This document shows, in pieces, positions 1 through 64,000 of a DNA stretch of 64,000 bases. The first letter of the stretch is position 1. Every line of letters starts with the position of its first letter. The translations under genes were made by a program, and so were the position numbers. The notes beneath the pieces are model-generated. The model was not told the DNA's origin. It was given only the letters and a program-made list of their open reading frames with translations, and made no database searches. The stretch is from Dolichospermum flos-aquae CCAP 1403/13F (GTDB lineage Bacteria > Cyanobacteriota > Cyanobacteriia > Cyanobacteriales > Nostocaceae): assembly GCF_012516395.1 (NCBI RefSeq), contig NZ_CP051206.1, positions 744,001 through 808,000 on the forward strand, given 5' to 3'.

Positions 1-341
1 GTGAACAGTCAGTTGAGATTAGCGATTATGATGGTAGTGTTACTTATCACGGAAGAATTGATGCTTTAGTTTTAAATAACAACTTATGGATAGTTTTAGT
101 GGAAGCAAAGCGTTCTAGTTTTTCATTTTTAGTGGCAGTACCACAAGCTCTTACCTACATGACAGCAAGCCCAAATGGTGATAAACCAACTTATGGACTC
201 GTTACCAACGGCGATCATTTTATGTTTGTTAAGCTGCAACAATCTCAATACGATCTTTCTGATGATTTTTCACTTTTTAAGCGATCGAGTAATGAACTCT
301 ATCGCGTGCTGCAAATTCTCAAATCCTTCCAGAATCTATAA
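1..341 (+). CDS. Restriction-subunit-like PD-(D/E)XK protein, C-terminal part
   Basis: The frame is open from base 3 to the TAA at 339-341, so the gene enters from outside the window and its start is missing. The visible ~112 residues read EQSVEISDYDGSVTYHGRID, then a VEAK motif about 15 residues later. An aspartate in GRIDALV followed by E-x-K in LVEAK is the usual D...(E/D)xK nuclease core. Small proteins of this kind are annotated in cyanobacteria as type I restriction subunit R-like or PD-(D/E)XK proteins. They resemble the HsdR N-terminal nuclease domain without the helicase. It lies 57 bases upstream of the type IIG gene on the same strand, so the two may form one defence locus. A function in DNA cleavage is inferred from the motif; the family name is moderately secure. 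Confidence 0.6.
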   Translation, partial: EQSVEISDYDGSVTYHGRIDALVLNNNLWIVLVEAKRSSFSFLVAVPQALTYMTASPNGDKPTYGLVTNGDHFMFVKLQQSQYDLSDDFSLFKRSSNELYRVLQILKSFQNL

Positions 342-352
342 ATAATGAATTT

Positions 353-390
353 GATCACGGATTAAATGGATTACACAGATTGCACGGATT
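353..390. repeat. Short interspersed repeat (ATCACGGATTAAATGG type)
   Basis: An A/T-rich repeat containing ATCACGGATT, ATGGATTACAC and CACGGATT. Related copies occur at 5338-5357 (partial), 5560-5600 and, inverted, 5621-5660. The copies therefore bracket the restriction locus on both sides. Confidence 0.6.
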
Positions 391-398
391 AACTAATT

Positions 399-3300
399 AT
401 GGAGTTAACTATGAAACTAACTATTTTTAATGAAATGGATTTTTTACCCGCTTTAAAGACTTTTTTTAGTGGGCTAAATGTACCTATTAATTATATAGAT
501 GATAAGCCAACTTCGGCAAAGGAAATATTACAGAATACCTATAAGGATAATGATTCTTTTAGGTTAATTAATGATGTTTATTTTGTTGGGTTAGTTGATG
601 ATGCAGCTTTTAGTAAAAAGCAAGGTTTAGAGATTGATCAAATTAAATCAGATTATGATGGAATTTTGATTTTTGGGGTAACTTTAAGTAATCGTGATCA
701 TGGACAATTACCAACGCGGTCGCAATTAGCAGAAATATCACGGGCTTTTAATCGGGAGTTTTGTTATACTCCTGTAGTGATTATTTTTAAGTATGGCGAT
801 TATCTAGCATTTGCTAATACTGAAAGATTAAAATATAAGGATAATCGTGAAGGTGAAAAAGCGGGTAAAGTAACTTTATTAAGAGATATTGATATTCAAC
901 AACCACATTCAGGACATCAACGTATTTTAGCAGAGTTAGCAATTCCCAAAACAGGTAAAGATCGGGTAGATTCTTTTGCTAAATTATATCAATATTGGCA
1001 AAAGGTTCTTGATGTTAGTTTGCTAAATAAACAATTTTATCAGGAGGTTTCAGCCTGGTATTTTTACGCTTGTAAACAAGTGGTTTTTCCCAAAGATGCT
1101 AAGAATAATCAAGAAAGTTTAATTAGGTTAATTACCCGGTTAATGTTTGTTTGGTTTCTGAAAGAAAAAGGTTTAGTTCCTAATCAATTATTTAATCAAA
1201 TTGATATTCAATCTATTCTCAAAAGTGTAGAACCCCAGGAAAGTACCTATTACAAAGCCATTTTACAAAACTTGTTTTTTGCCACATTGAATACTGAAGG
1301 TAAACGCGAATTTATTAAAGAGAGTTCCGGCGGTCGTAATTCCCAGCACATGGTACATAATGTATTTCGCTACAAGGATTATTTTCAAGATCCTGATGGG
1401 GTAATTGATCGTTATTTTGCAGATATTCCCTTTTTAAATGGTGGTTTATTTGAATGTTTAGATGTTCCTGCACAAAAGGATAAACCTGACACAGCAAAAA
1501 GAATTGATGGGTTTAGTAATCATTCTTCTAATGTGTTATCTGTGCCAAATGAATTATTTTTTGGTGATTTTCAAGATGTGGATCTTAATGCCGATTTTGG
1601 TACAAGTCGCAAGAAATATCGAGTACGGGGTTTATTAGAAATATTTAAAAGCTATAAGTTTACTATTGCTGAAAATACGCCCTTTGAGGAAGATGTGGCG
1701 CTTGATCCTGAATTATTAGGACAAGTATTTGAGAATCTTTTAGCGGCTTATAATCCTGAGACACAAACAACAGCTAGAAAACAAACAGGTTCTTTTTATA
1801 CGCCCCGTGAGATTGTTAATTACATGGTGGATGAAAGTTTAATTGCTTATTTTAAGAGTTGTTTGCCCTCACCCCCAGCCCCTCTCCCTAGGGGAGAGGG
1901 GAGCAAGATTCTTACTCCCCCTTCTCCCCAGGGAGAAGGGGGCAGGGGGGATGAGGGCGATCGCATTACTGGTAAGTTACGGTTAATTCCTAAAACATTG
2001 TTGATCAGAGCAAGAGAGCTAAGGCAAACCCAAACCCCTGCGGAACAAGTGCTTTGGGAATGTTTACGCGATCGCCGTCTTTGTGATGCAAAATTTCGTC
2101 GTCAACACAATATTGGGCGATTTATTGCTGATTTTTACTGTCACAGTGCCAAATTAGTCATTGAACTAGACGGAAGTGTTCATAACTCACAAGTTGAGCA
2201 AGATCAAGAAAGAGATGCTTGGATGCGATCGCAGGGAATTACAGTTTTACGTTTTCGTAATCAGGAAGTTTTTGATGATTTAGAGAGAGTTTTACTGAGA
2301 ATTGCTGAGATTTTGCCCTCACCCCCAGCCCCTCTCCCTGGGGGAGAGGGGAGCAAGATGGGAGAGGGGAGCAAGACTCTTACCCCCCCTTCTCCCCAGG
2401 GAGAAGGGGGCAGGGGGGATGAGGCCAAACTTCGCCATTTACTTTCTTATACCGATGAGCCACACCAGTTTACAGAATCAGAAGTGGAGCGTTTAATTGA
2501 GTCCATTGATAATTGCAAAATTCTTGATCCTGCTTGTGGTTCGGGAGCTTTTCCGATGGGAATTTTGCAGAAAATGGTACATATTTTAGCAAAACTCGAT
2601 CCGCGTAATCTAAATTGGAAACAGAGACAAATTGATCGACTTAATCAATTAATTATTGATGCAGAAGATATTGAGGATGAAAAAACACGGACAGATACAT
2701 TAGCTAATCTGGAAGCACAAAAAGAGAATTTAGAACGGGCATTTGCGCGTAATGGTTTAGACTATGGACGCAAGTTATTTTTGATTCAAAATTGTATTTA
2801 TGGGGTAGATATTCAAGCCATTGCTGTGCAAATTGCTAAGTTAAGATTTTTTATCTCTTTGATTATTGATCAAGAAGAAGATCAAGATGAAACAAATCGA
2901 GGAATTTTACCTTTACCGAACTTAGAAACGAAATTTGTAGCCGCAAATTCATTAATTGGAGTTACCAAAGTACAACAATTATCAATTTTTGATACTCAAG
3001 AAATTCAAGCAAAACAAAGGCGATTGGAACGGTTACGACGGGATCATTTCTTTGCTAAAAGTTTGGAAACAAAGCGGAAGAAACGCCAGGAAGATGAGCG
3101 TTTATCTCAGGAAATTGGTGAGATTTTGCGGCGCAATAAGTCGCCAAATGTGGAATCGTTGCAATCATGGAAACCTTATGATCAAAATGCTTCCGCAGAC
3201 TTTTTTGATCCTGAGTGGATGTTTGGGATTAAAGACGGTTTTGATATTTGTATTGGTAATCCGCCTTATGTAAGACAAGAACAAATTAAAGAGTTAAAAC

Positions 3301-4700
3301 CTCTATTTAAGCAAAATTTTCAATGTTTTACAGGTGTTGCTGACTTGTTTGTTTATTTCTTTGAACGTGGTTATTATTTGTTAAAAACTGGCGGTGTATT
3401 GAGTTATATCTGCTCAAATAAATATTTTCGTTCGGGTTATGGCGAAAAGTTGCGCGATTTTCTTGGTAAAAATACAACCATTCAGCAGCTTATTGATTTT
3501 GGTGATACGGATGTTTTTACAGCTATTGCTTATCCCAGTATTATTTTATTTAGCAAGGAAAAAGCTAGTAAAGATGCACAGTTTAAAGCACTTTCTTGGC
3601 AACAAACAGAAGCATTAAATGAGTTTCCAACGGTGTTTAATGCTCAAAATTTCTTGATGCCACAATCTGCACTTAAAGCTGATGGTTGGAGGTTGGAAAA
3701 TACACAGGTTTTAGATTTATTAGCAAAGTTAAGAAATGCTGGTAAGCCTTTGGGTGAATATGTCAACGGTAAATTTTATTATGGGATTAAGACAGGTTTT
3801 AATGAGGCTTTTGTAATTGATCGAGAAACAAGAGATAAATTAATTGCTGAACATCCATCATCTGCGGAAGTAATTAAGCCTTTTTTACGAGGTCGTGATG
3901 TTAAAAGATGGTGTGTTGATTATCAAGATTTATATTTGATTTTCACAAAAAAAGGATTAAATATCGAAAAATATCCTGCAATTGAAAATCATCTTAGTCA
4001 ATACAAAGATAAACTTGAGATGAGGGCTGGAGATTATAAATGGTTTGAATTACAAGCTTCTCCTGCTGAAGTAAATCGTTTTGAATATAGAAAAATTGTT
4101 TATCCTGATATTGCATCTAGCTGTGAGTTTGCATTTGATAATAATTCTATTTTTCCTGACTGTACCCTCTTTTGTATTCCATCAGAATCAGAATATTTAT
4201 TAGGATTTCTTAATTCAAGTATTATTCAATTTTTTATTAGTCAAATTTGTCCTGCTATTCGAGGAAATTTTAGACGATTCAAATCTATCTATGTTTCTCA
4301 AATCCCCATCCCCACCGCCACCGCAGCAGAACAAAAAGCAATAGAAACCCTTGTAAGCTATGTTCTCCACCTCACCGCCGCCCTCAAAGACATTTCTAAT
4401 CATCCCACAACTTTAGATCAATCCGTCACCGATAAGCGTATGAATAGGTACTTCGAGGAAATCATTGATGCTCTAGTGATGGAGCTATATTTACCTGAAG
4501 AACTACACACACATGATAAATATTTCATGCGTTATATCTTATCAGAAAATCTACCCACCTTAGAAACAATTCCAGGCGACAAAATAGAAAAACTGCGGCA
4601 AATATTTGGTCAACTATTTGACAAGGAGCATCCAATACGGCATAACCTATTTTTACTAAATACCATTCCCGTTGTTCGTATCATTGAGGGTAAATTATGA
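399..4700 (+). CDS. Type IIG restriction enzyme/adenine methyltransferase (Eco57I-like) with in-frame DUF559 insertion
   Basis: Predicted single-chain restriction endonuclease and N6-adenine methyltransferase, 1433 residues. The SAM-binding motif I DPACGSGAF is at residues 710-718 and the catalytic motif IV NPPY at 954-957. Upstream lies the YTPREIVNYMVDESLIAY stretch typical of this family, and the C-terminal third fits a TaqI-like target-recognition domain. The N-terminal ~480 residues are expected to carry the nuclease and a helical connector. Between the YTPRE stretch and motif I, residues ~489-675 are foreign to the family: a DUF559 endonuclease-like domain (residues ~530-640) flanked by two copies of a Pro/Gly-rich segment beginning PSPPAPLP. 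The frame is intact throughout. The listed ATG is at 399; the ATG at 411 has a GGAG six bases upstream and may be the true start. The stop overlaps the next ORF as ATGA at 4697-4700. Whether the enzyme still works with the insertion is unknown. Confidence 0.85.
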   Translation: MELTMKLTIFNEMDFLPALKTFFSGLNVPINYIDDKPTSAKEILQNTYKDNDSFRLINDVYFVGLVDDAAFSKKQGLEIDQIKSDYDGILIFGVTLSNRDHGQLPTRSQLAEISRAFNREFCYTPVVIIFKYGDYLAFANTERLKYKDNREGEKAGKVTLLRDIDIQQPHSGHQRILAELAIPKTGKDRVDSFAKLYQYWQKVLDVSLLNKQFYQEVSAWYFYACKQVVFPKDAKNNQESLIRLITRLMFVWFLKEKGLVPNQLFNQIDIQSILKSVEPQESTYYKAILQNLFFATLNTEGKREFIKESSGGRNSQHMVHNVFRYKDYFQDPDGVIDRYFADIPFLNGGLFECLDVPAQKDKPDTAKRIDGFSNHSSNVLSVPNELFFGDFQDVDLNADFGTSRKKYRVRGLLEIFKSYKFTIAENTPFEEDVALDPELLGQVFENLLAAYNPETQTTARKQTGSFYTPREIVNYMVDESLIAYFKSCLPSPPAPLPRGEGSKILTPPSPQGEGGRGDEGDRITGKLRLIPKTLLIRARELRQTQTPAEQVLWECLRDRRLCDAKFRRQHNIGRFIADFYCHSAKLVIELDGSVHNSQVEQDQERDAWMRSQGITVLRFRNQEVFDDLERVLLRIAEILPSPPAPLPGGEGSKMGEGSKTLTPPSPQGEGGRGDEAKLRHLLSYTDEPHQFTESEVERLIESIDNCKILDPACGSGAFPMGILQKMVHILAKLDPRNLNWKQRQIDRLNQLIIDAEDIEDEKTRTDTLANLEAQKENLERAFARNGLDYGRKLFLIQNCIYGVDIQAIAVQIAKLRFFISLIIDQEEDQDETNRGILPLPNLETKFVAANSLIGVTKVQQLSIFDTQEIQAKQRRLERLRRDHFFAKSLETKRKKRQEDERLSQEIGEILRRNKSPNVESLQSWKPYDQNASADFFDPEWMFGIKDGFDICIGNPPYVRQEQIKELKPLFKQNFQCFTGVADLFVYFFERGYYLLKTGGVLSYICSNKYFRSGYGEKLRDFLGKNTTIQQLIDFGDTDVFTAIAYPSIILFSKEKASKDAQFKALSWQQTEALNEFPTVFNAQNFLMPQSALKADGWRLENTQVLDLLAKLRNAGKPLGEYVNGKFYYGIKTGFNEAFVIDRETRDKLIAEHPSSAEVIKPFLRGRDVKRWCVDYQDLYLIFTKKGLNIEKYPAIENHLSQYKDKLEMRAGDYKWFELQASPAEVNRFEYRKIVYPDIASSCEFAFDNNSIFPDCTLFCIPSESEYLLGFLNSSIIQFFISQICPAIRGNFRRFKSIYVSQIPIPTATAAEQKAIETLVSYVLHLTAALKDISNHPTTLDQSVTDKRMNRYFEEIIDALVMELYLPEELHTHDKYFMRYILSENLPTLETIPGDKIEKLRQIFGQLFDKEHPIRHNLFLLNTIPVVRIIEGKL
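1862..1956 (+). repeat. GC-rich direct repeat, left copy, inside the IIG gene
   Basis: This 95-bp repeat begins TTTGCCCTCACCCCCAGCCC and contains two inverted-repeat pairs: CCCCTCTCCCT with AGGGGAGAGGGG, and CCCCCTTCTCCCC with GGGAGAAGGGGG. It encodes PSPPAPLPRGEG followed by PPSPQGEGGRGDE. A same-direction copy lies at 2312-2424. The two enclose the DUF559 segment. Confidence 0.9.
1957..2311 (+). other. DUF559 (Vsr-like endonuclease) domain embedded in the IIG frame
   Basis: The segment between the two repeats encodes about 118 residues that match DUF559, a very-short-patch-repair-like endonuclease fold. Visible hallmarks are TPAEQVLWECLRDRRL, a KFRRQ-x4-GRFIADFYC stretch, VIELDGSVH, and RDAWMRSQGITVLRF before a terminal helix. 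The acidic residues of the fold (E of PAEQ, D of IADF, E and D of VIELDG) are all present, so the domain looks intact. It opens with a HIP1 octamer at 1957-1964. Removing the segment plus one repeat (1957-2424, 468 bp) would leave the host frame undisturbed, since 468 is divisible by three. Members of this family also exist as free-standing small proteins. Confidence 0.8.
2312..2424 (+). repeat. GC-rich direct repeat, right copy, inside the IIG gene
   Basis: A 113-bp copy of the repeat at 1862-1956, in the same orientation. The extra 18 bp are an internal duplication of GGGAGAGGGGAGCAAGA, which keeps the reading frame. Host protein sequence resumes at once afterwards with AKLRHLLSY. Confidence 0.9.
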
Positions 4701-5289
4701 GAATCAAAGAAATTAAAATTAAGAATTTTCGTGGTTTCAATAAAGTTCATCCGATTAATCTACATGAATAGAGTGGTTTGAAACTTTGTGTGAGCATTTT
4801 GTTGAACCAAACAAAGCCAAGTGGAAAGCTTTTGAATTTTACTGTGCTGATGATGCAGAATTAGAATTACCAATTTTTGCCGAGAGAGGAAAAGGTAGAG
4901 ATGAATATATCAAACGCGCTGAGGAGTATTATGCAGCGAACGATTACAAAGCCGCAGCCGTATATACTCGTAGTGCCTATGAAGCAATTTTAAAATTCTT
5001 TTGTGCTAAACATAATGTTCCTGTCCCCTATGTTTCTAAACCTAAAGACTTAAAGGCTGATCAATTATGGAATGCTGTGAAAAGCTATATATCAGGACAC
5101 CAAAAAGTAATAAATAAGAGAACTGGAGATAAAGAAGACTACCTAGATTCAAAAACAATAAGTCATGTTGAAAAAGCAAATCGAAGAATCCTAAACCCTC
5201 TTAGCCACTCTCGTCCTGTGCCAACATACCGCCGAGAAGTTCAGTATGCGATCGCAGTTGTTAAAAAGCTATATGATAGACTCCAGTGA
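4697..5289 (+). pseudogene. Broken AAA/ABC-type ATPase (N-terminal stub joined to C-terminal domain)
   Basis: An ATG at 4697 overlaps the stop of the IIG gene and starts MRIKEIKIKNFRGFNKVHPI, the classic first strand of a RecF/SMC-like AAA ATPase. After 24 codons the frame ends at TAG 4769-4771. A different frame, open from 4768 to the TGA at 5287, then encodes a C-terminal piece: WFETLCEHF, KWKAFEFYCADDAELELP, and a helical segment AANDYKAAAVYTRSAYEAI. Such a helical tail (HEPN-like in look) follows the ATPase domain in some defence-linked ATPases. Walker A, Walker B and signature motifs are all missing. The simplest reading is one large internal deletion of an ATPase gene translationally coupled to the restriction enzyme. 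The second half may still be expressed from the TTG at 4786; this is uncertain. Confidence 0.65.
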
Positions 5290-5337
5290 TTCATATACAG
5301 TGTATGGAAAAGATATCATGGATGCGATGCGATCGCC

Positions 5338-5357
5338 ACTTAATCCGTGATTCAGAT
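5338..5357. repeat. Partial copy of the ATCCGTGATTC repeat
   Basis: TTAATCCGTGATTCAG at this position matches the inverted copy near 5646-5660. It sits just before the surviving EVE-domain reading frame and probably marks the deletion point. Confidence 0.5.
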
Positions 5358-5390
5358 CGTTTATTAAAATATATAATAATATGGTTAAGC

Positions 5391-5552
5391 GTCACCTTTG
5401 AGCCAGTGCAAACCTTTGAGAAACCAGTAATATTAAGCCAGATCAAAGAAACTCCAGAATTAGCAAATATTGGCTTACTCAAACAGCCAAGACTCTCAGT
5501 AATGCCATTAACTAAAGCTGAGTTTGAGTTGATTATAAAATTAGCAAATTAA
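5391..5552 (+). pseudogene. EVE-domain protein, C-terminal stump
   Basis: From 5391 the frame reads VTFEPVQTFEKPVILSQIKE, then PELANIGLLKQPRLSVMPLT and KAEFELIIKLAN before the stop at 5550-5552. This is the C-terminal third of an EVE (PUA-like) domain, whose usual ending has a basic residue plus LSVMPVT and a final helix. EVE domains bind modified bases in nucleic acids and often sit in restriction islands. The N-terminal two thirds are absent; upstream sequence in the same frame (5286-5390) is unrelated and contains an interspersed repeat. No start codon suited to the fragment is visible, so it is a remnant. It strengthens the view that the 0-6 kb segment was once a modification-sensing defence locus. 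Confidence 0.6.
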
Positions 5553-5559
5553 AAAGTCT

Positions 5560-5660
5560 GAATCACGGATTATATGGATTACGCTGATTACACGGATTTT
5601 TTTGATTTGCTAAGATAACCAAAATCTGTGAAATCCTTTAATCTATAAAATCCGTGATTC
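5560..5660. repeat. Inverted pair of the ATCACGGATT repeat
   Basis: A direct-orientation copy (5560-5600, AATCACGGATTATATGG then GATTACACGG) faces an inverted copy (5621-5660, AATCTGTGAAATCC then AATCCGTGATTC). They can fold into an imperfect hairpin just after the EVE remnant. Confidence 0.6.
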
Positions 5661-5742
5661 TAACCTTGTTTTTAGCCATTCACTCATCACTCAGGCTTAC
5701 TCAGGAAAGACGATCGCTCTCATCATTAGTATAATCCCTTAT

Positions 5743-5925
5743 TCAAAACAGACTCAACTGCTTTCCCACATCACCTTGAGGCTCAACAACCGAAAGTAAC
5801 TCATCTCGTTTTTTAGCCATCAACTCCAAATAATACCCACTGGAATAAGCTTCAGAATTAGTGAACCCCTTAATTCCTTGATAAAACGTCACAACATCCC
5901 CACTCGTTGCGTATTTGGAGATGTC
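5743..5925 (-). pseudogene. C-terminal remnant of an unrecognised gene
   Basis: The minus-strand frame ends at 5743 with DVGKQLSLF and is open back to 6060, but its first ~45 codons are simply the repeat at 5968-6009 read through. Only the last ~60 residues look like real protein: ATSGDVVTFYQGIKGFTN followed by a charged helix MAKKRDELLSVVEPQ. The family is not recognised. A QLSLF ending is frequent in DNA modification enzymes, which would fit the neighbouring restriction genes, but this is weak evidence. It is best treated as a fragment left after repeat insertion. Confidence 0.3.
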
Positions 5926-5967
5926 TACTTTATCTGTATTTATCCTGTTTATCCTTTCATCTTTTTT

Positions 5968-6191
5968 GTCTGAATCAGGATGTCCAGGATTTAAGGATTT
6001 ACAGGATTTAATTACGATTATGTGCATCTTTATCCAGAATTGGTATAAGCTGAGAAACATTTAATTTGCATAATTAAAACAGGCAGGATGCCTGTTCCAC
6101 AAGAGTTTTAGTTGTGAGCAATATACAATCTAAATGTCCAACAGCTTATTCATCCTGTTCATCCTTTAATCCTGGGTATCCTGATTCTGAC
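5968..6191. repeat. Inverted repeat pair (TCCTGGATTTAAGGATT type)
   Basis: The arm at 5968-6009 (GTCTGAATCAGGATGTCC then ATTTAAGGATTTACAGG) is matched in inverse by 6151-6191 (CATCCTGTTCATCC then TATCCTGATTCTGAC). About 140 bp without coding sense lie between them, including GCAGGATGCCTG. This is an interspersed repeat cassette, with no gene in it. Confidence 0.6.
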
Positions 6192-6200
6192 ATTATTTAT

Positions 6201-7148
6201 TTAAGGCTTCTTAGGTTTTTGAGGTTTTTGAGATTTTGTTTTATTGTGGGCAATTAACTGTGGATATTGATCTTGCATTTCTAACAGTTCGGGAACAGTG
6301 ACAAATTCATAACCCTGTTTACGGAACTTGCTAATGATTTCAGGTAAGGCTGTGACAGTATGAGAGCGATTACCACCCCCATCGTGCATTAACACAATTC
6401 CACCAGGTTTAGCTTCCCTAAATATATTGTTAATTAATCTTGGTATACCAGGACGAGCATAGTCCATGGAATCAGCAGACCACATAATAATGGCATATTT
6501 ATTACTTTTGGCGTAAGCTGCCACCCCATTACTCATAATCCCTCCTGGTGGCCGGAACAGTCTGGTTTTCACCCCTGTAGTTTGATAAATGATGTCTCCT
6601 GTATTAGCAACTTCGTAAGCCGCTGCCTGGGCATTCATGTGATGATACCAATGATGCCAGGTATGGTTAGCGATAATATGACCTTCTGCAACTACCCGTT
6701 TTGTTAAGTCAGGATAAGTTTTGACATTTTGGCCAACAACAAAGAATGTGCCTTTGATCTTATTTTTTTTGAGAATATCTAATACTTTTGCCGTACTATT
6801 AGGCCAAGGGCCATCATCAAACGTTAAGGCAATAACTTTTTTTCCTGGAGGAAGTTTAGCTTCGCTAATCACAATCCCTTGGAAGTTAGATGGTACATCA
6901 GTAGCAAACCCTTTGGCTTGTGCTTCTTGTTGCCAACTGGTGAGCATTTCTGTTTTAAATTCCTCTAACCGCTGCTGAGTTTTGACATTAGCAGCAATAT
7001 CTTTATTTTTAACAATGACGTTTTGGTTTTGAGCATCAGAGATTTTCGCTTTGAATAGAATCATCAAAGCAATGCTTAAAGTACCAGTTAGTCCAATTAA
7101 TCCAATTAATATTCCCTGCGTTCCCAAAAATGACTTATTATTTTCCAC
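6201..7148 (-). CDS. Membrane-anchored polysaccharide deacetylase (NodB domain)
   Basis: Carbohydrate esterase family 4 enzyme expected to remove N-acetyl groups from chitin-like or peptidoglycan glycans outside the cell. All five NodB motifs are visible in order: TFDDGPWPN (catalytic base and metal Asp), NHTWHH (metal histidines), RLFRPPGG, MWSADSMDY and IVLMHDGGG. An N-terminal hydrophobic helix (about residues 15-35) anchors it, followed by a helical spacer. The frame could start at a TTG at 7175, but the GTG at 7146-7148 has AAGGAG seven bases upstream and is the better start, giving about 315 residues. The C-terminus is short and Lys/Pro-rich. It is transcribed away from the restriction locus and stands alone. 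Substrate is not predictable from the motifs. Confidence 0.88.
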   Translation of the reverse strand: MENNKSFLGTQGILIGLIGLTGTLSIALMILFKAKISDAQNQNVIVKNKDIAANVKTQQRLEEFKTEMLTSWQQEAQAKGFATDVPSNFQGIVISEAKLPPGKKVIALTFDDGPWPNSTAKVLDILKKNKIKGTFFVVGQNVKTYPDLTKRVVAEGHIIANHTWHHWYHHMNAQAAAYEVANTGDIIYQTTGVKTRLFRPPGGIMSNGVAAYAKSNKYAIIMWSADSMDYARPGIPRLINNIFREAKPGGIVLMHDGGGNRSHTVTALPEIISKFRKQGYEFVTVPELLEMQDQYPQLIAHNKTKSQKPQKPKKP

Positions 7149-7465
7149 AGTGTAACTCCTTGAAGGGGTGAGCAACCAATGATGGTAGTGATGGCTCTGA
7201 CGGTAGGTTATAACACATTTTTCTAAAAATTGAGGATGTATTTAGGTATTCACGTATATTGTGTTGCTTGGACGCATGATTTACTATTAAAGAAAAAGTT
7301 ATTTTTTCCTCAATGCCATGAGTAGTTAGATGATAATTAACTGAATATAGTTTCTCATTGGTGAATGATATTTGGTAGTTACGTTAGCTACTATTCTAGC
7401 CTTGAGCGGAGATATTTTTATCACCGATTGATAACTTTTCAATGTTAGTTTATTTTGTCTTGAGT

Positions 7466-7834
7466 TTATTTTTTCCAAACTACTAATATCACCCCAGTGA
7501 CAATCAAACCTAATCCAAAAACACGGGTTAAAAAAATAGGTTCTTTTAAAATAAAGTACCCCAGGAATACAGAAAATATATAACCAACTGATACGGCTGG
7601 TGCAGCAACACTCAGATTGACTCTGGTTAGTAGTAAGATATAGGCTACTGCACCAATACCATAACAGGTTAATCCTAATAAAAGTTCCGGGATGGTGATC
7701 ATGTTGAGAATGAGACTAATAATATTCCCTCCATGCACTTTACCTAATTTGATTGCTCCCATTTTTAAAGAAAATTGTCCTGCTACACTGATGAGGACGG
7801 AGATTAACAGTAAAATAAATTCTGGTATTGACAC
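7466..7834 (-). CDS. Small EamA/SMR-type membrane protein (ArnE/F-like)
   Basis: A 122-residue protein with four predicted membrane helices, the size and layout of small multidrug resistance or ArnE/ArnF-type flippase subunits. The last two helices (APAVSVGYIFSVFLGYFIL and VFGLGLIVTGVILVVW) carry the glycine and proline pattern of the EamA fold, with the KEP turn between them. A GTG at 7832-7834 is the start. It lies 83 bases downstream of a GT2 polyprenyl-phosphate glycosyltransferase on the same strand, and an ArnT-like transferase diverges from that gene. This trio resembles the arn logic: sugar loaded on a lipid carrier, flipped, then transferred outside. Flippase activity is inferred from context. 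Confidence 0.65.
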   Translation of the reverse strand: MSIPEFILLLISVLISVAGQFSLKMGAIKLGKVHGGNIISLILNMITIPELLLGLTCYGIGAVAYILLLTRVNLSVAAPAVSVGYIFSVFLGYFILKEPIFLTRVFGLGLIVTGVILVVWKK

Positions 7835-7917
7835 TGAATATTACCTTAACTTTATTGATTGAATATTATGCTTTGCTGCCATACCTTTGCCTCAAAATCA
7901 AACCAGATTTTTATATT

Positions 7918-8868
7918 TCAGGTTTTTGTAAACCCTCCAGTTTCCTTTAATGTATAAAGAGGACGACCTTTTACTTCTTCGTATATTCGGCCAATGTATT
8001 CACCTAAAATCCCAATACAAATTAATTGAACTGAACCTAAGAAAAACATGGAAATTGTAATTAATGTGTAACCAATTAAGTGAGATACTGGGGCAAAGAT
8101 TCGCCAATAAAGCACTAATATTATCATAATCATAGCGATCGCAGCGGAGATAATCCCTAAGTAGGTTGCTAGTCGTAAAGGAACTGTGGAAAAAGAAATA
8201 ATACCATCAATTGCTAAAGATAAAGATTTACCAAAGGTATATTTTACATCTCCTGCAAAGCGAGGGTTTCTTTCAAAAAGTACAGAGGTTTGTCGAAAAC
8301 CTACCCAAGCACGTAAACCGCGAATGTAGCGATTGCGTTCAGGCATAGAATTCAATATATCTACTACTTGTCTATCCATTAAGCAAAAATCTCCTGTATC
8401 CACAGGAATATCAACTTTAGCCAAGCGTCGAAGAATGCGATAAAAAAGATATGCTGTCAAGCGTTTTAGTCGGCTTTCTTGTTGACGAGATATTCTTTGA
8501 GCATATACTACTTGGTATTCTTGATGCCATTTTTCGATCATTGTTAAAATTAGTTCTGGTGGATCTTGGAGATCGGCATCCATAACAATGATACATTTGC
8601 CTTGGACAAAGTTCAAACCAGCGGTAACGGCGATTTGATGCCCAAAATTCCGGGCTAGACTGAGGTAATGGACTCGATTATCACGATGATGTAATTCGCG
8701 CATCATCTTTAAAGAGCGATCGCGGCTACCATCATCAATTAAAATTAGTTCAACATCTCCGTCTAACTGTTCCATGACATGATGTAACCTACGATACATC
8801 TCATTGATGTTTTCTTCTTCGTTATAAATGGGGATAATTAGGGAGTAGATAGGCTGATTCATCATCAT
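7918..8868 (-). CDS. GT2 polyprenyl-phosphate glycosyltransferase (DPM1/ArnC-like)
   Basis: Transfers a sugar from a nucleotide donor to undecaprenyl phosphate on the inner membrane face. The GT-A domain shows [11 protein letters not shown] (residues ~11-21), the LIDDGSRD loop, the metal-binding DAD at 97-99 in [11 protein letters not shown], and [13 protein letters not shown]. Two C-terminal membrane helices (about residues 230-300) and the ending [17 protein letters not shown] are typical of the DPM1/GtrB/ArnC group. At 316 residues it is full length. It is divergent from the ArnT-like gene with only 35 bases between start codons, so the two probably share a control region. The sugar is unknown. 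Confidence 0.85.
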
Positions 8869-8903
8869 AATTAATAATTAAGTTTATTTAACATTTAATA
8901 ATA

Positions 8904-10436
8904 ATGCGTTCATTCTCACAAAAAGAATACTTTTTCGGCTTACTTTTGGCATCTTTAATTTTATGGCTGATAGGTTTAGGTAATTTACCTTTACGAGATT
9001 GGGATGAAGGCACTTATGCTATAGTCGCTAGAGAAATTTACCACACTGGTAACTGGCTTTATCCTACTATACAAGGAGATCCTTTTCTATTAAAACCACC
9101 TTTGATGCAATGGTTAATTGCTATTTGCTATCACATAGGAGGAGTGCAAGAATTTACTACTAGATTTCCGGGAGCATTTTTAACAGCTTTAGGAGTTCCT
9201 TTACTTTACTTAATTGGACGTTTAGCTTTTAGAGAAAATTTACCAGCTTTATTTTCGGCTTTGGTTTATTTAACATTATTGCCTGTGGTTCGTCATGGTA
9301 GATTGGCAATGTTAGATGGGATGACTATTTCCTTTTTCTTATTATTGTTATTTTGTGTTCTCAAAGCGCGTCATGATAAAAAATATGCTCTTGGTATCGG
9401 GTTTTGTTTGGGTTTAATTACACTGACTAAGGGAATGTTGGTGGTAGTTTTGGCAGGAATAGCAGGTTTATTTATTCTTGCTAATAAACAATTAGCTATA
9501 TTAAAAAATCCATTTCTATGGATAGGAATGCTGTTAGGGAATTTCCCTGCTATTGCTTGGTATTTTGCCCAATGGCAACATTATGGCAATATTTTCTTAG
9601 AAGTGCATTTTCAATCTCAAGCTTTTGATAGACTGGGAAAAGCTGTGGAAGGGAATACTGGTCCGGTTTGGTATTATTTACTTGAAGTCATAAAATATGG
9701 TTTTCCCTGGTTATTGTTTTTGCCAGGAGGTTTATATTTAAGTTGGAAAAACCGTGATACTGCTTGGGGTTGTTTAACTCTGATTGGCACAATTTTTTAT
9801 TTTGCGATAGTTTCTTTAATGGGTACAAAATTACCTTGGTATATTATGCCCGTATATCCATTTTTAGCTTTAGCAATTGGGGCTAATTTAAGTTATATTT
9901 GGCAGGGTGGGAAGTTTAGAAGTAAGTTTTTGACGGGATTTTTCGGATTTTTAATTATTGTTGGTTTAGCTGGTTGTGTTTATTTTAGTATTTTTGATAA
10001 ACAGCCATTGTTAATTATTATGAGTATTATTTTAGCAATAACTATGGTAATAACATCATGGTTAATTAATCAGCATAATCGGCAATTTATTTCTGTTTTA
10101 TTTACGGGAATGTATTTAGTTTTCGCACTATTGATGAGTTCTCAATCATGGATTTGGGAGTTAAATGAAAAATTCCCTGTTGTCCCAGTGGCAACATTAA
10201 TTAAGGATAATGTGCCACCAGGAACACAGATTTATACTTCTTTTCCTGATAGTCGTCCTAGTTTAGACTTTTATAGTGATTGTAAAATTATTCCTGCATC
10301 TATTGCCGATTTACAGGATAAGTTTGTTCATAAATCTTATTTGTTGGTGGATAATGAGAATTTGCAGAAAATGAATTTAAAGCAGAGTAAAATCATAGGG
10401 GAAGCCAAGGGTTTTAACTTGATTGCTACGAATTAA
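8904..10436 (+). CDS. ArnT-like membrane glycosyltransferase (GT39/GT83 family)
   Basis: Polytopic GT-C enzyme of 510 residues that should take a sugar from a polyprenyl-phosphate carrier and attach it to an acceptor on the outer face of the membrane. The first periplasmic loop carries the catalytic acidic pair in LRDWDEGTYA (D34-E35), and LLKPPLMQWLIA follows, both signatures of the PMT_2 superfamily. About eleven hydrophobic helices follow, then a soluble C-terminal domain of ~100 residues beginning near PVVPVATLI. It is divergent from the GT2 gene that could make its donor. Acceptor could be lipid A, another glycolipid or a protein; the sequence does not say. Confidence 0.82.
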   Translation: MRSFSQKEYFFGLLLASLILWLIGLGNLPLRDWDEGTYAIVAREIYHTGNWLYPTIQGDPFLLKPPLMQWLIAICYHIGGVQEFTTRFPGAFLTALGVPLLYLIGRLAFRENLPALFSALVYLTLLPVVRHGRLAMLDGMTISFFLLLLFCVLKARHDKKYALGIGFCLGLITLTKGMLVVVLAGIAGLFILANKQLAILKNPFLWIGMLLGNFPAIAWYFAQWQHYGNIFLEVHFQSQAFDRLGKAVEGNTGPVWYYLLEVIKYGFPWLLFLPGGLYLSWKNRDTAWGCLTLIGTIFYFAIVSLMGTKLPWYIMPVYPFLALAIGANLSYIWQGGKFRSKFLTGFFGFLIIVGLAGCVYFSIFDKQPLLIIMSIILAITMVITSWLINQHNRQFISVLFTGMYLVFALLMSSQSWIWELNEKFPVVPVATLIKDNVPPGTQIYTSFPDSRPSLDFYSDCKIIPASIADLQDKFVHKSYLLVDNENLQKMNLKQSKIIGEAKGFNLIATN

Positions 10437-10524
10437 TTTTACTAAGCAGCCATATTTTTTACTGCTTTGTAAATAAATAAACTTTGGTTTCACCATTAAT
10501 TAAAATAAGTTTTTAGTTGATACT

Positions 10525-11769
10525 CTAAGCCACCCAAAGATCCCGCGCAAAACGCACGGAGAAGTGTCCTAACAAGATGGCAAAAAAGTACATAATTGGG
10601 TATCCCCAACGAGGATAACGTTCAAGTAATAAACCAAATGCTATTGACAGCGATATAATACCATAAGCGTAGCGTTCCGCAGATGCTGTAATCCCCGTAT
10701 TTAAAATTAATGCCAAGGAAGAAAACCCATAAACAACCGTAACCAGGGGAATTTTATTCCGTGATAACCATAGTAAATAAATCCCACCAAAAACCAGTAT
10801 TATTTTAAATATTTCATCACCAGTTAATAACCAAAGCAATAGCCATAAAAAATATAATCCATAACGGAATTTCCTATTACCTAGTTTCAGGCGAAAGTGC
10901 CATAACAAACAGCCACAAATAATAATTATTAAGAATAACAATGGATGTAAAGGCTCTTTAATATAGCCAAACTCCCAATTAGTAAAACCTACCGTAATTT
11001 GCATTAGCATTTTCCACCAACCCTGCAAAGCAAAACCTGTTGCATCACCACGCCATGCTTTTTGTGCATGAATGAAAGCTAAAGCATCACCAAATTTAAG
11101 TTGACAATAAAGACTATAAAGAATAATACCTAAACCAGTAGTTAAACTGGCAATATAGGCTTTTATGTCTCTATTCTCTTTCCAAGAAACAAACAGAAAA
11201 GCTGGTATTAGTGCCACTCCTGGTACTCGTGTGGCAGTAGATAATACACCCCAAAAAGCTGCCCAAATATATTGTTTTTTTTCAAAAGCTCTTAATGCGG
11301 CTATGGTACACAATAAAAATAGCCCTTCAGTGTAAATTACGGTTCCATAGAGGGAATAAGGACACCATGCTAAGGTCGCTGTTGCCCATCTGGCTGGTTT
11401 TTGACCATAAAGTTCCTCTACCCAAAAATAAAGTACAATTAAGGCTGATAAAAATGCTATGTTGTTCACCAAAGTGCTGGCAACTTTAAAAGGTAAACCA
11501 ATAGTCATTACCGCACGAGTTAATAATGGAAATAAAGGAAAAAATGCTACTGTATGAATTTGCTTGACATCACTAGAAAAATCATAACCAGAAGTCACAA
11601 TTTTCTCATACCAAGAACTATCCCATGCGTGTAAAACATCCCAACTAAATGTGACAGCTATACCATTTTCTGGAACTGGAATTAAAGGAGCAATTATTAA
11701 CATAGCAACTAATATTAGAAGTCTGCTAGATAGCCACATTGCAATGGGAAACTTATAATTTTTTCTCAT
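10525..11769 (-). CDS. PIG-V-like membrane mannosyltransferase
   Basis: 414-residue polytopic GT-C protein. The first extracytoplasmic loop has HAWDSSWYEKIVTSGYDF, matching the WDxxxY...GY loop of PIG-V type mannosyltransferases, and IYTEGLFLLCTIAALRAFE occupies the next conserved segment. About ten membrane helices are apparent. A second protein of the same family is encoded at 14172-15494 with the corresponding loop AWDSVHYRAISTEGYEF, so the two are paralogues. The start codon overlaps the stop of the upstream gene (11766-11769, ATGA), showing translational coupling with another membrane GT-like protein. A polyprenyl-phosphate-linked donor is likely; donor and acceptor are not known. Confidence 0.78.
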   Translation of the reverse strand: MRKNYKFPIAMWLSSRLLILVAMLIIAPLIPVPENGIAVTFSWDVLHAWDSSWYEKIVTSGYDFSSDVKQIHTVAFFPLFPLLTRAVMTIGLPFKVASTLVNNIAFLSALIVLYFWVEELYGQKPARWATATLAWCPYSLYGTVIYTEGLFLLCTIAALRAFEKKQYIWAAFWGVLSTATRVPGVALIPAFLFVSWKENRDIKAYIASLTTGLGIILYSLYCQLKFGDALAFIHAQKAWRGDATGFALQGWWKMLMQITVGFTNWEFGYIKEPLHPLLFLIIIICGCLLWHFRLKLGNRKFRYGLYFLWLLLWLLTGDEIFKIILVFGGIYLLWLSRNKIPLVTVVYGFSSLALILNTGITASAERYAYGIISLSIAFGLLLERYPRWGYPIMYFFAILLGHFSVRFARDLWVA

Positions 11770-13361
11770 AATGATTGTTTGGAAACAGAATATAAATAAT
11801 ATTGCTCATCATAATTAAAGCCTTTTTTAAATTCCTTAATAGGAGAAATCTTTAATTCAGGATGATTAATTTTTAATGGGCTGTTTAAAATCAAAAGGAT
11901 AGGTTTTGATTGTTTTTTAATAATTTGGCTAAGTTGGCTTAAAATTTCCCCATGATCAACTTCTTGACGTTGAGTAGTAAATAAGACAAAACTACTTATC
12001 TTTTGTATTTCTGGATAATAAATCTTGCGATTAATATAACCAGAAATGGGGGACATTGTATAATCTCTACTACCGACAATAGAAATATCATTTAAATTAT
12101 CTTTATATTGCTCTTTAATATATACAGATGTTTCCTTACTAGATGAAAAAGGAATAATCATGTCTCTACTAAAAGCAAATATTCCTCCTGCCATTTGCAC
12201 ATATAAAATGAACATAATCACAGGTAAATAATAAGGTTTTGTCCATTTAATAGCTTGGATAATATGAGTTTTCAAACTGCGGGGAAATAATTGTAAAAAT
12301 AAAGATGTTTTAGAATAATAACTAGAAAGCCAAAGGCATACAATCAGTAAAATGTATAAATGTCCATAATGACGTGGAGCGCCTATAAATTTAATGTATG
12401 TGAAAACAAGAATTTCAATTGTTCCAAAGCAGTATAGAAAAAGAATAATCGGTTTTTTGATAAATGATATTGTAAAAAATCCGAAAAATGCTAATGAAAT
12501 AATGGAAAAGAAAAATAGGCTTAATTGTTGAGATTCACCTGGAACTAGAATAATAATATAACTATTCCAGATTCTGGCTAAAGTTTTAGTCAAGTGGTTA
12601 AAATCAAAGTTTAATGTAACTCCTGATAAACCTCCAGCTAAGTTACTATCTTGAGGAGGAATCAGTTGAATCAAGGAGATAGTAATTCCAGCTAAAACAA
12701 TTAAACTACTTAAAATAATATCATATTTCTTAGCTAAAAGGTTTTGATTTAAAGGTGTTTGTAAAATGTACTCTAATGCGAGAGTTATGCTGAATGCAAA
12801 AGCTAATAATAAACAATAAGCGTTTGAATTAGCCATTAAAAATAAAATTATTGCAAGTTTAAGATAACTCTGTTTTCGGGTAGGATAGATAGTACAGAAT
12901 AAAAAACATAATAATAACCCAATTGCATAATTTCTACTAATTAATAAATATTCATAAAAAGGAATATATCCCAAACAAAATAACAACTTTTGTGAATAAT
13001 TAAATGGTGAATATCGGGTAAATAAATAAACAGATGCTGTAGCTAAACATAGATGAAATATTTGCATAATCACAGGGTTACTTGTGATTTGTTTTAAAAT
13101 ACTTAAACAAATATACCAAACAAAAGGATGTCCTTCATAATGAATGTTATGAAATAATTCAGATAATGATTGACTATCTCTAACAATAAGCCAAACATTT
13201 AATTCATCGCGCCACATAGCATGATTAAGAATAGCAGGTAAGCCAATTAGAAAAAATAAAGTAGTGAAAATATTACTAAAAAAAATGCTGTTTTGAGTGA
13301 GTTTTTCCCAATAAAAATTTATATTTCTGAATAAACCTATAGTCATTATTTTTCTTTCCAT
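11766..13361 (-). CDS. Polytopic membrane glycosyltransferase-like protein
   Basis: 531 residues with about ten hydrophobic helices. Near residues 50-85, MWRDELNVWLIVRDSQSLSE precedes an HYEGHPFVWY motif. An acidic pair (D-E) after the first helix and a loop containing GHP are seen in several uncharacterised GT39-like families, where the acidic pair is catalytic. The C-terminal ~100 residues form a soluble domain. It is the upstream gene of a two-gene unit overlapping the PIG-V-like gene by four bases, so both should be made together. Family assignment beyond GT-C fold is uncertain. Confidence 0.6.
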   Translation of the reverse strand: MERKIMTIGLFRNINFYWEKLTQNSIFFSNIFTTLFFLIGLPAILNHAMWRDELNVWLIVRDSQSLSELFHNIHYEGHPFVWYICLSILKQITSNPVIMQIFHLCLATASVYLFTRYSPFNYSQKLLFCLGYIPFYEYLLISRNYAIGLLLCFLFCTIYPTRKQSYLKLAIILFLMANSNAYCLLLAFAFSITLALEYILQTPLNQNLLAKKYDIILSSLIVLAGITISLIQLIPPQDSNLAGGLSGVTLNFDFNHLTKTLARIWNSYIIILVPGESQQLSLFFFSIISLAFFGFFTISFIKKPIILFLYCFGTIEILVFTYIKFIGAPRHYGHLYILLIVCLWLSSYYSKTSLFLQLFPRSLKTHIIQAIKWTKPYYLPVIMFILYVQMAGGIFAFSRDMIIPFSSSKETSVYIKEQYKDNLNDISIVGSRDYTMSPISGYINRKIYYPEIQKISSFVLFTTQRQEVDHGEILSQLSQIIKKQSKPILLILNSPLKINHPELKISPIKEFKKGFNYDEQYYLYSVSKQSL

Positions 13362-13537
13362 ATAACTTGATAATTTAATTTTTACGTATTATCTTACTAA
13401 CCTAGTAAAATTTACCATACTTTGGTTGAATCTCTGATGCAACAGATGAAAAGTATTAGAAACTTAATAGATAAAAACTGAATCAATAATTATTACTGAT
13501 ATGTTAAACTAACAAACATCGCTTTCTGATCAAAAAT

Positions 13538-14146
13538 ATGCAATTAATAGCAAAGCAATATTACACCCCAGAAGAATATCTGGAATTAGAAGCAACTGCT
13601 GACTACAAAAGCGAATACATTGACGGACAAATCACTGCTATGGCTGGTGCATCTATAAATCATAACCGGATTACAGGTAATTTTTCTGCTGCACTAAATT
13701 TTGCTTTTAAACAACAAGACAAATATGAGGTTTTCAACAGTGATATGCGTCTATGGATACCCCAAAGATTAATATACACTTATCCAGATGTGATTATTAT
13801 TGCAGATGAGCCAGAATTTTTCAATAATCGGACAGATACAATTACAAATCCCCAGGTAATTATAGAAGTATTATCTAAATCTACCAAAAGTTATGACAGA
13901 GAAGATAAATTTGCAGCGTACAGGACAATTTCCACTTTTCAAGAATATCTGTTAATTGATCAAAACCGAATTCATGGAGAACAATTTTCCAAAACTGGGA
14001 AAAAAAGATGGAATTTGCGTGAGTATGATGAAGAAGATGAAAACATATCTTTGGAAACGGTATCTTTTGAGATTTCCTTACAAGATTTATATAATAAAGT
14101 TAAATTTCCTCATATAAAATCCGCAGTCGAAAATTCTACATCCTGA
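13538..14146 (+). CDS. Uma2-family PD-(D/E)XK protein
   Basis: 202-residue member of the Uma2 (DUF820) family, hugely expanded in cyanobacteria. The opening YYTPEEYLELEATADYKSEY, the IDGQITAMAG strand, the YPDVII aspartate and the VIIEVLSKST motif (E then K of the nuclease core) are all present. The fold is that of a restriction-like nuclease, yet the biological role of the family is not established; single-gene insertions among unrelated genes like this one are the norm. It sits between two membrane glycosyltransferase units and faces the gene at 14172. A second, shorter family member is at 53695-54177. Confidence 0.88.
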   Translation: MQLIAKQYYTPEEYLELEATADYKSEYIDGQITAMAGASINHNRITGNFSAALNFAFKQQDKYEVFNSDMRLWIPQRLIYTYPDVIIIADEPEFFNNRTDTITNPQVIIEVLSKSTKSYDREDKFAAYRTISTFQEYLLIDQNRIHGEQFSKTGKKRWNLREYDEEDENISLETVSFEISLQDLYNKVKFPHIKSAVENSTS

Positions 14147-14171
14147 TATTCTCCACTTTAAATATTTCCTC

Positions 14172-15494
14172 CTATCCTACCCAAATTTCTTGAGCAAAAC
14201 CTATTGCCAATTTACCAAGTAAGGTGATAAACAAACCCATAACTAAATAAGCTTGACGCGGATAACGAGATAAGCAGATACCAATAGCTGCACTCAGAGG
14301 AACGATTCCATAAGCAAGACGACTTAAAGAAATTGTGCCACCAGAGGCTAAAAGTAAACCAATACCACAAAAACCATAAACTACCATAACTGGAGTTAGT
14401 TGCTGACGGAAATACCATAAAAGGTAGGTACTACCTAATATCATAGATACATTCATTAAATTATTTATTAATCCCTGATCGGCAATTATTAATGATAATA
14501 TGATTATCGCATAACCAGCATAGAATATCAATGGATTGAAATATTTTCGCCAATAGAATAAACAAGAAGAACTAATTACAATTAAACCAAAAAATAGCGG
14601 ATACCAAAAGTCTTTAATCCCGCCTTCATCATTCTCAACCCAACCAAAATACCAATTGTTGCCAAAGGGAATTTGCATAAACATATTTAACCAACCTTCC
14701 CAATCAAAACCTAAGGAAGGCCGCCATCCTTTTTGTGCAGCAATAAAGGCTAAAAAATCATTAAAATTCAATTTACAATAGACACTAAATATTAACAACC
14801 CTGTGGCAGATAATAAACCTGCAATATAGGCAGTTAATGGTTTATTTTGTTTCCAAGCAGTAATTAAAAATGCGGGAATTAATGCCATACCTGTGGGACG
14901 TGTTGCTGTGGCCATTGCCCCACAAATTGCTGTCCAAACATATTGTTTTTGATCAAAGGCACGTAAAGCCATTGTACTCAATAACAAATACAATCCTTCT
15001 GTATAAATTACCCCCGTAAATAGAGACATAGGACAGTAAGCCATGACAGAAATTGTCCAATGGGCTGCGCTGATACCACATTGTTTTTTCACCCAAGAAT
15101 ATAAAAAATAAAGTGTTCCTAGAAATGCTAAATTATTGATAATTAATCCAGCTAATTCAAAAGGAAACCCGAATTTCATGAAGATAAAAATGCTGACAGG
15201 AAATAGGGGGAAAAATGCCAAATTATGTTGCTTGCCATCATCAACAAATTCGTAACCTTCAGTGGAAATTGCTCGATAATGGACACTATCCCAAGCATCA
15301 AAAATTCCCCAGCCAAAATGAGGCGTAATCCCATCTTGTAATGCTGGTAAATTGGGGGCAATGAATAACATAGCAGTCCCAATAAATATGCGACTCACAA
15401 GCCACATAGACGCAGGAAATAAGAAATCATCTGTCCAGATAAATTTGGTGATGGCTGCGACGAGCGTAGATATCGCCATTTGCGCTTTAACCAT
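14172..15494 (-). CDS. PIG-V-like membrane mannosyltransferase, second copy
   Basis: 440-residue GT-C protein, paralogue of the gene at 10525-11769. Shared landmarks are the first-loop motif AWDSVHYRAISTEGYEF, the HNLAFFPLFP segment, and GVIYTEGLYLLLSTMALRAF. The N-terminus is about 20 residues longer (MVKAQMAISTLVAAITKF). About ten membrane helices and a C-terminal SRLAYGIVPLSAAIGICLSR segment also correspond. Translation starts at the ATG 15492-15494. Tandem duplication with the Uma2 gene and another GT in between fits a locus building a surface glycan. Donor and acceptor are unknown. Confidence 0.78.
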   Translation of the reverse strand: MVKAQMAISTLVAAITKFIWTDDFLFPASMWLVSRIFIGTAMLFIAPNLPALQDGITPHFGWGIFDAWDSVHYRAISTEGYEFVDDGKQHNLAFFPLFPVSIFIFMKFGFPFELAGLIINNLAFLGTLYFLYSWVKKQCGISAAHWTISVMAYCPMSLFTGVIYTEGLYLLLSTMALRAFDQKQYVWTAICGAMATATRPTGMALIPAFLITAWKQNKPLTAYIAGLLSATGLLIFSVYCKLNFNDFLAFIAAQKGWRPSLGFDWEGWLNMFMQIPFGNNWYFGWVENDEGGIKDFWYPLFFGLIVISSSCLFYWRKYFNPLIFYAGYAIIILSLIIADQGLINNLMNVSMILGSTYLLWYFRQQLTPVMVVYGFCGIGLLLASGGTISLSRLAYGIVPLSAAIGICLSRYPRQAYLVMGLFITLLGKLAIGFAQEIWVG

Positions 15495-15550
15495 AGGCTT
15501 ATGCTTTTTTCTGACTTTGAGATAATGACAATGTTAGTTTTAACTGTTTT

Positions 15551-15596
15551 GCTTACATCCCCACCCTCAATGTACTGATATGGTGGGGATGTAAGC
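15551..15596. repeat. Perfect 15-bp inverted repeat (hairpin)
   Basis: GCTTACATCCCCACC (15551-15565) pairs perfectly with GGTGGGGATGTAAGC (15582-15596) around a 16-base loop. No T-run follows on either strand, so it is a poor intrinsic terminator. A hairpin of this kind is expected at an end of an IS200/IS605-type element, and a TnpB remnant begins about 220 bp to the right. Confidence 0.6.
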
Positions 15597-15814
15597 AAGT
15601 CAAAAACGAAACGTCTGGATAATTAATTTTCAACAAAGTTGAAAGAAATTATTTGGACAGTTGAGTTTTTGACAACTATATTTTATTTATGCCAAATTAT
15701 CAATGTATTTCTCGACAAAGTCAGCAGATTCAGCAACCATTTGTCTGTATTGAGAATATCAGTGATGGAATTAGATAATAGCAGTATACTATAGATAAAC
15801 CAAGGGGGTGATTG

Positions 15815-16080
15815 ATGATGGCATTACGGAGAGCAACTTTCCGACTATATCCAAATAAACAAGTCAGTGAAATGTTGTCCTACCACCGCCAACTTCACAA
15901 AGATTTGGACAACGCTGCTGTATCCAACCGCATTACTTCATCTAAAAAGTTTGGTAAATCTGTTTCTTACTTTGAGCAACAGAACTAAATGGGTCAGAAA
16001 CAGGTAAAACCATCTCAAACTTGTCCAAAATGTGGGCATCAAGAAAAGAAGAGTTTAGCCGCAAGAACCCATGTTTGCCC
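15815..16080 (+). pseudogene. tnpB (IS200/IS605 family) remnant with internal deletion
   Basis: ATG at 15815 opens ALRRATFRLYPNKQVSEML and LHKDLDNAAVSNR, the N-terminus of cyanobacterial TnpB/OrfB proteins, ending FEQQN at the TAA 15986-15988. The same frame resumes at once with GQKQVKPSQTCPKCGHQEKK and THVCP, the first half of the C-terminal zinc ribbon. All of the RuvC core in between is deleted, as is everything after the second CxxC. No active nuclease can be made. GGGGGTGATTG just upstream may be the old ribosome-binding site. The element's hairpin may be the inverted repeat at 15551-15596. Confidence 0.8.
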
Positions 16081-16082
16081 AG

Positions 16083-16230
16083 GACTATTTCATTCTTATT
16101 TAACCCGCCTCCGAATGAATTCTGATAGCTTGCGTGGCGAAGCCATGTCTAATAGCAAAAGTCGTCTCAAGACGACTAAAGGAAAGTTTATAGTGAATGT
16201 GGGCTATAATAGGATGTAAAATATAAAGTC
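16083..16230. repeat. Interspersed repeat patch
   Basis: Between the TnpB remnant and the MITE-like element lies non-coding sequence with short palindromes: AGTCGTCTCAAGACGACT (near 16163-16180) and GATAGCTTGCGTGGCGAAGC, both of a kind scattered through Nostocales genomes. No gene is supported here. Confidence 0.45.
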
Positions 16231-16265
16231 TTTTCGCCCGAATCTCACAAAAAATAAAATAATAT

Positions 16266-16396
16266 GTATAGGAATAATATTTGAGTCCTGAAATTATTTG
16301 CGTAGGTAGGTAAGATGCAAAAGGCATGAGGTAAAAGGATTCTAGGCGATTCAGGTGTACCGGGTGTTTTTCAAAAATCAAATATGAGTCCTATAT
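16266..16396. mobile_element. MITE-like element, copy A
   Basis: 131-bp element with imperfect terminal inverted repeats: TATAGGAATAATATTTGAG at the left and AATATGAGTCCTATATA at the right. The inner sequence AGGTGTACCGGGTGTTTTTC and the right end match the element at 25831-25961, which has the same length. It carries no coding capacity and ends nine bases before the start codon of the HAD gene at 16406. Confidence 0.65.
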
Positions 16397-16405
16397 AAGC
16401 ATTAT

Positions 16406-17248
16406 ATGAAATATTACAAACATAATATAAAACTGTTACCTTTTGTCCCAGAACCAAAATACGTTGTTTTTACAGATTTTGATGAAACTTATCTTGCTCA
16501 TCAAAATAGAGAAGATTATAAAAATGATCTCAAAGAACTTGAGGAGTATTTATTAAATGAAACATATCAGAAACAAATCTTTTTTGGTTGGGTTACTGGT
16601 AGTAGTTTAACTTCAGTTTTTGATAAAATAAATAAATGTGGTTTGACATTATTACCTCATTTTATTGCTAGTAGTTTAGGGACTGAACTAATCTACTTCA
16701 ATCAAAACCAATACGCTGAAAAAGATAAAATATGGGAAAACAATCTCATGAAAACTGGATTCTCTGAGAATTTAGTTAATAACTTAGTTAGTTTTTTAAA
16801 ATTAGATAATATACATTTGACACCACAACCTCAAATAGCAGATTGTCCTTTTTTAAAGAATTACTATTACCATCAACAAAATGATCTAATTGATAATCAG
16901 GCAATTTTGAAGATAAAAGAGTTAGTGAAAAAAGCTGGTATTCAAGTAAATATTAGTCAAGCAAATCCTTTATCTGGAGATCCAAACAATTGCTATGATG
17001 TTGATTTTATCCCATCAGGGACAGGTAAAAAACATATAGTTAATTTTATTTTACAGCAGACAAATGTAAGCTATCAAAACTCCATAGCTTTTGGTGAAAG
17101 TGGTAATGATATTGAAATGCTGCAAACTGTTAGACATGGTTATTTAGTTGGAAATGCAACCAGCGAAGCTAGGAAATTACATTTTCAAATAGCAGAAAAT
17201 GAATATGCTAAAGGAATATTATCTGTATTAAAAACACTTATTAAATAA
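16406..17248 (+). CDS. HAD-IIB family sugar phosphatase
   Basis: 280-residue phosphatase of the haloacid dehalogenase superfamily. The nucleophile motif is FTDFDETYL with D24 and D26; motif II is the GWVTGSS threonine/serine; the conserved lysine lies near GTGKKHIV; and FGESGNDIEML supplies the metal-binding acids. A GNAT-like ending (VGNATSEARK) is typical of sucrose-phosphatase and Cof relatives. The cap inserted after motif II marks subclass IIB, which usually acts on sugar phosphates. This is the first gene of the 16-36 kb sugar cluster and one of three HAD-IIB genes in it. It starts nine bases after a MITE-like element and shows no clear Shine-Dalgarno sequence. Substrate unknown. Confidence 0.8.
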   Translation: MKYYKHNIKLLPFVPEPKYVVFTDFDETYLAHQNREDYKNDLKELEEYLLNETYQKQIFFGWVTGSSLTSVFDKINKCGLTLLPHFIASSLGTELIYFNQNQYAEKDKIWENNLMKTGFSENLVNNLVSFLKLDNIHLTPQPQIADCPFLKNYYYHQQNDLIDNQAILKIKELVKKAGIQVNISQANPLSGDPNNCYDVDFIPSGTGKKHIVNFILQQTNVSYQNSIAFGESGNDIEMLQTVRHGYLVGNATSEARKLHFQIAENEYAKGILSVLKTLIK

Positions 17249-17382
17249 TCAAGAGTCATGAGTCAGAATGTTTGATATATTACATCCCACATTCCGCAAT
17301 TATGAAACGCCATATTTTTGGTATTTTTTGTGTAATCCTGAAAAAGCTGAATTGTTTATAACTCAATCAGTCTTAATCATAT

Positions 17383-18138
17383 TTACATAAGAGTAAAGCC
17401 ACCGTTAATACATAAATATTGCCCTGTAACAAATCTGGACTCATGACTGGCGAAATAAAGCACTGCTTCAGTAATATCCTGTGGAGTACCCCATTGCTGC
17501 ATAGGAATTCTGACTTGGTAAGCGTCTTTTTTTTCTTGAGGAACGTTTTCATGGCGTTCTACGGGTATCCAACCGGGAGCAACTGCATTAACTGTAATAC
17601 CAAAAGGCGCTAATTCGGTGGCCATGCTGCGTGTAAATCCCAGTTGTCCATTTTTGGCAGTAACGTAAGCACTGAAGTTATTAACTGAGCGGAAACAAAC
17701 GTCACTACTAATATTAATAATTCGTCCCCATTGTTTTTGTTTCATGGAGGGTAAACAAATACGAGTTAATAAGTAGGGACTTTTGATAAAAAAATCCAGC
17801 ATGGTTTGGAAATCTTGCCAGGTGTATTCCTCAAAGGGGATCTGGGGTTGGTTTCCTGTGGCATTTAACACCAAAATATCTACTGCACCCAGTTGAGAGG
17901 CGATCGCTTCATAAATTGCTGCTACATCTTCTTCTTGGGTAACATCCCCACGAACCAAAATAGCTTGACAACCTTGTTGTTCAAGTTCAGCTAAAGCCTG
18001 TTTAGCCCGTGATTCGTTATTGCTGTAATTGATTGCTACCTTAGCACCTGCTTGTCCCAATTTGAGAGCGATCGCTTTCCCTAAACCAGCGGAACTTCCT
18101 GTAACTAAGGCCACATGACCATCTAAAGAAAATGACAT
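17383..18138 (-). CDS. SDR-family oxidoreductase (FabG/glucose dehydrogenase-like)
   Basis: 251-residue classical short-chain dehydrogenase. The NAD(P)-binding TGSSAGLGKAIA is at residues ~13-24, the NATG segment follows, catalytic Ser is in INISSDVCF, and the Tyr-x3-Lys pair is in YVTAKNGQLG. The ending FVTGQYLCINGGFTLM is canonical. It is 37 bases downstream of the TIM-barrel epimerase gene and the last gene of a minus-strand run that includes an aminotransferase and an epimerase. That context suggests oxidation or reduction of a sugar or cyclitol rather than fatty-acid synthesis, though the sequence itself does not settle the substrate. Confidence 0.82.
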   Translation of the reverse strand: MSFSLDGHVALVTGSSAGLGKAIALKLGQAGAKVAINYSNNESRAKQALAELEQQGCQAILVRGDVTQEEDVAAIYEAIASQLGAVDILVLNATGNQPQIPFEEYTWQDFQTMLDFFIKSPYLLTRICLPSMKQKQWGRIINISSDVCFRSVNNFSAYVTAKNGQLGFTRSMATELAPFGITVNAVAPGWIPVERHENVPQEKKDAYQVRIPMQQWGTPQDITEAVLYFASHESRFVTGQYLCINGGFTLM

Positions 18139-18175
18139 TTAATTGCTAACCCCTGATGAAAATAATGAAATAAAC

Positions 18176-19012
18176 TTAGACAACGGCAAATTTTTGTAAT
18201 ACTTGAGACAAGTTATTTAAACTCTCTTTCGTTCCCTGCTCAACATCTGATGTTTCTTCATATTCAACCACCCAATATCCCTGATAACCTGCATTTAATA
18301 GTTCTTTAATAATCGGTTCCCAGACAATTTCTCCCTCTCCAAAAGCACAGAATTGAGGACTACCATTAACCCATTGCACATCTTTCCAATGACTATAATT
18401 TACCCAAGGAAGAATATAGCGGAGTGCCATCAAAGGATCAGTTCCCTGATTCAAAAAATTAGCGGGATCATAGTTAATACCAACAGCAGGACTTTTAATA
18501 CCTTCCATCATTCTGGCCACTCTTTGTCCGGTTGCAGTTGGTCCACCATGATTTTCAATCGTTATTTGAATTCCTCGTTCTTCGGCGTAGTCACCGATTT
18601 TATTAAAGGCATAATGCAACAGAGGAAAAACATCTGGGAGAATATAATCATTTCTGTGATCACCAGACAATAATCTGACAAATTTTGCCCCTAATTTTTC
18701 AGCACTATCAACAAAACGCTCTACTCTTTTAATTTCTGTTTCTAACTCATTTGCATCTGAGAGTGTAAAATTATTTCTTCCTGCTATACAAATAATATCT
18801 ACTCCTGCTTCTTTAGCCCAATCAGCAATTTTAGATACTGCTTGATCATCACCATCATGTAAAAGATGTTTGGGTGCTTGGGGATGAGCATTCACTTCTA
18901 CTGAACGAATGCCTTGGTTAGCTATCCAGTGGAAATATTCAGGTATTTCCACTTCTCTCCAGCCCCAAGCAGCACAGCCAATATTTAGTGAATTAATGTT
19001 AGACTTTAGCAT
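18176..19012 (-). CDS. Sugar phosphate isomerase/epimerase (AP endonuclease 2 TIM barrel)
   Basis: 278-residue TIM-barrel protein of the xylose isomerase-like/AP endonuclease family 2 group. Expected metal ligands are visible at successive strand ends: IENHGG (Glu), NYDPANF (Asp), SHWKDV (His) and VVEYEE (Glu). Family members include hydroxypyruvate isomerase, inosose dehydratase and keto-sugar 3-epimerases. The neighbouring SDR and DegT aminotransferase would fit conversion of a keto-sugar or inosose. The exact reaction cannot be assigned. Confidence 0.78.
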   Translation of the reverse strand: MLKSNINSLNIGCAAWGWREVEIPEYFHWIANQGIRSVEVNAHPQAPKHLLHDGDDQAVSKIADWAKEAGVDIICIAGRNNFTLSDANELETEIKRVERFVDSAEKLGAKFVRLLSGDHRNDYILPDVFPLLHYAFNKIGDYAEERGIQITIENHGGPTATGQRVARMMEGIKSPAVGINYDPANFLNQGTDPLMALRYILPWVNYSHWKDVQWVNGSPQFCAFGEGEIVWEPIIKELLNAGYQGYWVVEYEETSDVEQGTKESLNNLSQVLQKFAVV

Positions 19013-19120
19013 ATTTTAGATTTTGGATTTTAGAAATGATGTGTATAGCTTAGAGGGTAAGCTGTCGTGCATTCAAAATGCACAACAGCAAGTCAAAAGT
19101 GAAGAAAATTTGAGGCTTAT

Positions 19121-20242
19121 TTATTGATAGAATAACTTAATGTTTTCACAAACTTGCTCAAGTTCCTGAACGGTTAGTCCTGGATAAATAGGTAAACTCA
19201 GGATGCGGCTTGCTTGCATTTCTGCGACAGGAAAACTCCCTGCTGGATAGCTTAATTCTTTACCTGCTGTAGATAGATGAATTGGCACTGGATAATGAAT
19301 TGCTGTACCGATACCGCGATCGCTCAAAAATTGACGCAATTGATCACGCCGTTCAGCTTGAATCACAAAGGTGTGGTAAACGCATTTTTCCCACTCTCGT
19401 TCCCATGGCATTATGATTTGAGGAATACCCGCAAGTTGACTTTGGTAATAGTGAGCATTTTCTTGACGTTGCTGTGTCCATTCCTGGAGGTAACGCAACT
19501 TAACTAACAGAATAGCTGCTTGTAGAGTATCTAAGCGAGAATTATGAGACCACATCACACAGTCATCACGAGTTCGTAAACCAATATTCCGCATAATTTT
19601 TAACTGGTCATACAGTTCGGAATCATCCGTTACTATTACTCCTCCATCTCCACAAGCATTTAAGTTTTTCAGGGGGTGTAAACTGAAACAACCCACTATT
19701 CCCAAAGAACCTACTCGTTGACCTTGATACTCAGCCAGTACAGATTGGGCGGCATCCTCCACTACAGCTATTCCATTTTCCTGGGCAATATCTAAAATTG
19801 GTTTCATGTTACAAGGTCTTCCCGTCAGATGTACAGGGATAATTGCCTTTGTTTTGGGAGTAATAGCTGCGGCGATTTTAGTTGGATCAATATTGTAATC
19901 ATCGCCCACATCAACGAATACAGGTTTAGCACCAAGTATGCGAATACAGGTAGCTGAAGCCACGAAAGAATTAGGGACAGTAATAACTTCATCACCAGAA
20001 CGAATACCAAGTGCTTTGAGTGCAAAAATTAAGGCATCTGTCCCAGAATTAACACCAACTGCATAACGAACGCCACACAATTGAGCAAACTGACGCTCAA
20101 ACTCTGCAACTTGCTCGCCTAAAATAAAGTTGCCATCATCAAGGACTTCACCCATTGCTGCTAGTAACTCAGACTTGATGGCAGCGTGTTGACTTTTAAG
20201 ATTAACGAAGGGTATTTGATTAATGGTTAATAGTTGTGACAT
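19121..20242 (-). CDS. DegT/DnrJ/EryC1/StrS sugar aminotransferase
   Basis: 373-residue PLP-dependent transaminase that should convert a keto group of a nucleotide sugar or related ring into an amine. Landmarks: FVNLKSQHAAIKSEL at the start, GVNSGTDALIFALKALG (phosphate-binding), VEDAAQSVLAEYQGQRVGS, and HPLKNLNACGDGG containing the Schiff-base lysine. RNIGLRTRDDCVMWSHNSRLD and AIHYPVPIHL complete the family pattern. It follows the yjbQ stop by two bases and so is the third gene of a tightly packed unit (epimerase, yjbQ, aminotransferase). Together with the epimerase it points to an amino sugar or amino cyclitol in the final product. Confidence 0.88.
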   Translation of the reverse strand: MSQLLTINQIPFVNLKSQHAAIKSELLAAMGEVLDDGNFILGEQVAEFERQFAQLCGVRYAVGVNSGTDALIFALKALGIRSGDEVITVPNSFVASATCIRILGAKPVFVDVGDDYNIDPTKIAAAITPKTKAIIPVHLTGRPCNMKPILDIAQENGIAVVEDAAQSVLAEYQGQRVGSLGIVGCFSLHPLKNLNACGDGGVIVTDDSELYDQLKIMRNIGLRTRDDCVMWSHNSRLDTLQAAILLVKLRYLQEWTQQRQENAHYYQSQLAGIPQIIMPWEREWEKCVYHTFVIQAERRDQLRQFLSDRGIGTAIHYPVPIHLSTAGKELSYPAGSFPVAEMQASRILSLPIYPGLTVQELEQVCENIKLFYQ

Positions 20243-20244
20243 TT

Positions 20245-20667
20245 TTAATATCCCAATATATTGATAACGACTTCACGGATGTAACCAGATTGACGATGTT
20301 CCCAGATATAAATATCTTGTAAACGTCCTAGCTGCAAAAGACCTTGAGCAATCGGAACTTGTTCAGAGGTATGGGTAAGGGCAGAGCGAATATGTGCCGG
20401 CATATCATCTAAACCTTGTCCGGCTAAAAGATATTGACCATTTTCGGGAACTAACTTCGCAAAAAAGGTTTCCACGTCGGGTTTGGCATCTTCTTCTTGA
20501 ATCAATAAACTGGCGGAAGTATGACGGATAAAAAGGTTACAAATTCCTGCTGTAATTCCTGATTCTGTAATGACTGCTTGGACTTGGGGCGTAATTTGAC
20601 ATAGAGATTTACCAGTAGTTTGTACCTTGATTGATTGTTGGTCAAGTCTTATAGATGAGTTGGTCAT
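20245..20667 (-). CDS. YjbQ/UPF0047 family protein
   Basis: 140-residue protein of the YjbQ family, some members of which show weak thiamine-phosphate synthase activity. Recognisable blocks are FIRHTSASLLIQEED, LVPENGQYLLAGQGLDDMP, HIRSAL and a GRLQDIYIWEHR strand. It starts two bases after the epimerase stop and stops two bases before the aminotransferase start, so translation is probably coupled to both. Why a YjbQ gene is placed inside a sugar operon is unclear; an unknown role in phosphosugar or cofactor handling is possible. Confidence 0.82.
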   Translation of the reverse strand: MTNSSIRLDQQSIKVQTTGKSLCQITPQVQAVITESGITAGICNLFIRHTSASLLIQEEDAKPDVETFFAKLVPENGQYLLAGQGLDDMPAHIRSALTHTSEQVPIAQGLLQLGRLQDIYIWEHRQSGYIREVVINILGY

Positions 20668-20669
20668 TT

Positions 20670-21677
20670 TTATTCCTTTCCTAAATGCTCAAACCACGAT
20701 TTTGTCTCTTGCTGAATTGTTTCTGGTGTCCAAACTGGAGCATCTCGCCAAAGTTCAATATTGGCTAACATTTCACTTACACCTTGACTTAAAGGTACTT
20801 GAGGTTGCCATTTTAAAAGAGTCGTAGCTTTGGCAATATCAGCCCAAGTACAATCAGGTTCTCCTGGACGTTTGGGAATGTGAGTAATTTCTCCTGCTAA
20901 TAATTTCACCAGTGTTAAAACGCTTTCAGATTTACCAGAACCAATATTAATAATTTCCCCGGTAATATCCGATTCAGCAGCTTTGATAAAGGCTGCTACT
21001 ACATCACTAACGAAGGTAAAATCTCTCGTTTGCATTCCATCTCCAACAACAGTAAAAGGGGTTTTCGCTAGTTTTTGAGCTAAAAATACGCCAAATACTG
21101 CACCATAAGCTCCTGTGGTTCTGGATCTTGGTCCATACACATTAAACAATCGTAAAGAAAGGGCTGGAAGTTGATAAACTTGCGCCCAGTGCATGACTAA
21201 TTGTTCACCTAAATATTTTGTTAAGCCGTATGGATGTTTAGGATGACAAGGATAGGTTTCTGATGTGGGATATTGATTAGGAATACCATAGCAAGTGGAA
21301 GAAGCTGTGTAGATAAATTTTTGGATTTTAGCAGTACGACAAGCTTCTAAAAGGACGAATGTACTATGTAAATTGGCATGATAATATGCTCCTGGATTTT
21401 GGATTGAGGGAACTAAATCAGCTAATCCTGCTAAATGAAATACCCAGTCAATATCTGTTAATATGGCTGGGGAAATATCAGCAACATCTTGCTCAATAAA
21501 TGTAAATGTGGAATAGGTTTGAGCCACTTTTAAATTATCCGTTCTTCCTGTCACCAAATTATCTAAACCAACGACACTATGACCTGATTTGAGGAGGAGA
21601 TCACACAAGTGGCTACCAATAAAACCAGCAGCACCAGTGACTAAGCAATGTTTAGGAGAATTTAATTTACTGTTCAT
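20670..21677 (-). CDS. NAD-dependent nucleotide-sugar epimerase/dehydratase
   Basis: 335-residue extended SDR. GAAGFIGSHL binds NAD, YTASSTCYG supplies the catalytic Ser/Thr, and YGLTKYLGE the Tyr-x3-Lys pair. LRLFNVYGPRSRTTGAYGAV and a VGDGMQTRDFTFVSDV segment are typical of UDP-GlcNAc/glucose 4-epimerase relatives. It is the first gene of the epimerase-yjbQ-aminotransferase unit, and the combination of nucleotide-sugar epimerase with DegT aminotransferase is common in amino-sugar pathways. Substrate and stereochemistry are not determined. Confidence 0.87.
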   Translation of the reverse strand: MNSKLNSPKHCLVTGAAGFIGSHLCDLLLKSGHSVVGLDNLVTGRTDNLKVAQTYSTFTFIEQDVADISPAILTDIDWVFHLAGLADLVPSIQNPGAYYHANLHSTFVLLEACRTAKIQKFIYTASSTCYGIPNQYPTSETYPCHPKHPYGLTKYLGEQLVMHWAQVYQLPALSLRLFNVYGPRSRTTGAYGAVFGVFLAQKLAKTPFTVVGDGMQTRDFTFVSDVVAAFIKAAESDITGEIINIGSGKSESVLTLVKLLAGEITHIPKRPGEPDCTWADIAKATTLLKWQPQVPLSQGVSEMLANIELWRDAPVWTPETIQQETKSWFEHLGKE

Positions 21678-21746
21678 ACAAAATTAATAATCTGTTAGTC
21701 AAAATTTAAATTTTCATCAAGCTTTATGATCATCTAATTTACATTA

Positions 21747-23039
21747 TCAAATTCTATTTTTTGTCATTTTATCAACCATTCTACTTAATTCTTCACAATT
21801 GACAATGATATCTTCATTCTTTACCTCACAAAACATACAAGCATAATCGAATCCTAATCCTTTAGCAACTGTATAATAGAAATGGCTAATTTTCTGACCA
21901 AAAAGTTCAATTAAATTTAAATTTTGGGAGAAAATAATATTTGTTACTCCACCACCATGAGGAGCAATAATAAATTTAGCTTGAGCAAACAATTTTACTT
22001 GGTCAGCAAAATCTAAATCTTCTAGAACATAAGGTACAAAATCCATTTTATCGAGAGTATTGCTTACTTCTTCTTCATTCAAAATGCGGCGAGCATTTGC
22101 TTTTTTACGAGAAATAAAAATATTGGGACTCAAAACCAGATTTGGATTTGCATAAGTATCTACGTTACTAAGAATACGTTCTCTTACCCAATGACAAGCT
22201 TTGATAGAAATACGTCCTCCTTCACGTCTTTTAGAGCAAATAACTAATTCATTAACTTTAGCTCTATATCCATTCCATTGGATATAATTTTCTAGACCAT
22301 AACCCATCAATTCTAAAGAGCGAATTTTCCAACTAGGAATATCTCTATCAATTATTAAGACTGGGTTTTTACCTGTTTTTTGAGAATAATATTCAAGGAG
22401 TTCTAATCTAGTTAAAGCCTCATAAATCCAATGAGCGTATAAATGACTCCAATAATTAACAAATGAACAAGCTAAATCAAAATATTCTATTTTATCTATG
22501 GGGGTAATATATTGAGAATTGAAACCTGCCCTCATTGTAGAAATAGTAGTGTGTTCTAAGACATCTACTCTATCTAAAACTGTTTCTAAAATAATATTCT
22601 TATCCTCAGTAAAACCAATCCCATAAATTCCCAATAACTCCACGTTTTTAACAACCACAGCAAAAGGATTAGTAAATTCAAAGCTACCTTCTTTTTCTCT
22701 AAATGCTGCGGGAATTTCTTGATAACTTATAGCTGGTTCAATTTGAATAATTTCATCATATTTTAACTGATAAAGATTATTCTCTGCTTGACATTGCTGG
22801 AGCAAATCTTCTCTGGTAATTAGGTTGGTGTGCAGATAGTTAAATAAAATTGAATAGATTAACCTAAGAATAGGTAATTGTTCATATTCCGCCTCTAATT
22901 TAGGAATATTATTCTCCATTTTATCTTTCTCCATATCCTCAGTCATCGTGATGAGATGCTCGTCAATGTATCTCAATAGAATGGGATATATGAGTTTAAA
23001 TATTAGCAATTCTTGAACATAACGCCAAACTTTATTCAT
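21747..23039 (-). CDS. Glycosyltransferase family 61 protein
   Basis: 430 residues. The C-terminal half is a GT61 (DUF563) domain, with the family signature APHGGGVTNIIFSQNLNLIE near residue 365-385 and a preceding FADQVKLFAQAKFII segment. Before the catalytic domain the N-terminus contains a ~45-residue segment repeated twice: LIFKLIYPILLRYIDEHLIT and LPILRLIYSILFNYLHTNLI, each followed by an acidic helix. The duplicated helices may serve in oligomerisation or membrane contact. GT61 enzymes transfer pentoses or hexoses to glycans. It lies among nucleotide-sugar genes, consistent with use of a sugar made by this cluster. Confidence 0.8.
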   Translation of the reverse strand: MNKVWRYVQELLIFKLIYPILLRYIDEHLITMTEDMEKDKMENNIPKLEAEYEQLPILRLIYSILFNYLHTNLITREDLLQQCQAENNLYQLKYDEIIQIEPAISYQEIPAAFREKEGSFEFTNPFAVVVKNVELLGIYGIGFTEDKNIILETVLDRVDVLEHTTISTMRAGFNSQYITPIDKIEYFDLACSFVNYWSHLYAHWIYEALTRLELLEYYSQKTGKNPVLIIDRDIPSWKIRSLELMGYGLENYIQWNGYRAKVNELVICSKRREGGRISIKACHWVRERILSNVDTYANPNLVLSPNIFISRKKANARRILNEEEVSNTLDKMDFVPYVLEDLDFADQVKLFAQAKFIIAPHGGGVTNIIFSQNLNLIELFGQKISHFYYTVAKGLGFDYACMFCEVKNEDIIVNCEELSRMVDKMTKNRI

Positions 23040-23149
23040 CTGCTTGTAAATCTCTTTGTTTTGTATGGGACAGCAAAATAATTTGCTGGTTTTTTAGTAA
23101 AAGTTTAGTAAAATTTAATGAATATTTAATAAACATATTCTCAAATTCA

Positions 23150-23686
23150 TTAAATAAAAAACTTTAGTGCTTCCAGGTTATCCAACCGAGCAGAAACTTG
23201 TAATTCTTTAGGAATAAAAATTTCTGGACTGAGTAAATAAAATTTACCGATTCCTGCGGCTTTAGCAGCTTGCATATCCGATATTCTATCACCAATTAGG
23301 ATTGAGCTTTGCAAGTCTATAGGATATTTCTGACAAGCTTGTTCAATCATTCCTGGTAACGGTTTACGACATCGGCAGTTTTGACGGTAATTAGATATAG
23401 TTGATTGGGGATGATGTGGGCAGTAAAACACATCCAGTATTGTTATATCTTGGTTATTAAATTGCTCATACATCCAGACAGTAAGACTTAAAAAATCTTG
23501 TTCAGAATAGTAACCACGAGCAATACCTGATTGATTTGTGATCACAATTAGCTTATAACCTAAATCTTGTAGTAGACGACAAGTAGCAAAAATGCCATCA
23601 TTAAATTCAAACTGCTCACATCTAAAAACATAGTGATGATCAATATTAATTACTCCATCTCGATCAAGAAAAGCCACTTTAATCAC
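23150..23686 (-). CDS. gmhB: D-glycero-D-manno-heptose-1,7-bisphosphate 7-phosphatase (GmhB-like)
   Basis: 178-residue HAD-IIIA phosphatase. The nucleophile motif is FLDRDGVIN (D8, D10), the VITNQSGIARGYYSE block follows, and the zinc site is formed by YCPHHPQ and NCRCRKPLPG, the C-x-H...C-x-C set specific to the GmhB/HisB-N group. LIGDRISDMQAAKAAGIG completes the metal site. GmhB removes the 7-phosphate from heptose bisphosphate in ADP- or GDP-heptose synthesis. Partner genes GmhA-like (31345) and HldE-like (32306) lie in the same cluster, as does a transketolase immediately upstream, supporting this specific assignment over histidinol phosphatase. Confidence 0.85.
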   Translation of the reverse strand: MIKVAFLDRDGVINIDHHYVFRCEQFEFNDGIFATCRLLQDLGYKLIVITNQSGIARGYYSEQDFLSLTVWMYEQFNNQDITILDVFYCPHHPQSTISNYRQNCRCRKPLPGMIEQACQKYPIDLQSSILIGDRISDMQAAKAAGIGKFYLLSPEIFIPKELQVSARLDNLEALKFFI

Positions 23687-23710
23687 TGGTAATTATTCTC
23701 CTTTAGATTC

Positions 23711-23780
23711 AGATCCCCGACTTCTGATATCATCTGATAATTTATGGTGATGATCACAGAAGAATTCGGGGATTTTTTTC
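23711..23780 (+). terminator. Rho-independent terminator-like hairpin (ATCCCCGACTTCT type)
   Basis: ATCCCCGACTTCTGATATCATC pairs with a GATGATCACAGAAG...CGGGGAT arm and is followed on the plus strand by TTTTTTTC. The U-run faces the plus strand, although both neighbouring genes are on the minus strand. A closely similar hairpin after rpe (52555-52591) suggests this is a dispersed terminator-like repeat. Confidence 0.5.
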
Positions 23781-25685
23781 TTATTTTAACATTTCCTCAA
23801 CTTTGTTCATGATGCCAATAGTATCAATACCTTGATGGGGGAGTTGTTCCCAAATTCCGCTACAACCTTCTTGATGAGTTCCCATATAGGCATATTTGGG
23901 AGAAAACCCTCTTTCTAGTAACCATGAACCAAAACGGATACCTAAACCTGTACGCCGATTTAAGGATTCAACTACTAAAACAAAGGGTGTTGAACCAATT
24001 TTTGCCATGATTTCTTCATCTACTAGATTCAATGTGGATTTATTGATTAAACCGACATTAATTCCCTGTTTTTTCAGGCTTTCTACTACTTCTAAGGCGC
24101 GGTAAAGTACCTCTCCAAAGCTAACGATATAGCCGGCTGTTCCTTCTCGTATTACGTCATCTTTTCCAGGAATAAATGTATAACCATCTGCAAATAAAGG
24201 TTTACTATTTGTATCCAGAATATCGGGTACTGGGGAACGGCTAGAAAAGAGAAATCTTAACCCTGGTTGATCAAATACAGTTTCCACACAAGCTTTCATT
24301 TGATGTCCGTCGGCGGGATAATAGAGACGGGTTTGATAAGCGTCTTCTAAACCGTTATCGGCAAACATATTATTTAACCCAAAATGGCAGGTGTTATCTC
24401 CTAATTCATCTATCCCACTATGGGAAAATTGACAAAGAACGTTGGATTTATTAAGCCGTGCCATTGTAATTTCAGAAATACACATTTCCAAAAAGGCACT
24501 ATAAGTGCTGAAAATGCCTTGTTTTCCTGCTTCCATGCCAAATCCTGCCGCCGCAGAGAAGTTTCCTCTTTCCATGATGCCGCCATGATAGAAAATCTCT
24601 GGATAGGCTTGACTAATTTTATTGATACCACAGGATTCTCCTAAATCACTGTCAATACACATTACCTTTTCTCGCCGTTCTGTGGGTGTCATTTGACTGA
24701 GAAGAGAGACAACGGTAGCATCAAAAATATGGCGTGTTTTGCTGCTAGAACCCGTAAAAGAGTAGGTATGTGTGAGGGGAATAACTTTTTTGAGGTAATT
24801 GACGGCTGATGTATGTCCGCGAGTTTCTAAATAGGCGATCGCTAACTCTGGTGATAGGGCATCATGTCCTAAAGGTGTGCCTTCTACTCCAACAATACCG
24901 GGAGTCATAGGACGTTTATTAATTACTGCTACTGGTCCATTAATAGTGACAGCTTGACAGAGACGAGTATATAAATCATCTAAATCTTCCCCTGCTCCAG
25001 TTAATACAGTTAATCCATGTCCAGCTAAAGTTTGACCGACGTTATAACCCTTGAGATAATCTGTTGGATATCCGCTACAGGTGGAATTGTTATCATCAAT
25101 AATTAATTTGATATTGAGATTTTTAGCCACAGCTAAACGGGCGGCTTCGGCATTATTTCCTTCTTGCTGTGAACCATCTGAACCTAAACAGAATACTACT
25201 TGATGAGGATGTGCGATCGCTACTCCATTCACATAAGCCCAGAGGTGTCCTAATCTTCCCGAACTAAATTTTACACCAGGAGTGCGTCCTCGTTCTGGAT
25301 GTGCAAGTAGTAATGAATAGGCTTCTCGATAATGCAGCAGATTTTCTGCATCAAGATCACCCTGTAAAGTTGCCATTAAATATTGTGTAGCAACGCGGTG
25401 TCCTGCTTCATCAAAGAAAATTGGCACAAATTTATCTGCTACTCCCCGAAAGAAAGCATCTAAAATCATCACTTCGGGAACTGTATCATAAGCTCCTCCT
25501 GTATGACCGCCCACACCTTTGGCTGCTGCTACAGCGGTAAAAAAAACAATAGTATCTCGACAAAGTTGAATATTAGCTTTCAGAATTTCTCTTTGTTCAT
25601 TAGTCAAAGTTGAATTAGTCGGGTCTAACTTCAAAGACTTGTAAACATCCAAATCAATAGGAAAGCGAAGAGTTGTTAAAGTCAT
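23781..25685 (-). CDS. Transketolase-like enzyme
   Basis: 634-residue thiamine-diphosphate enzyme with all three transketolase domains in one chain. GHTGGAYDTVPEV, GRLGHLWAYVNG, LGSDGSQQEGNNAEAAR and IIDDNNST make up the ThDP/metal site; the pyrimidine domain includes FSTYSAFLEMC and QFSHSGIDELGDN; the C-terminal domain begins near TAGYIVSFGEV. Although the frame is open to 25877, residues before the ATG at 25683-25685 are encoded by interspersed repeats, and AAAGGAAC just upstream is a fair ribosome site, so the shorter start is preferred. The motifs diverge from the housekeeping Calvin-cycle form. Lying next to gmhB, it could supply sedoheptulose 7-phosphate for heptose synthesis; another two-carbon transfer is possible. 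Confidence 0.82.
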   Translation of the reverse strand: MTLTTLRFPIDLDVYKSLKLDPTNSTLTNEQREILKANIQLCRDTIVFFTAVAAAKGVGGHTGGAYDTVPEVMILDAFFRGVADKFVPIFFDEAGHRVATQYLMATLQGDLDAENLLHYREAYSLLLAHPERGRTPGVKFSSGRLGHLWAYVNGVAIAHPHQVVFCLGSDGSQQEGNNAEAARLAVAKNLNIKLIIDDNNSTCSGYPTDYLKGYNVGQTLAGHGLTVLTGAGEDLDDLYTRLCQAVTINGPVAVINKRPMTPGIVGVEGTPLGHDALSPELAIAYLETRGHTSAVNYLKKVIPLTHTYSFTGSSSKTRHIFDATVVSLLSQMTPTERREKVMCIDSDLGESCGINKISQAYPEIFYHGGIMERGNFSAAAGFGMEAGKQGIFSTYSAFLEMCISEITMARLNKSNVLCQFSHSGIDELGDNTCHFGLNNMFADNGLEDAYQTRLYYPADGHQMKACVETVFDQPGLRFLFSSRSPVPDILDTNSKPLFADGYTFIPGKDDVIREGTAGYIVSFGEVLYRALEVVESLKKQGINVGLINKSTLNLVDEEIMAKIGSTPFVLVVESLNRRTGLGIRFGSWLLERGFSPKYAYMGTHQEGCSGIWEQLPHQGIDTIGIMNKVEEMLK

Positions 25686-25734
25686 TTTTTTGTTCCTTTT
25701 GATTGTTGAAATTATATCTAGGGTAGGCATTGTA

Positions 25735-25800
25735 CAAACAATACCTTGTCCACATTGAAAAAAGCCTTGATTCGTAGATGGGTTGCGCTGTCGTTTAAGC
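25735..25800. repeat. Interspersed repeat shared with 31100-31215
   Basis: ACAATACCTTGTCCACATTG, TTGATTCGTAG and GGTTGCGCTGTCG recur in the same order upstream of the gmhA-like gene. The copy lies in the leader of the transketolase gene. Confidence 0.55.
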
Positions 25801-25830
25801 CAACAAAGCATAAAATGGCTAAGGTATTGA

Positions 25831-25961
25831 TATAGGAATCCGGTTTGATTCTTGAATTTTCCTGCGTAGGAGGGCAAGAGGATTCCAGAATATTAAGGTG
25901 TACCGAGTTTTGTATGCCTACGCCACGCAAGCCATCAAAAATCAAATAGGAGTCCTATATA
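25831..25961. mobile_element. MITE-like element, copy B
   Basis: 131-bp partner of the element at 16266-16396, bounded by ATATAGGAATCCGGTTTGAT and ATCAAATAGGAGTCCTATAT as imperfect terminal inverted repeats and sharing AGGTGTACCGAG inside. It contains a foreign insertion-like stretch TGCCTACGCCACGCAAGCCA. It separates the transketolase from the HAD gene upstream and begins eight bases after that gene's stop. Confidence 0.65.
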
Positions 25962-25969
25962 TTTGACAT

Positions 25970-26713
25970 TTAATCCTTGCCGTAAAATTTCAAACCATCC
26001 CAAATACCCATCACACCAGGATAAGGACTATGGTAAACATTATCCATTGTCTGAATTTTATCAACTAAGTTGGGATGAGAATTTCCCACAGCAATTCCCT
26101 TTAATCCTGTTTCAAATAGGGATAAATCATTGAGAGTATCTCCACAAGCTATGGTTTCATCTGCATTAAACTTTATTTCCTCCAAAAATTTCAAGAGAGT
26201 TGGTCCTTTAGAAACTCCTTTGGGCATGACATCAAAATAAAAATAGATATTATTATAAGATGAGATAATGCAATCAAATCCGGCATTGATTACTTTTTGG
26301 ATGGTGTTAGGTTGCAATTTTTCAGAATCATAATAGTAAGATACACGATACTTAGGATTGACTGCCTGTAGTTTTAATCCTGGTTCATTTGCTAATAGGG
26401 TTTTAATTTTTTCGTTAGCATTATTCCATTGTTTAATTATCCAATATTGTACAGGATAAATTGGCTCAAATGTTTCACCATGTACAATAGTTGTTCCCAC
26501 ATCACCAATGATATAGTCAGGTTTAGGAATATGAGGATTTTCTATTAATAAGTTGCTGATCCAGTCCAGTTCTCTGCCGGTGACATATACTAAAAGTAGG
26601 CGATCGCGTTGTTTTTCAATATATTGATAAAATTCAGATTGTTGTTGTTGAGAACCACCTAAAAAAGTGCCGTCTAAATCAGTTGCTAAAAGTAGTGATT
26701 GTTGATATTTCAT
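25970..26713 (-). CDS. HAD-IIB sugar phosphatase, second copy
   Basis: 247 residues in the sucrose-phosphatase/Cof branch of the HAD superfamily. The nucleophile motif ATDLDGTFLGG has D12 and D14; YVTGRELDWI is motif II; GVSKGPTLLKFL contains the motif III lysine; ACGDTLNDLSLF is motif IV. It begins seven bases after the stop of the amylase gene and is surely co-transcribed with it. The pairing with a glucan hydrolase and with the transketolase downstream suggests a phosphosugar substrate, but none can be named. It is more like the gene at 30023 in layout than the one at 16406. Confidence 0.82.
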   Translation of the reverse strand: MKYQQSLLLATDLDGTFLGGSQQQQSEFYQYIEKQRDRLLLVYVTGRELDWISNLLIENPHIPKPDYIIGDVGTTIVHGETFEPIYPVQYWIIKQWNNANEKIKTLLANEPGLKLQAVNPKYRVSYYYDSEKLQPNTIQKVINAGFDCIISSYNNIYFYFDVMPKGVSKGPTLLKFLEEIKFNADETIACGDTLNDLSLFETGLKGIAVGNSHPNLVDKIQTMDNVYHSPYPGVMGIWDGLKFYGKD

Positions 26714-26720
26714 GACTTAA

Positions 26721-28184
26721 TTAACCAATAATTAATCCGCTACGGGGTGGAAGTTTAAAGTTAATAAATTCGGCTTCTTTAGTCCAGTTTTCTTGACTGG
26801 AATGATATGTAAATAATGTTTGTTTGAGTTGATTTTGCCATGATGGTTGAATACTCGCCATTGCTATTTCATTACCAGCATTTACCGCAATTAATAAAAT
26901 TTCTGTTTCTAACCTTCTAGCGAAAATATAAACTTGTCCTTGAGCGTACAAGGTATGATATTCACCTATTCTTAATGCTGGATGAGAAAGACGGAGTTTA
27001 ATTAATTGACGATGATATTCAAGAATATCTTGATCCCACTGTTTTTTATCAGGAAATCCTTTACGACATTCTGGATCATAACCACCGTTTAAACCGACTT
27101 CATCGCCGTAATATATGCAAGGTGCGCCAGGAAAAGTAAATAATAGTAACGTTGCTAAATATAAACTGGGGCGATCACCTCCAGCTACATCAATGAACCT
27201 AGCTGTATCATGATTATTAATACCATTAAGTTGAGTTAATTGAATTTCCCACGGATAAAGTTGCAGTAATTGATTAATTTCTTCCCCATATTTAGCCGCA
27301 TCCGCTGGTGGTGGTGGTGCATATTCAGCAAAATGACCTTTTACCTGGCGATCGCCGACAATAAAGGCAGTGGTAGCATTAAGAAAGGGTAAACTTGACA
27401 CGCCATCAAATTGTGTGCCATCTAACCACTCAGTTGCATTCATAGGAATTTCTCCCACAATATAGGCTTCAGGATTAATTGCTTTGATTCTTTCCCGAAA
27501 TTCTTGCCAAAATCCAGGAGTTTTGATGTAATCTGCCGAATCTAAACGCCAACCATCTGCACCACGTTTAATCCAATATTCACCTATACGCATAATATAT
27601 TCGCGCACTCCTGAATTATTAGTGTTAAATTCGGGTAAAGCACGAAGATCACACCATGAAGCATAATTAGCAGGACGAGAATTATCATAAGGTGAGATAG
27701 GCCAACCTGTAATTTTAAACCAATCTAACCAAGGAGAATTTTGTCCATTTTCGAGAATATCATTGAAAAAATAAAAGCCTCTACTAGCATGATTAAAAGT
27801 TCCATCTAAGATAAGTTTAATCTTACGATGATGAGCTTCTTTAAGGAGATTGGTAAATGCTTCTTCACCGCCTAATAAGGGATCAATTTGATAATAATCA
27901 AGAGTATGATAACGATGATTACTGGCAGATGTAAAAATAGGATTAAGGTAAATTGCATTAATACCTAAATCTTGTAAATAATCTAGTTTTTCAATTATTC
28001 CCCAAAGATTTCCGCCTTTATAACCATGAAATGTAGGAGTAGTATTCCAGTCTTCTAAAGGTATATTAAGTAACCACTTTTGTTCAGTGGGAATACTTCG
28101 AGAAAAGCGATCAGGAAATATTTGATAAAAAACGGCGTTTTTAACCCAATCAGGTGTATTAATCTTCGTATAGAAACTTGTCAT
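26721..28184 (-). CDS. GH13 alpha-amylase family enzyme (neopullulanase-like)
   Basis: 487-residue glycoside hydrolase. It opens WVKNAVFYQIFPDRFSRS, and shows the four GH13 regions: ILDGTFNHAS (I), GWRLDSADYI with the nucleophile Asp (II), YIVGEIPMN with the acid/base Glu (III) and INNHDTARF (IV). A small C-terminal beta domain ends LPPRSGLIIG. There is no signal peptide, and the N-terminal domain seen in classical neopullulanases is absent, so it is a compact cytoplasmic form. It could act on glycogen or malto-oligosaccharides, or transfer glucosyl units. Its tight coupling to a HAD phosphatase gene is notable. Confidence 0.87.
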   Translation of the reverse strand: MTSFYTKINTPDWVKNAVFYQIFPDRFSRSIPTEQKWLLNIPLEDWNTTPTFHGYKGGNLWGIIEKLDYLQDLGINAIYLNPIFTSASNHRYHTLDYYQIDPLLGGEEAFTNLLKEAHHRKIKLILDGTFNHASRGFYFFNDILENGQNSPWLDWFKITGWPISPYDNSRPANYASWCDLRALPEFNTNNSGVREYIMRIGEYWIKRGADGWRLDSADYIKTPGFWQEFRERIKAINPEAYIVGEIPMNATEWLDGTQFDGVSSLPFLNATTAFIVGDRQVKGHFAEYAPPPPADAAKYGEEINQLLQLYPWEIQLTQLNGINNHDTARFIDVAGGDRPSLYLATLLLFTFPGAPCIYYGDEVGLNGGYDPECRKGFPDKKQWDQDILEYHRQLIKLRLSHPALRIGEYHTLYAQGQVYIFARRLETEILLIAVNAGNEIAMASIQPSWQNQLKQTLFTYHSSQENWTKEAEFINFKLPPRSGLIIG

Positions 28185-28226
28185 GATCTCTGAAACATTA
28201 ACCTCATCATTGTTGTTGATTATTCT

Positions 28227-28946
28227 TTACCGCGATACAACATCACCCAGATCTTCTGCCAACCTGAGCAGAACATTATAATACTTTTTAGAGTATGGTA
28301 TGTGAATTATTGCAGGATATGTGCCAGTTAATTTGTTTAAGACAAATCCATTGTGTATCTCATACAGTTCTGGTAAAATTTCCCATTCCCCTGCTGTACA
28401 CCAAAAAATATCACAGCAATAATCTAAGGTTACTGTTTCAGGATTTTCAAAACAGTATTTTCCATACAATCTTTGATCACTACCGTTTTCATGAAAATTC
28501 GGATAAGAAAGAATATTATCAATCATCTCACAGACATATTTTTTGTATCCCATGAAAGTCCCTGCGTTCAGATATTTATAATCATAGGGAACTTTAATGC
28601 TATCGTAAAAATCTTTGTATTCTTCGTACTGATGAGAGTACCATTTCTCTGCTGCAAATAATATCTTATAACCACCTTGAATAAATTTTTCATATATACT
28701 GTTAGCATTCTGTACATACAGAACATCAAAAGCATCAGTAACAAGAACTATTGTGTCATCTTTCACATCCTTTAGTTCCTTCAAAATCAAAGGAAGTCTT
28801 AGAGAATTGGCTGACCATTCGAGACCTTCACCTAGCACCTTAACGTCTATATTTTGTTTTTTAGCAGATCTCAAAAAGAGTTGTACCTTAGAAAAAGACA
28901 CAGAGTTACAACAAGTATAAAATGCGATATTTGGGCTTTTCTTCAT
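28227..28946 (-). CDS. PLOD-type glycosyltransferase domain protein
   Basis: 239-residue GT-A protein that matches the glycosyltransferase domain of procollagen lysyl hydroxylase/galactosyl-glucosyl transferases. Diagnostic blocks are VLVTDAFDVLY (metal-binding DxxD), KILFAAEKWYS, YLNAGTFMGYK, SDQRLYGKYCF, VTLDYCCDIFW and AIIHIPYS. Such stand-alone domains occur sporadically in bacteria and viruses. It ends 43 bases before the amylase start on the same strand. The acceptor is probably a glycan or small molecule; protein glycosylation is possible but not shown. Confidence 0.72.
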   Translation of the reverse strand: MKKSPNIAFYTCCNSVSFSKVQLFLRSAKKQNIDVKVLGEGLEWSANSLRLPLILKELKDVKDDTIVLVTDAFDVLYVQNANSIYEKFIQGGYKILFAAEKWYSHQYEEYKDFYDSIKVPYDYKYLNAGTFMGYKKYVCEMIDNILSYPNFHENGSDQRLYGKYCFENPETVTLDYCCDIFWCTAGEWEILPELYEIHNGFVLNKLTGTYPAIIHIPYSKKYYNVLLRLAEDLGDVVSR

Positions 28947-28999
28947 TTTGTGACAACCTTACCTCTTACAAAAAAATATTGTGGTTTGCTGATTATAGC

Positions 29000-29187
29000 T
29001 TAGAGGGTGTTTGAAAAGTCTTAATTCATACTAATCCTGGCGACTAGAAGTTGCGGTTCATCTTGCACACAGACAAAACCCACGGAGGTGGGTTTGAAAC
29101 CCTCGATTTTTCATTAGTCCACGCAGGTGGACTTTGCTTGTGTAGTAGTGAATTATATTCGCCCAAAACTTTTCAAACATCCTCTTA
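29000..29187. mobile_element. MITE-like element with ~20-bp terminal inverted repeats
   Basis: Left end TTAGAGGGTGTTTGAAAAGT and right end ACTTTTCAAACATCCTCTTA are inverted with few mismatches, enclosing ~150 bp. Inside are ACCCACGGAGGTGGGTTTG and AGTCCACGCAGGTGGACTTT palindromes typical of Nostocales MITEs. No transposase is encoded. It separates two glycosyltransferase genes. Confidence 0.75.
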
Positions 29188-29225
29188 CATTCCTCGTGTT
29201 TTACCAATGAGGAATGAGAATTTAA

Positions 29226-30017
29226 TTATGGAGAAGAATATCGGTTAATCATTTCTCCTTTATTTTGTAACAATTTATCAATCAATTGTTCAAATAGTTT
29301 ATCTGTCACCATGATGCCTTTATGAGATTGATTTCTAAAAGATAAACACAAGTTAGCCGCATAAATAGGAGATTTCAAGGCTTTTGTATATAACTCGATA
29401 ATCTCAGTTTTATCTTCTACAATTGCGTGCATTAGAATAGGACTAAAAAGCCCCATATTTGGAAAAAGAGGTAATTCCATAATCTCATAAAGTCTGCTTA
29501 AAAATTTCGTACTAACTGCTAATCTGGATAACCTTCCGGTCTGATTTTTCAAGATTGATTTAGTCGCATATATATAAAAGTCCAAAAAACTATTTTTTTG
29601 AGTAAAATAAACTAAGGAATTAGTGACTTTTTCAGTACAAAATAAAGTTCCCTCACCCAAATTTTGATCATCTTCTGTATCCAACCAAACTTCACGACAA
29701 ACTAAATATTCTTCTGTCGTTTCAATGTTTAAATTATCGGGATCAAAAACTACTACATCAGCATCCATCCAAATAGTTTGGTCATATCCTTGATTAAGAA
29801 ACTTTTTAGCTATTTCTAGCCTAGCTAAATCAGCAATGATGTTAATTTTGCCTTGGGATTTATCTATATACCAATCGGGAACATAGTCAAAAAAGTTATC
29901 TTCTCTTTGGTAATCAAAGTCTTTTAATTCTGCCCAATTTTTGACTGTTTGCATACAATTTTCCAGCCAATTTGGTGTTTCATTTCCCCGATAGGATTGA
30001 TAAACAATGGTTTTCAT
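29226..30017 (-). CDS. GT-A glycosyltransferase-like protein (GT32-like)
   Basis: 263 residues. It begins TIVYQSYRGNETPNWLENCM, has a DLARLEIAKKFLNQGYDQTI segment, and then WMDADVVVFDPDN with the DxD metal site. This order (IPKxxHQ/xWx start, ARYxxL helix, D-x-D) is that of GT32 and related capsular sugar transferases. The C-terminal half shows NMGLFSPILMHAIVE, which may hold acceptor residues. It begins five bases after the stop of the HAD gene at 30023, so the two are translationally close. Specific sugar not predictable. Confidence 0.62.
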   Translation of the reverse strand: MKTIVYQSYRGNETPNWLENCMQTVKNWAELKDFDYQREDNFFDYVPDWYIDKSQGKINIIADLARLEIAKKFLNQGYDQTIWMDADVVVFDPDNLNIETTEEYLVCREVWLDTEDDQNLGEGTLFCTEKVTNSLVYFTQKNSFLDFYIYATKSILKNQTGRLSRLAVSTKFLSRLYEIMELPLFPNMGLFSPILMHAIVEDKTEIIELYTKALKSPIYAANLCLSFRNQSHKGIMVTDKLFEQLIDKLLQNKGEMINRYSSP

Positions 30018-30022
30018 ATCAG

Positions 30023-30778
30023 TTATTCTCTGTAAAATCCAAAATATTTTAATCCTTCTAAAATGCCATTTGCAAAGTGACTTTTTGCCAGATAGCGATT
30101 CCCTGGTGGGGAATTTTCATGCCAATCTAATATTTTTGGTTCGGCATTACCAACGATAATAGCGGGACAAAGCATATTTTCAAACATAGATAGATCATTA
30201 CCTGAATCTCCGCAAATAAGAGTTTGTTCATTAGTAAAACCTAACCGTTGTTGCAGAAAAAGAGCAGATGCAGCTTTATTTGCTAATGCTGGTAAGATAT
30301 CTAAAAATGCACCCCCAAAGTTATCTATCATTTGTACTGCTAAACCATGATTTTGCCAAATAGCTTTTAATCGCGGAAGTGTTACTGATAATCCTTTAGT
30401 ATTAGTATAATAACTAACCTTAAAGTCCGTTTGTTCTAAGGGAGATTGGGGGACTAGGCAAGGAAATCGGCTGGTTATTTCTATTACTTGTTCTCTATCC
30501 CAACCCAGGGAGATTTTGTTTGTCCACTCAGAATCGGGGGTTTCACTGCCTGGGTAGTAAATTTCTGTACCCGTTGCCAGGACGAGTATATCAGGTTCTA
30601 AGAGTTCTTTTTGAGCGATCAGTTGTTGATAGAGCGGGAGAGATCGCCCTGTGGTGTAACAGATAACTGTACCGTCAATGCGGCGCTGTTTACTTAACCA
30701 CTGATTTAACTTCTTTAAAGCTAGATCATCACCAACTAAAGTCTGATCTAAATCAGTCACAAATAAAAATTTTGCCAC
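30023..30778 (-). CDS. HAD-IIB sugar phosphatase, third copy (sucrose-phosphatase family)
   Basis: 251 residues. Nucleophile motif VTDLDQTLVGDD (D9, D11), motif II YTTGRSLPLY, the LATGTEIYY loop of sucrose-6F-phosphate phosphohydrolases, lysine in LANKAASALFL, and ICGDSGNDLSMF. Among the three HAD-IIB proteins here it is closest in look to sucrose-phosphate phosphatase, but the same fold serves mannosylglycerate and glucosylglycerol phosphatases. It is the first gene of a minus-strand unit that includes a GT32-like enzyme, consistent with dephosphorylating a glycosyl-phosphate product. Confidence 0.82.
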   Translation of the reverse strand: MAKFLFVTDLDQTLVGDDLALKKLNQWLSKQRRIDGTVICYTTGRSLPLYQQLIAQKELLEPDILVLATGTEIYYPGSETPDSEWTNKISLGWDREQVIEITSRFPCLVPQSPLEQTDFKVSYYTNTKGLSVTLPRLKAIWQNHGLAVQMIDNFGGAFLDILPALANKAASALFLQQRLGFTNEQTLICGDSGNDLSMFENMLCPAIIVGNAEPKILDWHENSPPGNRYLAKSHFANGILEGLKYFGFYRE

Positions 30779-31344
30779 CTTTATTATTGTTATTAATATT
30801 TTAAACTGTACATTTAAGTAGGTGAAGACAATAAAACCAAACTGTGTAAAGAAACGTAAAATCGCCCAAAACCTCTTTACTCTTGCCTTGCTATAACGAC
30901 AATTTTCAACGCCAATCTACTTATTTAAAATTTACTAGTTGATTATACAAAAATATTACTACTTTATTGTTTTCTTAATATTCTTTAAAGATTTTCTGAA
31001 AATAATGTTAATTGGCATTAATTGAGTAAGTCATAAAAATTTATTCTTTAGATATTCTTTATATTTTCTTTAGATTTCAAAAATAGAAAAAATAGTATAC
31101 ATGAACAATACCTTTTCCAAATTAGAAAAAGTCTTGATTCGTAGGTTGGGTTGTGGAACGTTAGCATTGCGAAGCAATAGAATGAAACCCAACAAATCGG
31201 TTGCGCTGTCGCTTAACCCAACCTTGTATCTTAGAGGTATGTGAGAAGAAGTGGTAGACCGTCCCAACCTGGGTCAGAAAAGACCGCTTTGTAGCAAGGC
31301 TTAGGTATACATAAAACAATGACATTAATTACTTGATAGTGTTT
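30779..31344. repeat. Intergenic region with repeat (31100-31215 shared with 25735-25800)
   Basis: Divergent promoter region between the HAD and gmhA-like genes. The left half is A/T-rich with no recognisable structure. Positions ~31100-31140 (AACAATACC, TTGATTCGTAGG) and ~31199-31225 (GGTTGCGCTGTCGCTTAACC) repeat the leader of the transketolase gene, here separated by an extra ~55 bp containing AACCCAACAAATCGG. No gene is seen. Confidence 0.5.
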
Positions 31345-31992
31345 ATGAATAAAGTACAGCAGCGACTTCATCCATTTTCTAATGATTACTTCCAGCAACT
31401 ATCTACCCTGGGTGAGAAATTTCAAGTCACAGATCATCAAGGTAAATCTTTTGCTAATTCAGAAGGAATTGATATGGCTGCGGCTTTAGTAGAAAAGCAA
31501 AATCAGCAGTGTCGAAAAGTGATATTTATCGGTAATGGAGGAAGTGCAGCCGTAGCTAGTCATCAGGCTATTGACTACTGGCGTAATGGTAATATTCCCG
31601 CAATTTGCTTTAACGATGGTGCTTTGGTTACCTGTATTAGTAATGACTTTGGCTACGAACAAGTTTTTAGCAAACCCATTTCTACATTTGCTCAGTCTGG
31701 AGATGTTTTGTTTGCAATTAGTAGTTCTGGACAATCACAAAATATTCTTGCTGGTGTTTACCAAGCACTAAAAATGAATTGTCATGTGATTACACTTTCA
31801 GCCTTTCAACCTAACAACCCCTTACGTCAACTTGGACATCTAAATTTTTATGTTCCCACGATGTCCTATGGTTTTGCAGAAATCATGCACTTATGTATTT
31901 GTCACTGCATTATTGATGGCTTGGTAGAAGGTGCTTTACCTAGTGCAAATGTGGATAACTATCTCAGTTTAAATGAACTAAAAGCATCCTAA
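31345..31992 (+). CDS. gmhA: Sedoheptulose-7-phosphate isomerase-like SIS protein (GmhA-like)
   Basis: About 215 residues. The SIS domain shows FIGNGGSAAVASHQAIDY, then CISNDFGYEQVFSKPI and LFAISSSGQSQNILAGVYQA, all typical of GmhA/DiaA phosphosugar isomerases; GmhA converts sedoheptulose 7-phosphate to D-glycero-D-manno-heptose 7-phosphate. The frame is open to a TTG at 31333, but the ATG at 31345 (NKVQQRLHPFSNDY) is a more natural start; no strong ribosome site is visible for either. An adjacent HldE-like gene and the GmhB-like and transketolase genes in the cluster make GmhA more likely than DiaA. Confidence 0.82.
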   Translation: MNKVQQRLHPFSNDYFQQLSTLGEKFQVTDHQGKSFANSEGIDMAAALVEKQNQQCRKVIFIGNGGSAAVASHQAIDYWRNGNIPAICFNDGALVTCISNDFGYEQVFSKPISTFAQSGDVLFAISSSGQSQNILAGVYQALKMNCHVITLSAFQPNNPLRQLGHLNFYVPTMSYGFAEIMHLCICHCIIDGLVEGALPSANVDNYLSLNELKAS

Positions 31993-32129
31993 AATATTCA
32001 TCCCATTTATATATAGAAGAAATTCTATCTGTGGTAAACAACAAGATTTAATGATTGCATATTAAATATATGTGACAAGAACTAGAATTGTAGACCTCTT
32101 TCTTCAAAAATTGTCAGATATCTAAACCT

Positions 32130-32225
32130 AGAATCATCGTAGTTATTCACTCCCCCCCTCTAAAATTATCGAAACCCTTGATCTCTCGTTAAAGATAGGG
32201 GGGAGTGTGAACAGTTACGAATCAT
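32130..32225. repeat. Imperfect long inverted repeat
   Basis: AATCATCGTAGTTATTCAC and CTCCCCCCCTCTA on the left are mirrored by TAGGGGGGAGTGTGA and CAGTTACGAATCATC on the right, with ~30 bp in between. Its outer part extends to GAACTAGAA / TTCTAGTTC. It sits in the gap between the gmhA-like and hldE-like genes and may be a MITE or a transcript hairpin. Confidence 0.5.
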
Positions 32226-32305
32226 CAAGTAAATAATGATGTTCTAGTTCTGAATTGTTCGATTTTTCTGTGAACTTTTGTACCAAGATTAGCAATGAAA
32301 TAAAG

Positions 32306-33856
32306 ATGCAATTAGAAATATATAGAGAAAAAATTATTGACTTTGAAACTTGTGCAGAAGTATTCACTGTCTACCATCAAAAAGGACGGAAAATCGTTCT
32401 CTGTAATGGGGTATTTGACTTACTACATCCCGGACACATTGCTCATTTACAAGCGGCTAAAGCAATGGGAGATTTATTAGTAATTTCCCTAACTGCTACT
32501 CCTTATATTAACCGAGGACCAGGAAGACCAATATTTTCTGATGAGTTGCGTGTTAATTCTATAGCTGCTTTAGCTTGTGTTGATTATGTAATTTTAACTC
32601 CCGCCGTCACAGCTTTGGAAGTAATTGAGAAAGTGCGTCCTCATATTTACTGCAAGGGAGATGAATATGCGGAAACAGAGAAAGATGTAACCCACAATAT
32701 TGATAAAGAAATCGCTCAAGTAAGAGCTTACGGAGGTGACATTCGCTATACTCAAGAAATTACTTTTAGCTCTACACGACTGATTAATAATTATCTTGAT
32801 GTTATCCCTCCAGAATTAAAACGTTATGCCAATGATTTTAGTCAACAATATGCTTTTGAGGATATTAGAAATGCGATAGAAGCAATGCAGGATCTCAATG
32901 TTTTGGTGTTGGGGGATATTATTATTGATGAGTTTGTTCACTGTACAGTTCAGGGATTAACCTCAAAAGGAAGAGCGCCATCAACCCGCTTTGTGAAAAA
33001 AGAACAACATTTGGGGGGAGTTTTTGCGATCGCTAACCATCTCAGTAGTTTTGCCAAATCTGTCACCCTAGCTAGTACCATTGGTGATGAACCAGATGTA
33101 CATCATTTGATTGCTAATCATATTGATGGTACGCTGCATCTTAATTTACATTGTGTAGAAAACTATTCTACAGTAACAAAGTGTCGTTATATTGAACAAC
33201 AAGGGAAAACCAAGGGTTATACCCAATTATTTGCGATTAATTCCATAGACGAAGAAGGACTAGGACCCCAAGAACGAGAAAAACTTTTAGATGCTTGGGA
33301 AAAACTGTTAAAAAACTGCGATTTAGTGGTTTTGGCGGATTATGGTCATGGATTAATTGATGCTGAGGCAATTGAATTAATTCAATCACAAGCACCATTT
33401 TTAGCCTTAAACTGTCAAACTAATAGTGCTAATTACGGTTATAACCTAATTAGTAAATATAAGCGAGCCGATACATTTTGTGTAGATGAACAGGAAATTC
33501 GTCTGGCATTTTCTAATCGTTATGGTAATCGAGAAGAGTTACTAAAACGGTTGCAATATCATTTAGGGGCGCAACAAGGTTGGTTAACTTTAGGATCTGC
33601 TGGTTCTTTGGGAATTAATACTCATGGAGAGATGGAAATTACTCCGGCCATGACACAACAAGTCAAAGATACCACCGGGGCTGGAGATGCCTTTTTTGCC
33701 CTAGCCAGTTTGAGTGCTAAGTTAGATTTGCCTGTGCAGTTAGGATCATTTTTAGGAAATTTGGCCGGAGCGATCGCTGCCAATGTTTTAGGAAATGAAA
33801 AGCCTGTAGACAAGGGACGCTTATTAAAGTTTGCTAAAACAATTTCCACATTTTAA
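32306..33856 (+). CDS. HldE-like bifunctional heptose enzyme, domains in reverse order
   Basis: About 516 residues with two catalytic domains. Residues ~20-170 are a cytidylyltransferase-type domain (CNGVFDLLHPGHIAHLQAAK with the HxGH motif, and ITFSSTRLINN). Residues ~200-510 are a PfkB-type kinase (NVLVLGDIIIDEF, HLGGVFAIANHL, and the catalytic DTTGAGDAFFALAS). E. coli HldE, which phosphorylates heptose 7-phosphate and later adds the nucleotide, carries the kinase first; here the nucleotidyltransferase comes first. The frame is open to a TTG at 32255, but the ATG at 32306 precedes the conserved sequence directly. With the gmhA-like gene upstream and a sugar epimerase 22 bases downstream it forms a plus-strand heptose unit. 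Which nucleotide is attached is unknown. Confidence 0.82.
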   Translation: MQLEIYREKIIDFETCAEVFTVYHQKGRKIVLCNGVFDLLHPGHIAHLQAAKAMGDLLVISLTATPYINRGPGRPIFSDELRVNSIAALACVDYVILTPAVTALEVIEKVRPHIYCKGDEYAETEKDVTHNIDKEIAQVRAYGGDIRYTQEITFSSTRLINNYLDVIPPELKRYANDFSQQYAFEDIRNAIEAMQDLNVLVLGDIIIDEFVHCTVQGLTSKGRAPSTRFVKKEQHLGGVFAIANHLSSFAKSVTLASTIGDEPDVHHLIANHIDGTLHLNLHCVENYSTVTKCRYIEQQGKTKGYTQLFAINSIDEEGLGPQEREKLLDAWEKLLKNCDLVVLADYGHGLIDAEAIELIQSQAPFLALNCQTNSANYGYNLISKYKRADTFCVDEQEIRLAFSNRYGNREELLKRLQYHLGAQQGWLTLGSAGSLGINTHGEMEITPAMTQQVKDTTGAGDAFFALASLSAKLDLPVQLGSFLGNLAGAIAANVLGNEKPVDKGRLLKFAKTISTF

Positions 33857-33878
33857 AAGATAATTAAGGAGTAAATCA

Positions 33879-34877
33879 ATGAATCCAATTCAACAAGTTT
33901 TAGTGACCGGTGGTGCTGGTTATGTAGGAGCTATTTTAGTTCCTAAACTTCTGCAAGCTGGATATGGAGTTAAGGTAATAGACTTGTATCTTTATGGCAA
34001 AGATGTATTAAATGCCGTTAAAGATCATCCTCATTTAGAAGAGATTGAAGGCGATATCCGCGATCGCCAACTTCTAGAAAAAATCATGCCAGGATGTGAT
34101 GCTGTCATTCATTTAGCTTGTATTTCCAACGATCCCAGCTTTGAATTAGATCCAGACTTAGGCCGTTCGATTAATTACGATGCCTTTTTTGACTTAGTAG
34201 ACGTTGCCAAAGATGCCGGAGTGAAGCGGTTTATTTATGCTTCTTCCTCCAGTGTTTACGGCATCAAAGAAATAGAAAATGTCACAGAAGACTTACCCTT
34301 AATGCCTTTAACAGACTATTCTCGTTATAAGGCTTTATGCGAAGAAGTCTTATTGAGTAAACGAGAACCAGGTTTTGTTACCTTAGTTTTGCGTCCTGCT
34401 ACAGTCTGCGGTTATTCCCCCCGTCAGCGACTAGATTTAGTGGTGAATATTCTCACTAACCACGCAATTAATAATGGTAGAATTACAGTTTTTGGTGGTC
34501 AGCAAAAACGTCCCAATATCCATATTGAAGATATGACCGATCTGTATCTAAAATCTCTACAATGGTCAGATGAAGCGATTGACGGTAAAATATTTAACGC
34601 TGGCTATGAAAATCATACCTTGATGGAAATTGCCGAGATGACCCGTCAAGTAGTGGGAGAATCTGTAGAAATTATGACTACACCCACCGACGATCTGCGT
34701 TCATACCATATTTCTTCAGAAAAAATTAAGCAAGAACTGGGATTTGTCCCTGCACATACTATAAAGGAAGCGATCGAAGATTTAGCTTCAGCATTTAAAG
34801 CTAATCAAATTCCCAATTCTCTCACAGATAGTCGTTACTATAACGTGAAAGTGATGAAGGAAATTAACTTCAAGTAA
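33879..34877 (+). CDS. NAD-dependent sugar epimerase/dehydratase
   Basis: 332-residue extended SDR. VTGGAGYVGAILVPKLL binds the cofactor, HLACISNDPSFELDP and YASSSSVYGIKE follow, and YSRYKALCEEVL has the Tyr-x3-Lys pair. RPATVCGYSPRQRLDLVVN and an NIHIEDMTDLY segment are typical of NDP-sugar epimerases. GGAG eight bases before the ATG is a good ribosome site, and the gene follows the hldE-like gene by 22 bases, so it is part of the same transcript. It is the natural candidate for epimerising or otherwise modifying the activated heptose, although it does not look like a standard HldD. Confidence 0.85.
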   Translation: MNPIQQVLVTGGAGYVGAILVPKLLQAGYGVKVIDLYLYGKDVLNAVKDHPHLEEIEGDIRDRQLLEKIMPGCDAVIHLACISNDPSFELDPDLGRSINYDAFFDLVDVAKDAGVKRFIYASSSSVYGIKEIENVTEDLPLMPLTDYSRYKALCEEVLLSKREPGFVTLVLRPATVCGYSPRQRLDLVVNILTNHAINNGRITVFGGQQKRPNIHIEDMTDLYLKSLQWSDEAIDGKIFNAGYENHTLMEIAEMTRQVVGESVEIMTTPTDDLRSYHISSEKIKQELGFVPAHTIKEAIEDLASAFKANQIPNSLTDSRYYNVKVMKEINFK

Positions 34878-34939
34878 TATCTACCCCCGCCATCATTGAT
34901 GATTTGGCGGGGTTTAAATTATCTCACTCAAAGCAACCC

Positions 34940-35806
34940 CTAATCAGCTTCAGTAAACATCGCAACTAAGCGATTCGCCGGTTCAGCCATCGCCACATAC
35001 AAAGTTGTGGGAAAAGACCAATTATTACTAGGCTTATTGGGGTTTAGATAAAAGTTACATAAACCTTCGACAAACTGTTTCATCTTAGATATGTCATAAT
35101 CCCATGCTTTTAATGATGGTAAAACTTCCGTTTCTACTATTGTTAATAATTCATCTCGTTTACTAGTTACTCTCATGGCATTAAAAATAGTCCATGCCAT
35201 TTCTAATGCTTCCAGAGTACCATCATTACCTCCTTGATAAAACCATTCAATATCAAAATCAATCATTCGCACATTTCCCTGGGTATCAATCATTTCATTC
35301 CCAGTCCAGCGATCAGCATAAATAATTCCCTGTCTGTGAGCTAAATTCATTTCTTGTAGAACCTTCGGCAAAAATTTGACTTCTCCAGTTTCTAGAAATT
35401 CCAACAAAGTTTTCCCTGTTACATATTCAATCAGCATCCAATCTTGATCTGCATGGATTAATTTAGGAACTGGTAAGCCGACAGCTAATGCCCGTTTGAT
35501 AAAATCAACTTCATCTCCAATATTTCTGAGTTTAAAAGAACCGCCATTTTGGATAAAGCCAGTGGCTTCATACATATACTGCATATAAGCATCACCAGCT
35601 TCAGTGGAAATATCCCGTCTGGCACGAAAAACGCAGCGATCTGTGGCTGTTGTAATCAATAAGATATGATTAAATAATCCTTCTGATTGGGGTTTTTCTA
35701 TTGTTGCTGTTTTACCTCCAGGTAAATAAGCTAAAGCACTTTCCAATCCCTGAGCGATATTTGTTGGTAGTGTATTCTTTAAATTTTCTGCAATTGAATT
35801 TTTCAT
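34940..35806 (-). CDS. Protein-kinase-fold phosphotransferase
   Basis: 288 residues. The second half has kinase-like landmarks: WMLIEYVTGKTLLEFLE (hinge), HRQGIIYADRWTGNEMI in the place of the HxD...N catalytic loop (D and N conserved as ADRWTGNE), and VRMIDFDIEWFY in place of the DFG metal site. The first half has VFRARRDISTE, which could contain the ATP-binding lysine or arginine. The group includes Bud32/RIO-like, LPS-core heptose kinase-like and aminoglycoside phosphotransferase-like proteins. It is convergent with the heptose unit, so a sugar kinase role is attractive but is inference only. Confidence 0.62.
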   Translation of the reverse strand: MKNSIAENLKNTLPTNIAQGLESALAYLPGGKTATIEKPQSEGLFNHILLITTATDRCVFRARRDISTEAGDAYMQYMYEATGFIQNGGSFKLRNIGDEVDFIKRALAVGLPVPKLIHADQDWMLIEYVTGKTLLEFLETGEVKFLPKVLQEMNLAHRQGIIYADRWTGNEMIDTQGNVRMIDFDIEWFYQGGNDGTLEALEMAWTIFNAMRVTSKRDELLTIVETEVLPSLKAWDYDISKMKQFVEGLCNFYLNPNKPSNNWSFPTTLYVAMAEPANRLVAMFTEAD

Positions 35807-35879
35807 TAGCTTTAACCAATACTTAATTTTAAACTAATTGCTAAGGAACGCAAATTTAATAACCTGCAATTCTGATGTA

Positions 35880-35935
35880 ACCTGGAATGGTGCGTTACGC
35901 TGTCGCTAACACACCCTACTTTTGCACCTTATTTA
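35880..35935. repeat. Short repeat GGTGCGTTACGCTGTCGC
   Basis: The stretch AATGGTGCGTTACGCTGTCG then CTAACACACCCTACTTTTGC is a dispersed cyanobacterial repeat between the Nudix and kinase-like genes. It has no coding sense. Confidence 0.4.
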
Positions 35936-35937
35936 AT

Positions 35938-36336
35938 TCACATTCCTAAGAAATCAAAAAACTCAGCCAGAATTTGATCATAGTGAGAGGCAAATTCAAG
36001 CTGATTAATTTCCTCTCGACTAAAATAGGCTAATTTTTGTCCTTCGTGTAGGGTTATTTGAGAAATATCTAAATCCAGCCGAGTCCAAAAAATGTGTTCA
36101 TCACATTCTTGCCAAAAATAAGACTTAAAGAATTTAATTTCGCCTAATTCCAGTTCCATTTCTTCAACTAATTCTCGGCGAATAGCTGCTTCTGCAGATT
36201 CATTTTTCTCTATATATCCTCCCAGGAATGCCCAAGTGTTAGGAAAAGGAATAGAGCTTTTATTATCTCGAAGTACAAGTAAAACTTGCTGCTGACTGTT
36301 GAGAATAATTATGTCAGCCCCTGGCGCTTCTCTCAT
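35938..36336 (-). CDS. Nudix hydrolase
   Basis: 132-residue Nudix protein that should hydrolyse a nucleoside diphosphate linked to another moiety. The Nudix box is GGYIEKNESAEAAIRRELVE followed by EMELEL: the Gly, first Glu and the REL-x-EE core are in register, but the glycine that usually follows the EE-x is Glu here. WAFLGGYIE precedes it and FFKSYFWQECDEHIFW follows, giving a compact single-domain enzyme. It lies beside the sugar cluster, where clearing a nucleotide-sugar by-product would make sense, though no substrate can be inferred from sequence. Confidence 0.8.
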   Translation of the reverse strand: MREAPGADIIILNSQQQVLLVLRDNKSSIPFPNTWAFLGGYIEKNESAEAAIRRELVEEMELELGEIKFFKSYFWQECDEHIFWTRLDLDISQITLHEGQKLAYFSREEINQLEFASHYDQILAEFFDFLGM

Positions 36337-36439
36337 TTTAACTCTAATTTAATAAACTTTAATTATTATATGATCAAGAACTAAAATTAGAAAAATAATC
36401 TTTATTCTTTAATGTTTTCATCAAAGGTCAAAAAGAAGG

Positions 36440-36690
36440 ACAGCAAGTGGTAATTAACTCACTAATACCAAATTAAGATGAAACTGCATAGAATAAGATT
36501 TCAAGAATAATTGACCGCAGATAAACGCAGATGTAACCGCGTTAGCGGCTTCCCGTAGCTTGCGTGGCGTTCGCGGTAGCGTGCCGGAGGCATCAGCCAT
36601 AGGGTATGCAGATAAATACGGATGAATTAATGGATTTCATGATTCTGTGCAGCCTTACATAAAATTGGTATAACTCACTTCCCTCTTTAA
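36440..36690. repeat. Repeat-rich intergenic region
   Basis: About 360 bp between the Nudix and MATE genes without an ORF of its own. It includes the palindrome-rich GCGGCTTCCCGTAGCTTGCG and TTCGCGGTAGCGTGCCGGAG, split by short A/T tracts, plus ACCGCAGATAAACGCAGATG. These are dispersed repeat units; no gene is supported. Confidence 0.5.
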
Positions 36691-36696
36691 GCCGAT

Positions 36697-38061
36697 TTAA
36701 TTTTCAACAGTTGTCAGAGAAACTGCATTAACTTCAGTATCACTACTCAAAGATTTTGGTAAATACACTAGCATTGTCACCATTTTGGCAAACATAAATA
36801 ATATAATGGATAGCCACAAAAGATAGTTGTTGTGAAAATACCAAGCTGCTATAGCTGATGGGATAAATCCCAAAGTAGCAGAGATCAAACTGACATTACG
36901 AACAATTTTCCCTTCTGCTAATCCTAAGAAATATCCTTCCAGCATTGAGGCAACAGAATTGAATATAAGTATGAAGCATAAACACCAAATATAGGTATCA
37001 ATATGTTCAGTAATTTCCGTATGGTTGGTTAATATGCCAAAGACAGCCTGGGGAAAGAAAACACAAATTGTAGCTACAGTGAGTCCTATCAATAAGCTGC
37101 TGGCAACTGAAACTTTCAGCAAGGGTAACAATTTCTCTTTTGAATCTTTACCTTTCAAGTTTCCGCTTAAGGTTTCGGTAGCAAATCCCATTCCGTTAGT
37201 TAAGTAAACATTTAGATGTGTTATCTGTCCTAATAAAGAATTTTGGGTAAAGAGTATCGTTCCCATCATGGCACTCAGATTACTAAAAATAGTAAAGACA
37301 GACATCTCACTTATAGTTCTAATCAAGATATCTCTATTGAGAGCCAACATAGTTTTCAACTCTGAAAAATCCATGATTTGTGGGCTAACTGCGCGGATTT
37401 CTTGCCACTGAACTTTCCGACTAGCTAAGAGGATGCCGATAAACAACATTAAGTATTGGCTAGATGCTTGAGATACTCCAGCCCCTACACTATTCCAACC
37501 CCATTGAATAATAAATAAGTAGTTTAAAATTATATTGGCTGCATTGCCAATAACTGAAAGTACCACAACCTTACTATTTTCCTCTCGTCCCAGTAACCAA
37601 CCAATGAGAACGAAGTTCAGTAAAACAGCAGGCGCTCCCCAAATGCGAGCATTGAAATAGTCAATGCCGGCAGCTTTAACATCAATATCAGCACTCAAGA
37701 GCGAAAAACCTACCTCTCGCAAAGGATACTGCAAAATTAACAGTACGATACCTAATCCCAAGGCGATTAAGCCATTGCGTAGTCCCACTAGCAGTGCAGC
37801 CTCTTGATCATCTGCTCCCACAGCTTGAGCGGTTAACCCAGTGGTTCCCATACGTAAGAACTCAAGAATCAAATAGACGAGGTTAAACAAGATATTAGCT
37901 ATGCAAACCCCTGCTAAGGCATCAATTTCTTGCAGATGACCCAAAAAAGCTACACTGATTAAACCCGCTAGAGGAATCATCAGGTTTGAAAGAATATTAG
38001 CGATCGCAAGACGGTAGAAACGAGGGAGAAAGTCATACTGTTCTGTTCGTGTTAAGTTCAT
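36697..38061 (-). CDS. MATE family efflux transporter (DinF-like)
   Basis: 454-residue transporter with twelve predicted membrane helices in two halves. The N-terminal LAIANILSNLMIPLAGLISV and the AFLGHLQEIDALAGV segment match the DinF/eukaryotic branch of MATE proteins, and a second similar half begins near ILIRTISEMSVFTIFSNLSA. MATE proteins export small molecules in exchange for Na+ or H+. It follows the sugar cluster on the minus strand and is the obvious candidate exporter if the cluster makes a soluble product; this is contextual. The C-terminal 20 residues are hydrophilic. Confidence 0.85.
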   Translation of the reverse strand: MNLTRTEQYDFLPRFYRLAIANILSNLMIPLAGLISVAFLGHLQEIDALAGVCIANILFNLVYLILEFLRMGTTGLTAQAVGADDQEAALLVGLRNGLIALGLGIVLLILQYPLREVGFSLLSADIDVKAAGIDYFNARIWGAPAVLLNFVLIGWLLGREENSKVVVLSVIGNAANIILNYLFIIQWGWNSVGAGVSQASSQYLMLFIGILLASRKVQWQEIRAVSPQIMDFSELKTMLALNRDILIRTISEMSVFTIFSNLSAMMGTILFTQNSLLGQITHLNVYLTNGMGFATETLSGNLKGKDSKEKLLPLLKVSVASSLLIGLTVATICVFFPQAVFGILTNHTEITEHIDTYIWCLCFILIFNSVASMLEGYFLGLAEGKIVRNVSLISATLGFIPSAIAAWYFHNNYLLWLSIILFMFAKMVTMLVYLPKSLSSDTEVNAVSLTTVEN

Positions 38062-38095
38062 GAGTTAATTCAGTATTTAGCTTACTGGTTGGATT

Positions 38096-38891
38096 TTAGA
38101 CCGAGTTGAGTCGAGATATAGACGAATTTGTTACCCGCTTGAGTTCCTCGATTCTTAAGTCCTCATCAGCAGTAGAATTGTCAACAAAGGTATTTTCTTG
38201 CCCATAATTAACACTTCGGAGTGCAGGTTCTGGTATTTCAGTATCCGGTATTAAATTATCAACAGAGCCACTTATCTACCCATTATTACCTTGAAGCAGT
38301 GGTTCTCCTGAAACTGGATCTAGCTGTGTGCCATTCCCAACAAACGCGCTCTGTAACGCGTTGTTAACAACTTCCTCTGCTGGTTCTGGTGTTACCATAG
38401 CTGGTGTGCCATCCTCAACAGAATCTATTTGCCCCCCGTTATTGCCATTTGGGGTTGATGTTTCTGGTAAAACAGGGGATTGTTAATCGCCAAAAGCCTG
38501 AAACGACGGATTTTCGTTCATGCACATCATGGTTAATTTGTACAGTGCGTAAGTCCTAGTAACAATCTTTTTCCCCATAAATCTGGTTTTCCATAAATCT
38601 GGTTAGTTGGGTTTCTGGTTTCATATCTAGCATACTGGAAATTGGTGTAGGAAAATCTATTTGGTATAAAGCTAGTTCCCATTCAAACTAACTTTTTGAG
38701 CATTCAAACTAAATAGACTGTTGAGGAACTGTAAGATCCACCAATTTGATAGCCTCTACAATTTCCCTGACAGGAGGACAAGATAGCTAGAAGGTAGATA
38801 AGGCAAGCTCCATAGCTCTTTGCCCTTTGATGTAATCCTTCAAACGATAGCGGCTAAATCGCATTAGTTCTTCTATACTTTTTTGGAACAT
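38096..38891 (-). pseudogene. Decayed gene of unknown function
   Basis: Reading the minus strand, coding sense survives in pieces. From the ATG at 38889-38891: FQKSIEELMRFSRYRLKDYI to GQRAMELALSTF and a TAG at 38787-38789. In another frame follow PPVREIVEAIKLVDLTVP, FEWELALYQIDFPTPISSML and ETQLTRFMENQIYGEKDC. From about 38483 a Pro/Thr/Asn-rich tail runs (PETSTPNGNNGG, TPEPAEEVVNNALQSAF), is broken by a TAG at 38276-38278, and continues to the TAA at 38096-38098. Several frameshifts and stops therefore interrupt one ancestral ORF of roughly 260 codons. The family is not recognised; the repetitive low-complexity tail suggests a regulatory or surface role. No function is proposed. Confidence 0.65.
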
Positions 38892-38940
38892 TTGATGTAC
38901 CCCACGTCAAAAATCTCAACTTACTGATGGGGATGTAGAA

Positions 38941-38969
38941 ACCCCATCTTCAACGAAGTAAGATGGGGT
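38941..38969. repeat. Hairpin CCCCATCTT / AAGATGGGG
   Basis: ACCCCATCTT and AAGATGGGGT pair around a 9-10-base loop (CAACGAAGT), preceded by a GATGGGGATGTAG...CCCCATC partial duplicate. It could be a terminator for leftward or rightward transcripts or the end of a lost IS element. No T-run follows. Confidence 0.45.
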
Positions 38970-39104
38970 AGTTTATGTAATGTTACGCATTTATGGCCAA
39001 AATAGCAAAAGTTTTGATTGGAGTTAATTGATTGTCGGAATTGCTCTTATCAACGAGTCCCAAGCCATTTATAGTTGAAATTATCTGTTAATGCTTAAAA
39101 AATT

Positions 39105-40301
39105 GTGAAAGCTATTACTTTACTGGGTTCTACTGGCTCAATTGGGACGCAAACCTTAGATATCGTCTCTGAACACCCCGATAAATTCCGCATCGTTGGA
39201 TTGTCCGCTGGACGGAATGTGGAGCTATTCGCGGCGCAAATTCGCCAGTTTCGTCCCCAAATTGCTGCCATTTCTGCTGCTGAAAAGTTACCGGAACTCA
39301 AAGAAGCCATTAAAGACTTAAATCCTCAGCCCATTTTACTGGCTGGGGAAGCGGGAGTCATAGAAGTTGCTCGTTATGGCGATTCGCAAACAGTAGTTAC
39401 TGGTATTGTTGGTTGTGCTGGCTTATTACCGACCATTGCAGCTATTGAAGCGGGGAAAGATATTGCTTTAGCCAATAAAGAAACTATCATTGCTGGCGCT
39501 CCTGTGGTGTTACCTTTGGTGGAAAAACACGGGGTGAAACTATTACCAGCAGATTCCGAACATTCCGCTATTTTTCAATGTTTGCAAGGTGTTCCTAAAG
39601 ATGGTTTACGGAAAATATTACTTACTGCTTCCGGTGGTGCTTTTCGAGATTGGCCTGTGGAAAAGTTACCAGAGGTAAAGGTTGCTGATGCTATTAAACA
39701 TCCTAACTGGTCAATGGGGCGAAAAATCACGGTAGATTCGGCAACTTTGATGAATAAGGGTTTAGAAGTAATTGAAGCTCATTATTTATTTGGAGTAGAT
39801 TACGATAACATCGAAATTGTCATTCATCCTCAAAGTATTATTCACTCGTTAATAGAATTACAAGATACGTCTGTTTTAGCTCAACTTGGTTGGCCAGATA
39901 TGCGTTTACCTTTGCTTTATGCTTTATCTTGGCCGGAGCGAATTTACACTAATTGGGAAAGATTGAATTTAGTTAAATCTGGTGATTTAACTTTCCGTGA
40001 ACCAGATCATCACAAATATCCTTGTATGGGTTTGGCTTATGCTGCGGGTAAGGCTGCTGGTTCTATGCCGGCGGTGTTGAATGCGGCTAATGAACAAGCT
40101 GTGGCGTTATTTTTAGAAGAGAAAATTCACTATTTGGATATTGCTCGCTGTATTGAATTTGTCTGCGATCGCCATCAAAATGATAACACACAAAATCCCT
40201 CTTTAGATGACATTTTAAATGCTGATAAATGGGCTAGACAAGAAGTTTTCACAGCTATGAAAAAGGTAGCAACTCAACCACAGATAATTTCTGTTGGTTA
40301 A
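39105..40301 (+). CDS. dxr: 1-deoxy-D-xylulose-5-phosphate reductoisomerase
   Basis: 398 residues, the usual length. It catalyses NADPH-dependent conversion of DXP to 2-C-methylerythritol 4-phosphate, the committed step of the plastid/cyanobacterial isoprenoid route. [16 protein letters not shown] is the NADPH loop; [27 protein letters not shown] (metal ligands) and [20 protein letters not shown] form the active site. [12 protein letters not shown]-type blocks near the end ([17 protein letters not shown]) complete the family pattern. The start is GTG at 39105. A strong terminator follows at 40310-40356, so it is probably monocistronic. Confidence 0.97.
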
Positions 40302-40309
40302 AAGTTAGC

Positions 40310-40356
40310 ATAATCCTACACTGTACCGAATAGGATTAGTGTAGGATTATATTTTA
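40310..40356 (+). terminator. Rho-independent terminator after dxr
   Basis: ATAATCCTACACT (40310-40322) pairs with AGTGTAGGATTAT (40338-40350), followed by ATTTTAT. The 13-bp perfect stem lies nine bases downstream of the dxr stop. Confidence 0.8.
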
Positions 40357-40477
40357 TCTATTTTCTTGGGTTACTCTAGAGATACACCTTATTGTTTATC
40401 AGAAAAATGCCAATATAGTTTTGTAGTTGTAATTTTTAGCTTTTCGTCTACCGTTAATTAACTCTTGCACCTAATAA

Positions 40478-41065
40478 ATGTTTGCTGCGTCAAATCAACT
40501 GCTATGGTCTATGATAGGCTTGCTCCTCACAATGGGTGGTACTTTTCTAGAAGCCTATGGTATTACCGCACCTTGGAACTGGAGTCAGCACGGAATTGGG
40601 ACTCTTTCATTAGGTGTCAGCTATCAAATTGGTGCAGTGCTGTTGGTAGGCTGTTTAGGAGGTCAAAATGCTGGTGCGCTCTCGCAAATTGCCTATTTAG
40701 TCATGGGATTAACCTTACTGCCAGTATTTGCCGAAGGCGGCGGTATCGGTTATGTTAAGCTATCTCAGTTTGGCTATTTGTTGGGTTTTATTCCCGGAGC
40801 TTGGATTTGTGGTTATTTAGCCTTTAAAGCTAGACCTCGGCTAGAAACTCTGGCTTTTAGTTGTTTTTGTGGCTTATTCACTGTTCACATCTGCGGTATT
40901 GCTTATTTAATTATTAGTTATATTCTGCCTTGGAAAGGAACAGAAAATTTATCCCTAATTCAAGCTATCCTCAAATACTCCTGCTTTGCACTACCAGGGC
41001 AACTAGTAGTTGTTTGTGCTGTCACCATAGTAGCTTATCTGCTACGACATATAATGTTTTATTAG
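40478..41065 (+). CDS. bioY: Biotin transporter BioY
   Basis: 195-residue substrate-binding (S) component of an ECF-type biotin transporter, with six predicted membrane helices. The GGTFLEAYGIT start of the mature fold, the VSYQIGAVLLVGCLGGQNAG segment and GYLLGFIPGAWICGYLA are characteristic of BioY. Cyanobacterial BioY often works without dedicated energising subunits next to it, as here. It is 118 bases upstream of lspA, an arrangement that recurs in cyanobacteria, although the gap is filled with heptanucleotide repeats. The start is the ATG at 40478. Confidence 0.87.
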   Translation: MFAASNQLLWSMIGLLLTMGGTFLEAYGITAPWNWSQHGIGTLSLGVSYQIGAVLLVGCLGGQNAGALSQIAYLVMGLTLLPVFAEGGGIGYVKLSQFGYLLGFIPGAWICGYLAFKARPRLETLAFSCFCGLFTVHICGIAYLIISYILPWKGTENLSLIQAILKYSCFALPGQLVVVCAVTIVAYLLRHIMFY

Positions 41066-41180
41066 TCAGTGGTCAGTAGTCAGTAGTCAGTGGTCAGTGG
41101 TCAGTGGTCAGTGGTCAGTGGTAAAGAAAAACAACTAACAAAGAACAACTGACAACTGACAAAGAACAACTCACAAATTT
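41063..41180. repeat. Heptanucleotide tandem repeats (GTCAGTG)
   Basis: About eight tandem units of GTCAGTG or GTCAGTA at 41063-41120, followed by ACAACTGACAA units. This is the short tandemly repeated repetitive sequence type known from heterocystous cyanobacteria. Related tracts are at 48540-48572 and 49612-49688. Confidence 0.85.
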
Positions 41181-41183
41181 ATT

Positions 41184-41645
41184 ATGCGGATAAAAAATCG
41201 CTTCTTCTGGATTGCTGCTTTGATAGCATTTTTATTAGACCAATTGACAAAATACTGGGTAGTGCAAACCTTTAACCCAGGACAAACACTGCCCTTACTC
41301 CGGGGGATATTTCATTTCACCTATGTTACTAATACAGGTGCAGCTTTTAGTCTATTAAGTGGCAAGGTAGAGTGGTTACGGTGGCTATCTTTAGGTGTAA
41401 GTTTAGTATTAATGACCATTGCATTATCAGGACCATTGTTAAGTTTTTGGGAGCAATTGGGTTATGGTTTGATTTTAGGAGGAGCAATGGGCAATGGTAT
41501 TGATAGATTTGCCTTAGGGTACGTCGTTGATTTTCTCGATTTTCGATTAATTAATTTTGCCGTATTTAATTTGGCTGATTCTTTTATTAGTATTGGCATT
41601 GTCTGTCTGTTAATTGCTTCATGGCAACAAACACCAAGTAATTAA
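41184..41645 (+). CDS. lspA: Lipoprotein signal peptidase (signal peptidase II)
   Basis: 153-residue inner-membrane aspartyl protease that cleaves the signal peptide of diacylglyceryl-modified prolipoproteins. FLLDQLTKYWV, FTYVTNTGAAFSLLSG, GGAMGNGIDRFALGYVVDF and NFAVFNLADSFISIG carry the conserved Asn and the two catalytic aspartates (in VVDF and NLADS). Four membrane helices are apparent, the usual number. It is immediately upstream of the FHA-PBP gene (8 bases), so both may be on one transcript, linking two cell-envelope functions. Confidence 0.96.
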   Translation: MRIKNRFFWIAALIAFLLDQLTKYWVVQTFNPGQTLPLLRGIFHFTYVTNTGAAFSLLSGKVEWLRWLSLGVSLVLMTIALSGPLLSFWEQLGYGLILGGAMGNGIDRFALGYVVDFLDFRLINFAVFNLADSFISIGIVCLLIASWQQTPSN

Positions 41646-41653
41646 AATTTTTT

Positions 41654-43921
41654 ATGAGTTCCCCCCAACCTCCTCAAAAACCAAAAACTCTACTTGGTCA
41701 AGTGACTCAAGCAGTAAGTACCATTCAAGCTAGAGTAAGTTCTTCCATAAAGCTCAAACCCAACGCTAAAGTACCAAAACTGTTAGTGCATGATGCCGGG
41801 GCAAATACAAGGGAAGAACATAATCTGTTAGGCGATCGCCATATTCTCGGACGTAGTTCTAAATCTTGTGATTTCGTCGTCCGGAACCAAGTTGTCAGCG
41901 CAATTCACCTCTCACTCTCGCGGGATTCCACCCAAAACACTCCCGCTTTCACCATCAAGGATGAAAACTCCACCAACGGTATTTATCTGGGCAAAAGGCG
42001 GATAAATGCTCTAGAACTGCGTCATGGTGATGTTATTACCTTGGGACCCCCTCAACTAGCTGCTTCTGTGAGTGTGCAATACATAGATCCACCAGATTGG
42101 TATGTGAAAGCTGCTACTTGGACAGCCTATGGGATCAGTGGTGTTACAGTTTTGATTGCCTTGTCCATAGGTGTAGAATGGATGAAATTTTCTGTCAGAC
42201 CCTTACCTACAGCGACTAAAGCCCCTGTGGTTGTTTATGCCCGTGATGGCTCAACCCCACTGCGTGAGCCGCGAAATATCGCTCACACAGACCTGAAAAA
42301 AATATCTGACTTTGGACCATATTTGGCCTCTGCTGTTGTAGCTTCCGAGGACAGTCGTTATTATTGGCACTTTGGGGTAGATCCCTTGGGTGTGTTGCGA
42401 GCCTTACTGATTAACAGTCGTAGCGGCGATGTCCAACAGGGAGCAAGTACAGTTACCCAGCAAGTAGCTCGGAGTTTATTCCGTGAATATGTAGGTAGTC
42501 AAGACTCTTTAGGACGGAAAGTAAAAGAAGCTGTCGTCTCCCTCAAGTTAGAAACTTTTTACAGCAAAGATGATATTTTACTAACTTACTTAAATCGAGT
42601 CTTTTTAGGCGCAGATACTTCCGGTTTTGAAGATGCAGCTAAATATTATTTCAACAAATCAGCCAAAGAATTAACTCTGGCCGAAGCAGCAACCTTAGTA
42701 GGGATTTTACCTGCTCCCAATGCCTTTGATTTTTGTGGCAGTGGTCCGCGGAAACTCGGAGCAGCCGATTATCGGAATCGAGTCATTAAGCGACTGCTGG
42801 AAATGGGTAAAATCACTCAAGAAGAAGCCAACCGCGCCCGTCGTTCTACCGTCCAAATTAACCCTAAAGTTTGTGAAAGACAAGCCAAAACCATTGCGCC
42901 CTATTTTTATGATTACGTCTTTCAAGAACTGACATTAAGACTAGGTCCGGCAGCAGCAAGAGAAGGTAACTATATCATTGAAACCCAACTTGATCCAGCT
43001 ATCCAAGCCAAAGCGGAAACAGAGTTAAAAAATTCCATCACCAAAGACGGCTCGAATTTTGGTTTTTCCCAAGGGGGAATGGTGACTCTCAACTCGAAAA
43101 CTGGGGGTATTGTCGCGATGGTAGGAGGGACTGATTACAGAAAAAGCCAGTTCAATCGCTCTGTGCAAGCCCAACGTCAGCCAGGTTCTACGTTTAAAAT
43201 TTTTGCTTACACTGCGGCCATGGAAAAAGGGATTTCCCCATATAGAAGTTATTCTTGTAGTCCTTTAACTTGGCAAGGTTTTACTTATAGACCCTGCCGA
43301 TCTGGTGCTGGTGGTAGTTTAGATATAGCAACTGGCTTGGCACTTTCAGAAAACCCCATTGCTTTGCGGGTAGCAAAAGAAATTGGCTTGAATAAAGTAG
43401 TAGATATGGCGCAGCGGTTGGGTGTGAAATCTGATCTAGAGGCAGTTCCAGGCTTGATATTAGGTCAAAGTGTCGTTAATGTTTTAGAAATGACCGGGGC
43501 ATTTGGAGCAATTAGCAATCGTGGAGTGTGGAATCCTCCTCATGCTATTAGTAAAATTCGAGACAGTAGTGATTGTAAGGATCTTAAAGATCTACAAACC
43601 TGTCGGGTAATTTACTCTTTCGATACCGATCCAAATGGTAACAAACGAGTTATCAAAAAAGAAGTTGCCAATCAAATGACTACTTTGATGCGGGGAGTAA
43701 TTACTAATGGTACAGGTCGTAGCGCCGCTATTGGTTTAGGGGAAGCAGGTAAAACCGGGACAACGAATAATAATGTTGATCTCTGGTTCATTGGTTTTAT
43801 TCCCAGTCGTCAACTTGTCACCGGCATTTGGCTAGGAAATGATAATAATTCCCCTACATCTGGCAGCAGCGCCCAAGCGGCACAACTTTGGGGTAATTAT
43901 ATGGGGAAAATTACTAAATAA
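41654..43921 (+). CDS. Class A penicillin-binding protein with N-terminal FHA domain
   Basis: 755-residue bifunctional peptidoglycan synthase. Residues ~45-140 form an FHA phosphothreonine-recognition domain (HILGRSSKSCDF, then NSTNGIYLGKRR), on the cytoplasmic side. A membrane helix follows at ~155-175. The GT51 glycosyltransferase domain carries ASEDSRYYWHFG with catalytic E232 and QGASTVTQQVAR. The transpeptidase domain has S512-x-x-K515 in PGSTFKIF and K700-T-G-T in the KTGTT motif. The FHA domain suggests control by a Ser/Thr kinase, as in several cyanobacterial homologues. It lies directly after lspA. No defects are seen. Confidence 0.93.
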   Translation: MSSPQPPQKPKTLLGQVTQAVSTIQARVSSSIKLKPNAKVPKLLVHDAGANTREEHNLLGDRHILGRSSKSCDFVVRNQVVSAIHLSLSRDSTQNTPAFTIKDENSTNGIYLGKRRINALELRHGDVITLGPPQLAASVSVQYIDPPDWYVKAATWTAYGISGVTVLIALSIGVEWMKFSVRPLPTATKAPVVVYARDGSTPLREPRNIAHTDLKKISDFGPYLASAVVASEDSRYYWHFGVDPLGVLRALLINSRSGDVQQGASTVTQQVARSLFREYVGSQDSLGRKVKEAVVSLKLETFYSKDDILLTYLNRVFLGADTSGFEDAAKYYFNKSAKELTLAEAATLVGILPAPNAFDFCGSGPRKLGAADYRNRVIKRLLEMGKITQEEANRARRSTVQINPKVCERQAKTIAPYFYDYVFQELTLRLGPAAAREGNYIIETQLDPAIQAKAETELKNSITKDGSNFGFSQGGMVTLNSKTGGIVAMVGGTDYRKSQFNRSVQAQRQPGSTFKIFAYTAAMEKGISPYRSYSCSPLTWQGFTYRPCRSGAGGSLDIATGLALSENPIALRVAKEIGLNKVVDMAQRLGVKSDLEAVPGLILGQSVVNVLEMTGAFGAISNRGVWNPPHAISKIRDSSDCKDLKDLQTCRVIYSFDTDPNGNKRVIKKEVANQMTTLMRGVITNGTGRSAAIGLGEAGKTGTTNNNVDLWFIGFIPSRQLVTGIWLGNDNNSPTSGSSAQAAQLWGNYMGKITK

Positions 43922-43990
43922 TTAAAAATTAATAATTAAAAACTAAAAAATTGGATTCTTATTTTTTAATTTTTAATTTTGCATTTTTAA

Positions 43991-45397
43991 TTACTTATAT
44001 CCCTTCCAAGGTTTGACTTCTAATTTACCTTTAGGGGTAAAGACTACTCGAAAATGAGCTAGTGCTTCTTTATTGTCGGGTGCAGCTACATTTGAGCCAT
44101 AAACTGATTGGAACATCTGGGGTAAAGGTGTCTCCCGGAAGTAGTCAAAAGCAACTTGGTTGAGTGGTTCATAGTCAGCAATCACACCTTCTTTATTCAC
44201 CGCTACTCGATATTTCAAGTTGCTGGCAAAGGTGGGAGTCACACTCCAATTTTGACGAATTGTACTATACAGCTTTTGATTTAGATCTTTGATTTTACTG
44301 GTGTCAGTAATTTTTTTGCCAGTTACTTCTGGTGTTTTGGCGTATCCTAGCCAGGGACTAATTTCTAAAAACCTTTTTTGGGTAAATACGACTTTGAATT
44401 GAGCAATAGGTTCATTCGGGACGCGATTAGCAGGATTATGGAGCAGTTTAGGTAGTGGTGTTTTATCTATTGCGTCACTAGCTTTCTGATTGACTGCTTT
44501 ATAACCAACGATACTACCATCGGCGGCGACACCTAAACGATAGACTAAATCCTCTGGCAATTCTGAGCGATTTACCCAAGCTGGATGAATTTGGTTATAA
44601 ACTTGGCGATTTAATGCCCGTAATTGAGATGGATCTTTTATTTCTGGAACTGTCTTTAAAAGTGTTTCTAAATCTTGAACTGCGGTAGGGGTTGCTGATG
44701 TTGTGGGTGTAGTTGTGGGTGTAGTTGTGGGGGTTACTGCTACTGTGGGCGTGGGGATAGAAGTGCTGGACTCAACCTCTGGGTTGACTTGAGGTGGACT
44801 GACTTGAGGTGCAGGAATTAAGCTAAAAGCCAATGCAGCTACGGCTAGACTGGATACGCCCATGGTAGCCGGGATTGCCTGTTTGAGTAAGGTTTGATTT
44901 GAACCACTATAACTGCGATTAACTGGGTGTAGTTCTAGGGATAATTCTGGTAAAGTCTGGCTGTCAGCAAAAAACTGATCTACGGCTTCAACTAAATCAA
45001 ATAATTGGACTGTGTTCAGGACAATTTGAATGGGTTGTCCTTCGCTGGTGTTTCTCCCCAGGTTGTCTCCTGTGATTTCGGTGTGAACAGTTAATCTGTG
45101 GCTGTTGCTGTTAATTTTTTGTAATTCAACTAACTCTGAATTATGATTCTGAACTTGAGGGTTGGGGATATTGCTTAAAACTTCTTGGGCGTAGGCGCTG
45201 ACTGCTCTAACTAAGCTTTCAAAAAATTCCCTGCCACCAACAATGGGTTGAGTATAACTAGATATATAGCATTCTGCATTCACTAATATAGATAGTTGGG
45301 GACGCAGTTCTTGAAAGTTAGCAGTCTGTGTCATGTCACTTAACCCCTCTAGGAGCAGGGTACAATTAGGCAAACTATATTTACGTTGGATATTCAT
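43991..45397 (-). CDS. DUF4335 family protein
   Basis: 468-residue protein restricted to cyanobacteria. Its N-terminus (MNIQRKYSLPNCTLLLEGLS, ELRPQLSILVNAECYI, VGGREFFESLVRAVSAYAQE) defines DUF4335. After ~190 residues there is one membrane helix (MGVSSLAVAALAFSLIPAP), a Pro/Thr linker (PTTTPTTTPTTS), then two related ~100-residue modules, each containing a Lxx-YRLGV or L-YRVAV strand and a closing FRVVFTPKGKLEVKPW or FKVVFTQKRFLEISPW strand. It is usually adjacent to a DUF3038 gene; here the two are separated by an IscB element. Function is not known. Confidence 0.82.
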   Translation of the reverse strand: MNIQRKYSLPNCTLLLEGLSDMTQTANFQELRPQLSILVNAECYISSYTQPIVGGREFFESLVRAVSAYAQEVLSNIPNPQVQNHNSELVELQKINSNSHRLTVHTEITGDNLGRNTSEGQPIQIVLNTVQLFDLVEAVDQFFADSQTLPELSLELHPVNRSYSGSNQTLLKQAIPATMGVSSLAVAALAFSLIPAPQVSPPQVNPEVESSTSIPTPTVAVTPTTTPTTTPTTSATPTAVQDLETLLKTVPEIKDPSQLRALNRQVYNQIHPAWVNRSELPEDLVYRLGVAADGSIVGYKAVNQKASDAIDKTPLPKLLHNPANRVPNEPIAQFKVVFTQKRFLEISPWLGYAKTPEVTGKKITDTSKIKDLNQKLYSTIRQNWSVTPTFASNLKYRVAVNKEGVIADYEPLNQVAFDYFRETPLPQMFQSVYGSNVAAPDNKEALAHFRVVFTPKGKLEVKPWKGYK

Positions 45398-45523
45398 AAA
45401 ACCTCGTGGGAAGTGGGAAACTCAGTCCCTTTAGGGACCAGAGGGATAGTATGGCTAACGCCACGCTACGCTATCGACATGGCTCACCAGCCGCGACTCA
45501 AGGGATTTTAATCCCCGTCAATC
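45398..45523. repeat. Palindromic repeats at the IscB 3' flank
   Basis: Between DUF4335 and the IscB stop lie TCCCTTTAGGGA, CGCCACGCTACGCTATCGAC and an AAGGGATTTTAATCCC inverted repeat near 45499-45514. The last is a candidate for the right end of the IscB element. Confidence 0.45.
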
Positions 45524-46798
45524 TTAAAATGCGTAATCATAGCCATCTTTGCGGTGAATGATTTTGCAGTATTTATAACTAATACCCTGAACTAATTTTG
45601 ATGCAGAAATATTGAAAGAACCTGTTGCTCTAACTGCAACACGACCAATATATTTACCGATTTTCTTCCCAGTAGTAACAATTGCTTTCACAATATCACC
45701 GGTCTGAAAACCTTTGACAAATTTAATTCTCGGCACATATCGAGATGGAAAACCAAACTTGTCAGTCCGACACATTTGACGAGTTCCATGCCCTGTTGCT
45801 TTGATTAGCAAAGGCTTGTTCGTTAAAATTTCCAATTCTCCAATTTGTCCAACACAAGCAGCATCTAGCCAATGAGTTTTAGGAAAGTTTAATCTAGTTC
45901 GGTTGAACTTAGTTTGACCACCAGAACCAGTGAAAACGGGTAAACCAGTTTCTTGAAGTCGGCTAAACAATGCCCAACGGGTAGAGTTCACAGCCGCCGC
46001 ATCTTTTAAAGGTCGTTTTGCTTGTGCCAGAATACATTTGAGAAGATCCGGTTTCTTAGCCAGGAAGTCTTTAATATCCTGAGTGCCTTTTTTGATATTG
46101 CACTTCTCGCAAGCAAGACAAAGATTAGAAATCCGATTAGTGCCACCTCTGGCTTGAGGATGAATATGCTCAACTTGCAAGGGAACATTCTCAATCCCAC
46201 AGTAAGCACATTTTCTCTGCCATTTCTCAAGTAGATACTCACGGACTTCGTACCCGGACAAAGTGCCTTGCTGATATTCAATACCTGATATTTCTGGATT
46301 GTCTATTTGTTGCAAGTCAAACCTGACAAGCTCTTGAGATATCCTTGTGATGGGAATAAACTTAATGAGTTTGTTAACCCAAGTTAAGGTAGTCTCAACT
46401 CGATGCTGCAAACTTGGAGCTAACCAATTTTTTGTCCTGGTTCTATTCAAAAATCTGGCTTGACGATAGCGAGTATGGCGGTTTCGTCTCCCCCTGCGGA
46501 GTGAGCGACGGGATTCTAGGGACGCTTTAATTGCATTTCCTCGATGAGAAAGTTCTCCACCAAAAATGATTTTTTCTCCCTGAACCAATGCTATGCCCGT
46601 AGTTTTTGAACCGGGATCTATTTTGAGTTCTATTGCTTGGTTAACAACATCTGAGCATGACTTGTTTAAGATGATAGTAAAGGGATACCTCCTAAATAAA
46701 GCAGCTTTTCCAGAATCTAATAATTTCCTTGCTACCGAGGGATGACAAGGGCTTAAAGGTTGTTTGTTTGTGTCGAGAACTAATGTGTAATTTGACAT
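45524..46798 (-). CDS. iscB: IscB RNA-guided nuclease
   Basis: 424-residue IscB, the ancestor-type of Cas9 found in IS200/IS605-related elements. Order of parts: PLMP-like start LVLDTNKQPLSPC; RuvC-I with D61 (KIDPGSKTTGIAL); arginine-rich bridge helix RRSLRRGRRNRHTRYRQARF; RuvC-II with E156 (ISQELVRF); HNH with zinc cysteines C197, C200, C230, C233 and catalytic H211 (VEHIHPQARGG, N225); RuvC-III with H309 and D312 (THWLDAACVG). Every catalytic residue is present and length is typical, so the enzyme is probably active. No TnpA transposase is nearby. It is inserted between DUF3038 and DUF4335, normally neighbours. Its guide RNA should come from the region just upstream, 46799-47130. Confidence 0.92.
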   Translation of the reverse strand: MSNYTLVLDTNKQPLSPCHPSVARKLLDSGKAALFRRYPFTIILNKSCSDVVNQAIELKIDPGSKTTGIALVQGEKIIFGGELSHRGNAIKASLESRRSLRRGRRNRHTRYRQARFLNRTRTKNWLAPSLQHRVETTLTWVNKLIKFIPITRISQELVRFDLQQIDNPEISGIEYQQGTLSGYEVREYLLEKWQRKCAYCGIENVPLQVEHIHPQARGGTNRISNLCLACEKCNIKKGTQDIKDFLAKKPDLLKCILAQAKRPLKDAAAVNSTRWALFSRLQETGLPVFTGSGGQTKFNRTRLNFPKTHWLDAACVGQIGELEILTNKPLLIKATGHGTRQMCRTDKFGFPSRYVPRIKFVKGFQTGDIVKAIVTTGKKIGKYIGRVAVRATGSFNISASKLVQGISYKYCKIIHRKDGYDYAF

Positions 46799-47130
46799 TT
46801 CTGCCTCTCTGATTGCTCAGGTGATGTTCGCTTTGACCTTGTTATCTGAGCTTTTTAGGCTTGCAACACTGTTTCAGTGACTTTAAAACTGTTTAATTAC
46901 AAACGACAGAGCGGAAAACTAGTGAAGCAGCGCGGTCTTGGGGGTTTCCCCCATGAGCGACTGCTGAACCCCGAAGGGGCGTCGCATTCTCCGGTGTCTT
47001 GACTCAAATAACGGCTACCCTACCCTACGGGACGCTTCGCGAACGACTACGCTCAGGGTGGTCTGGTCAGTACAGCTTGCTTGATTACTCTTACAAGCTC
47101 AGTGGCTTTAGCCCTGAGTTACTGACTTCT
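46799..47130 (-). ncRNA. Candidate omega-RNA (IscB guide RNA) region
   Basis: The 332 bp upstream of iscB are non-coding and contain well-formed stems when read on the minus strand: CGCCCCTTCGGGG, TGGGGGAAACCCCCA and complementary pieces around GCAGTCGCTC and GACCGCGCTGC. Omega-RNAs of known IscB loci lie 5' of the ORF with the guide at their 5' end. Part of this sequence also resembles dispersed cyanobacterial palindromes, as does the CGGGACGCTTCGCGAACGAC stretch at 47030-47050. The exact ends are unknown. The distal end abuts the DUF3038 stop at 47133. Confidence 0.6.
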
Positions 47131-47132
47131 AT

Positions 47133-47786
47133 TTATTCTACCTCACCGTCAAAAAGAGAAATCCAGTACCGTTGCATTCCCGCTGTACCTGTACAAAATA
47201 GTAATTTTCCTAATAAGTCTATAGCTAGTTCATCTAATTTTTCATTAGAAGTTAATGCTAGGACACCGGAACGACGGGAATTCATCCGACTTTTAAAATG
47301 CGCTCTAAACCTTTCTAGGTAATTAGCTAATCTTAAATTTTGTTCTGGGGGAATCTGCTTCTCAGCCAATTGTTGATATATGGTTAGTAGTTGGCGGATC
47401 ACAACTGTTAAGCGTCGAGAAATGTAGCAGGCAATAACTACTAACGCTTTGGCTTCTAAAATATCTAAAGGCCGGCGACTATGCGCTCTCCGCATGGGGT
47501 TAGATGCTCGCATCCGCCATAAGTTTACCCGATTTTTGATGATCCCTTGGAGGTCTAATTCTTCAGCAAAGGACAAAATGGCTTCAGAACCGCCTATTTC
47601 TAAGGCTTCAATGGCTAGTAACATCAAATCTATTTGCAATCTAGTTCTGGCTGGACATACCTGACCAGCGATCGCTGGATCTGGTAAAGTATCCAAAATC
47701 ATGGGCATTCCCTGAGCTTTTGGGATGTTTAAAGATGTGACACTAGCAGAGACGTTCATTCTATCAAATACCTTATACGTTTCCAA
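47133..47786 (-). CDS. DUF3038 family protein
   Basis: Up to 217 residues; the second Met (MNVSASVTSLNIPK, residue 10) may be the actual start. ILDTLPDPAIAGQVCPARTR, LDLMLLAIEALEIGGSEAI-like helices and NRVNLWRMRASNPMRRAHSR place it in DUF3038, a helical protein confined to cyanobacteria. Conserved arginines in RMRASNPMRR suggest nucleic-acid or phosphate binding, which is speculative. In related genomes it stands next to DUF4335; here the IscB element lies between the two genes. Function unknown. Confidence 0.82.
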   Translation of the reverse strand: METYKVFDRMNVSASVTSLNIPKAQGMPMILDTLPDPAIAGQVCPARTRLQIDLMLLAIEALEIGGSEAILSFAEELDLQGIIKNRVNLWRMRASNPMRRAHSRRPLDILEAKALVVIACYISRRLTVVIRQLLTIYQQLAEKQIPPEQNLRLANYLERFRAHFKSRMNSRRSGVLALTSNEKLDELAIDLLGKLLFCTGTAGMQRYWISLFDGEVE

Positions 47787-48011
47787 TAAACTGATTTACT
47801 TATCCGTCCACCGCTAATTGCTGGCGCGATATGGCAGTTCAATTATATACATTACTTAGTTTTTCTACCCAAATATTTGCATATACATTAAATTTTCAAA
47901 TTCTTGGTGATCGTCAATGACATTATAGGGTAGGATTTGGCAGAGATTAGGAAAATTTTCGCTTCTTGCCCTTTGTTTCTTCATTGACCACTAACTACTT
48001 AGGTAAATAAT

Positions 48012-48530
48012 ATGGATTTAAGATCTCTGATTCGTGATATACCGGATTTTCCTAAGCCGGGAATTTTATTTCGAGATGTCACTACTCTATTAAGCGACCC
48101 GGACGGATTGCGTTATACTATTGATTTTTTAGCACAAAAATGTTCTGAAATTGAACTTCAAGTAGATTATATTATTGGTATGGAGTCAAGAGGGTTCATT
48201 TTTGGTGCGCCTGTTGCTTATAAATTAGGTGCTGGTTTTATTCCTGTTCGGAAAAAAGGGAAATTACCGGCAGCGGTTCACTCAATTGAATATCAACTAG
48301 AGTATGGTACAGATACATTAGAAGTACATCAAGATGCTTTAGTTCCAGGTAGCAAAGTTTTAATTGTGGATGATTTGATTGCTACTGGTGGTACTGCCAG
48401 TGCAACAGCTAAGTTGGTACAAAAGATTGACTGTGAACTGATAGGGTTTGGGTTTATCATCGAACTAATGGATTTGCAAGGACGGAAACATTTACCTGAT
48501 GTCCCTATTATCTCACTGGTTCAATATTAG
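48012..48530 (+). CDS. apt: Adenine phosphoribosyltransferase
   Basis: 172-residue purine salvage enzyme converting adenine and PRPP to [23 protein letters not shown] at the N-terminus, [30 protein letters not shown] and the PRPP-binding [14 protein letters not shown] are all canonical. Length is normal. Upstream (47787-48011) no repeat or hairpin stands out. Downstream, 37 bases of ACTAATG repeats separate it from the permease gene, so co-transcription is possible but not functionally meaningful. Confidence 0.96.
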
Positions 48531-48539
48531 AAAACATAA

Positions 48540-48572
48540 TTGACAACTGACTAATGACTAATGACTAATGAC
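48540..48572. repeat. Heptanucleotide tract (ACTAATG)
   Basis: TTGACAACTGACTAATGACT followed by two further ACTAATG units, running into the start codon of the following permease gene. Same repeat class as at 41063 and 49612. Confidence 0.7.
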
Positions 48573-49614
48573 AAATACAAAAATTTCCTTGGATATAAGT
48601 CGAGACTGGCTAATTAGGCGAGTTACGGATGAAACTTTCATTTATGTGATAAAACGGCTTTTACAGGCGCTATTGACGATTTTTTTAGCGTCTGCTTTGT
48701 CATTTTTTATTATGAAGTTGTCTCCGGGAGATTATGTAGATACCCTGCGGCAAAATCCAAAAATTTCACCAGAACGGATTGAAGAAATTAGACGACAATT
48801 TGGTTTAGATAAATCTTGGCCACAACAGTTTGGATTTTGGTTAAAGCAAATTTTGACAAGGGGTGATTTTGGTACAAGTTTTGTTTATCAACGTTCTGTA
48901 TCATCGCTGCTATGGGAACGAGTTCCAGCCACGTTGTTATTAGCGATCGCTTCTTTAATTATCACATGGGCGATCGCCATTCCTTTAGGTATTCTCGCTG
49001 CTGTGAAACAAAATCGCCGAACTGACCAAGTTTTACAGATAGTCAGTTATGCTGGTCAAGGTATTCCCAGTTTTATTACTGTCTTATTTCTACTATTCTT
49101 TGCTCAACTGACTACTCCACTTTTTCCGGTGGGTAATATGACCAGTATTAATCATGCAGACCTGACATGGTTAGGTAAAATTCTCGATATCGCTTGGCAT
49201 TCAGTTTTACCACTAATTGCTTTAAGTATTACCAGTTTTGCGGGTTTGCAACGAATTATGCGTGGTCAATTATTGGATGTTTTACGCCAAGATTATATTC
49301 AAACTGCTCGCGCTAAAGGACTTCCAGAAAATCGGGTAATTTATGTTCATGCTTTGCGAAATGCTATTAATCCGTTAATTACTTTATTGGGTTTTGAATT
49401 AGCAGGTTTGTTAGGTGGTGCATTTATTACGGAGAATTTCTTTAACTGGCCAGGTTTAGGAAAGTTAACTTTACAAGCTGTTTTAGCTAAAGACCAATAT
49501 TTGGTAATGGCGAGTTTAGTAATGAGTGCAGTATTATTGATTATTGGTAATTTAATTGCTGACTTAATTTTAAAAGCAGCAGATCCTCGAATTAAGTTAG
49601 AAGATTTGAATTAG
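48568..49614 (+). CDS. DppB-type ABC transporter permease
   Basis: 348-residue inner-membrane permease of the peptide/nickel ABC transporter family. After a hydrophilic start, FIYVIKRLLQALLTIFLASA begins the first helix; six helices in total. The DLRQDYIQTARAKGLPEN-type coupling helix appears as DVLRQDYIQTARAKGLPENR followed by HALRNAINPLITLLGF, typical of DppB/OppB. The second permease, ATPases and binding protein are not in the window, so the system is assembled from unlinked genes, as is common in cyanobacteria. The first few codons come from ACTAATG repeats; the true start may be further in, at or after the first conserved helix. Confidence 0.88.
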   Translation: MTNTKISLDISRDWLIRRVTDETFIYVIKRLLQALLTIFLASALSFFIMKLSPGDYVDTLRQNPKISPERIEEIRRQFGLDKSWPQQFGFWLKQILTRGDFGTSFVYQRSVSSLLWERVPATLLLAIASLIITWAIAIPLGILAAVKQNRRTDQVLQIVSYAGQGIPSFITVLFLLFFAQLTTPLFPVGNMTSINHADLTWLGKILDIAWHSVLPLIALSITSFAGLQRIMRGQLLDVLRQDYIQTARAKGLPENRVIYVHALRNAINPLITLLGFELAGLLGGAFITENFFNWPGLGKLTLQAVLAKDQYLVMASLVMSAVLLIIGNLIADLILKAADPRIKLEDLN

Positions 49615-49688
49615 TTAGTTGTCAGTTGTTAGTGGTCAGTGGTTAGTTGTCAGTGGTTAGTTGTTAGTTGTCAGTTGTTAGTTGTCAA
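49612..49688. repeat. Heptanucleotide tandem repeats (GTTAGTT/GTCAGTT)
   Basis: Ten or so imperfect 7-mers of the TTAGTTG/TCAGTTG type fill the gap between the permease and a small unknown gene. Confidence 0.85.
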
Positions 49689-49961
49689 ATGGTTTATTAT
49701 ATTATTCGTTCAAGAACAGATGGTAAATATCTCACAGCCCGTGTTGATGATGCTACATCAGGATATTTATTATTATTTAAAGAAGATTTCGAGGCTTTGA
49801 GTTATCTCAATACTCATGCTGCTGATTTAGCCAGCCGGTTGACTGTAGAATCTCTTGCTAGTTCCCAAATAGGTAGTTTAATCAAACGTTGGAGTTTTGC
49901 TGGTGTAGGCATTGTTAATGATCCTTTATTACCAGAAGTTGAGTTTTTACAGCATATTTAA
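49689..49961 (+). CDS. Small cyanobacterial protein of unknown function
   Basis: About 90 residues. The ATG at 49689 follows the heptanucleotide repeats and begins VYYIIRSRTDGKYLTARVDD; the frame is open seven codons further into the repeats but those are unlikely to be translated. FKEDFEALSYLNTHAADLAS and KRWSFAGVGIVNDPLLPEVE complete it. No signal peptide, membrane helix or metal motif is visible. The alternation of strands and helices suggests a small globular fold. Family not recognised; probably a lineage-specific cyanobacterial gene. Confidence 0.65.
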   Translation: MVYYIIRSRTDGKYLTARVDDATSGYLLLFKEDFEALSYLNTHAADLASRLTVESLASSQIGSLIKRWSFAGVGIVNDPLLPEVEFLQHI

Positions 49962-49983
49962 AGCATAAAAGATTTGGATTTAA

Positions 49984-50049
49984 TGTAGGGGTAGCGCCCC
50001 CGTGTCTATCCCGGTATTTGGGGCAACCACAGGGGGTTGGCCCCCTACA
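49984..50049. repeat. Palindromic repeat TGTAGGGG...CCCCTACA
   Basis: Ends TGTAGGGG and CCCCTACA are perfect inverted repeats enclosing GCGCCCCCGTGTC and CAACCACAGGGGGTTGGC. This is a dispersed cyanobacterial palindrome between convergent genes and might act as a bidirectional terminator. Confidence 0.6.
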
Positions 50050-50107
50050 AGATTAATTGGTTTAGGGATTTTTAAAATGTTCAATTAATTTTGCCCGACT
50101 ACTTATA

Positions 50108-51700
50108 TCACTTTTCACCTACAGTCCACCAGGACAAAGCATAAGGTTGAGTAGATTCATTTACCTGCTTCTTAAATTGCACCCGAATTTTATAATTCCC
50201 ACTAGTAGGAACTGGACAAAAAATATGTTCGACACTATCAACTTCACTCACAGAATCACAAATCACAACTTCATTATTTTTCCCATTTTCCTTAACTAAA
50301 TAAACATCAAGATTATTTAATCCTTTATCTATAAATGTTTCCCCTATATCATATTCCTGATTATTATTTTTATCATTTAACTCCACCAAACGATCCCAAA
50401 TTAAAGTAATAGCCACAAAACTATTTTGTTTCAAACCTTTTTGTAGAGCATATTCCCTAGAAGAATTAGCATTAACAATACCATAATCCCAACCAATAGG
50501 CGGAACAGTTGCATTAGGTTTCCATTCACCACCATTCAATTGTTGATAAGCTCGAAAGGCATTTAAATGACCTGCTCCCATTTGAGCATCTAGGGGAATT
50601 TTAGGATTTTTATAAGCGTCCGTTGCTAACCAATCTTGATTTTGTTTATCAATTAAAGTCCTCGTCATTCCCAACCGTAAACCATCACCACTGTCCTTTA
50701 TTTTGTCCGCCGAATTGAGTAATATTGCTTTCATGACTTGATGACGACGAGCATCAATAGTCCAATTTTGTTGTTTAGTTCGTAATTGTCTATCCACAAA
50801 TTCCTGTAATAATGCCACAGTAGCCGTAACTTGTGGGGCTGCAAAACTCGTACCTGTAGATTTATTTAACTTACCATCAGGATTAAGTAAAGGAATATTA
50901 GTCCCAGGAGCAACTATATTAATTGCACTTCTCCCCCCAATATTAAATTCTTTCCCAGCTAAACGATTTTCTATACCTTGATTAATACTAGCCAAATTAG
51001 AAACGTGAACTTTATTAAAAATTCCCTCGCGTTCTGAGGAAAAAGCCACATTAATTGCGTTAAAATTATCTGTAGGAATGGGAATCCCGCCTTTGCCTTG
51101 ATTGCCAGCAATTGAATATACAACATCATGAACCCGGCTAGACCAGTCAATACATAATGTTAGTAAAGCATTACCATCTAACATAGCTTCTGGTCGGGGA
51201 TCACGATCTAAAGGTTCACCAAAACTAAAATTAATCGCCCGCACATCACCACCGTTTTGTAATGCAATGTGTTGTGCTGATAAACATTCCTCTGGTTGAC
51301 CGATTTTTTTTGTAGATCCGACAGCAGAAGAATATAATCGAGCATTTGGTGCGACACCAGGAAAAGCCTTATCTTGACTCACCATGACACCAGAAACATT
51401 ATAGGCATGAGGATCAACACCAACATTCGACTTGGCGGGAACATTGCGTGAAAACACTGCAAATGGAGATACAGCCCGATTTTTAGATACGGCTTTATCC
51501 CAGCCAAACATCCCCGGACGACCAATTTCCACTTGACCAATAGCAATTTTCCGCCCAGTCAAATTATAAGGAGCTTGATGTAGTTTCAGCGCATCAATGC
51601 CGTTAGCACCTAAAAAATTGGCAACCTTGACACCTGCAAAGACTGGTAAAGTCAAGCCAGAAAAACCTAAACTCCAAAAAAGTATCCAATTTTTGTGCAT
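50108..51700 (-). CDS. Subtilisin-like S8 peptidase with Glu in place of the catalytic Asp
   Basis: 530 residues with an N-terminal signal peptide (hydrophobic ~5-22). The catalytic histidine is H98 in GVDPHAYNVSGVM, the oxyanion asparagine N200 in SIAGNQG, and the nucleophile S285 in STGTSFAAPQVTA. Where subtilisins carry the Asp strand, the sequence is IAIGQVEIGRPG, with E58 in its place. The C-terminal ~120 residues form a beta-rich domain (FVAITLIWDRLVELNDKNN, then an EYDIGETF loop that may bind calcium). Whether Glu supports activity is unknown; a conserved variant subfamily is possible. It is expected to act outside the cytoplasm. Alone on its strand between rpe and the small unknown gene. 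Confidence 0.82.
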   Translation of the reverse strand: MHKNWILFWSLGFSGLTLPVFAGVKVANFLGANGIDALKLHQAPYNLTGRKIAIGQVEIGRPGMFGWDKAVSKNRAVSPFAVFSRNVPAKSNVGVDPHAYNVSGVMVSQDKAFPGVAPNARLYSSAVGSTKKIGQPEECLSAQHIALQNGGDVRAINFSFGEPLDRDPRPEAMLDGNALLTLCIDWSSRVHDVVYSIAGNQGKGGIPIPTDNFNAINVAFSSEREGIFNKVHVSNLASINQGIENRLAGKEFNIGGRSAINIVAPGTNIPLLNPDGKLNKSTGTSFAAPQVTATVALLQEFVDRQLRTKQQNWTIDARRHQVMKAILLNSADKIKDSGDGLRLGMTRTLIDKQNQDWLATDAYKNPKIPLDAQMGAGHLNAFRAYQQLNGGEWKPNATVPPIGWDYGIVNANSSREYALQKGLKQNSFVAITLIWDRLVELNDKNNNQEYDIGETFIDKGLNNLDVYLVKENGKNNEVVICDSVSEVDSVEHIFCPVPTSGNYKIRVQFKKQVNESTQPYALSWWTVGEK

Positions 51701-51817
51701 ATTTTGAGGGAAGAGGGGGAAGTTTTCTGAAAAATTTGAGTTTTGAATTAATTTTTAATAATTTCTCCATATTTTGTTACGATACTTACAGACGAAGACG
51801 CTTAAAACCCACTAGCC

Positions 51818-52525
51818 ATGACCCAAAATTCATCTCAAAAGCCTATAGTTATCGCTCCTTCTATCCTATCAGCAGATTTTAGCCGTCTGGGTGACGATAT
51901 TCGCGCCGTAGACAAAGCGGGAGCAGATTGGATTCACGTTGATGTAATGGACGGACGTTTTGTTCCTAATATTACAATAGGTCCTCTGATTGTGGAGGCG
52001 ATTCGTCCAGTTACAACCAAACCGCTGGATGTCCACTTGATGATTGTGGAACCAGAAAAGTATGTAGAAGGTTTTGCTAAAGCTGGTGCTGATATTATTT
52101 CTGTCCATGCAGAACATAACGCATCTCCTCATCTGCACCGCACTCTCGGACAAATCAGAGAACTCGGTAAAAAAGCTGGAGTTGTCCTTAATCCGGGTAC
52201 ACCTTTGGAGTTAATTGAATATGTCCTAGAATTGTGCGATTTAGTGCTAATTATGAGCGTTAACCCCGGTTTCGGTGGTCAAAGCTTTATTCCTAGCGTA
52301 GTTCCTAAAATCCGCAAGTTGCGTCAAATGTGCGATGAACGCGGTTTAGATCCTTGGATTGAAGTTGACGGGGGACTAAAGGCTAATAATACTTGGCAAG
52401 TTTTGGAGGCTGGCGCTAATGCTATTGTAGCAGGTTCGGCTGTGTTCAATGCTCCTGATTATGCTGAGGCAATTACCAATATCCGTAACAGTAAGCGTCC
52501 AACTCCAGAATTAGCGGCTGTTTAA
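51818..52525 (+). CDS. rpe: Ribulose-phosphate 3-epimerase
   Basis: 235-residue TIM-barrel enzyme of the Calvin cycle and pentose phosphate pathway that interconverts ribulose 5-phosphate and xylulose 5-phosphate. [79 protein letters not shown] and VDGGLKANN are the family blocks with metal-binding His and Asp. Length and start are normal. It is followed by a terminator at 52555-52591. Confidence 0.97.
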
Positions 52526-52554
52526 TTTAATACTTGTGATCAAGTAAGACTCAG

Positions 52555-52591
52555 ATCCCCGACTTCTTTGAGAAGTCGGGGATTTATTTTT
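52555..52591 (+). terminator. Rho-independent terminator after rpe
   Basis: ATCCCCGACTTC (52555-52566) pairs perfectly with GAAGTCGGGGAT (52572-52583) over a five-base loop, followed by TTATTTTTG. It lies 30 bases after the rpe stop. Confidence 0.85.
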
Positions 52592-52677
52592 GTTTTATAA
52601 AATGTTGACAAACTTAAAATAGGTTGCTATTCTATATTACTATGGCTAACTATAAATATTTTTATTTGCAAATCACT

Positions 52678-52776
52678 CACGTTTAGAGTATACTATTCAA
52701 ACGTGGGTGTAAAAGGCTTATTTTTCAACATCCATAAATTAAATGTCAGCATAAGCTCGCCAAAGCTTTGCTGACA
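52678..52776 (+). promoter_or_regulatory. Structured leader: CACGTTT/AAACGTG palindrome and a strong hairpin
   Basis: CACGTTT (52678-52684) and AAACGTG (52699-52705) flank GTATAC. About 40 bases later TGTCAGCA (52744-52751) pairs with TGCTGACA (52769-52776), the stem continuing as AAGCT/AGCTT around a CGCCAA loop. The region lies upstream of the gene at 52856. The first could be an operator and the second a leader hairpin; both roles are inferred. Confidence 0.5.
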
Positions 52777-52855
52777 CCTGCTTTACTAGAACCTAACTGA
52801 TGGTCTATATCAGTCACTCAATTTCTTTTTTGTTTAAAACAGAGGAGTCTATTTC

Positions 52856-53218
52856 ATGATGCCACAAAATACCGAATATTTGCAACCACTTCATTTTGAA
52901 GTTTCAGTTTCAGCAAATGTAAAACTCACACTCAAGGTAGACTTGAGACTCATTAACCAAGCACTTCCCAAAAAATCTCTCACTGTTACAGAGATAGCCT
53001 ACCATCTTAGTCAAAGGACTGGAGATAAATGGACTCCTCACCGTGTTAATGAAATGCTGGAAGATATGAATTACCAGCACAAGCATTATTGGCAATGGGA
53101 ACCCACTATTAAAGGTAAGCAGTTTGCAGACTTCAGTAGTCGAGTTCTCAAATGGAGTCCAGAAGTCATCAACTTAATCTTGAAACAACAACCTCAACAG
53201 TTGCGGTTAGCTGTCTAA
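52856..53218 (+). CDS. Small protein with winged-helix-like region, unknown
   Basis: 120 residues. After a strand-rich N-terminus (HFEVSVSANVKLTLKVDLRL), the segment LTVTEIAYHLSQRTGDKW, PHRVNEMLEDMNYQ and WEPTIKGKQFADFS has the order of a winged helix similar to the C-terminal domain of phage antirepressors (T-x-x-E-IA, then xxVNxxLxxxG, then W-x-xT-x-KG). GAGGAG nine bases before the ATG at 52856 is a strong ribosome site. Role as a DNA-binding regulator is a guess from this resemblance. The gene has a long structured leader. Confidence 0.55.
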   Translation: MMPQNTEYLQPLHFEVSVSANVKLTLKVDLRLINQALPKKSLTVTEIAYHLSQRTGDKWTPHRVNEMLEDMNYQHKHYWQWEPTIKGKQFADFSSRVLKWSPEVINLILKQQPQQLRLAV

Positions 53219-53394
53219 AGCATATTTTTGAAGCTTGATTTCAGTTCATATTCTCCCTTATGAGACTTACCATTTGCGTGAGTCTCTAATGGGGATATAT
53301 TGACACACGCTTAATTATCACCCCTAGTCCGTAGGGTGGGTTAAGCGCATTTATGCTAAAATGCCATTACTGTACTCTGTAAGGAGTTTTCTGT

Positions 53395-53670
53395 ATGGCT
53401 AACGTTACTTACGATGAAATTTTTAGAGCAGTATTAACTTTACCTCCTCTATACAGAGCGATGCTTGCTGAACATCTTCTCAAAAGTCTGGATGAAAAGG
53501 AGCAAATTCAACTGGCCACACAGTTATTGCAATGGGTAGAAGTAAAGATTAATAAAGAACCTCAGTCTATGCCAAATAAAGGATTACGACAGCCAGGACT
53601 CGGTTTAGGTTCTTGTATATTCAATGATGACTTTGATTGTTTTATTCCTTTAAAAAATCCGTTAAGATAA
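53395..53670 (+). CDS. Small antitoxin-like protein (DUF2281/addiction-module type)
   Basis: 91 residues. YDEIFRAVLTLPPLYRAMLA and EHLLKSLDEKEQ resemble the N-terminus of addiction-module component proteins (a helix followed by LPxxxRxxLAExLLxSL), while the end FNDDFDCFIPL resembles the DDFDxPL tail of DUF2281 antitoxins. The overall identity is uncertain. It is 24 bases upstream of a Uma2-family nuclease gene on the same strand; whether the two act as a pair is unknown. TAAGGAG lies ten bases before the ATG. Confidence 0.5.
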   Translation: MANVTYDEIFRAVLTLPPLYRAMLAEHLLKSLDEKEQIQLATQLLQWVEVKINKEPQSMPNKGLRQPGLGLGSCIFNDDFDCFIPLKNPLR

Positions 53671-53694
53671 TATTGTTCTGATCACTCTAGGTAA

Positions 53695-54177
53695 ATGACT
53701 ATGAGATGGGAAGAAGTTTGTGAACATAAACAATTACAAGATTTACCCTTCAAGATTGAATTGAATAAATGGGGGCAAATCATCATGAGTCCTGTAAAAA
53801 TTAAACACTCTTTTTATCAAGGAAGAATCCAACGTCTATTAGAATCTTTATTGAAAACTGGTGAAGTCATGCCAGAATGTGCAATTAATACATCAGATGG
53901 CGTTAAAGTTGCTGATGTAGTTTGGTGTTCAGACCAAAGATTTGATCAAATTCAAGATGAAATATCAGCTTCTATAGCCCCAGAAATTTGTATAGAAGTT
54001 AAATCCACTGGTAATACCTTTGAGGAAATGGAATTTAAGAAAAAATTATATTTAGAATCTCAAGCCATTGAAGTATGGTTATGTAATGAACAAGGTCAAA
54101 TAAAATTCTATAATGAACAAGGTGAACTATCACAATCTTTGTTAGTTCCTGACTTTCCTAAGCAAATTAAACGATAA
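53695..54177 (+). CDS. Uma2-family PD-(D/E)XK protein, short
   Basis: 160 residues. RWEEVCEHKQLQDLPFKIEL, NKWGQIIMSPVKIKHS, KVADVVWCSDQRF and IAPEICIEVKSTGNT (D then E-x-K) identify Uma2 (DUF820). It is shorter than the copy at 13538 and lacks its C-terminal extension. It begins MTMRWEEV at the ATG 53695, with GGTAA ahead but no strong ribosome site. Adjacent to a small antitoxin-like gene, with moaA following after 60 bases. Function of the family is unknown. Confidence 0.82.
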   Translation: MTMRWEEVCEHKQLQDLPFKIELNKWGQIIMSPVKIKHSFYQGRIQRLLESLLKTGEVMPECAINTSDGVKVADVVWCSDQRFDQIQDEISASIAPEICIEVKSTGNTFEEMEFKKKLYLESQAIEVWLCNEQGQIKFYNEQGELSQSLLVPDFPKQIKR

Positions 54178-54237
54178 TTTCACTAGAAGTTATCGGCATA
54201 GTTACCAAAAAAACATAGTTAGAGATAACCCTTAAAT

Positions 54238-55242
54238 ATGACAACCAGCGCAACTATAAACAAAGTGGACTACCTCCGCATCAGTTTAATTGATCGCTGC
54301 AACTTTCGTTGTCAATACTGTATGCCAGAAGGCGCAGAACTGGACTATATTGTCAAACAGCAATTATTAACTGATGAAGAACTGCTTACCCTCATTCAAG
54401 AAGTATTTATCCCCGTCGGATTTACCCGCTTTCGCTTAACCGGTGGAGAACCTTTACTCCGTCCCCATATAGTTGATTTAGTCGCCAAAATTGCTCATCT
54501 TCCCCAAACCGAAGATTTAGCAATGACTACAAACGGGTTTTTACTCGCTCCTATTGCTCAAAATCTCTATAATGCAGGTTTACGAAGAATTAATATTAGT
54601 TTAGATTCTTTAGATTCACATATATTTGAAGAAATTATCGGTAATCATGGACGTGGACGCTGGCAACAAGTATGGCAAGGTATTCAAATCGCGTATAATG
54701 TGGGATTTGACCCATTAAAATTAAATGTAGTCGTCATTCCCGGCGTTAATGACCATGAAATTTTAGATTTAGCAGCTTTAACCATTGATAAACAATGGCA
54801 CGTCCGATTTATTGAATTTATGCCCATTGGCAACGGAGACTTATTCAGCGATCGCGGTTGGGTATCTTCCGCAAATTTACGTCAATCCATCCGTGAGCGT
54901 TGGGGCTTGACAGAATCCCAAGTTTGTGGTAATGGACCGGCTGATGTATTTCAAATTCCTGGGGCTAAAGGCACAATAGGATTTATTAGCCAAATGTCAG
55001 AATGTTTTTGCGATCGCTGTAACCGGATGCGTCTGAGCGCCGATGGTTGGCTACGTCCCTGCTTATTAAACGAAACAGGTCAAATTGATTTAAAAACCGC
55101 CTTACGTGCTGGTATTAGCACCACCGATTTACAAGCACAAGTCAGACAAATATTAAATATCAAATCAGAAATAAACTTTAAGCAACGCGACCCTGGTACT
55201 GTCGGCACTTACACCCGTACCATGTCGCAGATTGGCGGTTAG
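54238..55242 (+). CDS. moaA: GTP 3',8-cyclase MoaA
   Basis: 334-residue radical-SAM enzyme for the first step of molybdenum cofactor synthesis, needed by nitrate reductase in this kind of organism. The SAM [4Fe-4S] cysteines are C21, C25 and C28 in [21 protein letters not shown] is the SAM-binding GGEP segment; the second cluster is held by [12 protein letters not shown] and a cysteine in LRPCL. The C-terminus [12 protein letters not shown] ends in the conserved double glycine. No other moa genes are in the window. It is convergent with rpsD. Confidence 0.96.
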
Positions 55243-55249
55243 TCAACTA

Positions 55250-55333
55250 AGCGAATTTTAGATTTTAGATTTTGGATTGTAGATTCAAAGAAAACAATTC
55301 CAATCTAAAATCGTAAATCCAAAATCCAAAATT
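55250..55333. repeat. Inverted A/T-rich repeat between convergent genes
   Basis: ATTTTAGATTTTGGATTG (55257-55276) is mirrored by CAATCTAAAATCG and AAATCCAAAATCC (55299-55331). It separates the ends of moaA and rpsD and may end transcription from both sides. Confidence 0.5.
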
Positions 55334-55336
55334 GTC

Positions 55337-55945
55337 CTACGCTTGACGTGAGTAGTATTCCACCACAAGTAGTTCATTAACTTGTAGAGCTACCCATTCC
55401 CGTTCAATCACACTATTGACCTTACCAGACAACTTAGTTTTATCAAACTCTAGATGACTAGGAAGGTTAGCTAAACCGGGATATTGCAAGTTAGCTTCCA
55501 CCAACTTCTTAGAAGCTTCTCTGTTTCTCACAGCGACTTCTTCACCAGGACGGCATTGATAGCTGGCAATATTTACTGGTTTGCCATTAACAGTTACATG
55601 ACCGTGATTTACCAATTGACGGGCGGCTGGAATTGTGGGAGCCATACCCATGCGGAAAACCGTATTATCCAGGCGCATTTCTAACAATTGTAGCAACACC
55701 TGTCCAGTAGAACCAGCAACTCGTCTGGCTTTACGAACATAACGGAGCATTTGTTTTTCAGTTAAACCGTAGTTCATGCGGAGTTTTTGCTTTTCCTCTA
55801 AACGGATAGCATACTCAGAGCGCTTCTTACGGTTTTGACCATGTTGTCCGGGGGGATAAGCACGTCTAGCACTCTTCCGAGTTAAGCCTGGTAATTCGCC
55901 TAAACGACGGACAATTCTGAGGCGGGGTCCTCTATATCGGGACAT
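55337..55945 (-). CDS. rpsD: 30S ribosomal protein S4
   Basis: 202 residues, full length. [53 protein letters not shown] and the S4 RNA-binding block [20 protein letters not shown] with [17 protein letters not shown] are unmistakable. It nucleates 30S body assembly on 16S rRNA. In cyanobacteria rpsD stands apart from the alpha operon, as here. No unusual features. Confidence 0.97.
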
Positions 55946-56208
55946 GAGTTTCCTTAATTTAATCCTTCTAAAATTTTATTCAGACCTACCATTATGGCAT
56001 AGTTCCCAAAAGCATAGACATTTTATAGCTAAATTGCCTTTTATTTACCGCTAATATTCAGAGAAATCAATCCTTTGAATTCACCAATTTTCGGTGGATT
56101 TCTGGGGAAAAGCACCGACATTCCTGGATGGTAGAAGATTGGGACTAAGTTCTACGGTAGCATAACCTTGGTGGAATCGAAAACGGTTATCTTAAAAAGC
56201 GAAAAAAA

Positions 56209-56745
56209 ATGAGTAACTTTGGGAACAAACAAACCAATTATTTCTTCAGAGGATTTACAGCATCATTGATAACTATAGGTGGATTACTAGCCAGTAGTTT
56301 GCCTACTATGGCTGTTACCGATTCCTACGAAAATGACTATCGGGTTTGTGCTGCTCAACTTTTGAGCGTGGGTATCACAGCTAAACCGGCATCTCAAAGT
56401 TGTGCCGCTGCACTCCAACCACGAGAGTTATCCTCATGTGTAGCAAAAATTCATAAGCTTACACAAATCACACCTGTGGATGCCCTTTCTTCCTGTCGTC
56501 AGGCTCGTATTCCACAGGATCTAGCAACCTGTGTAGTTAGCATTAGTAAAAGTTATCAGGGTTCAGAAAATTCAGCTACTTTAACATCCTGTGGTCGCAG
56601 TTTGTTACCAGTAACCTTTGCTAATTGTGTAGTTGGTTTACGTCGAGAAATTGATTTAAGTCCTACTCAAGCATTAAAAACTTGTATTGATGCCAGTGAA
56701 GGATCTAGCGGTTTTGGTGCTACGTCTACAAAGCCTAAGCCATAG
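56209..56745 (+). CDS. Exported cysteine-repeat protein, unknown
   Basis: 178 residues. A signal peptide with hydrophobic core FTASLITIGGLLASSLPTMA precedes the mature protein. The rest is built from about three and a half tandem units of ~31 residues with two cysteines each, of the form SC-x4-5-P-x2-L-x2-CV-x-x-I ... AL: SCAAALQPRELSSCVAKI, SCRQARIPQDLATCVVSI and SCGRSLLPVTFANCVVGL. Eight cysteines in total suggest disulfides outside the cytoplasm. The family is seen in cyanobacteria but I know no function. It lies beside hetR, convergently oriented with it, 95 bases apart. Confidence 0.68.
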   Translation: MSNFGNKQTNYFFRGFTASLITIGGLLASSLPTMAVTDSYENDYRVCAAQLLSVGITAKPASQSCAAALQPRELSSCVAKIHKLTQITPVDALSSCRQARIPQDLATCVVSISKSYQGSENSATLTSCGRSLLPVTFANCVVGLRREIDLSPTQALKTCIDASEGSSGFGATSTKPKP

Positions 56746-56840
56746 ACTTGCGCCTTGACCCTCAACTCCCATGAGTAAATAGATTCATAACGGTAGGGCT
56801 GGTAAGTATGCCACCCTACCCAACATAAAAATTTTGTTTT

Positions 56841-58191
<1,351 letters not shown>

Positions 58192-60429
58192 TCATTTACT
58201 AGGTTGTAGCTGATTAGGTGTTTTTTTCAAGCTAATACTTGCTGCACCTACCGTAACCAAGATAACTCCGATCACTTGGGCAATATTTAGGGATTCTTGT
58301 AGCATTACCCCAGCGAAAATTACAGTTAAAATTGGGACTGTAGCTCCAATTAAAGAGGATACAGGAGTGCCTAGGTTACGAATGCCAAAATTATTGAATA
58401 AGTAACCGCACAAAGTCAAAACACCTAATATAAAAGCACTTAACACCAATTCCAGGATATTCGATGAGCTAATTGCTAAACCTAAATTACTGGGTAAAGG
58501 GATGATTAAGCAAATAAAACTTAATAACAACATGGTAGTGAAGTTAATTGAAGTCAAAGATACTGGATGTAGTTTGAGTTTAGTAGCGCATATTCTCGTC
58601 AGAATAACATAAATTGCAAATGCTATCCCGGACAGAATGGCCGTGGTGCTTCCTAGTGAGGTATTATTCACCCCTCCAGACTGACTGCCTAAAACTAATA
58701 ATTCACCACAAAAAATTGCTGCCATTGCCCCTGTTACCATTAAATTGGGACGTTCCTGAAATAGAAACCAGGATAGGAACACACTCATCACTGGATAGAT
58801 AAAGAAGAGGGCGATCGCCATTCCCGTTGTGACTTCACCGATAGCAATGTAAATAAATACCTGGGATAAAAATAATAAACAACCGCTAATTACTGACAAA
58901 AATAAGGCCTGTTTAGTTTTGTTCTGAACAGGGGTTGCATTTGCCCGTAATGAAGCAAATAAATTTTCTAGCTCTTGCCAAATAGGAGGATGTAATATCG
59001 GCGATAAAAGTAACATTAATGGTACAACCACTAATAAGCGTAGCATCAAAATTAAGAAAATATTCCCCAATGTGGGAAAGATTAACTGTTGGGTTGGCAA
59101 TCCGCCCAAGGGGTTAGAAGCTGTAAAGAAAATTGCTTTAATTGCTACATTATAAAGAGACGAAACCACTGTAGACAAACAGATCAAGAGGAAACCTATT
59201 TGCAACTGTGACCAGTTGGGAGAGGTGCGGGATCTTTGTTGTCTAGGAGTTGCTGGTTGCTGAGGAGTTGCTGGTTGTTTAGGCGTTGTTTTTTGTTTAG
59301 ATGTTGTTTCGCGCCTTAATTTTGGTGTTGGCGGTCGTCCTGTTGATAAATTAGGAGTTAAAACAGAAACTGGTTCAGGTTTTGTCTCTCCTAATGATGG
59401 TGCTGTTAATACTTTAGAAGTCAAAACAGCACTAAGTTCAGAGTTTTTGTCTTCCAGTGATGTATCTGGATTTACGAAAGAACTGGGTTCAGGGGTTTTA
59501 TTTTCTGGTATTGCTGGTAAATCTGGATTTACGAAAGAACTGGGTTCAGGGGTTTTATTTTCTGGTATTGCTGGTAAATCTGGATTTACGAAAGAACTGG
59601 GTTTAGGGCTTTTCTCTGTTGGTGAAGATAATATAACCGCATTGGCTGCTGATGTAGAATCACCCTGTGGGGATTGGTGAGGAATTAAAGTAACTGGTTC
59701 GACAATGATTTTTTGTGAGGATTTTTCCCCATTTCCATTTTGATGAGTTATGGCTTCACCACGCAGACTATCAGCTAGTTGTAAAACTGTGGGTGGGCCC
59801 CCTGTTATTAACTTGAGAGAGTTTGCATCTCGATTTTTTTCTACTTCACTGCGGAGACGATTTACAAATTCTGCTAATATTGCTTCCCCTTGCTGTTGTT
59901 GGCTATACATCCGTGATAACTGTTGGGAAAGATCACCTTGATAGTTTTTGAGTTCTTGTAATAGGGAATTAAAGGCAATAGTGACCTTATCATCCAGACT
60001 GTCTAGCATATTAGTGACATTCTGTCCGATTTCATTAACTGTATTATTATTTATTTGAGCATTTTGCAACGTGACTAGATCAGAGGGATTATATTCTACG
60101 GCTTGAGTAGCTAAAGTTTTTAGTGAGGATTGTAATTGGGAAGATATGTGTTTGGCTAAAACTTCTGCTAATTGACGGATTAATACTTGCTGTTCCGTAA
60201 TTTGCCGTGATTGTTGTAACTGTTCTTTTTCCTCAATTAACTTTTGAATATCGGTAGATAGTCTGGTTTTTTCAATTTCTAAGCGTTTTACGTCTTCCTG
60301 TAACGACCTCAATAGATTTTGTTGAAGATTTTCTAAATCCTCAACTACATCCCATAGGGCATTTTCTGCGGCTCTGGATAGCTCACCTCTAATGCGTGGG
60401 TTTTCTGGTCGCTTCTCAAATCGCCCCAT
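58192..60429 (-). CDS. Coiled-coil/EamA fusion transporter
   Basis: 745 residues in three parts. Residues 1-~215: a long helical, coiled-coil region (NALWDVVEDLENLQQNLLRS, VKRLEIEKTRLSTDIQKL) of the type seen in cyanobacterial cytoskeletal or filament proteins. Residues ~215-400: a low-complexity Pro/Ser/Thr linker with a 19-residue unit repeated (FVNPDLPAIPENKTPEPSS). Residues ~410-735: an EamA (drug/metabolite transporter) domain with ten membrane helices in two repeats (LQIGFLLICLSTVVSSLYN and TTGMAIALFFIYPVMSVFLS). EamA proteins carry metabolites across the inner membrane. Fusion to a large cytoplasmic coiled coil is unusual and would tether or position the transporter. Located directly upstream of hetR on the same strand. 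Confidence 0.85.
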   Translation of the reverse strand: MGRFEKRPENPRIRGELSRAAENALWDVVEDLENLQQNLLRSLQEDVKRLEIEKTRLSTDIQKLIEEKEQLQQSRQITEQQVLIRQLAEVLAKHISSQLQSSLKTLATQAVEYNPSDLVTLQNAQINNNTVNEIGQNVTNMLDSLDDKVTIAFNSLLQELKNYQGDLSQQLSRMYSQQQQGEAILAEFVNRLRSEVEKNRDANSLKLITGGPPTVLQLADSLRGEAITHQNGNGEKSSQKIIVEPVTLIPHQSPQGDSTSAANAVILSSPTEKSPKPSSFVNPDLPAIPENKTPEPSSFVNPDLPAIPENKTPEPSSFVNPDTSLEDKNSELSAVLTSKVLTAPSLGETKPEPVSVLTPNLSTGRPPTPKLRRETTSKQKTTPKQPATPQQPATPRQQRSRTSPNWSQLQIGFLLICLSTVVSSLYNVAIKAIFFTASNPLGGLPTQQLIFPTLGNIFLILMLRLLVVVPLMLLLSPILHPPIWQELENLFASLRANATPVQNKTKQALFLSVISGCLLFLSQVFIYIAIGEVTTGMAIALFFIYPVMSVFLSWFLFQERPNLMVTGAMAAIFCGELLVLGSQSGGVNNTSLGSTTAILSGIAFAIYVILTRICATKLKLHPVSLTSINFTTMLLLSFICLIIPLPSNLGLAISSSNILELVLSAFILGVLTLCGYLFNNFGIRNLGTPVSSLIGATVPILTVIFAGVMLQESLNIAQVIGVILVTVGAASISLKKTPNQLQPSK
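59465..59630. repeat. 57-bp tandem repeat in coding sequence
   Basis: Two essentially identical 57-bp copies (59465-59521, 59522-59578) and a third diverging one from 59579. They encode the 19-residue linker unit of the EamA fusion protein. Confidence 0.92.
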
Positions 60430-60804
60430 CAGTTTCTAGCCTCTAACACCTTGATGATTAAGTTGCTGCCCCGGATACCAGACCAACATCTGTATTAAGT
60501 TTCCTTGAGAAAAGACAGGAAACTGAACAATTTCACTGAACTTATAAATTTAATTAACTTATTACAAGATTATTATCTATCATTTTTTTCAGGAATGATA
60601 GTGATGAAAGTCTTACAAATGAATACCTAACTACAAGCATCAAATCAGTGCGGAATACCTATTGATTGATAGTTGCCATTGATTTTGCCTTTGGAACGAG
60701 GGGTCAGCCTATCGCCTTAACATCAGTCTTGTTGTTCTCGAAGAGCAAAAAGCTGTTAACTGGGTAGGAAGCCTATACTTACCCGCAAGGGAAGTGTAGG
60801 TAGT
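60430..60804 (+). mobile_element. Intergenic region with a TnpB C-terminal/right-end remnant
   Basis: The left ~230 bp show nothing recognisable except A/T-rich sequence. From ~60660 the plus strand resembles the 3' end of an IS200/IS605-type TnpB gene: GAGGGGTCAGCC, then GTTAACTGG, a one-base frame slip, and EAYTYPQGKCR in the frame 60768-60803 ending at TAG, followed by TTCAC. Everything upstream of this tail is gone. The remnant runs directly into the stop codon of the phosphate transporter gene on the other strand. Confidence 0.5.
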
Positions 60805-62061
60805 TCACTGCCAGAAAATTGCCATGAGGGTAAAAATAGTGGCACTCAGGGCGGCACTGATGGGGACTGTAATTAACCAGGCCGCAGCGATATTTTGGAT
60901 AGTAGCAAATTTTATTGATTTAATGTTCTGTACCAGTCCAATACCCACAACTCCACCGACAAGGGCGTGGGAGGTGGAAACGGGTAAACCTAAGCGGGAA
61001 GCTATTAAGATGGTGATGGCTGTGGCCAGTTCGGCACAAAATCCGCCACTAGGTTCTAAGGAAATAATATTTTCGCCGATGGTAGCGATAACTTTTTTAC
61101 CCCAAACTGCTAAACCTGCGACAATCCCCATCGCACCGAGAACTAGAATCCAGAGGGGAATGGTGAGTTGATCACTGGGGACTTTACCTTGTTGATTAAT
61201 GTAGGAAATTACTGCTAGGGGGGCGATCGCATTACCAACATCATTAGAACCATGAGCAAAGGCCACGAAACAAGCACTCAAAACTTGAAATTTCGCAAAT
61301 AAACCTTGAATTTTATTGTCAATTTGACTATTTGCCAATTGTCGCCAACTGATCAAAGTCAGGGACAATACGGCGATTCCCCCTGTAAATAGGGTAATGT
61401 CGTGAGCAGGAATATTAAATTTTCCCTCTGTGAGTAAGAACTGGCTCAGAGGTTGAGTGATTGTCGGAAGAACGATAATTCCAAATACACTCAATAGCAA
61501 TGTACTTAACCAGGGAATCCATTCCTGTAACTGGGATAGGGGCTGGGGTTGGTTAAAAATCCAGTGTTGAATTAGACTATAAAACCCAGCGGCGATCGCG
61601 CCACTAATTATTGGTGTTAAAATCCAGCCAATGGTAATTAAACCAATGGATGACCAATCTATTGCTTCTATTCCTAAAGCTACCCAACTAAAGCCAGCGA
61701 TCGCTCCCACAATGGCATGAGACGAAGACACAGGTAAACCCCTAGCTGTAGCAATTTGTAGCCATATCCCAGCCGTTAGCAGTACCGCTATCATTCCCAT
61801 CACTAAAGTTTGTGGTGTCGTCACAAATAAGGCTGGATTAGCGATTTTCGTGCCAAGGGTAGATGTTACCTCTTGTCCAAACAAGACAGCGCCCAGAAAC
61901 TCTAACACCCCAGCAATAATGATTGCCTGTTTGAGTGTAATAGCCCCAGAACCCACAGAAGTTCCCATCGCATTAGCAACATCATTTGCACCCAAATTCC
62001 AGGCGACGTAGAAGGCTAGGAGGGCGACTGTCGTGGTTCGTATGTCCATAAAATAAACCAT
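60805..62061 (-). CDS. PiT-family inorganic phosphate transporter
   Basis: 418 residues with about ten membrane helices. The two PHO4 signature segments are present: AWNLGANDVANAMGTSVGSG near residue 20 and FAHGSNDVGNAIAPLAVI in the second half, with matching GLPVSSSHAIVGAI and GLPVSTSHALVGGV repeats. It should take up phosphate (or metal phosphate) driven by a proton or sodium gradient. The last codons and the TGA at 60805-60807 lie within or at the edge of an IS right-end remnant, so the C-terminus may have been trimmed or replaced. Lies between the fusion transporter and patX. Confidence 0.92.
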   Translation of the reverse strand: MVYFMDIRTTTVALLAFYVAWNLGANDVANAMGTSVGSGAITLKQAIIIAGVLEFLGAVLFGQEVTSTLGTKIANPALFVTTPQTLVMGMIAVLLTAGIWLQIATARGLPVSSSHAIVGAIAGFSWVALGIEAIDWSSIGLITIGWILTPIISGAIAAGFYSLIQHWIFNQPQPLSQLQEWIPWLSTLLLSVFGIIVLPTITQPLSQFLLTEGKFNIPAHDITLFTGGIAVLSLTLISWRQLANSQIDNKIQGLFAKFQVLSACFVAFAHGSNDVGNAIAPLAVISYINQQGKVPSDQLTIPLWILVLGAMGIVAGLAVWGKKVIATIGENIISLEPSGGFCAELATAITILIASRLGLPVSTSHALVGGVVGIGLVQNIKSIKFATIQNIAAAWLITVPISAALSATIFTLMAIFWQ

Positions 62062-62284
62062 TCACACCTATTAACAGGTAAAAATTGTGATGAATGATTT
62101 ACATTTTCCATTTTTTTGGCTGTAAAAATTCGGACGAGCTAGTGAACTCGACAGAATGCTTCACAAAACTTAACTTTTTTTCAGAAAATAGGTGGAAAAC
62201 CCTGAACAATAATTACTGGGATTTTGCTTTTGAAACCCGTGAAGACAAAGTTTAGAAACTTGATTTATTAATCACTTTAGCGAA

Positions 62285-62419
62285 ATGTCTCTTCTCAAAT
62301 CCCAACTGATAGCTTTTAACCATATTCCCCAAGGACAACTCCGAGTCATAGATGTTGCTTGTGGTAGTGGACAAAAACTAAAGTTAATGAGAGAAACTTT
62401 ATCTAAAGTGATGAGTTGA
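62285..62419 (+). pseudogene. SAM-dependent methyltransferase fragment
   Basis: A 44-codon ORF MSLLKSQLIAFNHIPQGQLR then VIDVACGSGQKLKLMRETL and a TGA. VIDVACGSG is motif I of class I methyltransferases, and the surrounding phrase is typical of cyanobacterial UbiE/MenG-like proteins. Everything after motif I is lost, so it cannot fold into an enzyme. Confidence 0.6.
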
Positions 62420-62535
62420 CAAATTTAACCAAAAGTTTGCTTTTTCCTGAAATCCGGTGATTATTTCTACCTCTTAACGCCCAAATATTAAACCATGACT
62501 GTGATCAGAAGCGATTGTGAAGGGCGAGGTTGGTA

Positions 62536-62566
62536 CGTGTATTAGTGATTTAATCACCAATACACG
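62536..62566. repeat. 31-bp near-perfect palindrome
   Basis: Arms CGTGTATTAGTGATT and AATCACCAATACACG match at 14 of 15 positions around a single central T. There is no T-run after it. It could be a protein-binding site or the tip of a structured RNA. Confidence 0.75.
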
Positions 62567-62625
62567 CCAAGGTTTGAGTAATTATCGGATGTTTTGATGA
62601 AATATTGAACAATTTTCGAGAGATG

Positions 62626-62809
62626 AAGTGCTGTAACTGTCTATGTTTTTAGCAGAGAAATTGCAATACTGATAGCTTGCGTGATGACGCAGTAGCCGTG
62701 GGACTGATCAAAGATATAGTGCTTGTAACTATCTATATCTGGTGTCAGTGAAAGGGAAATTGACAAACGATAGAATCAAACAAATGTAGTGCTGTAACTG
62801 TCTATATCG
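62626..62809. repeat. Three dispersed copies of AGTGCTGTAACTGTCTAT
   Basis: Copies at 62626-62643 (AGTGCTGTAACTGTCTAT), 62717-62740 (AGTGCTTGTAACTATCTATA) and 62787-62809 (AGTGCTGTAACTGTCTATAT), spaced about 91 and 70 bp, in the same direction. A GAAATTG follows two of them. The spacing and divergent spacers do not fit a CRISPR array. Between patX and the phosphate transporter. Confidence 0.65.
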
Positions 62810-62925
62810 TTTCGATTCAAGAAGTGGTGTGCAGGATTTAAAAGATCCAATAATCCGGTAATATCATTTCTGGGTTGGCAGGTTTCACGCTTTGACGCTT
62901 CCATAACAGAACTGAAATTGCCAAC

Positions 62926-63162
62926 TTATCCATCTAATCCTCTACGACCACTACCTCGATGAGGATTGGGTTTTTCGGGTTGGTTGGGGCTAGGTTTGGA
63001 GTTATCAGCCAGGTTGAAACTCTGGTTTAACACCAAAGGTGAAAGCTGGTAATCGGACTTAGCCATTGACAGAGCGGAAAAACGAGTCTGTACTGCTTCG
63101 CAGTTAAAAGCTAAGAAGCCACATACCAGACTCGATACTAAAAGTGAAATGGCAGCACGCAT
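62926..63162 (-). CDS. patX: PatX-type RGSGR heterocyst-inhibitory peptide precursor
   Basis: 78 residues. An N-terminal signal peptide (ISLLVSSLVCGFLAFNCEA) is followed by a variable spacer and a C-terminal HRGSGRRGLDG; the RGSGR pentapeptide is residues 69-73 (bases 62944-62958). RGSGR is the HetR-inhibiting sequence of PatS, and PatX is the RGSGR-bearing, signal-peptide-containing protein found with HetR across filamentous cyanobacteria. In Anabaena PCC 7120 patX lies only a few genes from hetR (from memory, asl2332 and alr2339), matching the arrangement here. The promoter region holds a TCCGGA motif at 63220-63225, the signature of early heterocyst-specific promoters. The processed peptide is expected to move to neighbouring cells and inhibit HetR. 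Confidence 0.88.
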   Translation of the reverse strand: MRAAISLLVSSLVCGFLAFNCEAVQTRFSALSMAKSDYQLSPLVLNQSFNLADNSKPSPNQPEKPNPHRGSGRRGLDG

Positions 63163-63194
63163 AGTAGATGTCTATTTTAGAACTCTCTACTTCA

Positions 63195-63225
63195 CTAATA
63201 CTTAACTTTTATATGTCTGTCCGGA
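63195..63225 (-). promoter_or_regulatory. Candidate DIF-type promoter of patX
   Basis: TCCGGA at 63220-63225 lies 57 bases upstream of the patX start on the minus strand. Nineteen bases downstream is TATTAG (63195-63200), a plausible -10 element. TCCGGA near -35 is the known motif of genes induced in differentiating heterocysts. Confidence 0.6.
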
Positions 63226-63269
63226 AAATTCGGGAAAAAGTATTGTAGTTTACTGAATAAATGTTCATT

Positions 63270-64000
63270 TTATACTTCTTCAAGATGCTCAACAAGTAAC
63301 CAATTTCCAGAGAAATTTGGTCGCCCCCAAATCTTGAGTATTTTTTCTGGGGTCAAAGCTTGCAGTTGTTGGTCTATATCAGATTTCAACGTCACAAGTT
63401 GCCAATTTGTTGTAGTTAAATTGGTGTGATTTGTAATATTAAATTGGTAATTTTGCTCACCCAGTCGTTGGAATTTGCCTGTAAAGCAGTCGAGATTTAA
63501 TTTATTATCTTCATCGACTAAAATACAAGGACAGTTACCATCGGCAGGATAAGCTTCTGGGTGATCTAAATAATAAGTTTGCCAGTACAACCAATCGGGA
63601 TGATTAGTTAATAAGTTAAACAAGGGAACAATTGGGCTAGGTGCATCGTCGTCTGTCAATAATGCAGCCTGCAAACTCTTCACTGGTAAATCCCTGGGTT
63701 GACATTCTAGCACAATACAAAGAGAAGCTGCCATACCTGCCGCTTGTCCAATTCCCATGACTACTGGTTGAAGTCTAGTAGCGCCGTTAGCGATGTGGGA
63801 AACGGAAATGTTTTTTTCACAAACTAGCAAACCATCTGTAGTAGCAGGGACCAGGGCGCGATAGGGGATAGTGAAGGGTGTTCCTGTCCATCTTCCACCC
63901 CAGCGGATAGATTTAGGTTGCAGTGAGAACTCTACACCAGGATAATGGTGATCGTTGGCATAGTTACCAACAGCGATAGCATCAGAAAATGGTAATGCGG
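63270..64000 (-). CDS. FAD-dependent oxidoreductase, C-terminal part
   Basis: The frame is open from the stop at 63270 to the right edge, so the N-terminal FAD-binding part lies outside the window. Visible sequence includes DAIAVGNYANDHHYPG, FTIPYRALVPATTDGLLVCE and HIANGATRLQPVVMGIGQAA followed by GMAASLCI, the C-terminal FAD-contact block of the FAD_oxidored (PF12831) family. About 150 residues then form a less conserved tail. Cyanobacterial members are uncharacterised; related enzymes act on carotenoids or sugars. Divergent from nothing visible; its stop is 107 bases to the right of the patX start. Confidence 0.8.
   Translation of the reverse strand, partial: ALPFSDAIAVGNYANDHHYPGVEFSLQPKSIRWGGRWTGTPFTIPYRALVPATTDGLLVCEKNISVSHIANGATRLQPVVMGIGQAAGMAASLCIVLECQPRDLPVKSLQAALLTDDDAPSPIVPLFNLLTNHPDWLYWQTYYLDHPEAYPADGNCPCILVDEDNKLNLDCFTGKFQRLGEQNYQFNITNHTNLTTTNWQLVTLKSDIDQQLQALTPEKILKIWGRPNFSGNWLLVEHLEEV

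Follow-up and report, generated by a model that had tools for sequence, protein, structure and literature searches.

Palindromic repeats that flank one small gene, a repeat type that is tied to the clade of the encoded enzyme, and solo repeats dispersed in the genome are features of the REP/RAYT elements (REPtrons/REPINs), whose enzyme is a Y1_Tnp (HUH/tyrosine) protein. Palindromic repeats are also found inside protein genes, as in the Rickettsia palindromic elements, and the accessible part of a 2013 survey reports such intragenic positions for CGTC and GTAG REPs, describes the CGTC REPs as having no dedicated transposase, and leaves their enzyme open (PMC3733652). A second group of relevant systems is that of the homing endonucleases, of which the EDxHD family, exemplified by I-Bth0305I, is described in the accessible part of a review (PMC3943268). 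Third, there are the Vsr-type repair endonucleases of the PD-(D/E)XK superfamily with their link to DNA methylation: according to the accessible text on VsrA, a DUF559 protein of Caulobacter, a cytosine-methylase mutant requires this protein to mount its SOS response, and VsrA is proposed to be a mismatch repair enzyme (PMC12907096).

Here, we analyzed a stretch of 64,000 nucleotides from Dolichospermum flos-aquae CCAP 1403/13F (the window), in which a gene for a type IIG restriction-methyltransferase contains a DUF559 nuclease domain between two repeats. Like REP/RAYT elements, this cassette has palindromes that flank one small gene and a repeat type that goes with the enzyme clade, and a RAYT-like gene uses the same site in three homologues, with dispersed solo copies known for other DUF559-associated repeats in some genomes; unlike in REP/RAYT elements, the enzyme is a Vsr-like PD-(D/E)XK nuclease, and by reading, neither of the two window repeats has a GTAG or CGTC tag. 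In common with homing endonuclease elements, alleles with and without the insert exist for one and the same gene, the cassette is less diverged than its host, and DUF559 relatives are found inside inteins, but the window copy is associated with neither an intron nor an intein, stays in the protein, and is bracketed by palindromic repeats. The window repeats lie inside a protein gene, as the Rickettsia palindromic elements and intragenic REPs do, but enclose a nuclease gene, which those described in the accessible part of the REP survey do not (PMC3733652). With VsrA, the cassette shares the domain, the superfamily and the link to DNA methylation; for VsrA itself, a function in mismatch repair is proposed (PMC12907096, as far as accessible). 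Already known are the REP/RAYT elements, intragenic REPs and the EDxHD homing endonucleases, and what may be new is their combination in DUF559 cassettes. A link of DUF559 to REP-like repeats or to mobility was not found in titles and abstract openings of the 14 papers of an open-access library that mention DUF559, and we did not meet repeat-bracketed DUF559 cassettes in restriction-modification genes in searches of that library, by which subscription papers are scarcely covered.

Results and discussion

The features of the locus are listed in Table 1. The preliminary description of this DNA had claimed an intact DUF559 domain between two repeats of the same direction, located between the connector and motif I of the IIG enzyme, with a repeat spacing of 468 bp and both repeats read through in frame, and all of this was borne out. 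The host protein matches the PADLOC model REase_MTase_IIG (E 5.8e-105) and has the Pfam domains Eco57I, TaqI_C and DUF559, the latter (PF04480) at residues 536-639 with E 3.1e-37 and 127 bits versus a cut-off of 20.6. The whole block of repeat, DUF559 and repeat spans residues ~488-675 and is positioned 3' of ...DESLIAYFKSC and 5' of KLRHLLSY...DPACGSG, and inspection of the open reading frame showed uninterrupted reading through it. The two repeats are 97% and 98% identical across their two halves. As the right repeat holds an internal duplication, the two repeats are offset by 450 bp when their left halves are compared and by 468 bp when their right halves are, and both values are multiples of three. 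Each repeat is a long imperfect palindrome, with single-stranded folding energies of -38.1 kcal/mol (z -5.9) for the left and -35.3 kcal/mol (z -3.1) for the right repeat, folded as DNA. At E 0.001, no intein model of Pfam or NCBIfam matched the window protein, and the reading of this copy as an intein was rejected for that reason.

Table 1. Features of the IIG gene and its cassette (window positions)
Feature	Position	Strand	Basis
Host gene, type IIG restriction-methyltransferase, 1433 aa	399..4700	+	open frame; Pfam; PADLOC
Left repeat, 95 bp, GC-rich long palindrome, translated LPSPPAPLPRGEGSKILTPPSPQGEGGRGDE	1862..1956	+	repeat comparison; folding
DUF559 nuclease (Vsr-like PD-(D/E)XK) with short N-terminal extension	1957..2311	+	Pfam domain ~2004-2315
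Right repeat, 113 bp, same orientation as left, 18-bp internal duplication	2312..2424	+	repeat comparison; folding
Downstream segment KLRHLLSYTDEPHQFTESEVERL..., like other occupied alleles, unlike empty ones	2425..2500	+	linkers compared by eye, no statistic
Methyltransferase motif I (DPACGSG)	2526..2546	+	sequence
Methyltransferase motif IV (NPPY)	3258..3269	+	sequence

An alignment of 26 diverse DUF559 members that includes embedded copies (alignment A1) has 13 invariant columns, and the window domain possesses all 13 of these residues. A comparison of the DUF559 profile with solved structures gave matches to 3hrl ("Endonuclease-Like Protein") with 1.9e-31 and to 3r3p ("Mobile intron protein") with E 2.2e-5; the latter, which we take to be I-Bth0305I, provides the sequence relation to the EDxHD homing endonucleases.

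The comparison of IIG homologues, a series that covers the family plus a single representative of the wider order (G057), revealed very different contents at the cassette site. The site is free of an insert in G002, G339, G057, G009:C104 and G003, and also in G300, for which the evidence is an uninterrupted match alone. G240 has one short repeat unit, and G340 has repeats but no gene. In G008, G009:C63 and G031, the site is taken by a RAYT-like gene and other repeats; this gene is in frame and accompanied by tandem QASSLS-type repeats (loci L049, L048 and L050, respectively), and Pfam confirmed Y1_Tnp in both alleles scanned (L048 and L049). DUF559 with repeats is found in the window and in the congeneric G011, and the window cassette is not a chance arrangement, because the same cassette occurs at the same site in that genome and other homologues are without it. 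When a 261-aa query was used, 130 of the 150 listed homologous matches, distant homologues included, crossed the site unbroken, with the reservation that an unbroken match may conceal a short insert such as that of G240; the other 20 comprise 12 pieces of six insert-bearing genes and 8 short or partial matches. This supports the insertion proposed in the preliminary description, and an ancestral domain of these enzymes is rejected, since most listed homologues run straight through the site. Repeat-flanked DUF559 genes and empty sites, both of which that description had envisaged, exist.

Among the alleles read, which include neither G031 nor G300, the linker between connector and motif I is 57-60 aa long where the site is empty, and likewise in G240, and has 97-404 aa where the site is occupied. 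The neighboring linker also differs between occupied and empty alleles, and because of this difference, no target site duplication was definable in the junction comparison. On the 3' side of the insert, the window by reading is at first similar to the alleles with a RAYT or with repeats alone (HLLSYTD..H.F), and further on it is similar to G002. This pattern would fit co-conversion of the flank together with the insert, and it would also fit a single old repeat insertion whose contents were exchanged later.

What can be read directly from these sequences is that homologous genes either have or lack a cassette at one particular site, and that the copies inside restriction-modification genes are read in frame. 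As the repeats of the window gene have no stop in the used frame and their lengths keep the frame, the host enzyme remains readable and no splicing is needed. The explanation that we favor, and hold to be rather probable, is that the insert represents one copy of a mobile cassette, consisting of a REP-like palindrome, DUF559 and a second palindrome, that spreads in a homing-like manner. The DUF559 protein, which is related to both Vsr and the EDxHD homing endonucleases, would cut or nick the empty allele or a repeat hairpin, and repair against the occupied copy would then spread the cassette. Restriction-modification and methylase genes pass between cells, and the cassette would thereby repeatedly meet empty alleles. 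The earlier view of a mobile unit that resembles inteins or homing endonucleases and enters genes in frame without splicing stands as far as the occupied and empty alleles and the missing intein model are concerned. It has to be amended in its analogy: REP/RAYT elements are as near a parallel as inteins, because a RAYT-like gene occupies the same site in three homologues, and elsewhere genuine inteins contain DUF559 as well. On sequence grounds, the best reading is a REP-like element in which a homing-type nuclease would replace the RAYT, carried in frame without splicing.

The association of nuclease and repeats was analyzed with free-standing genes. DUF559 matches exist in 164 of 243 genomes of the order, and among the 150 matches listed, 27 lie in frames of at least 336 aa and 123 in shorter frames; 105 of the latter and four further copies constituted a set of 109 loci. 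After masking of the coding frame, the two flanks were related to each other in 46 of 107 free-standing DUF559 genes, as opposed to 4 of 214 mismatched pairs and none of 27 ParE loci (those usable among 30 ParE controls, in which the longest frame at the locus center was masked). Without masking, the ratio was 57/103, versus 2/103 for mismatched and 0/101 for distal flanks. With a strict hairpin finder, the counts were 23/106 for left and 14/106 for right flanks, versus 2/104 and 0/106 for the distal ones; they are low because the stems are interrupted, and the left-right similarity was used instead. The sharing of repeats rises with nuclease identity, from 1.3% of pairs below 45% identity and 2.3% at 45-55% to 28.8% at 55-65%, 53.9% at 65-80% and 84.4% above 80%. 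The Mantel correlation was 0.37 for adjacent flanks, a value reached by none of 500 permutations, and 0.06 for distal flanks (both unmasked). Two DUF559 genes of the same genome with less than 65% identity had repeats in common in only 2 of 24 cases (unmasked), and a genome-wide repeat background therefore does not explain the pairing. As judged from these sequence comparisons, the repeat type goes with the nuclease clade. One repeat pattern co-occurs with one DUF559 type in 23 of 27 genomes versus 61 of 216 (Fisher p 1.3e-8), an association that is supportive only, as the p-value ignores kinship and the type was assigned by reading from the listed matches. In the cross-phylum set introduced below, the flanks of short-frame genes share a stretch in 14 of 44 cases, versus 0/44 mismatched and 0/35 distal, and two of the 14 (L283 and L294) do not look palindromic by eye.

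Solo repeats were seen as well. Up to 112 matches to DUF559-associated repeats are present per genome among the genomes with a listed matching DUF559, and there are repeat-rich genomes without a DUF559 match, for example G065 (210 copies, 61% complete) and G215 (62 copies). The window repeat occurs in its own genome only at this gene, apart from one weak partial match. These last two observations speak against our explanation. At E 1e-5, the window DUF559 has matches in 3 phage records out of 50,697 and in 45 plasmid records out of 72,556, and this gives little support to a phage- or plasmid-borne element.

A free-standing repeat-DUF559-repeat unit of about 571-636 bp was found in the genus. 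It is 96-97% identical in five genomes and ~90% identical in a sixth, and the similarity ends at the repeat ends GACCTAACCCC...GGGGGAGAGGTC, with the exceptions of a truncated left repeat in G014 and a missing right repeat in G005. The six copies share a single variable region, where each is found 1.1-5.2 kb from a conserved 2.6-kb block and always to the same side of this block, and near-identical copies at unrelated loci are therefore rejected. The right neighbor is the same in G002 and G011, and the different neighbors of the six copies can be the result of reshuffling around an ancestral copy. In G015, the flanks of the G011 unit enclose other DNA in place of the unit, and a partial copy of 183 bp (89%) lies elsewhere in the same variable region. 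The solo repeat cores have 2-6 matches in genomes with the genus nuclease, those beside the gene included, and 0-2 matches in the other ten genus genomes. By sequence comparison, we are dealing with presence, absence and reshuffling within one region and not with spread to unrelated places, and since these free copies of the genus are found in one region, free movement of the unit is weakly supported, which lowers the probability of our explanation and of the wider generalization given below. Small genes and repeats are reshuffled in the region (L404-L411, in G011, G002, G014, G013, G005, G001, G015 and G009), and one of the genes is antitoxin-like by reading.

These data bear on the main rival of our explanation, according to which the site is a hot spot seeded by repeats: REP-like palindromes would be mobilized otherwise, for example by RAYTs, and DUF559 would be a passenger that came to lie between repeats by recombination. 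Repeats without a nuclease in G240 and G340, the RAYT-like gene at the same site in three homologues, solo repeats in genomes that have no corresponding DUF559, and the confinement of the free genus copies to one variable region all agree with such a passenger. However, a passenger would not be expected to have a repeat type that tracks its clade across genomes, nor to keep its nuclease residues, and in several pairs nonsynonymous differences are far below synonymous differences (e.g., pN 0.019 and pS 0.264). We consider this alternative unlikely, albeit the strongest of those discussed here.

We then turn to the genes in which DUF559 is embedded. All 27 listed long-frame matches of the order were read, and 26 of them are restriction-modification, methyltransferase or Hma defense genes: 11 of the IIG/MmeI/Eco57I type, 7 of type ISP, 2 HmaB-like DUF1156 methylases, 1 HmaA-like helicase, and 5 inteins of DNA methylases. 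The one remaining host is a cyanobacterial Schlafen AlbA_2 fragment at a contig end. The intein copies (L101 in G265, L104 in G220, L105 in G174, L106 in G161 and L252 in G233) are placed at motif I, with ends ...HN before CGSGT. They are supported by NCBIfam intein_Cterm for L104-L106, by a weak Pfam match under the cut-off for L101, and by reading alone for L252, which does not form one continuous reading frame. Host intactness is not general: a number of hosts are broken or truncated at contig ends (L093, L096, L108-L110, L252, L255, L256 and L274), and some listed frames start late. In L045, L046 and L103, which are restriction or defense genes, more in-frame repeats were noticed elsewhere in the gene that are without a nuclease.

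For a view across phyla, contigs of 84,980 species were scanned with a profile of the nuclease clade of the window, and the best 80 of 578 relatives were evaluated, a sample that is biased to this one clade and includes some cyanobacteria. In this sample, 46 copies reside in frames of less than 260 aa and 34 in longer frames, the hosts being 11 HsdR, 8 HsdM, 5 of the IIG/MmeI type, 1 HmaB (the Planktothrix copy already counted in the order), 7 HisF fusions and 2 unclear cases; Pfam supports 10 of the HsdR and 7 of the HsdM assignments, and the others were made by reading. The HsdR hosts belong to two Methanophagales archaea, a cyanobacterium, Chloroflexi, Bacteroidota, Planctomycetota and others, and show by reading two recurrent insertion places, one of them shortly before Walker A. 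A single insertion motif was not found: motif I, motif IV and Walker A are at variable distances from the insert. The seven DUF559-HisF fusions (L303, L307, L313, L319, L320, L329 and L333), one confirmed by Pfam and six read, are all from Bacteroidota, and together with the Schlafen AlbA_2 fragment they invalidate a rule of "only restriction-modification genes". An apparent short repeat remnant lies between DUF559 and HisF at these loci. In a quick tree of 213 domains, based on about 105 residues, the 50 copies embedded in restriction, methylase or defense genes require at least 15 changes, compared with at least 39 in shuffles, and many embedded copies are therefore inherited and not fresh, a further point against our explanation. 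The host type switches often within nuclease clades, with 7 changes for 8 HsdM copies, 6 for 12 HsdR copies and 9 for 12 IIG copies.

This host range is relevant for the second rival, namely that methylases and restriction enzymes acquired DUF559 as a functional domain for DNA cleavage or repair in the service of defense, with the repeats as linkers that were left from its arrival. The predominance of such hosts (26 of the 27 listed) is what this would predict, and the functional link of DUF559 with methylation in Caulobacter VsrA, as given in the accessible text (PMC12907096), points in the same direction. We nevertheless regard it as distinctly improbable: the insertion points differ between hosts, being located before motif I, motif IV or Walker A, in the specificity domain of type ISP enzymes or in the C-terminal part of HsdM; most listed homologues of the window IIG enzyme have no DUF559; HsdR already owns an N-terminal HSDR_N domain; and the copies inside inteins would be spliced out.

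The mobile cassette that we favor should be younger at its site than the gene around it, and the sequence divergence in the pair of window and G011 agrees with this. DUF559 has only 4.5 synonymous differences in 109 codons (pS 0.065), as compared with a pS of 0.48 upstream and 0.37 downstream of it in the host gene. In bins of 50 codons, the lowest pS of the gene, about 0.03, is that of the cassette bins 551-650; pS climbs to 0.55 by codons 701-750, and other low bins are 901-950 (0.10) and 1001-1050 (0.095). The window gene is a mosaic, with a front half nearer to the empty G002 (pS 0.228) and a back half nearer to G011. By this comparison, the cassette was probably exchanged more recently than the host gene diverged. 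Among 17 pairs of insert-bearing genes, which are mutually non-independent, 11 have an insert that diverges less than either flank, in some pairs only slightly, and these include three intein pairs and three RAYT pairs; the insert is more diverged than both flanks in two (L095-L099 and L095-L042), intermediate in one (L108-L109), and three pairs are near saturation or without a flank. It is very unlikely that the low divergence merely reflects ordinary exchange in generally mosaic restriction-modification genes without any mobile cassette, for although the mosaic gene and its other low bins are in line with this, the cassette bins are the lowest of the gene, pS is high again shortly downstream, and a drop at the insert is seen in most but not all other pairs.

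Broader significance

Taken together, relatives of the unit of repeats and nuclease, which were found between genes or within restriction and defense genes of many bacteria and several archaea, suggest a type of mobile element that has received little attention. A wider generalization is put forward tentatively, as a possibility that we would not yet call probable: DUF559 nucleases may be widespread minimal mobile elements of bacteria and archaea, composed of palindrome, homing-type nuclease and palindrome. Their clades might be specialized in restriction-modification and defense genes (IIG, MmeI-type, type ISP, HsdR, HsdM, HmaA/HmaB), in which they would reside in frame and unspliced, or in methylase inteins, and they might hop between these hosts. 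They could also be the enzyme partner of REP-like repeats that have no RAYT.

If this is true, a common "domain of unknown function" gains a biological role, and the RAYT-less REP-like palindromes gain a candidate enzyme; for the CGTC repeats, whose enzyme was left open in the accessible part of the 2013 survey (PMC3733652), it should be kept in mind that the window repeat carries neither tag. It would further mean that nuclease cassettes can persist unspliced in coding genes, as long as the repeat does not shift the frame. Why the cassettes concentrate in restriction-modification and defense genes, in bacteria and archaea alike, is a testable question, and the cause may be frequent transfer of these genes, methylation that protects the carrier, or a nuclease that adds to defense. 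For annotators, the cassette structure would offer a way to recognize HsdR, HsdM and IIG genes that carry a DUF559 insert.

Two further observations concern the surroundings of the IIG gene in the window. A 37-bp repeat (ATCACGGATTAAATGGATTACACAGATT...) is present at positions 354-390, 5562-5607 and 5639-5676, so that direct and inverted copies lie on either side of the restriction gene region. The start of the window, at positions 3-341 and immediately 5' of the IIG gene, contains a partial open frame that by eye looks like the N-terminal nuclease domain of a restriction enzyme.
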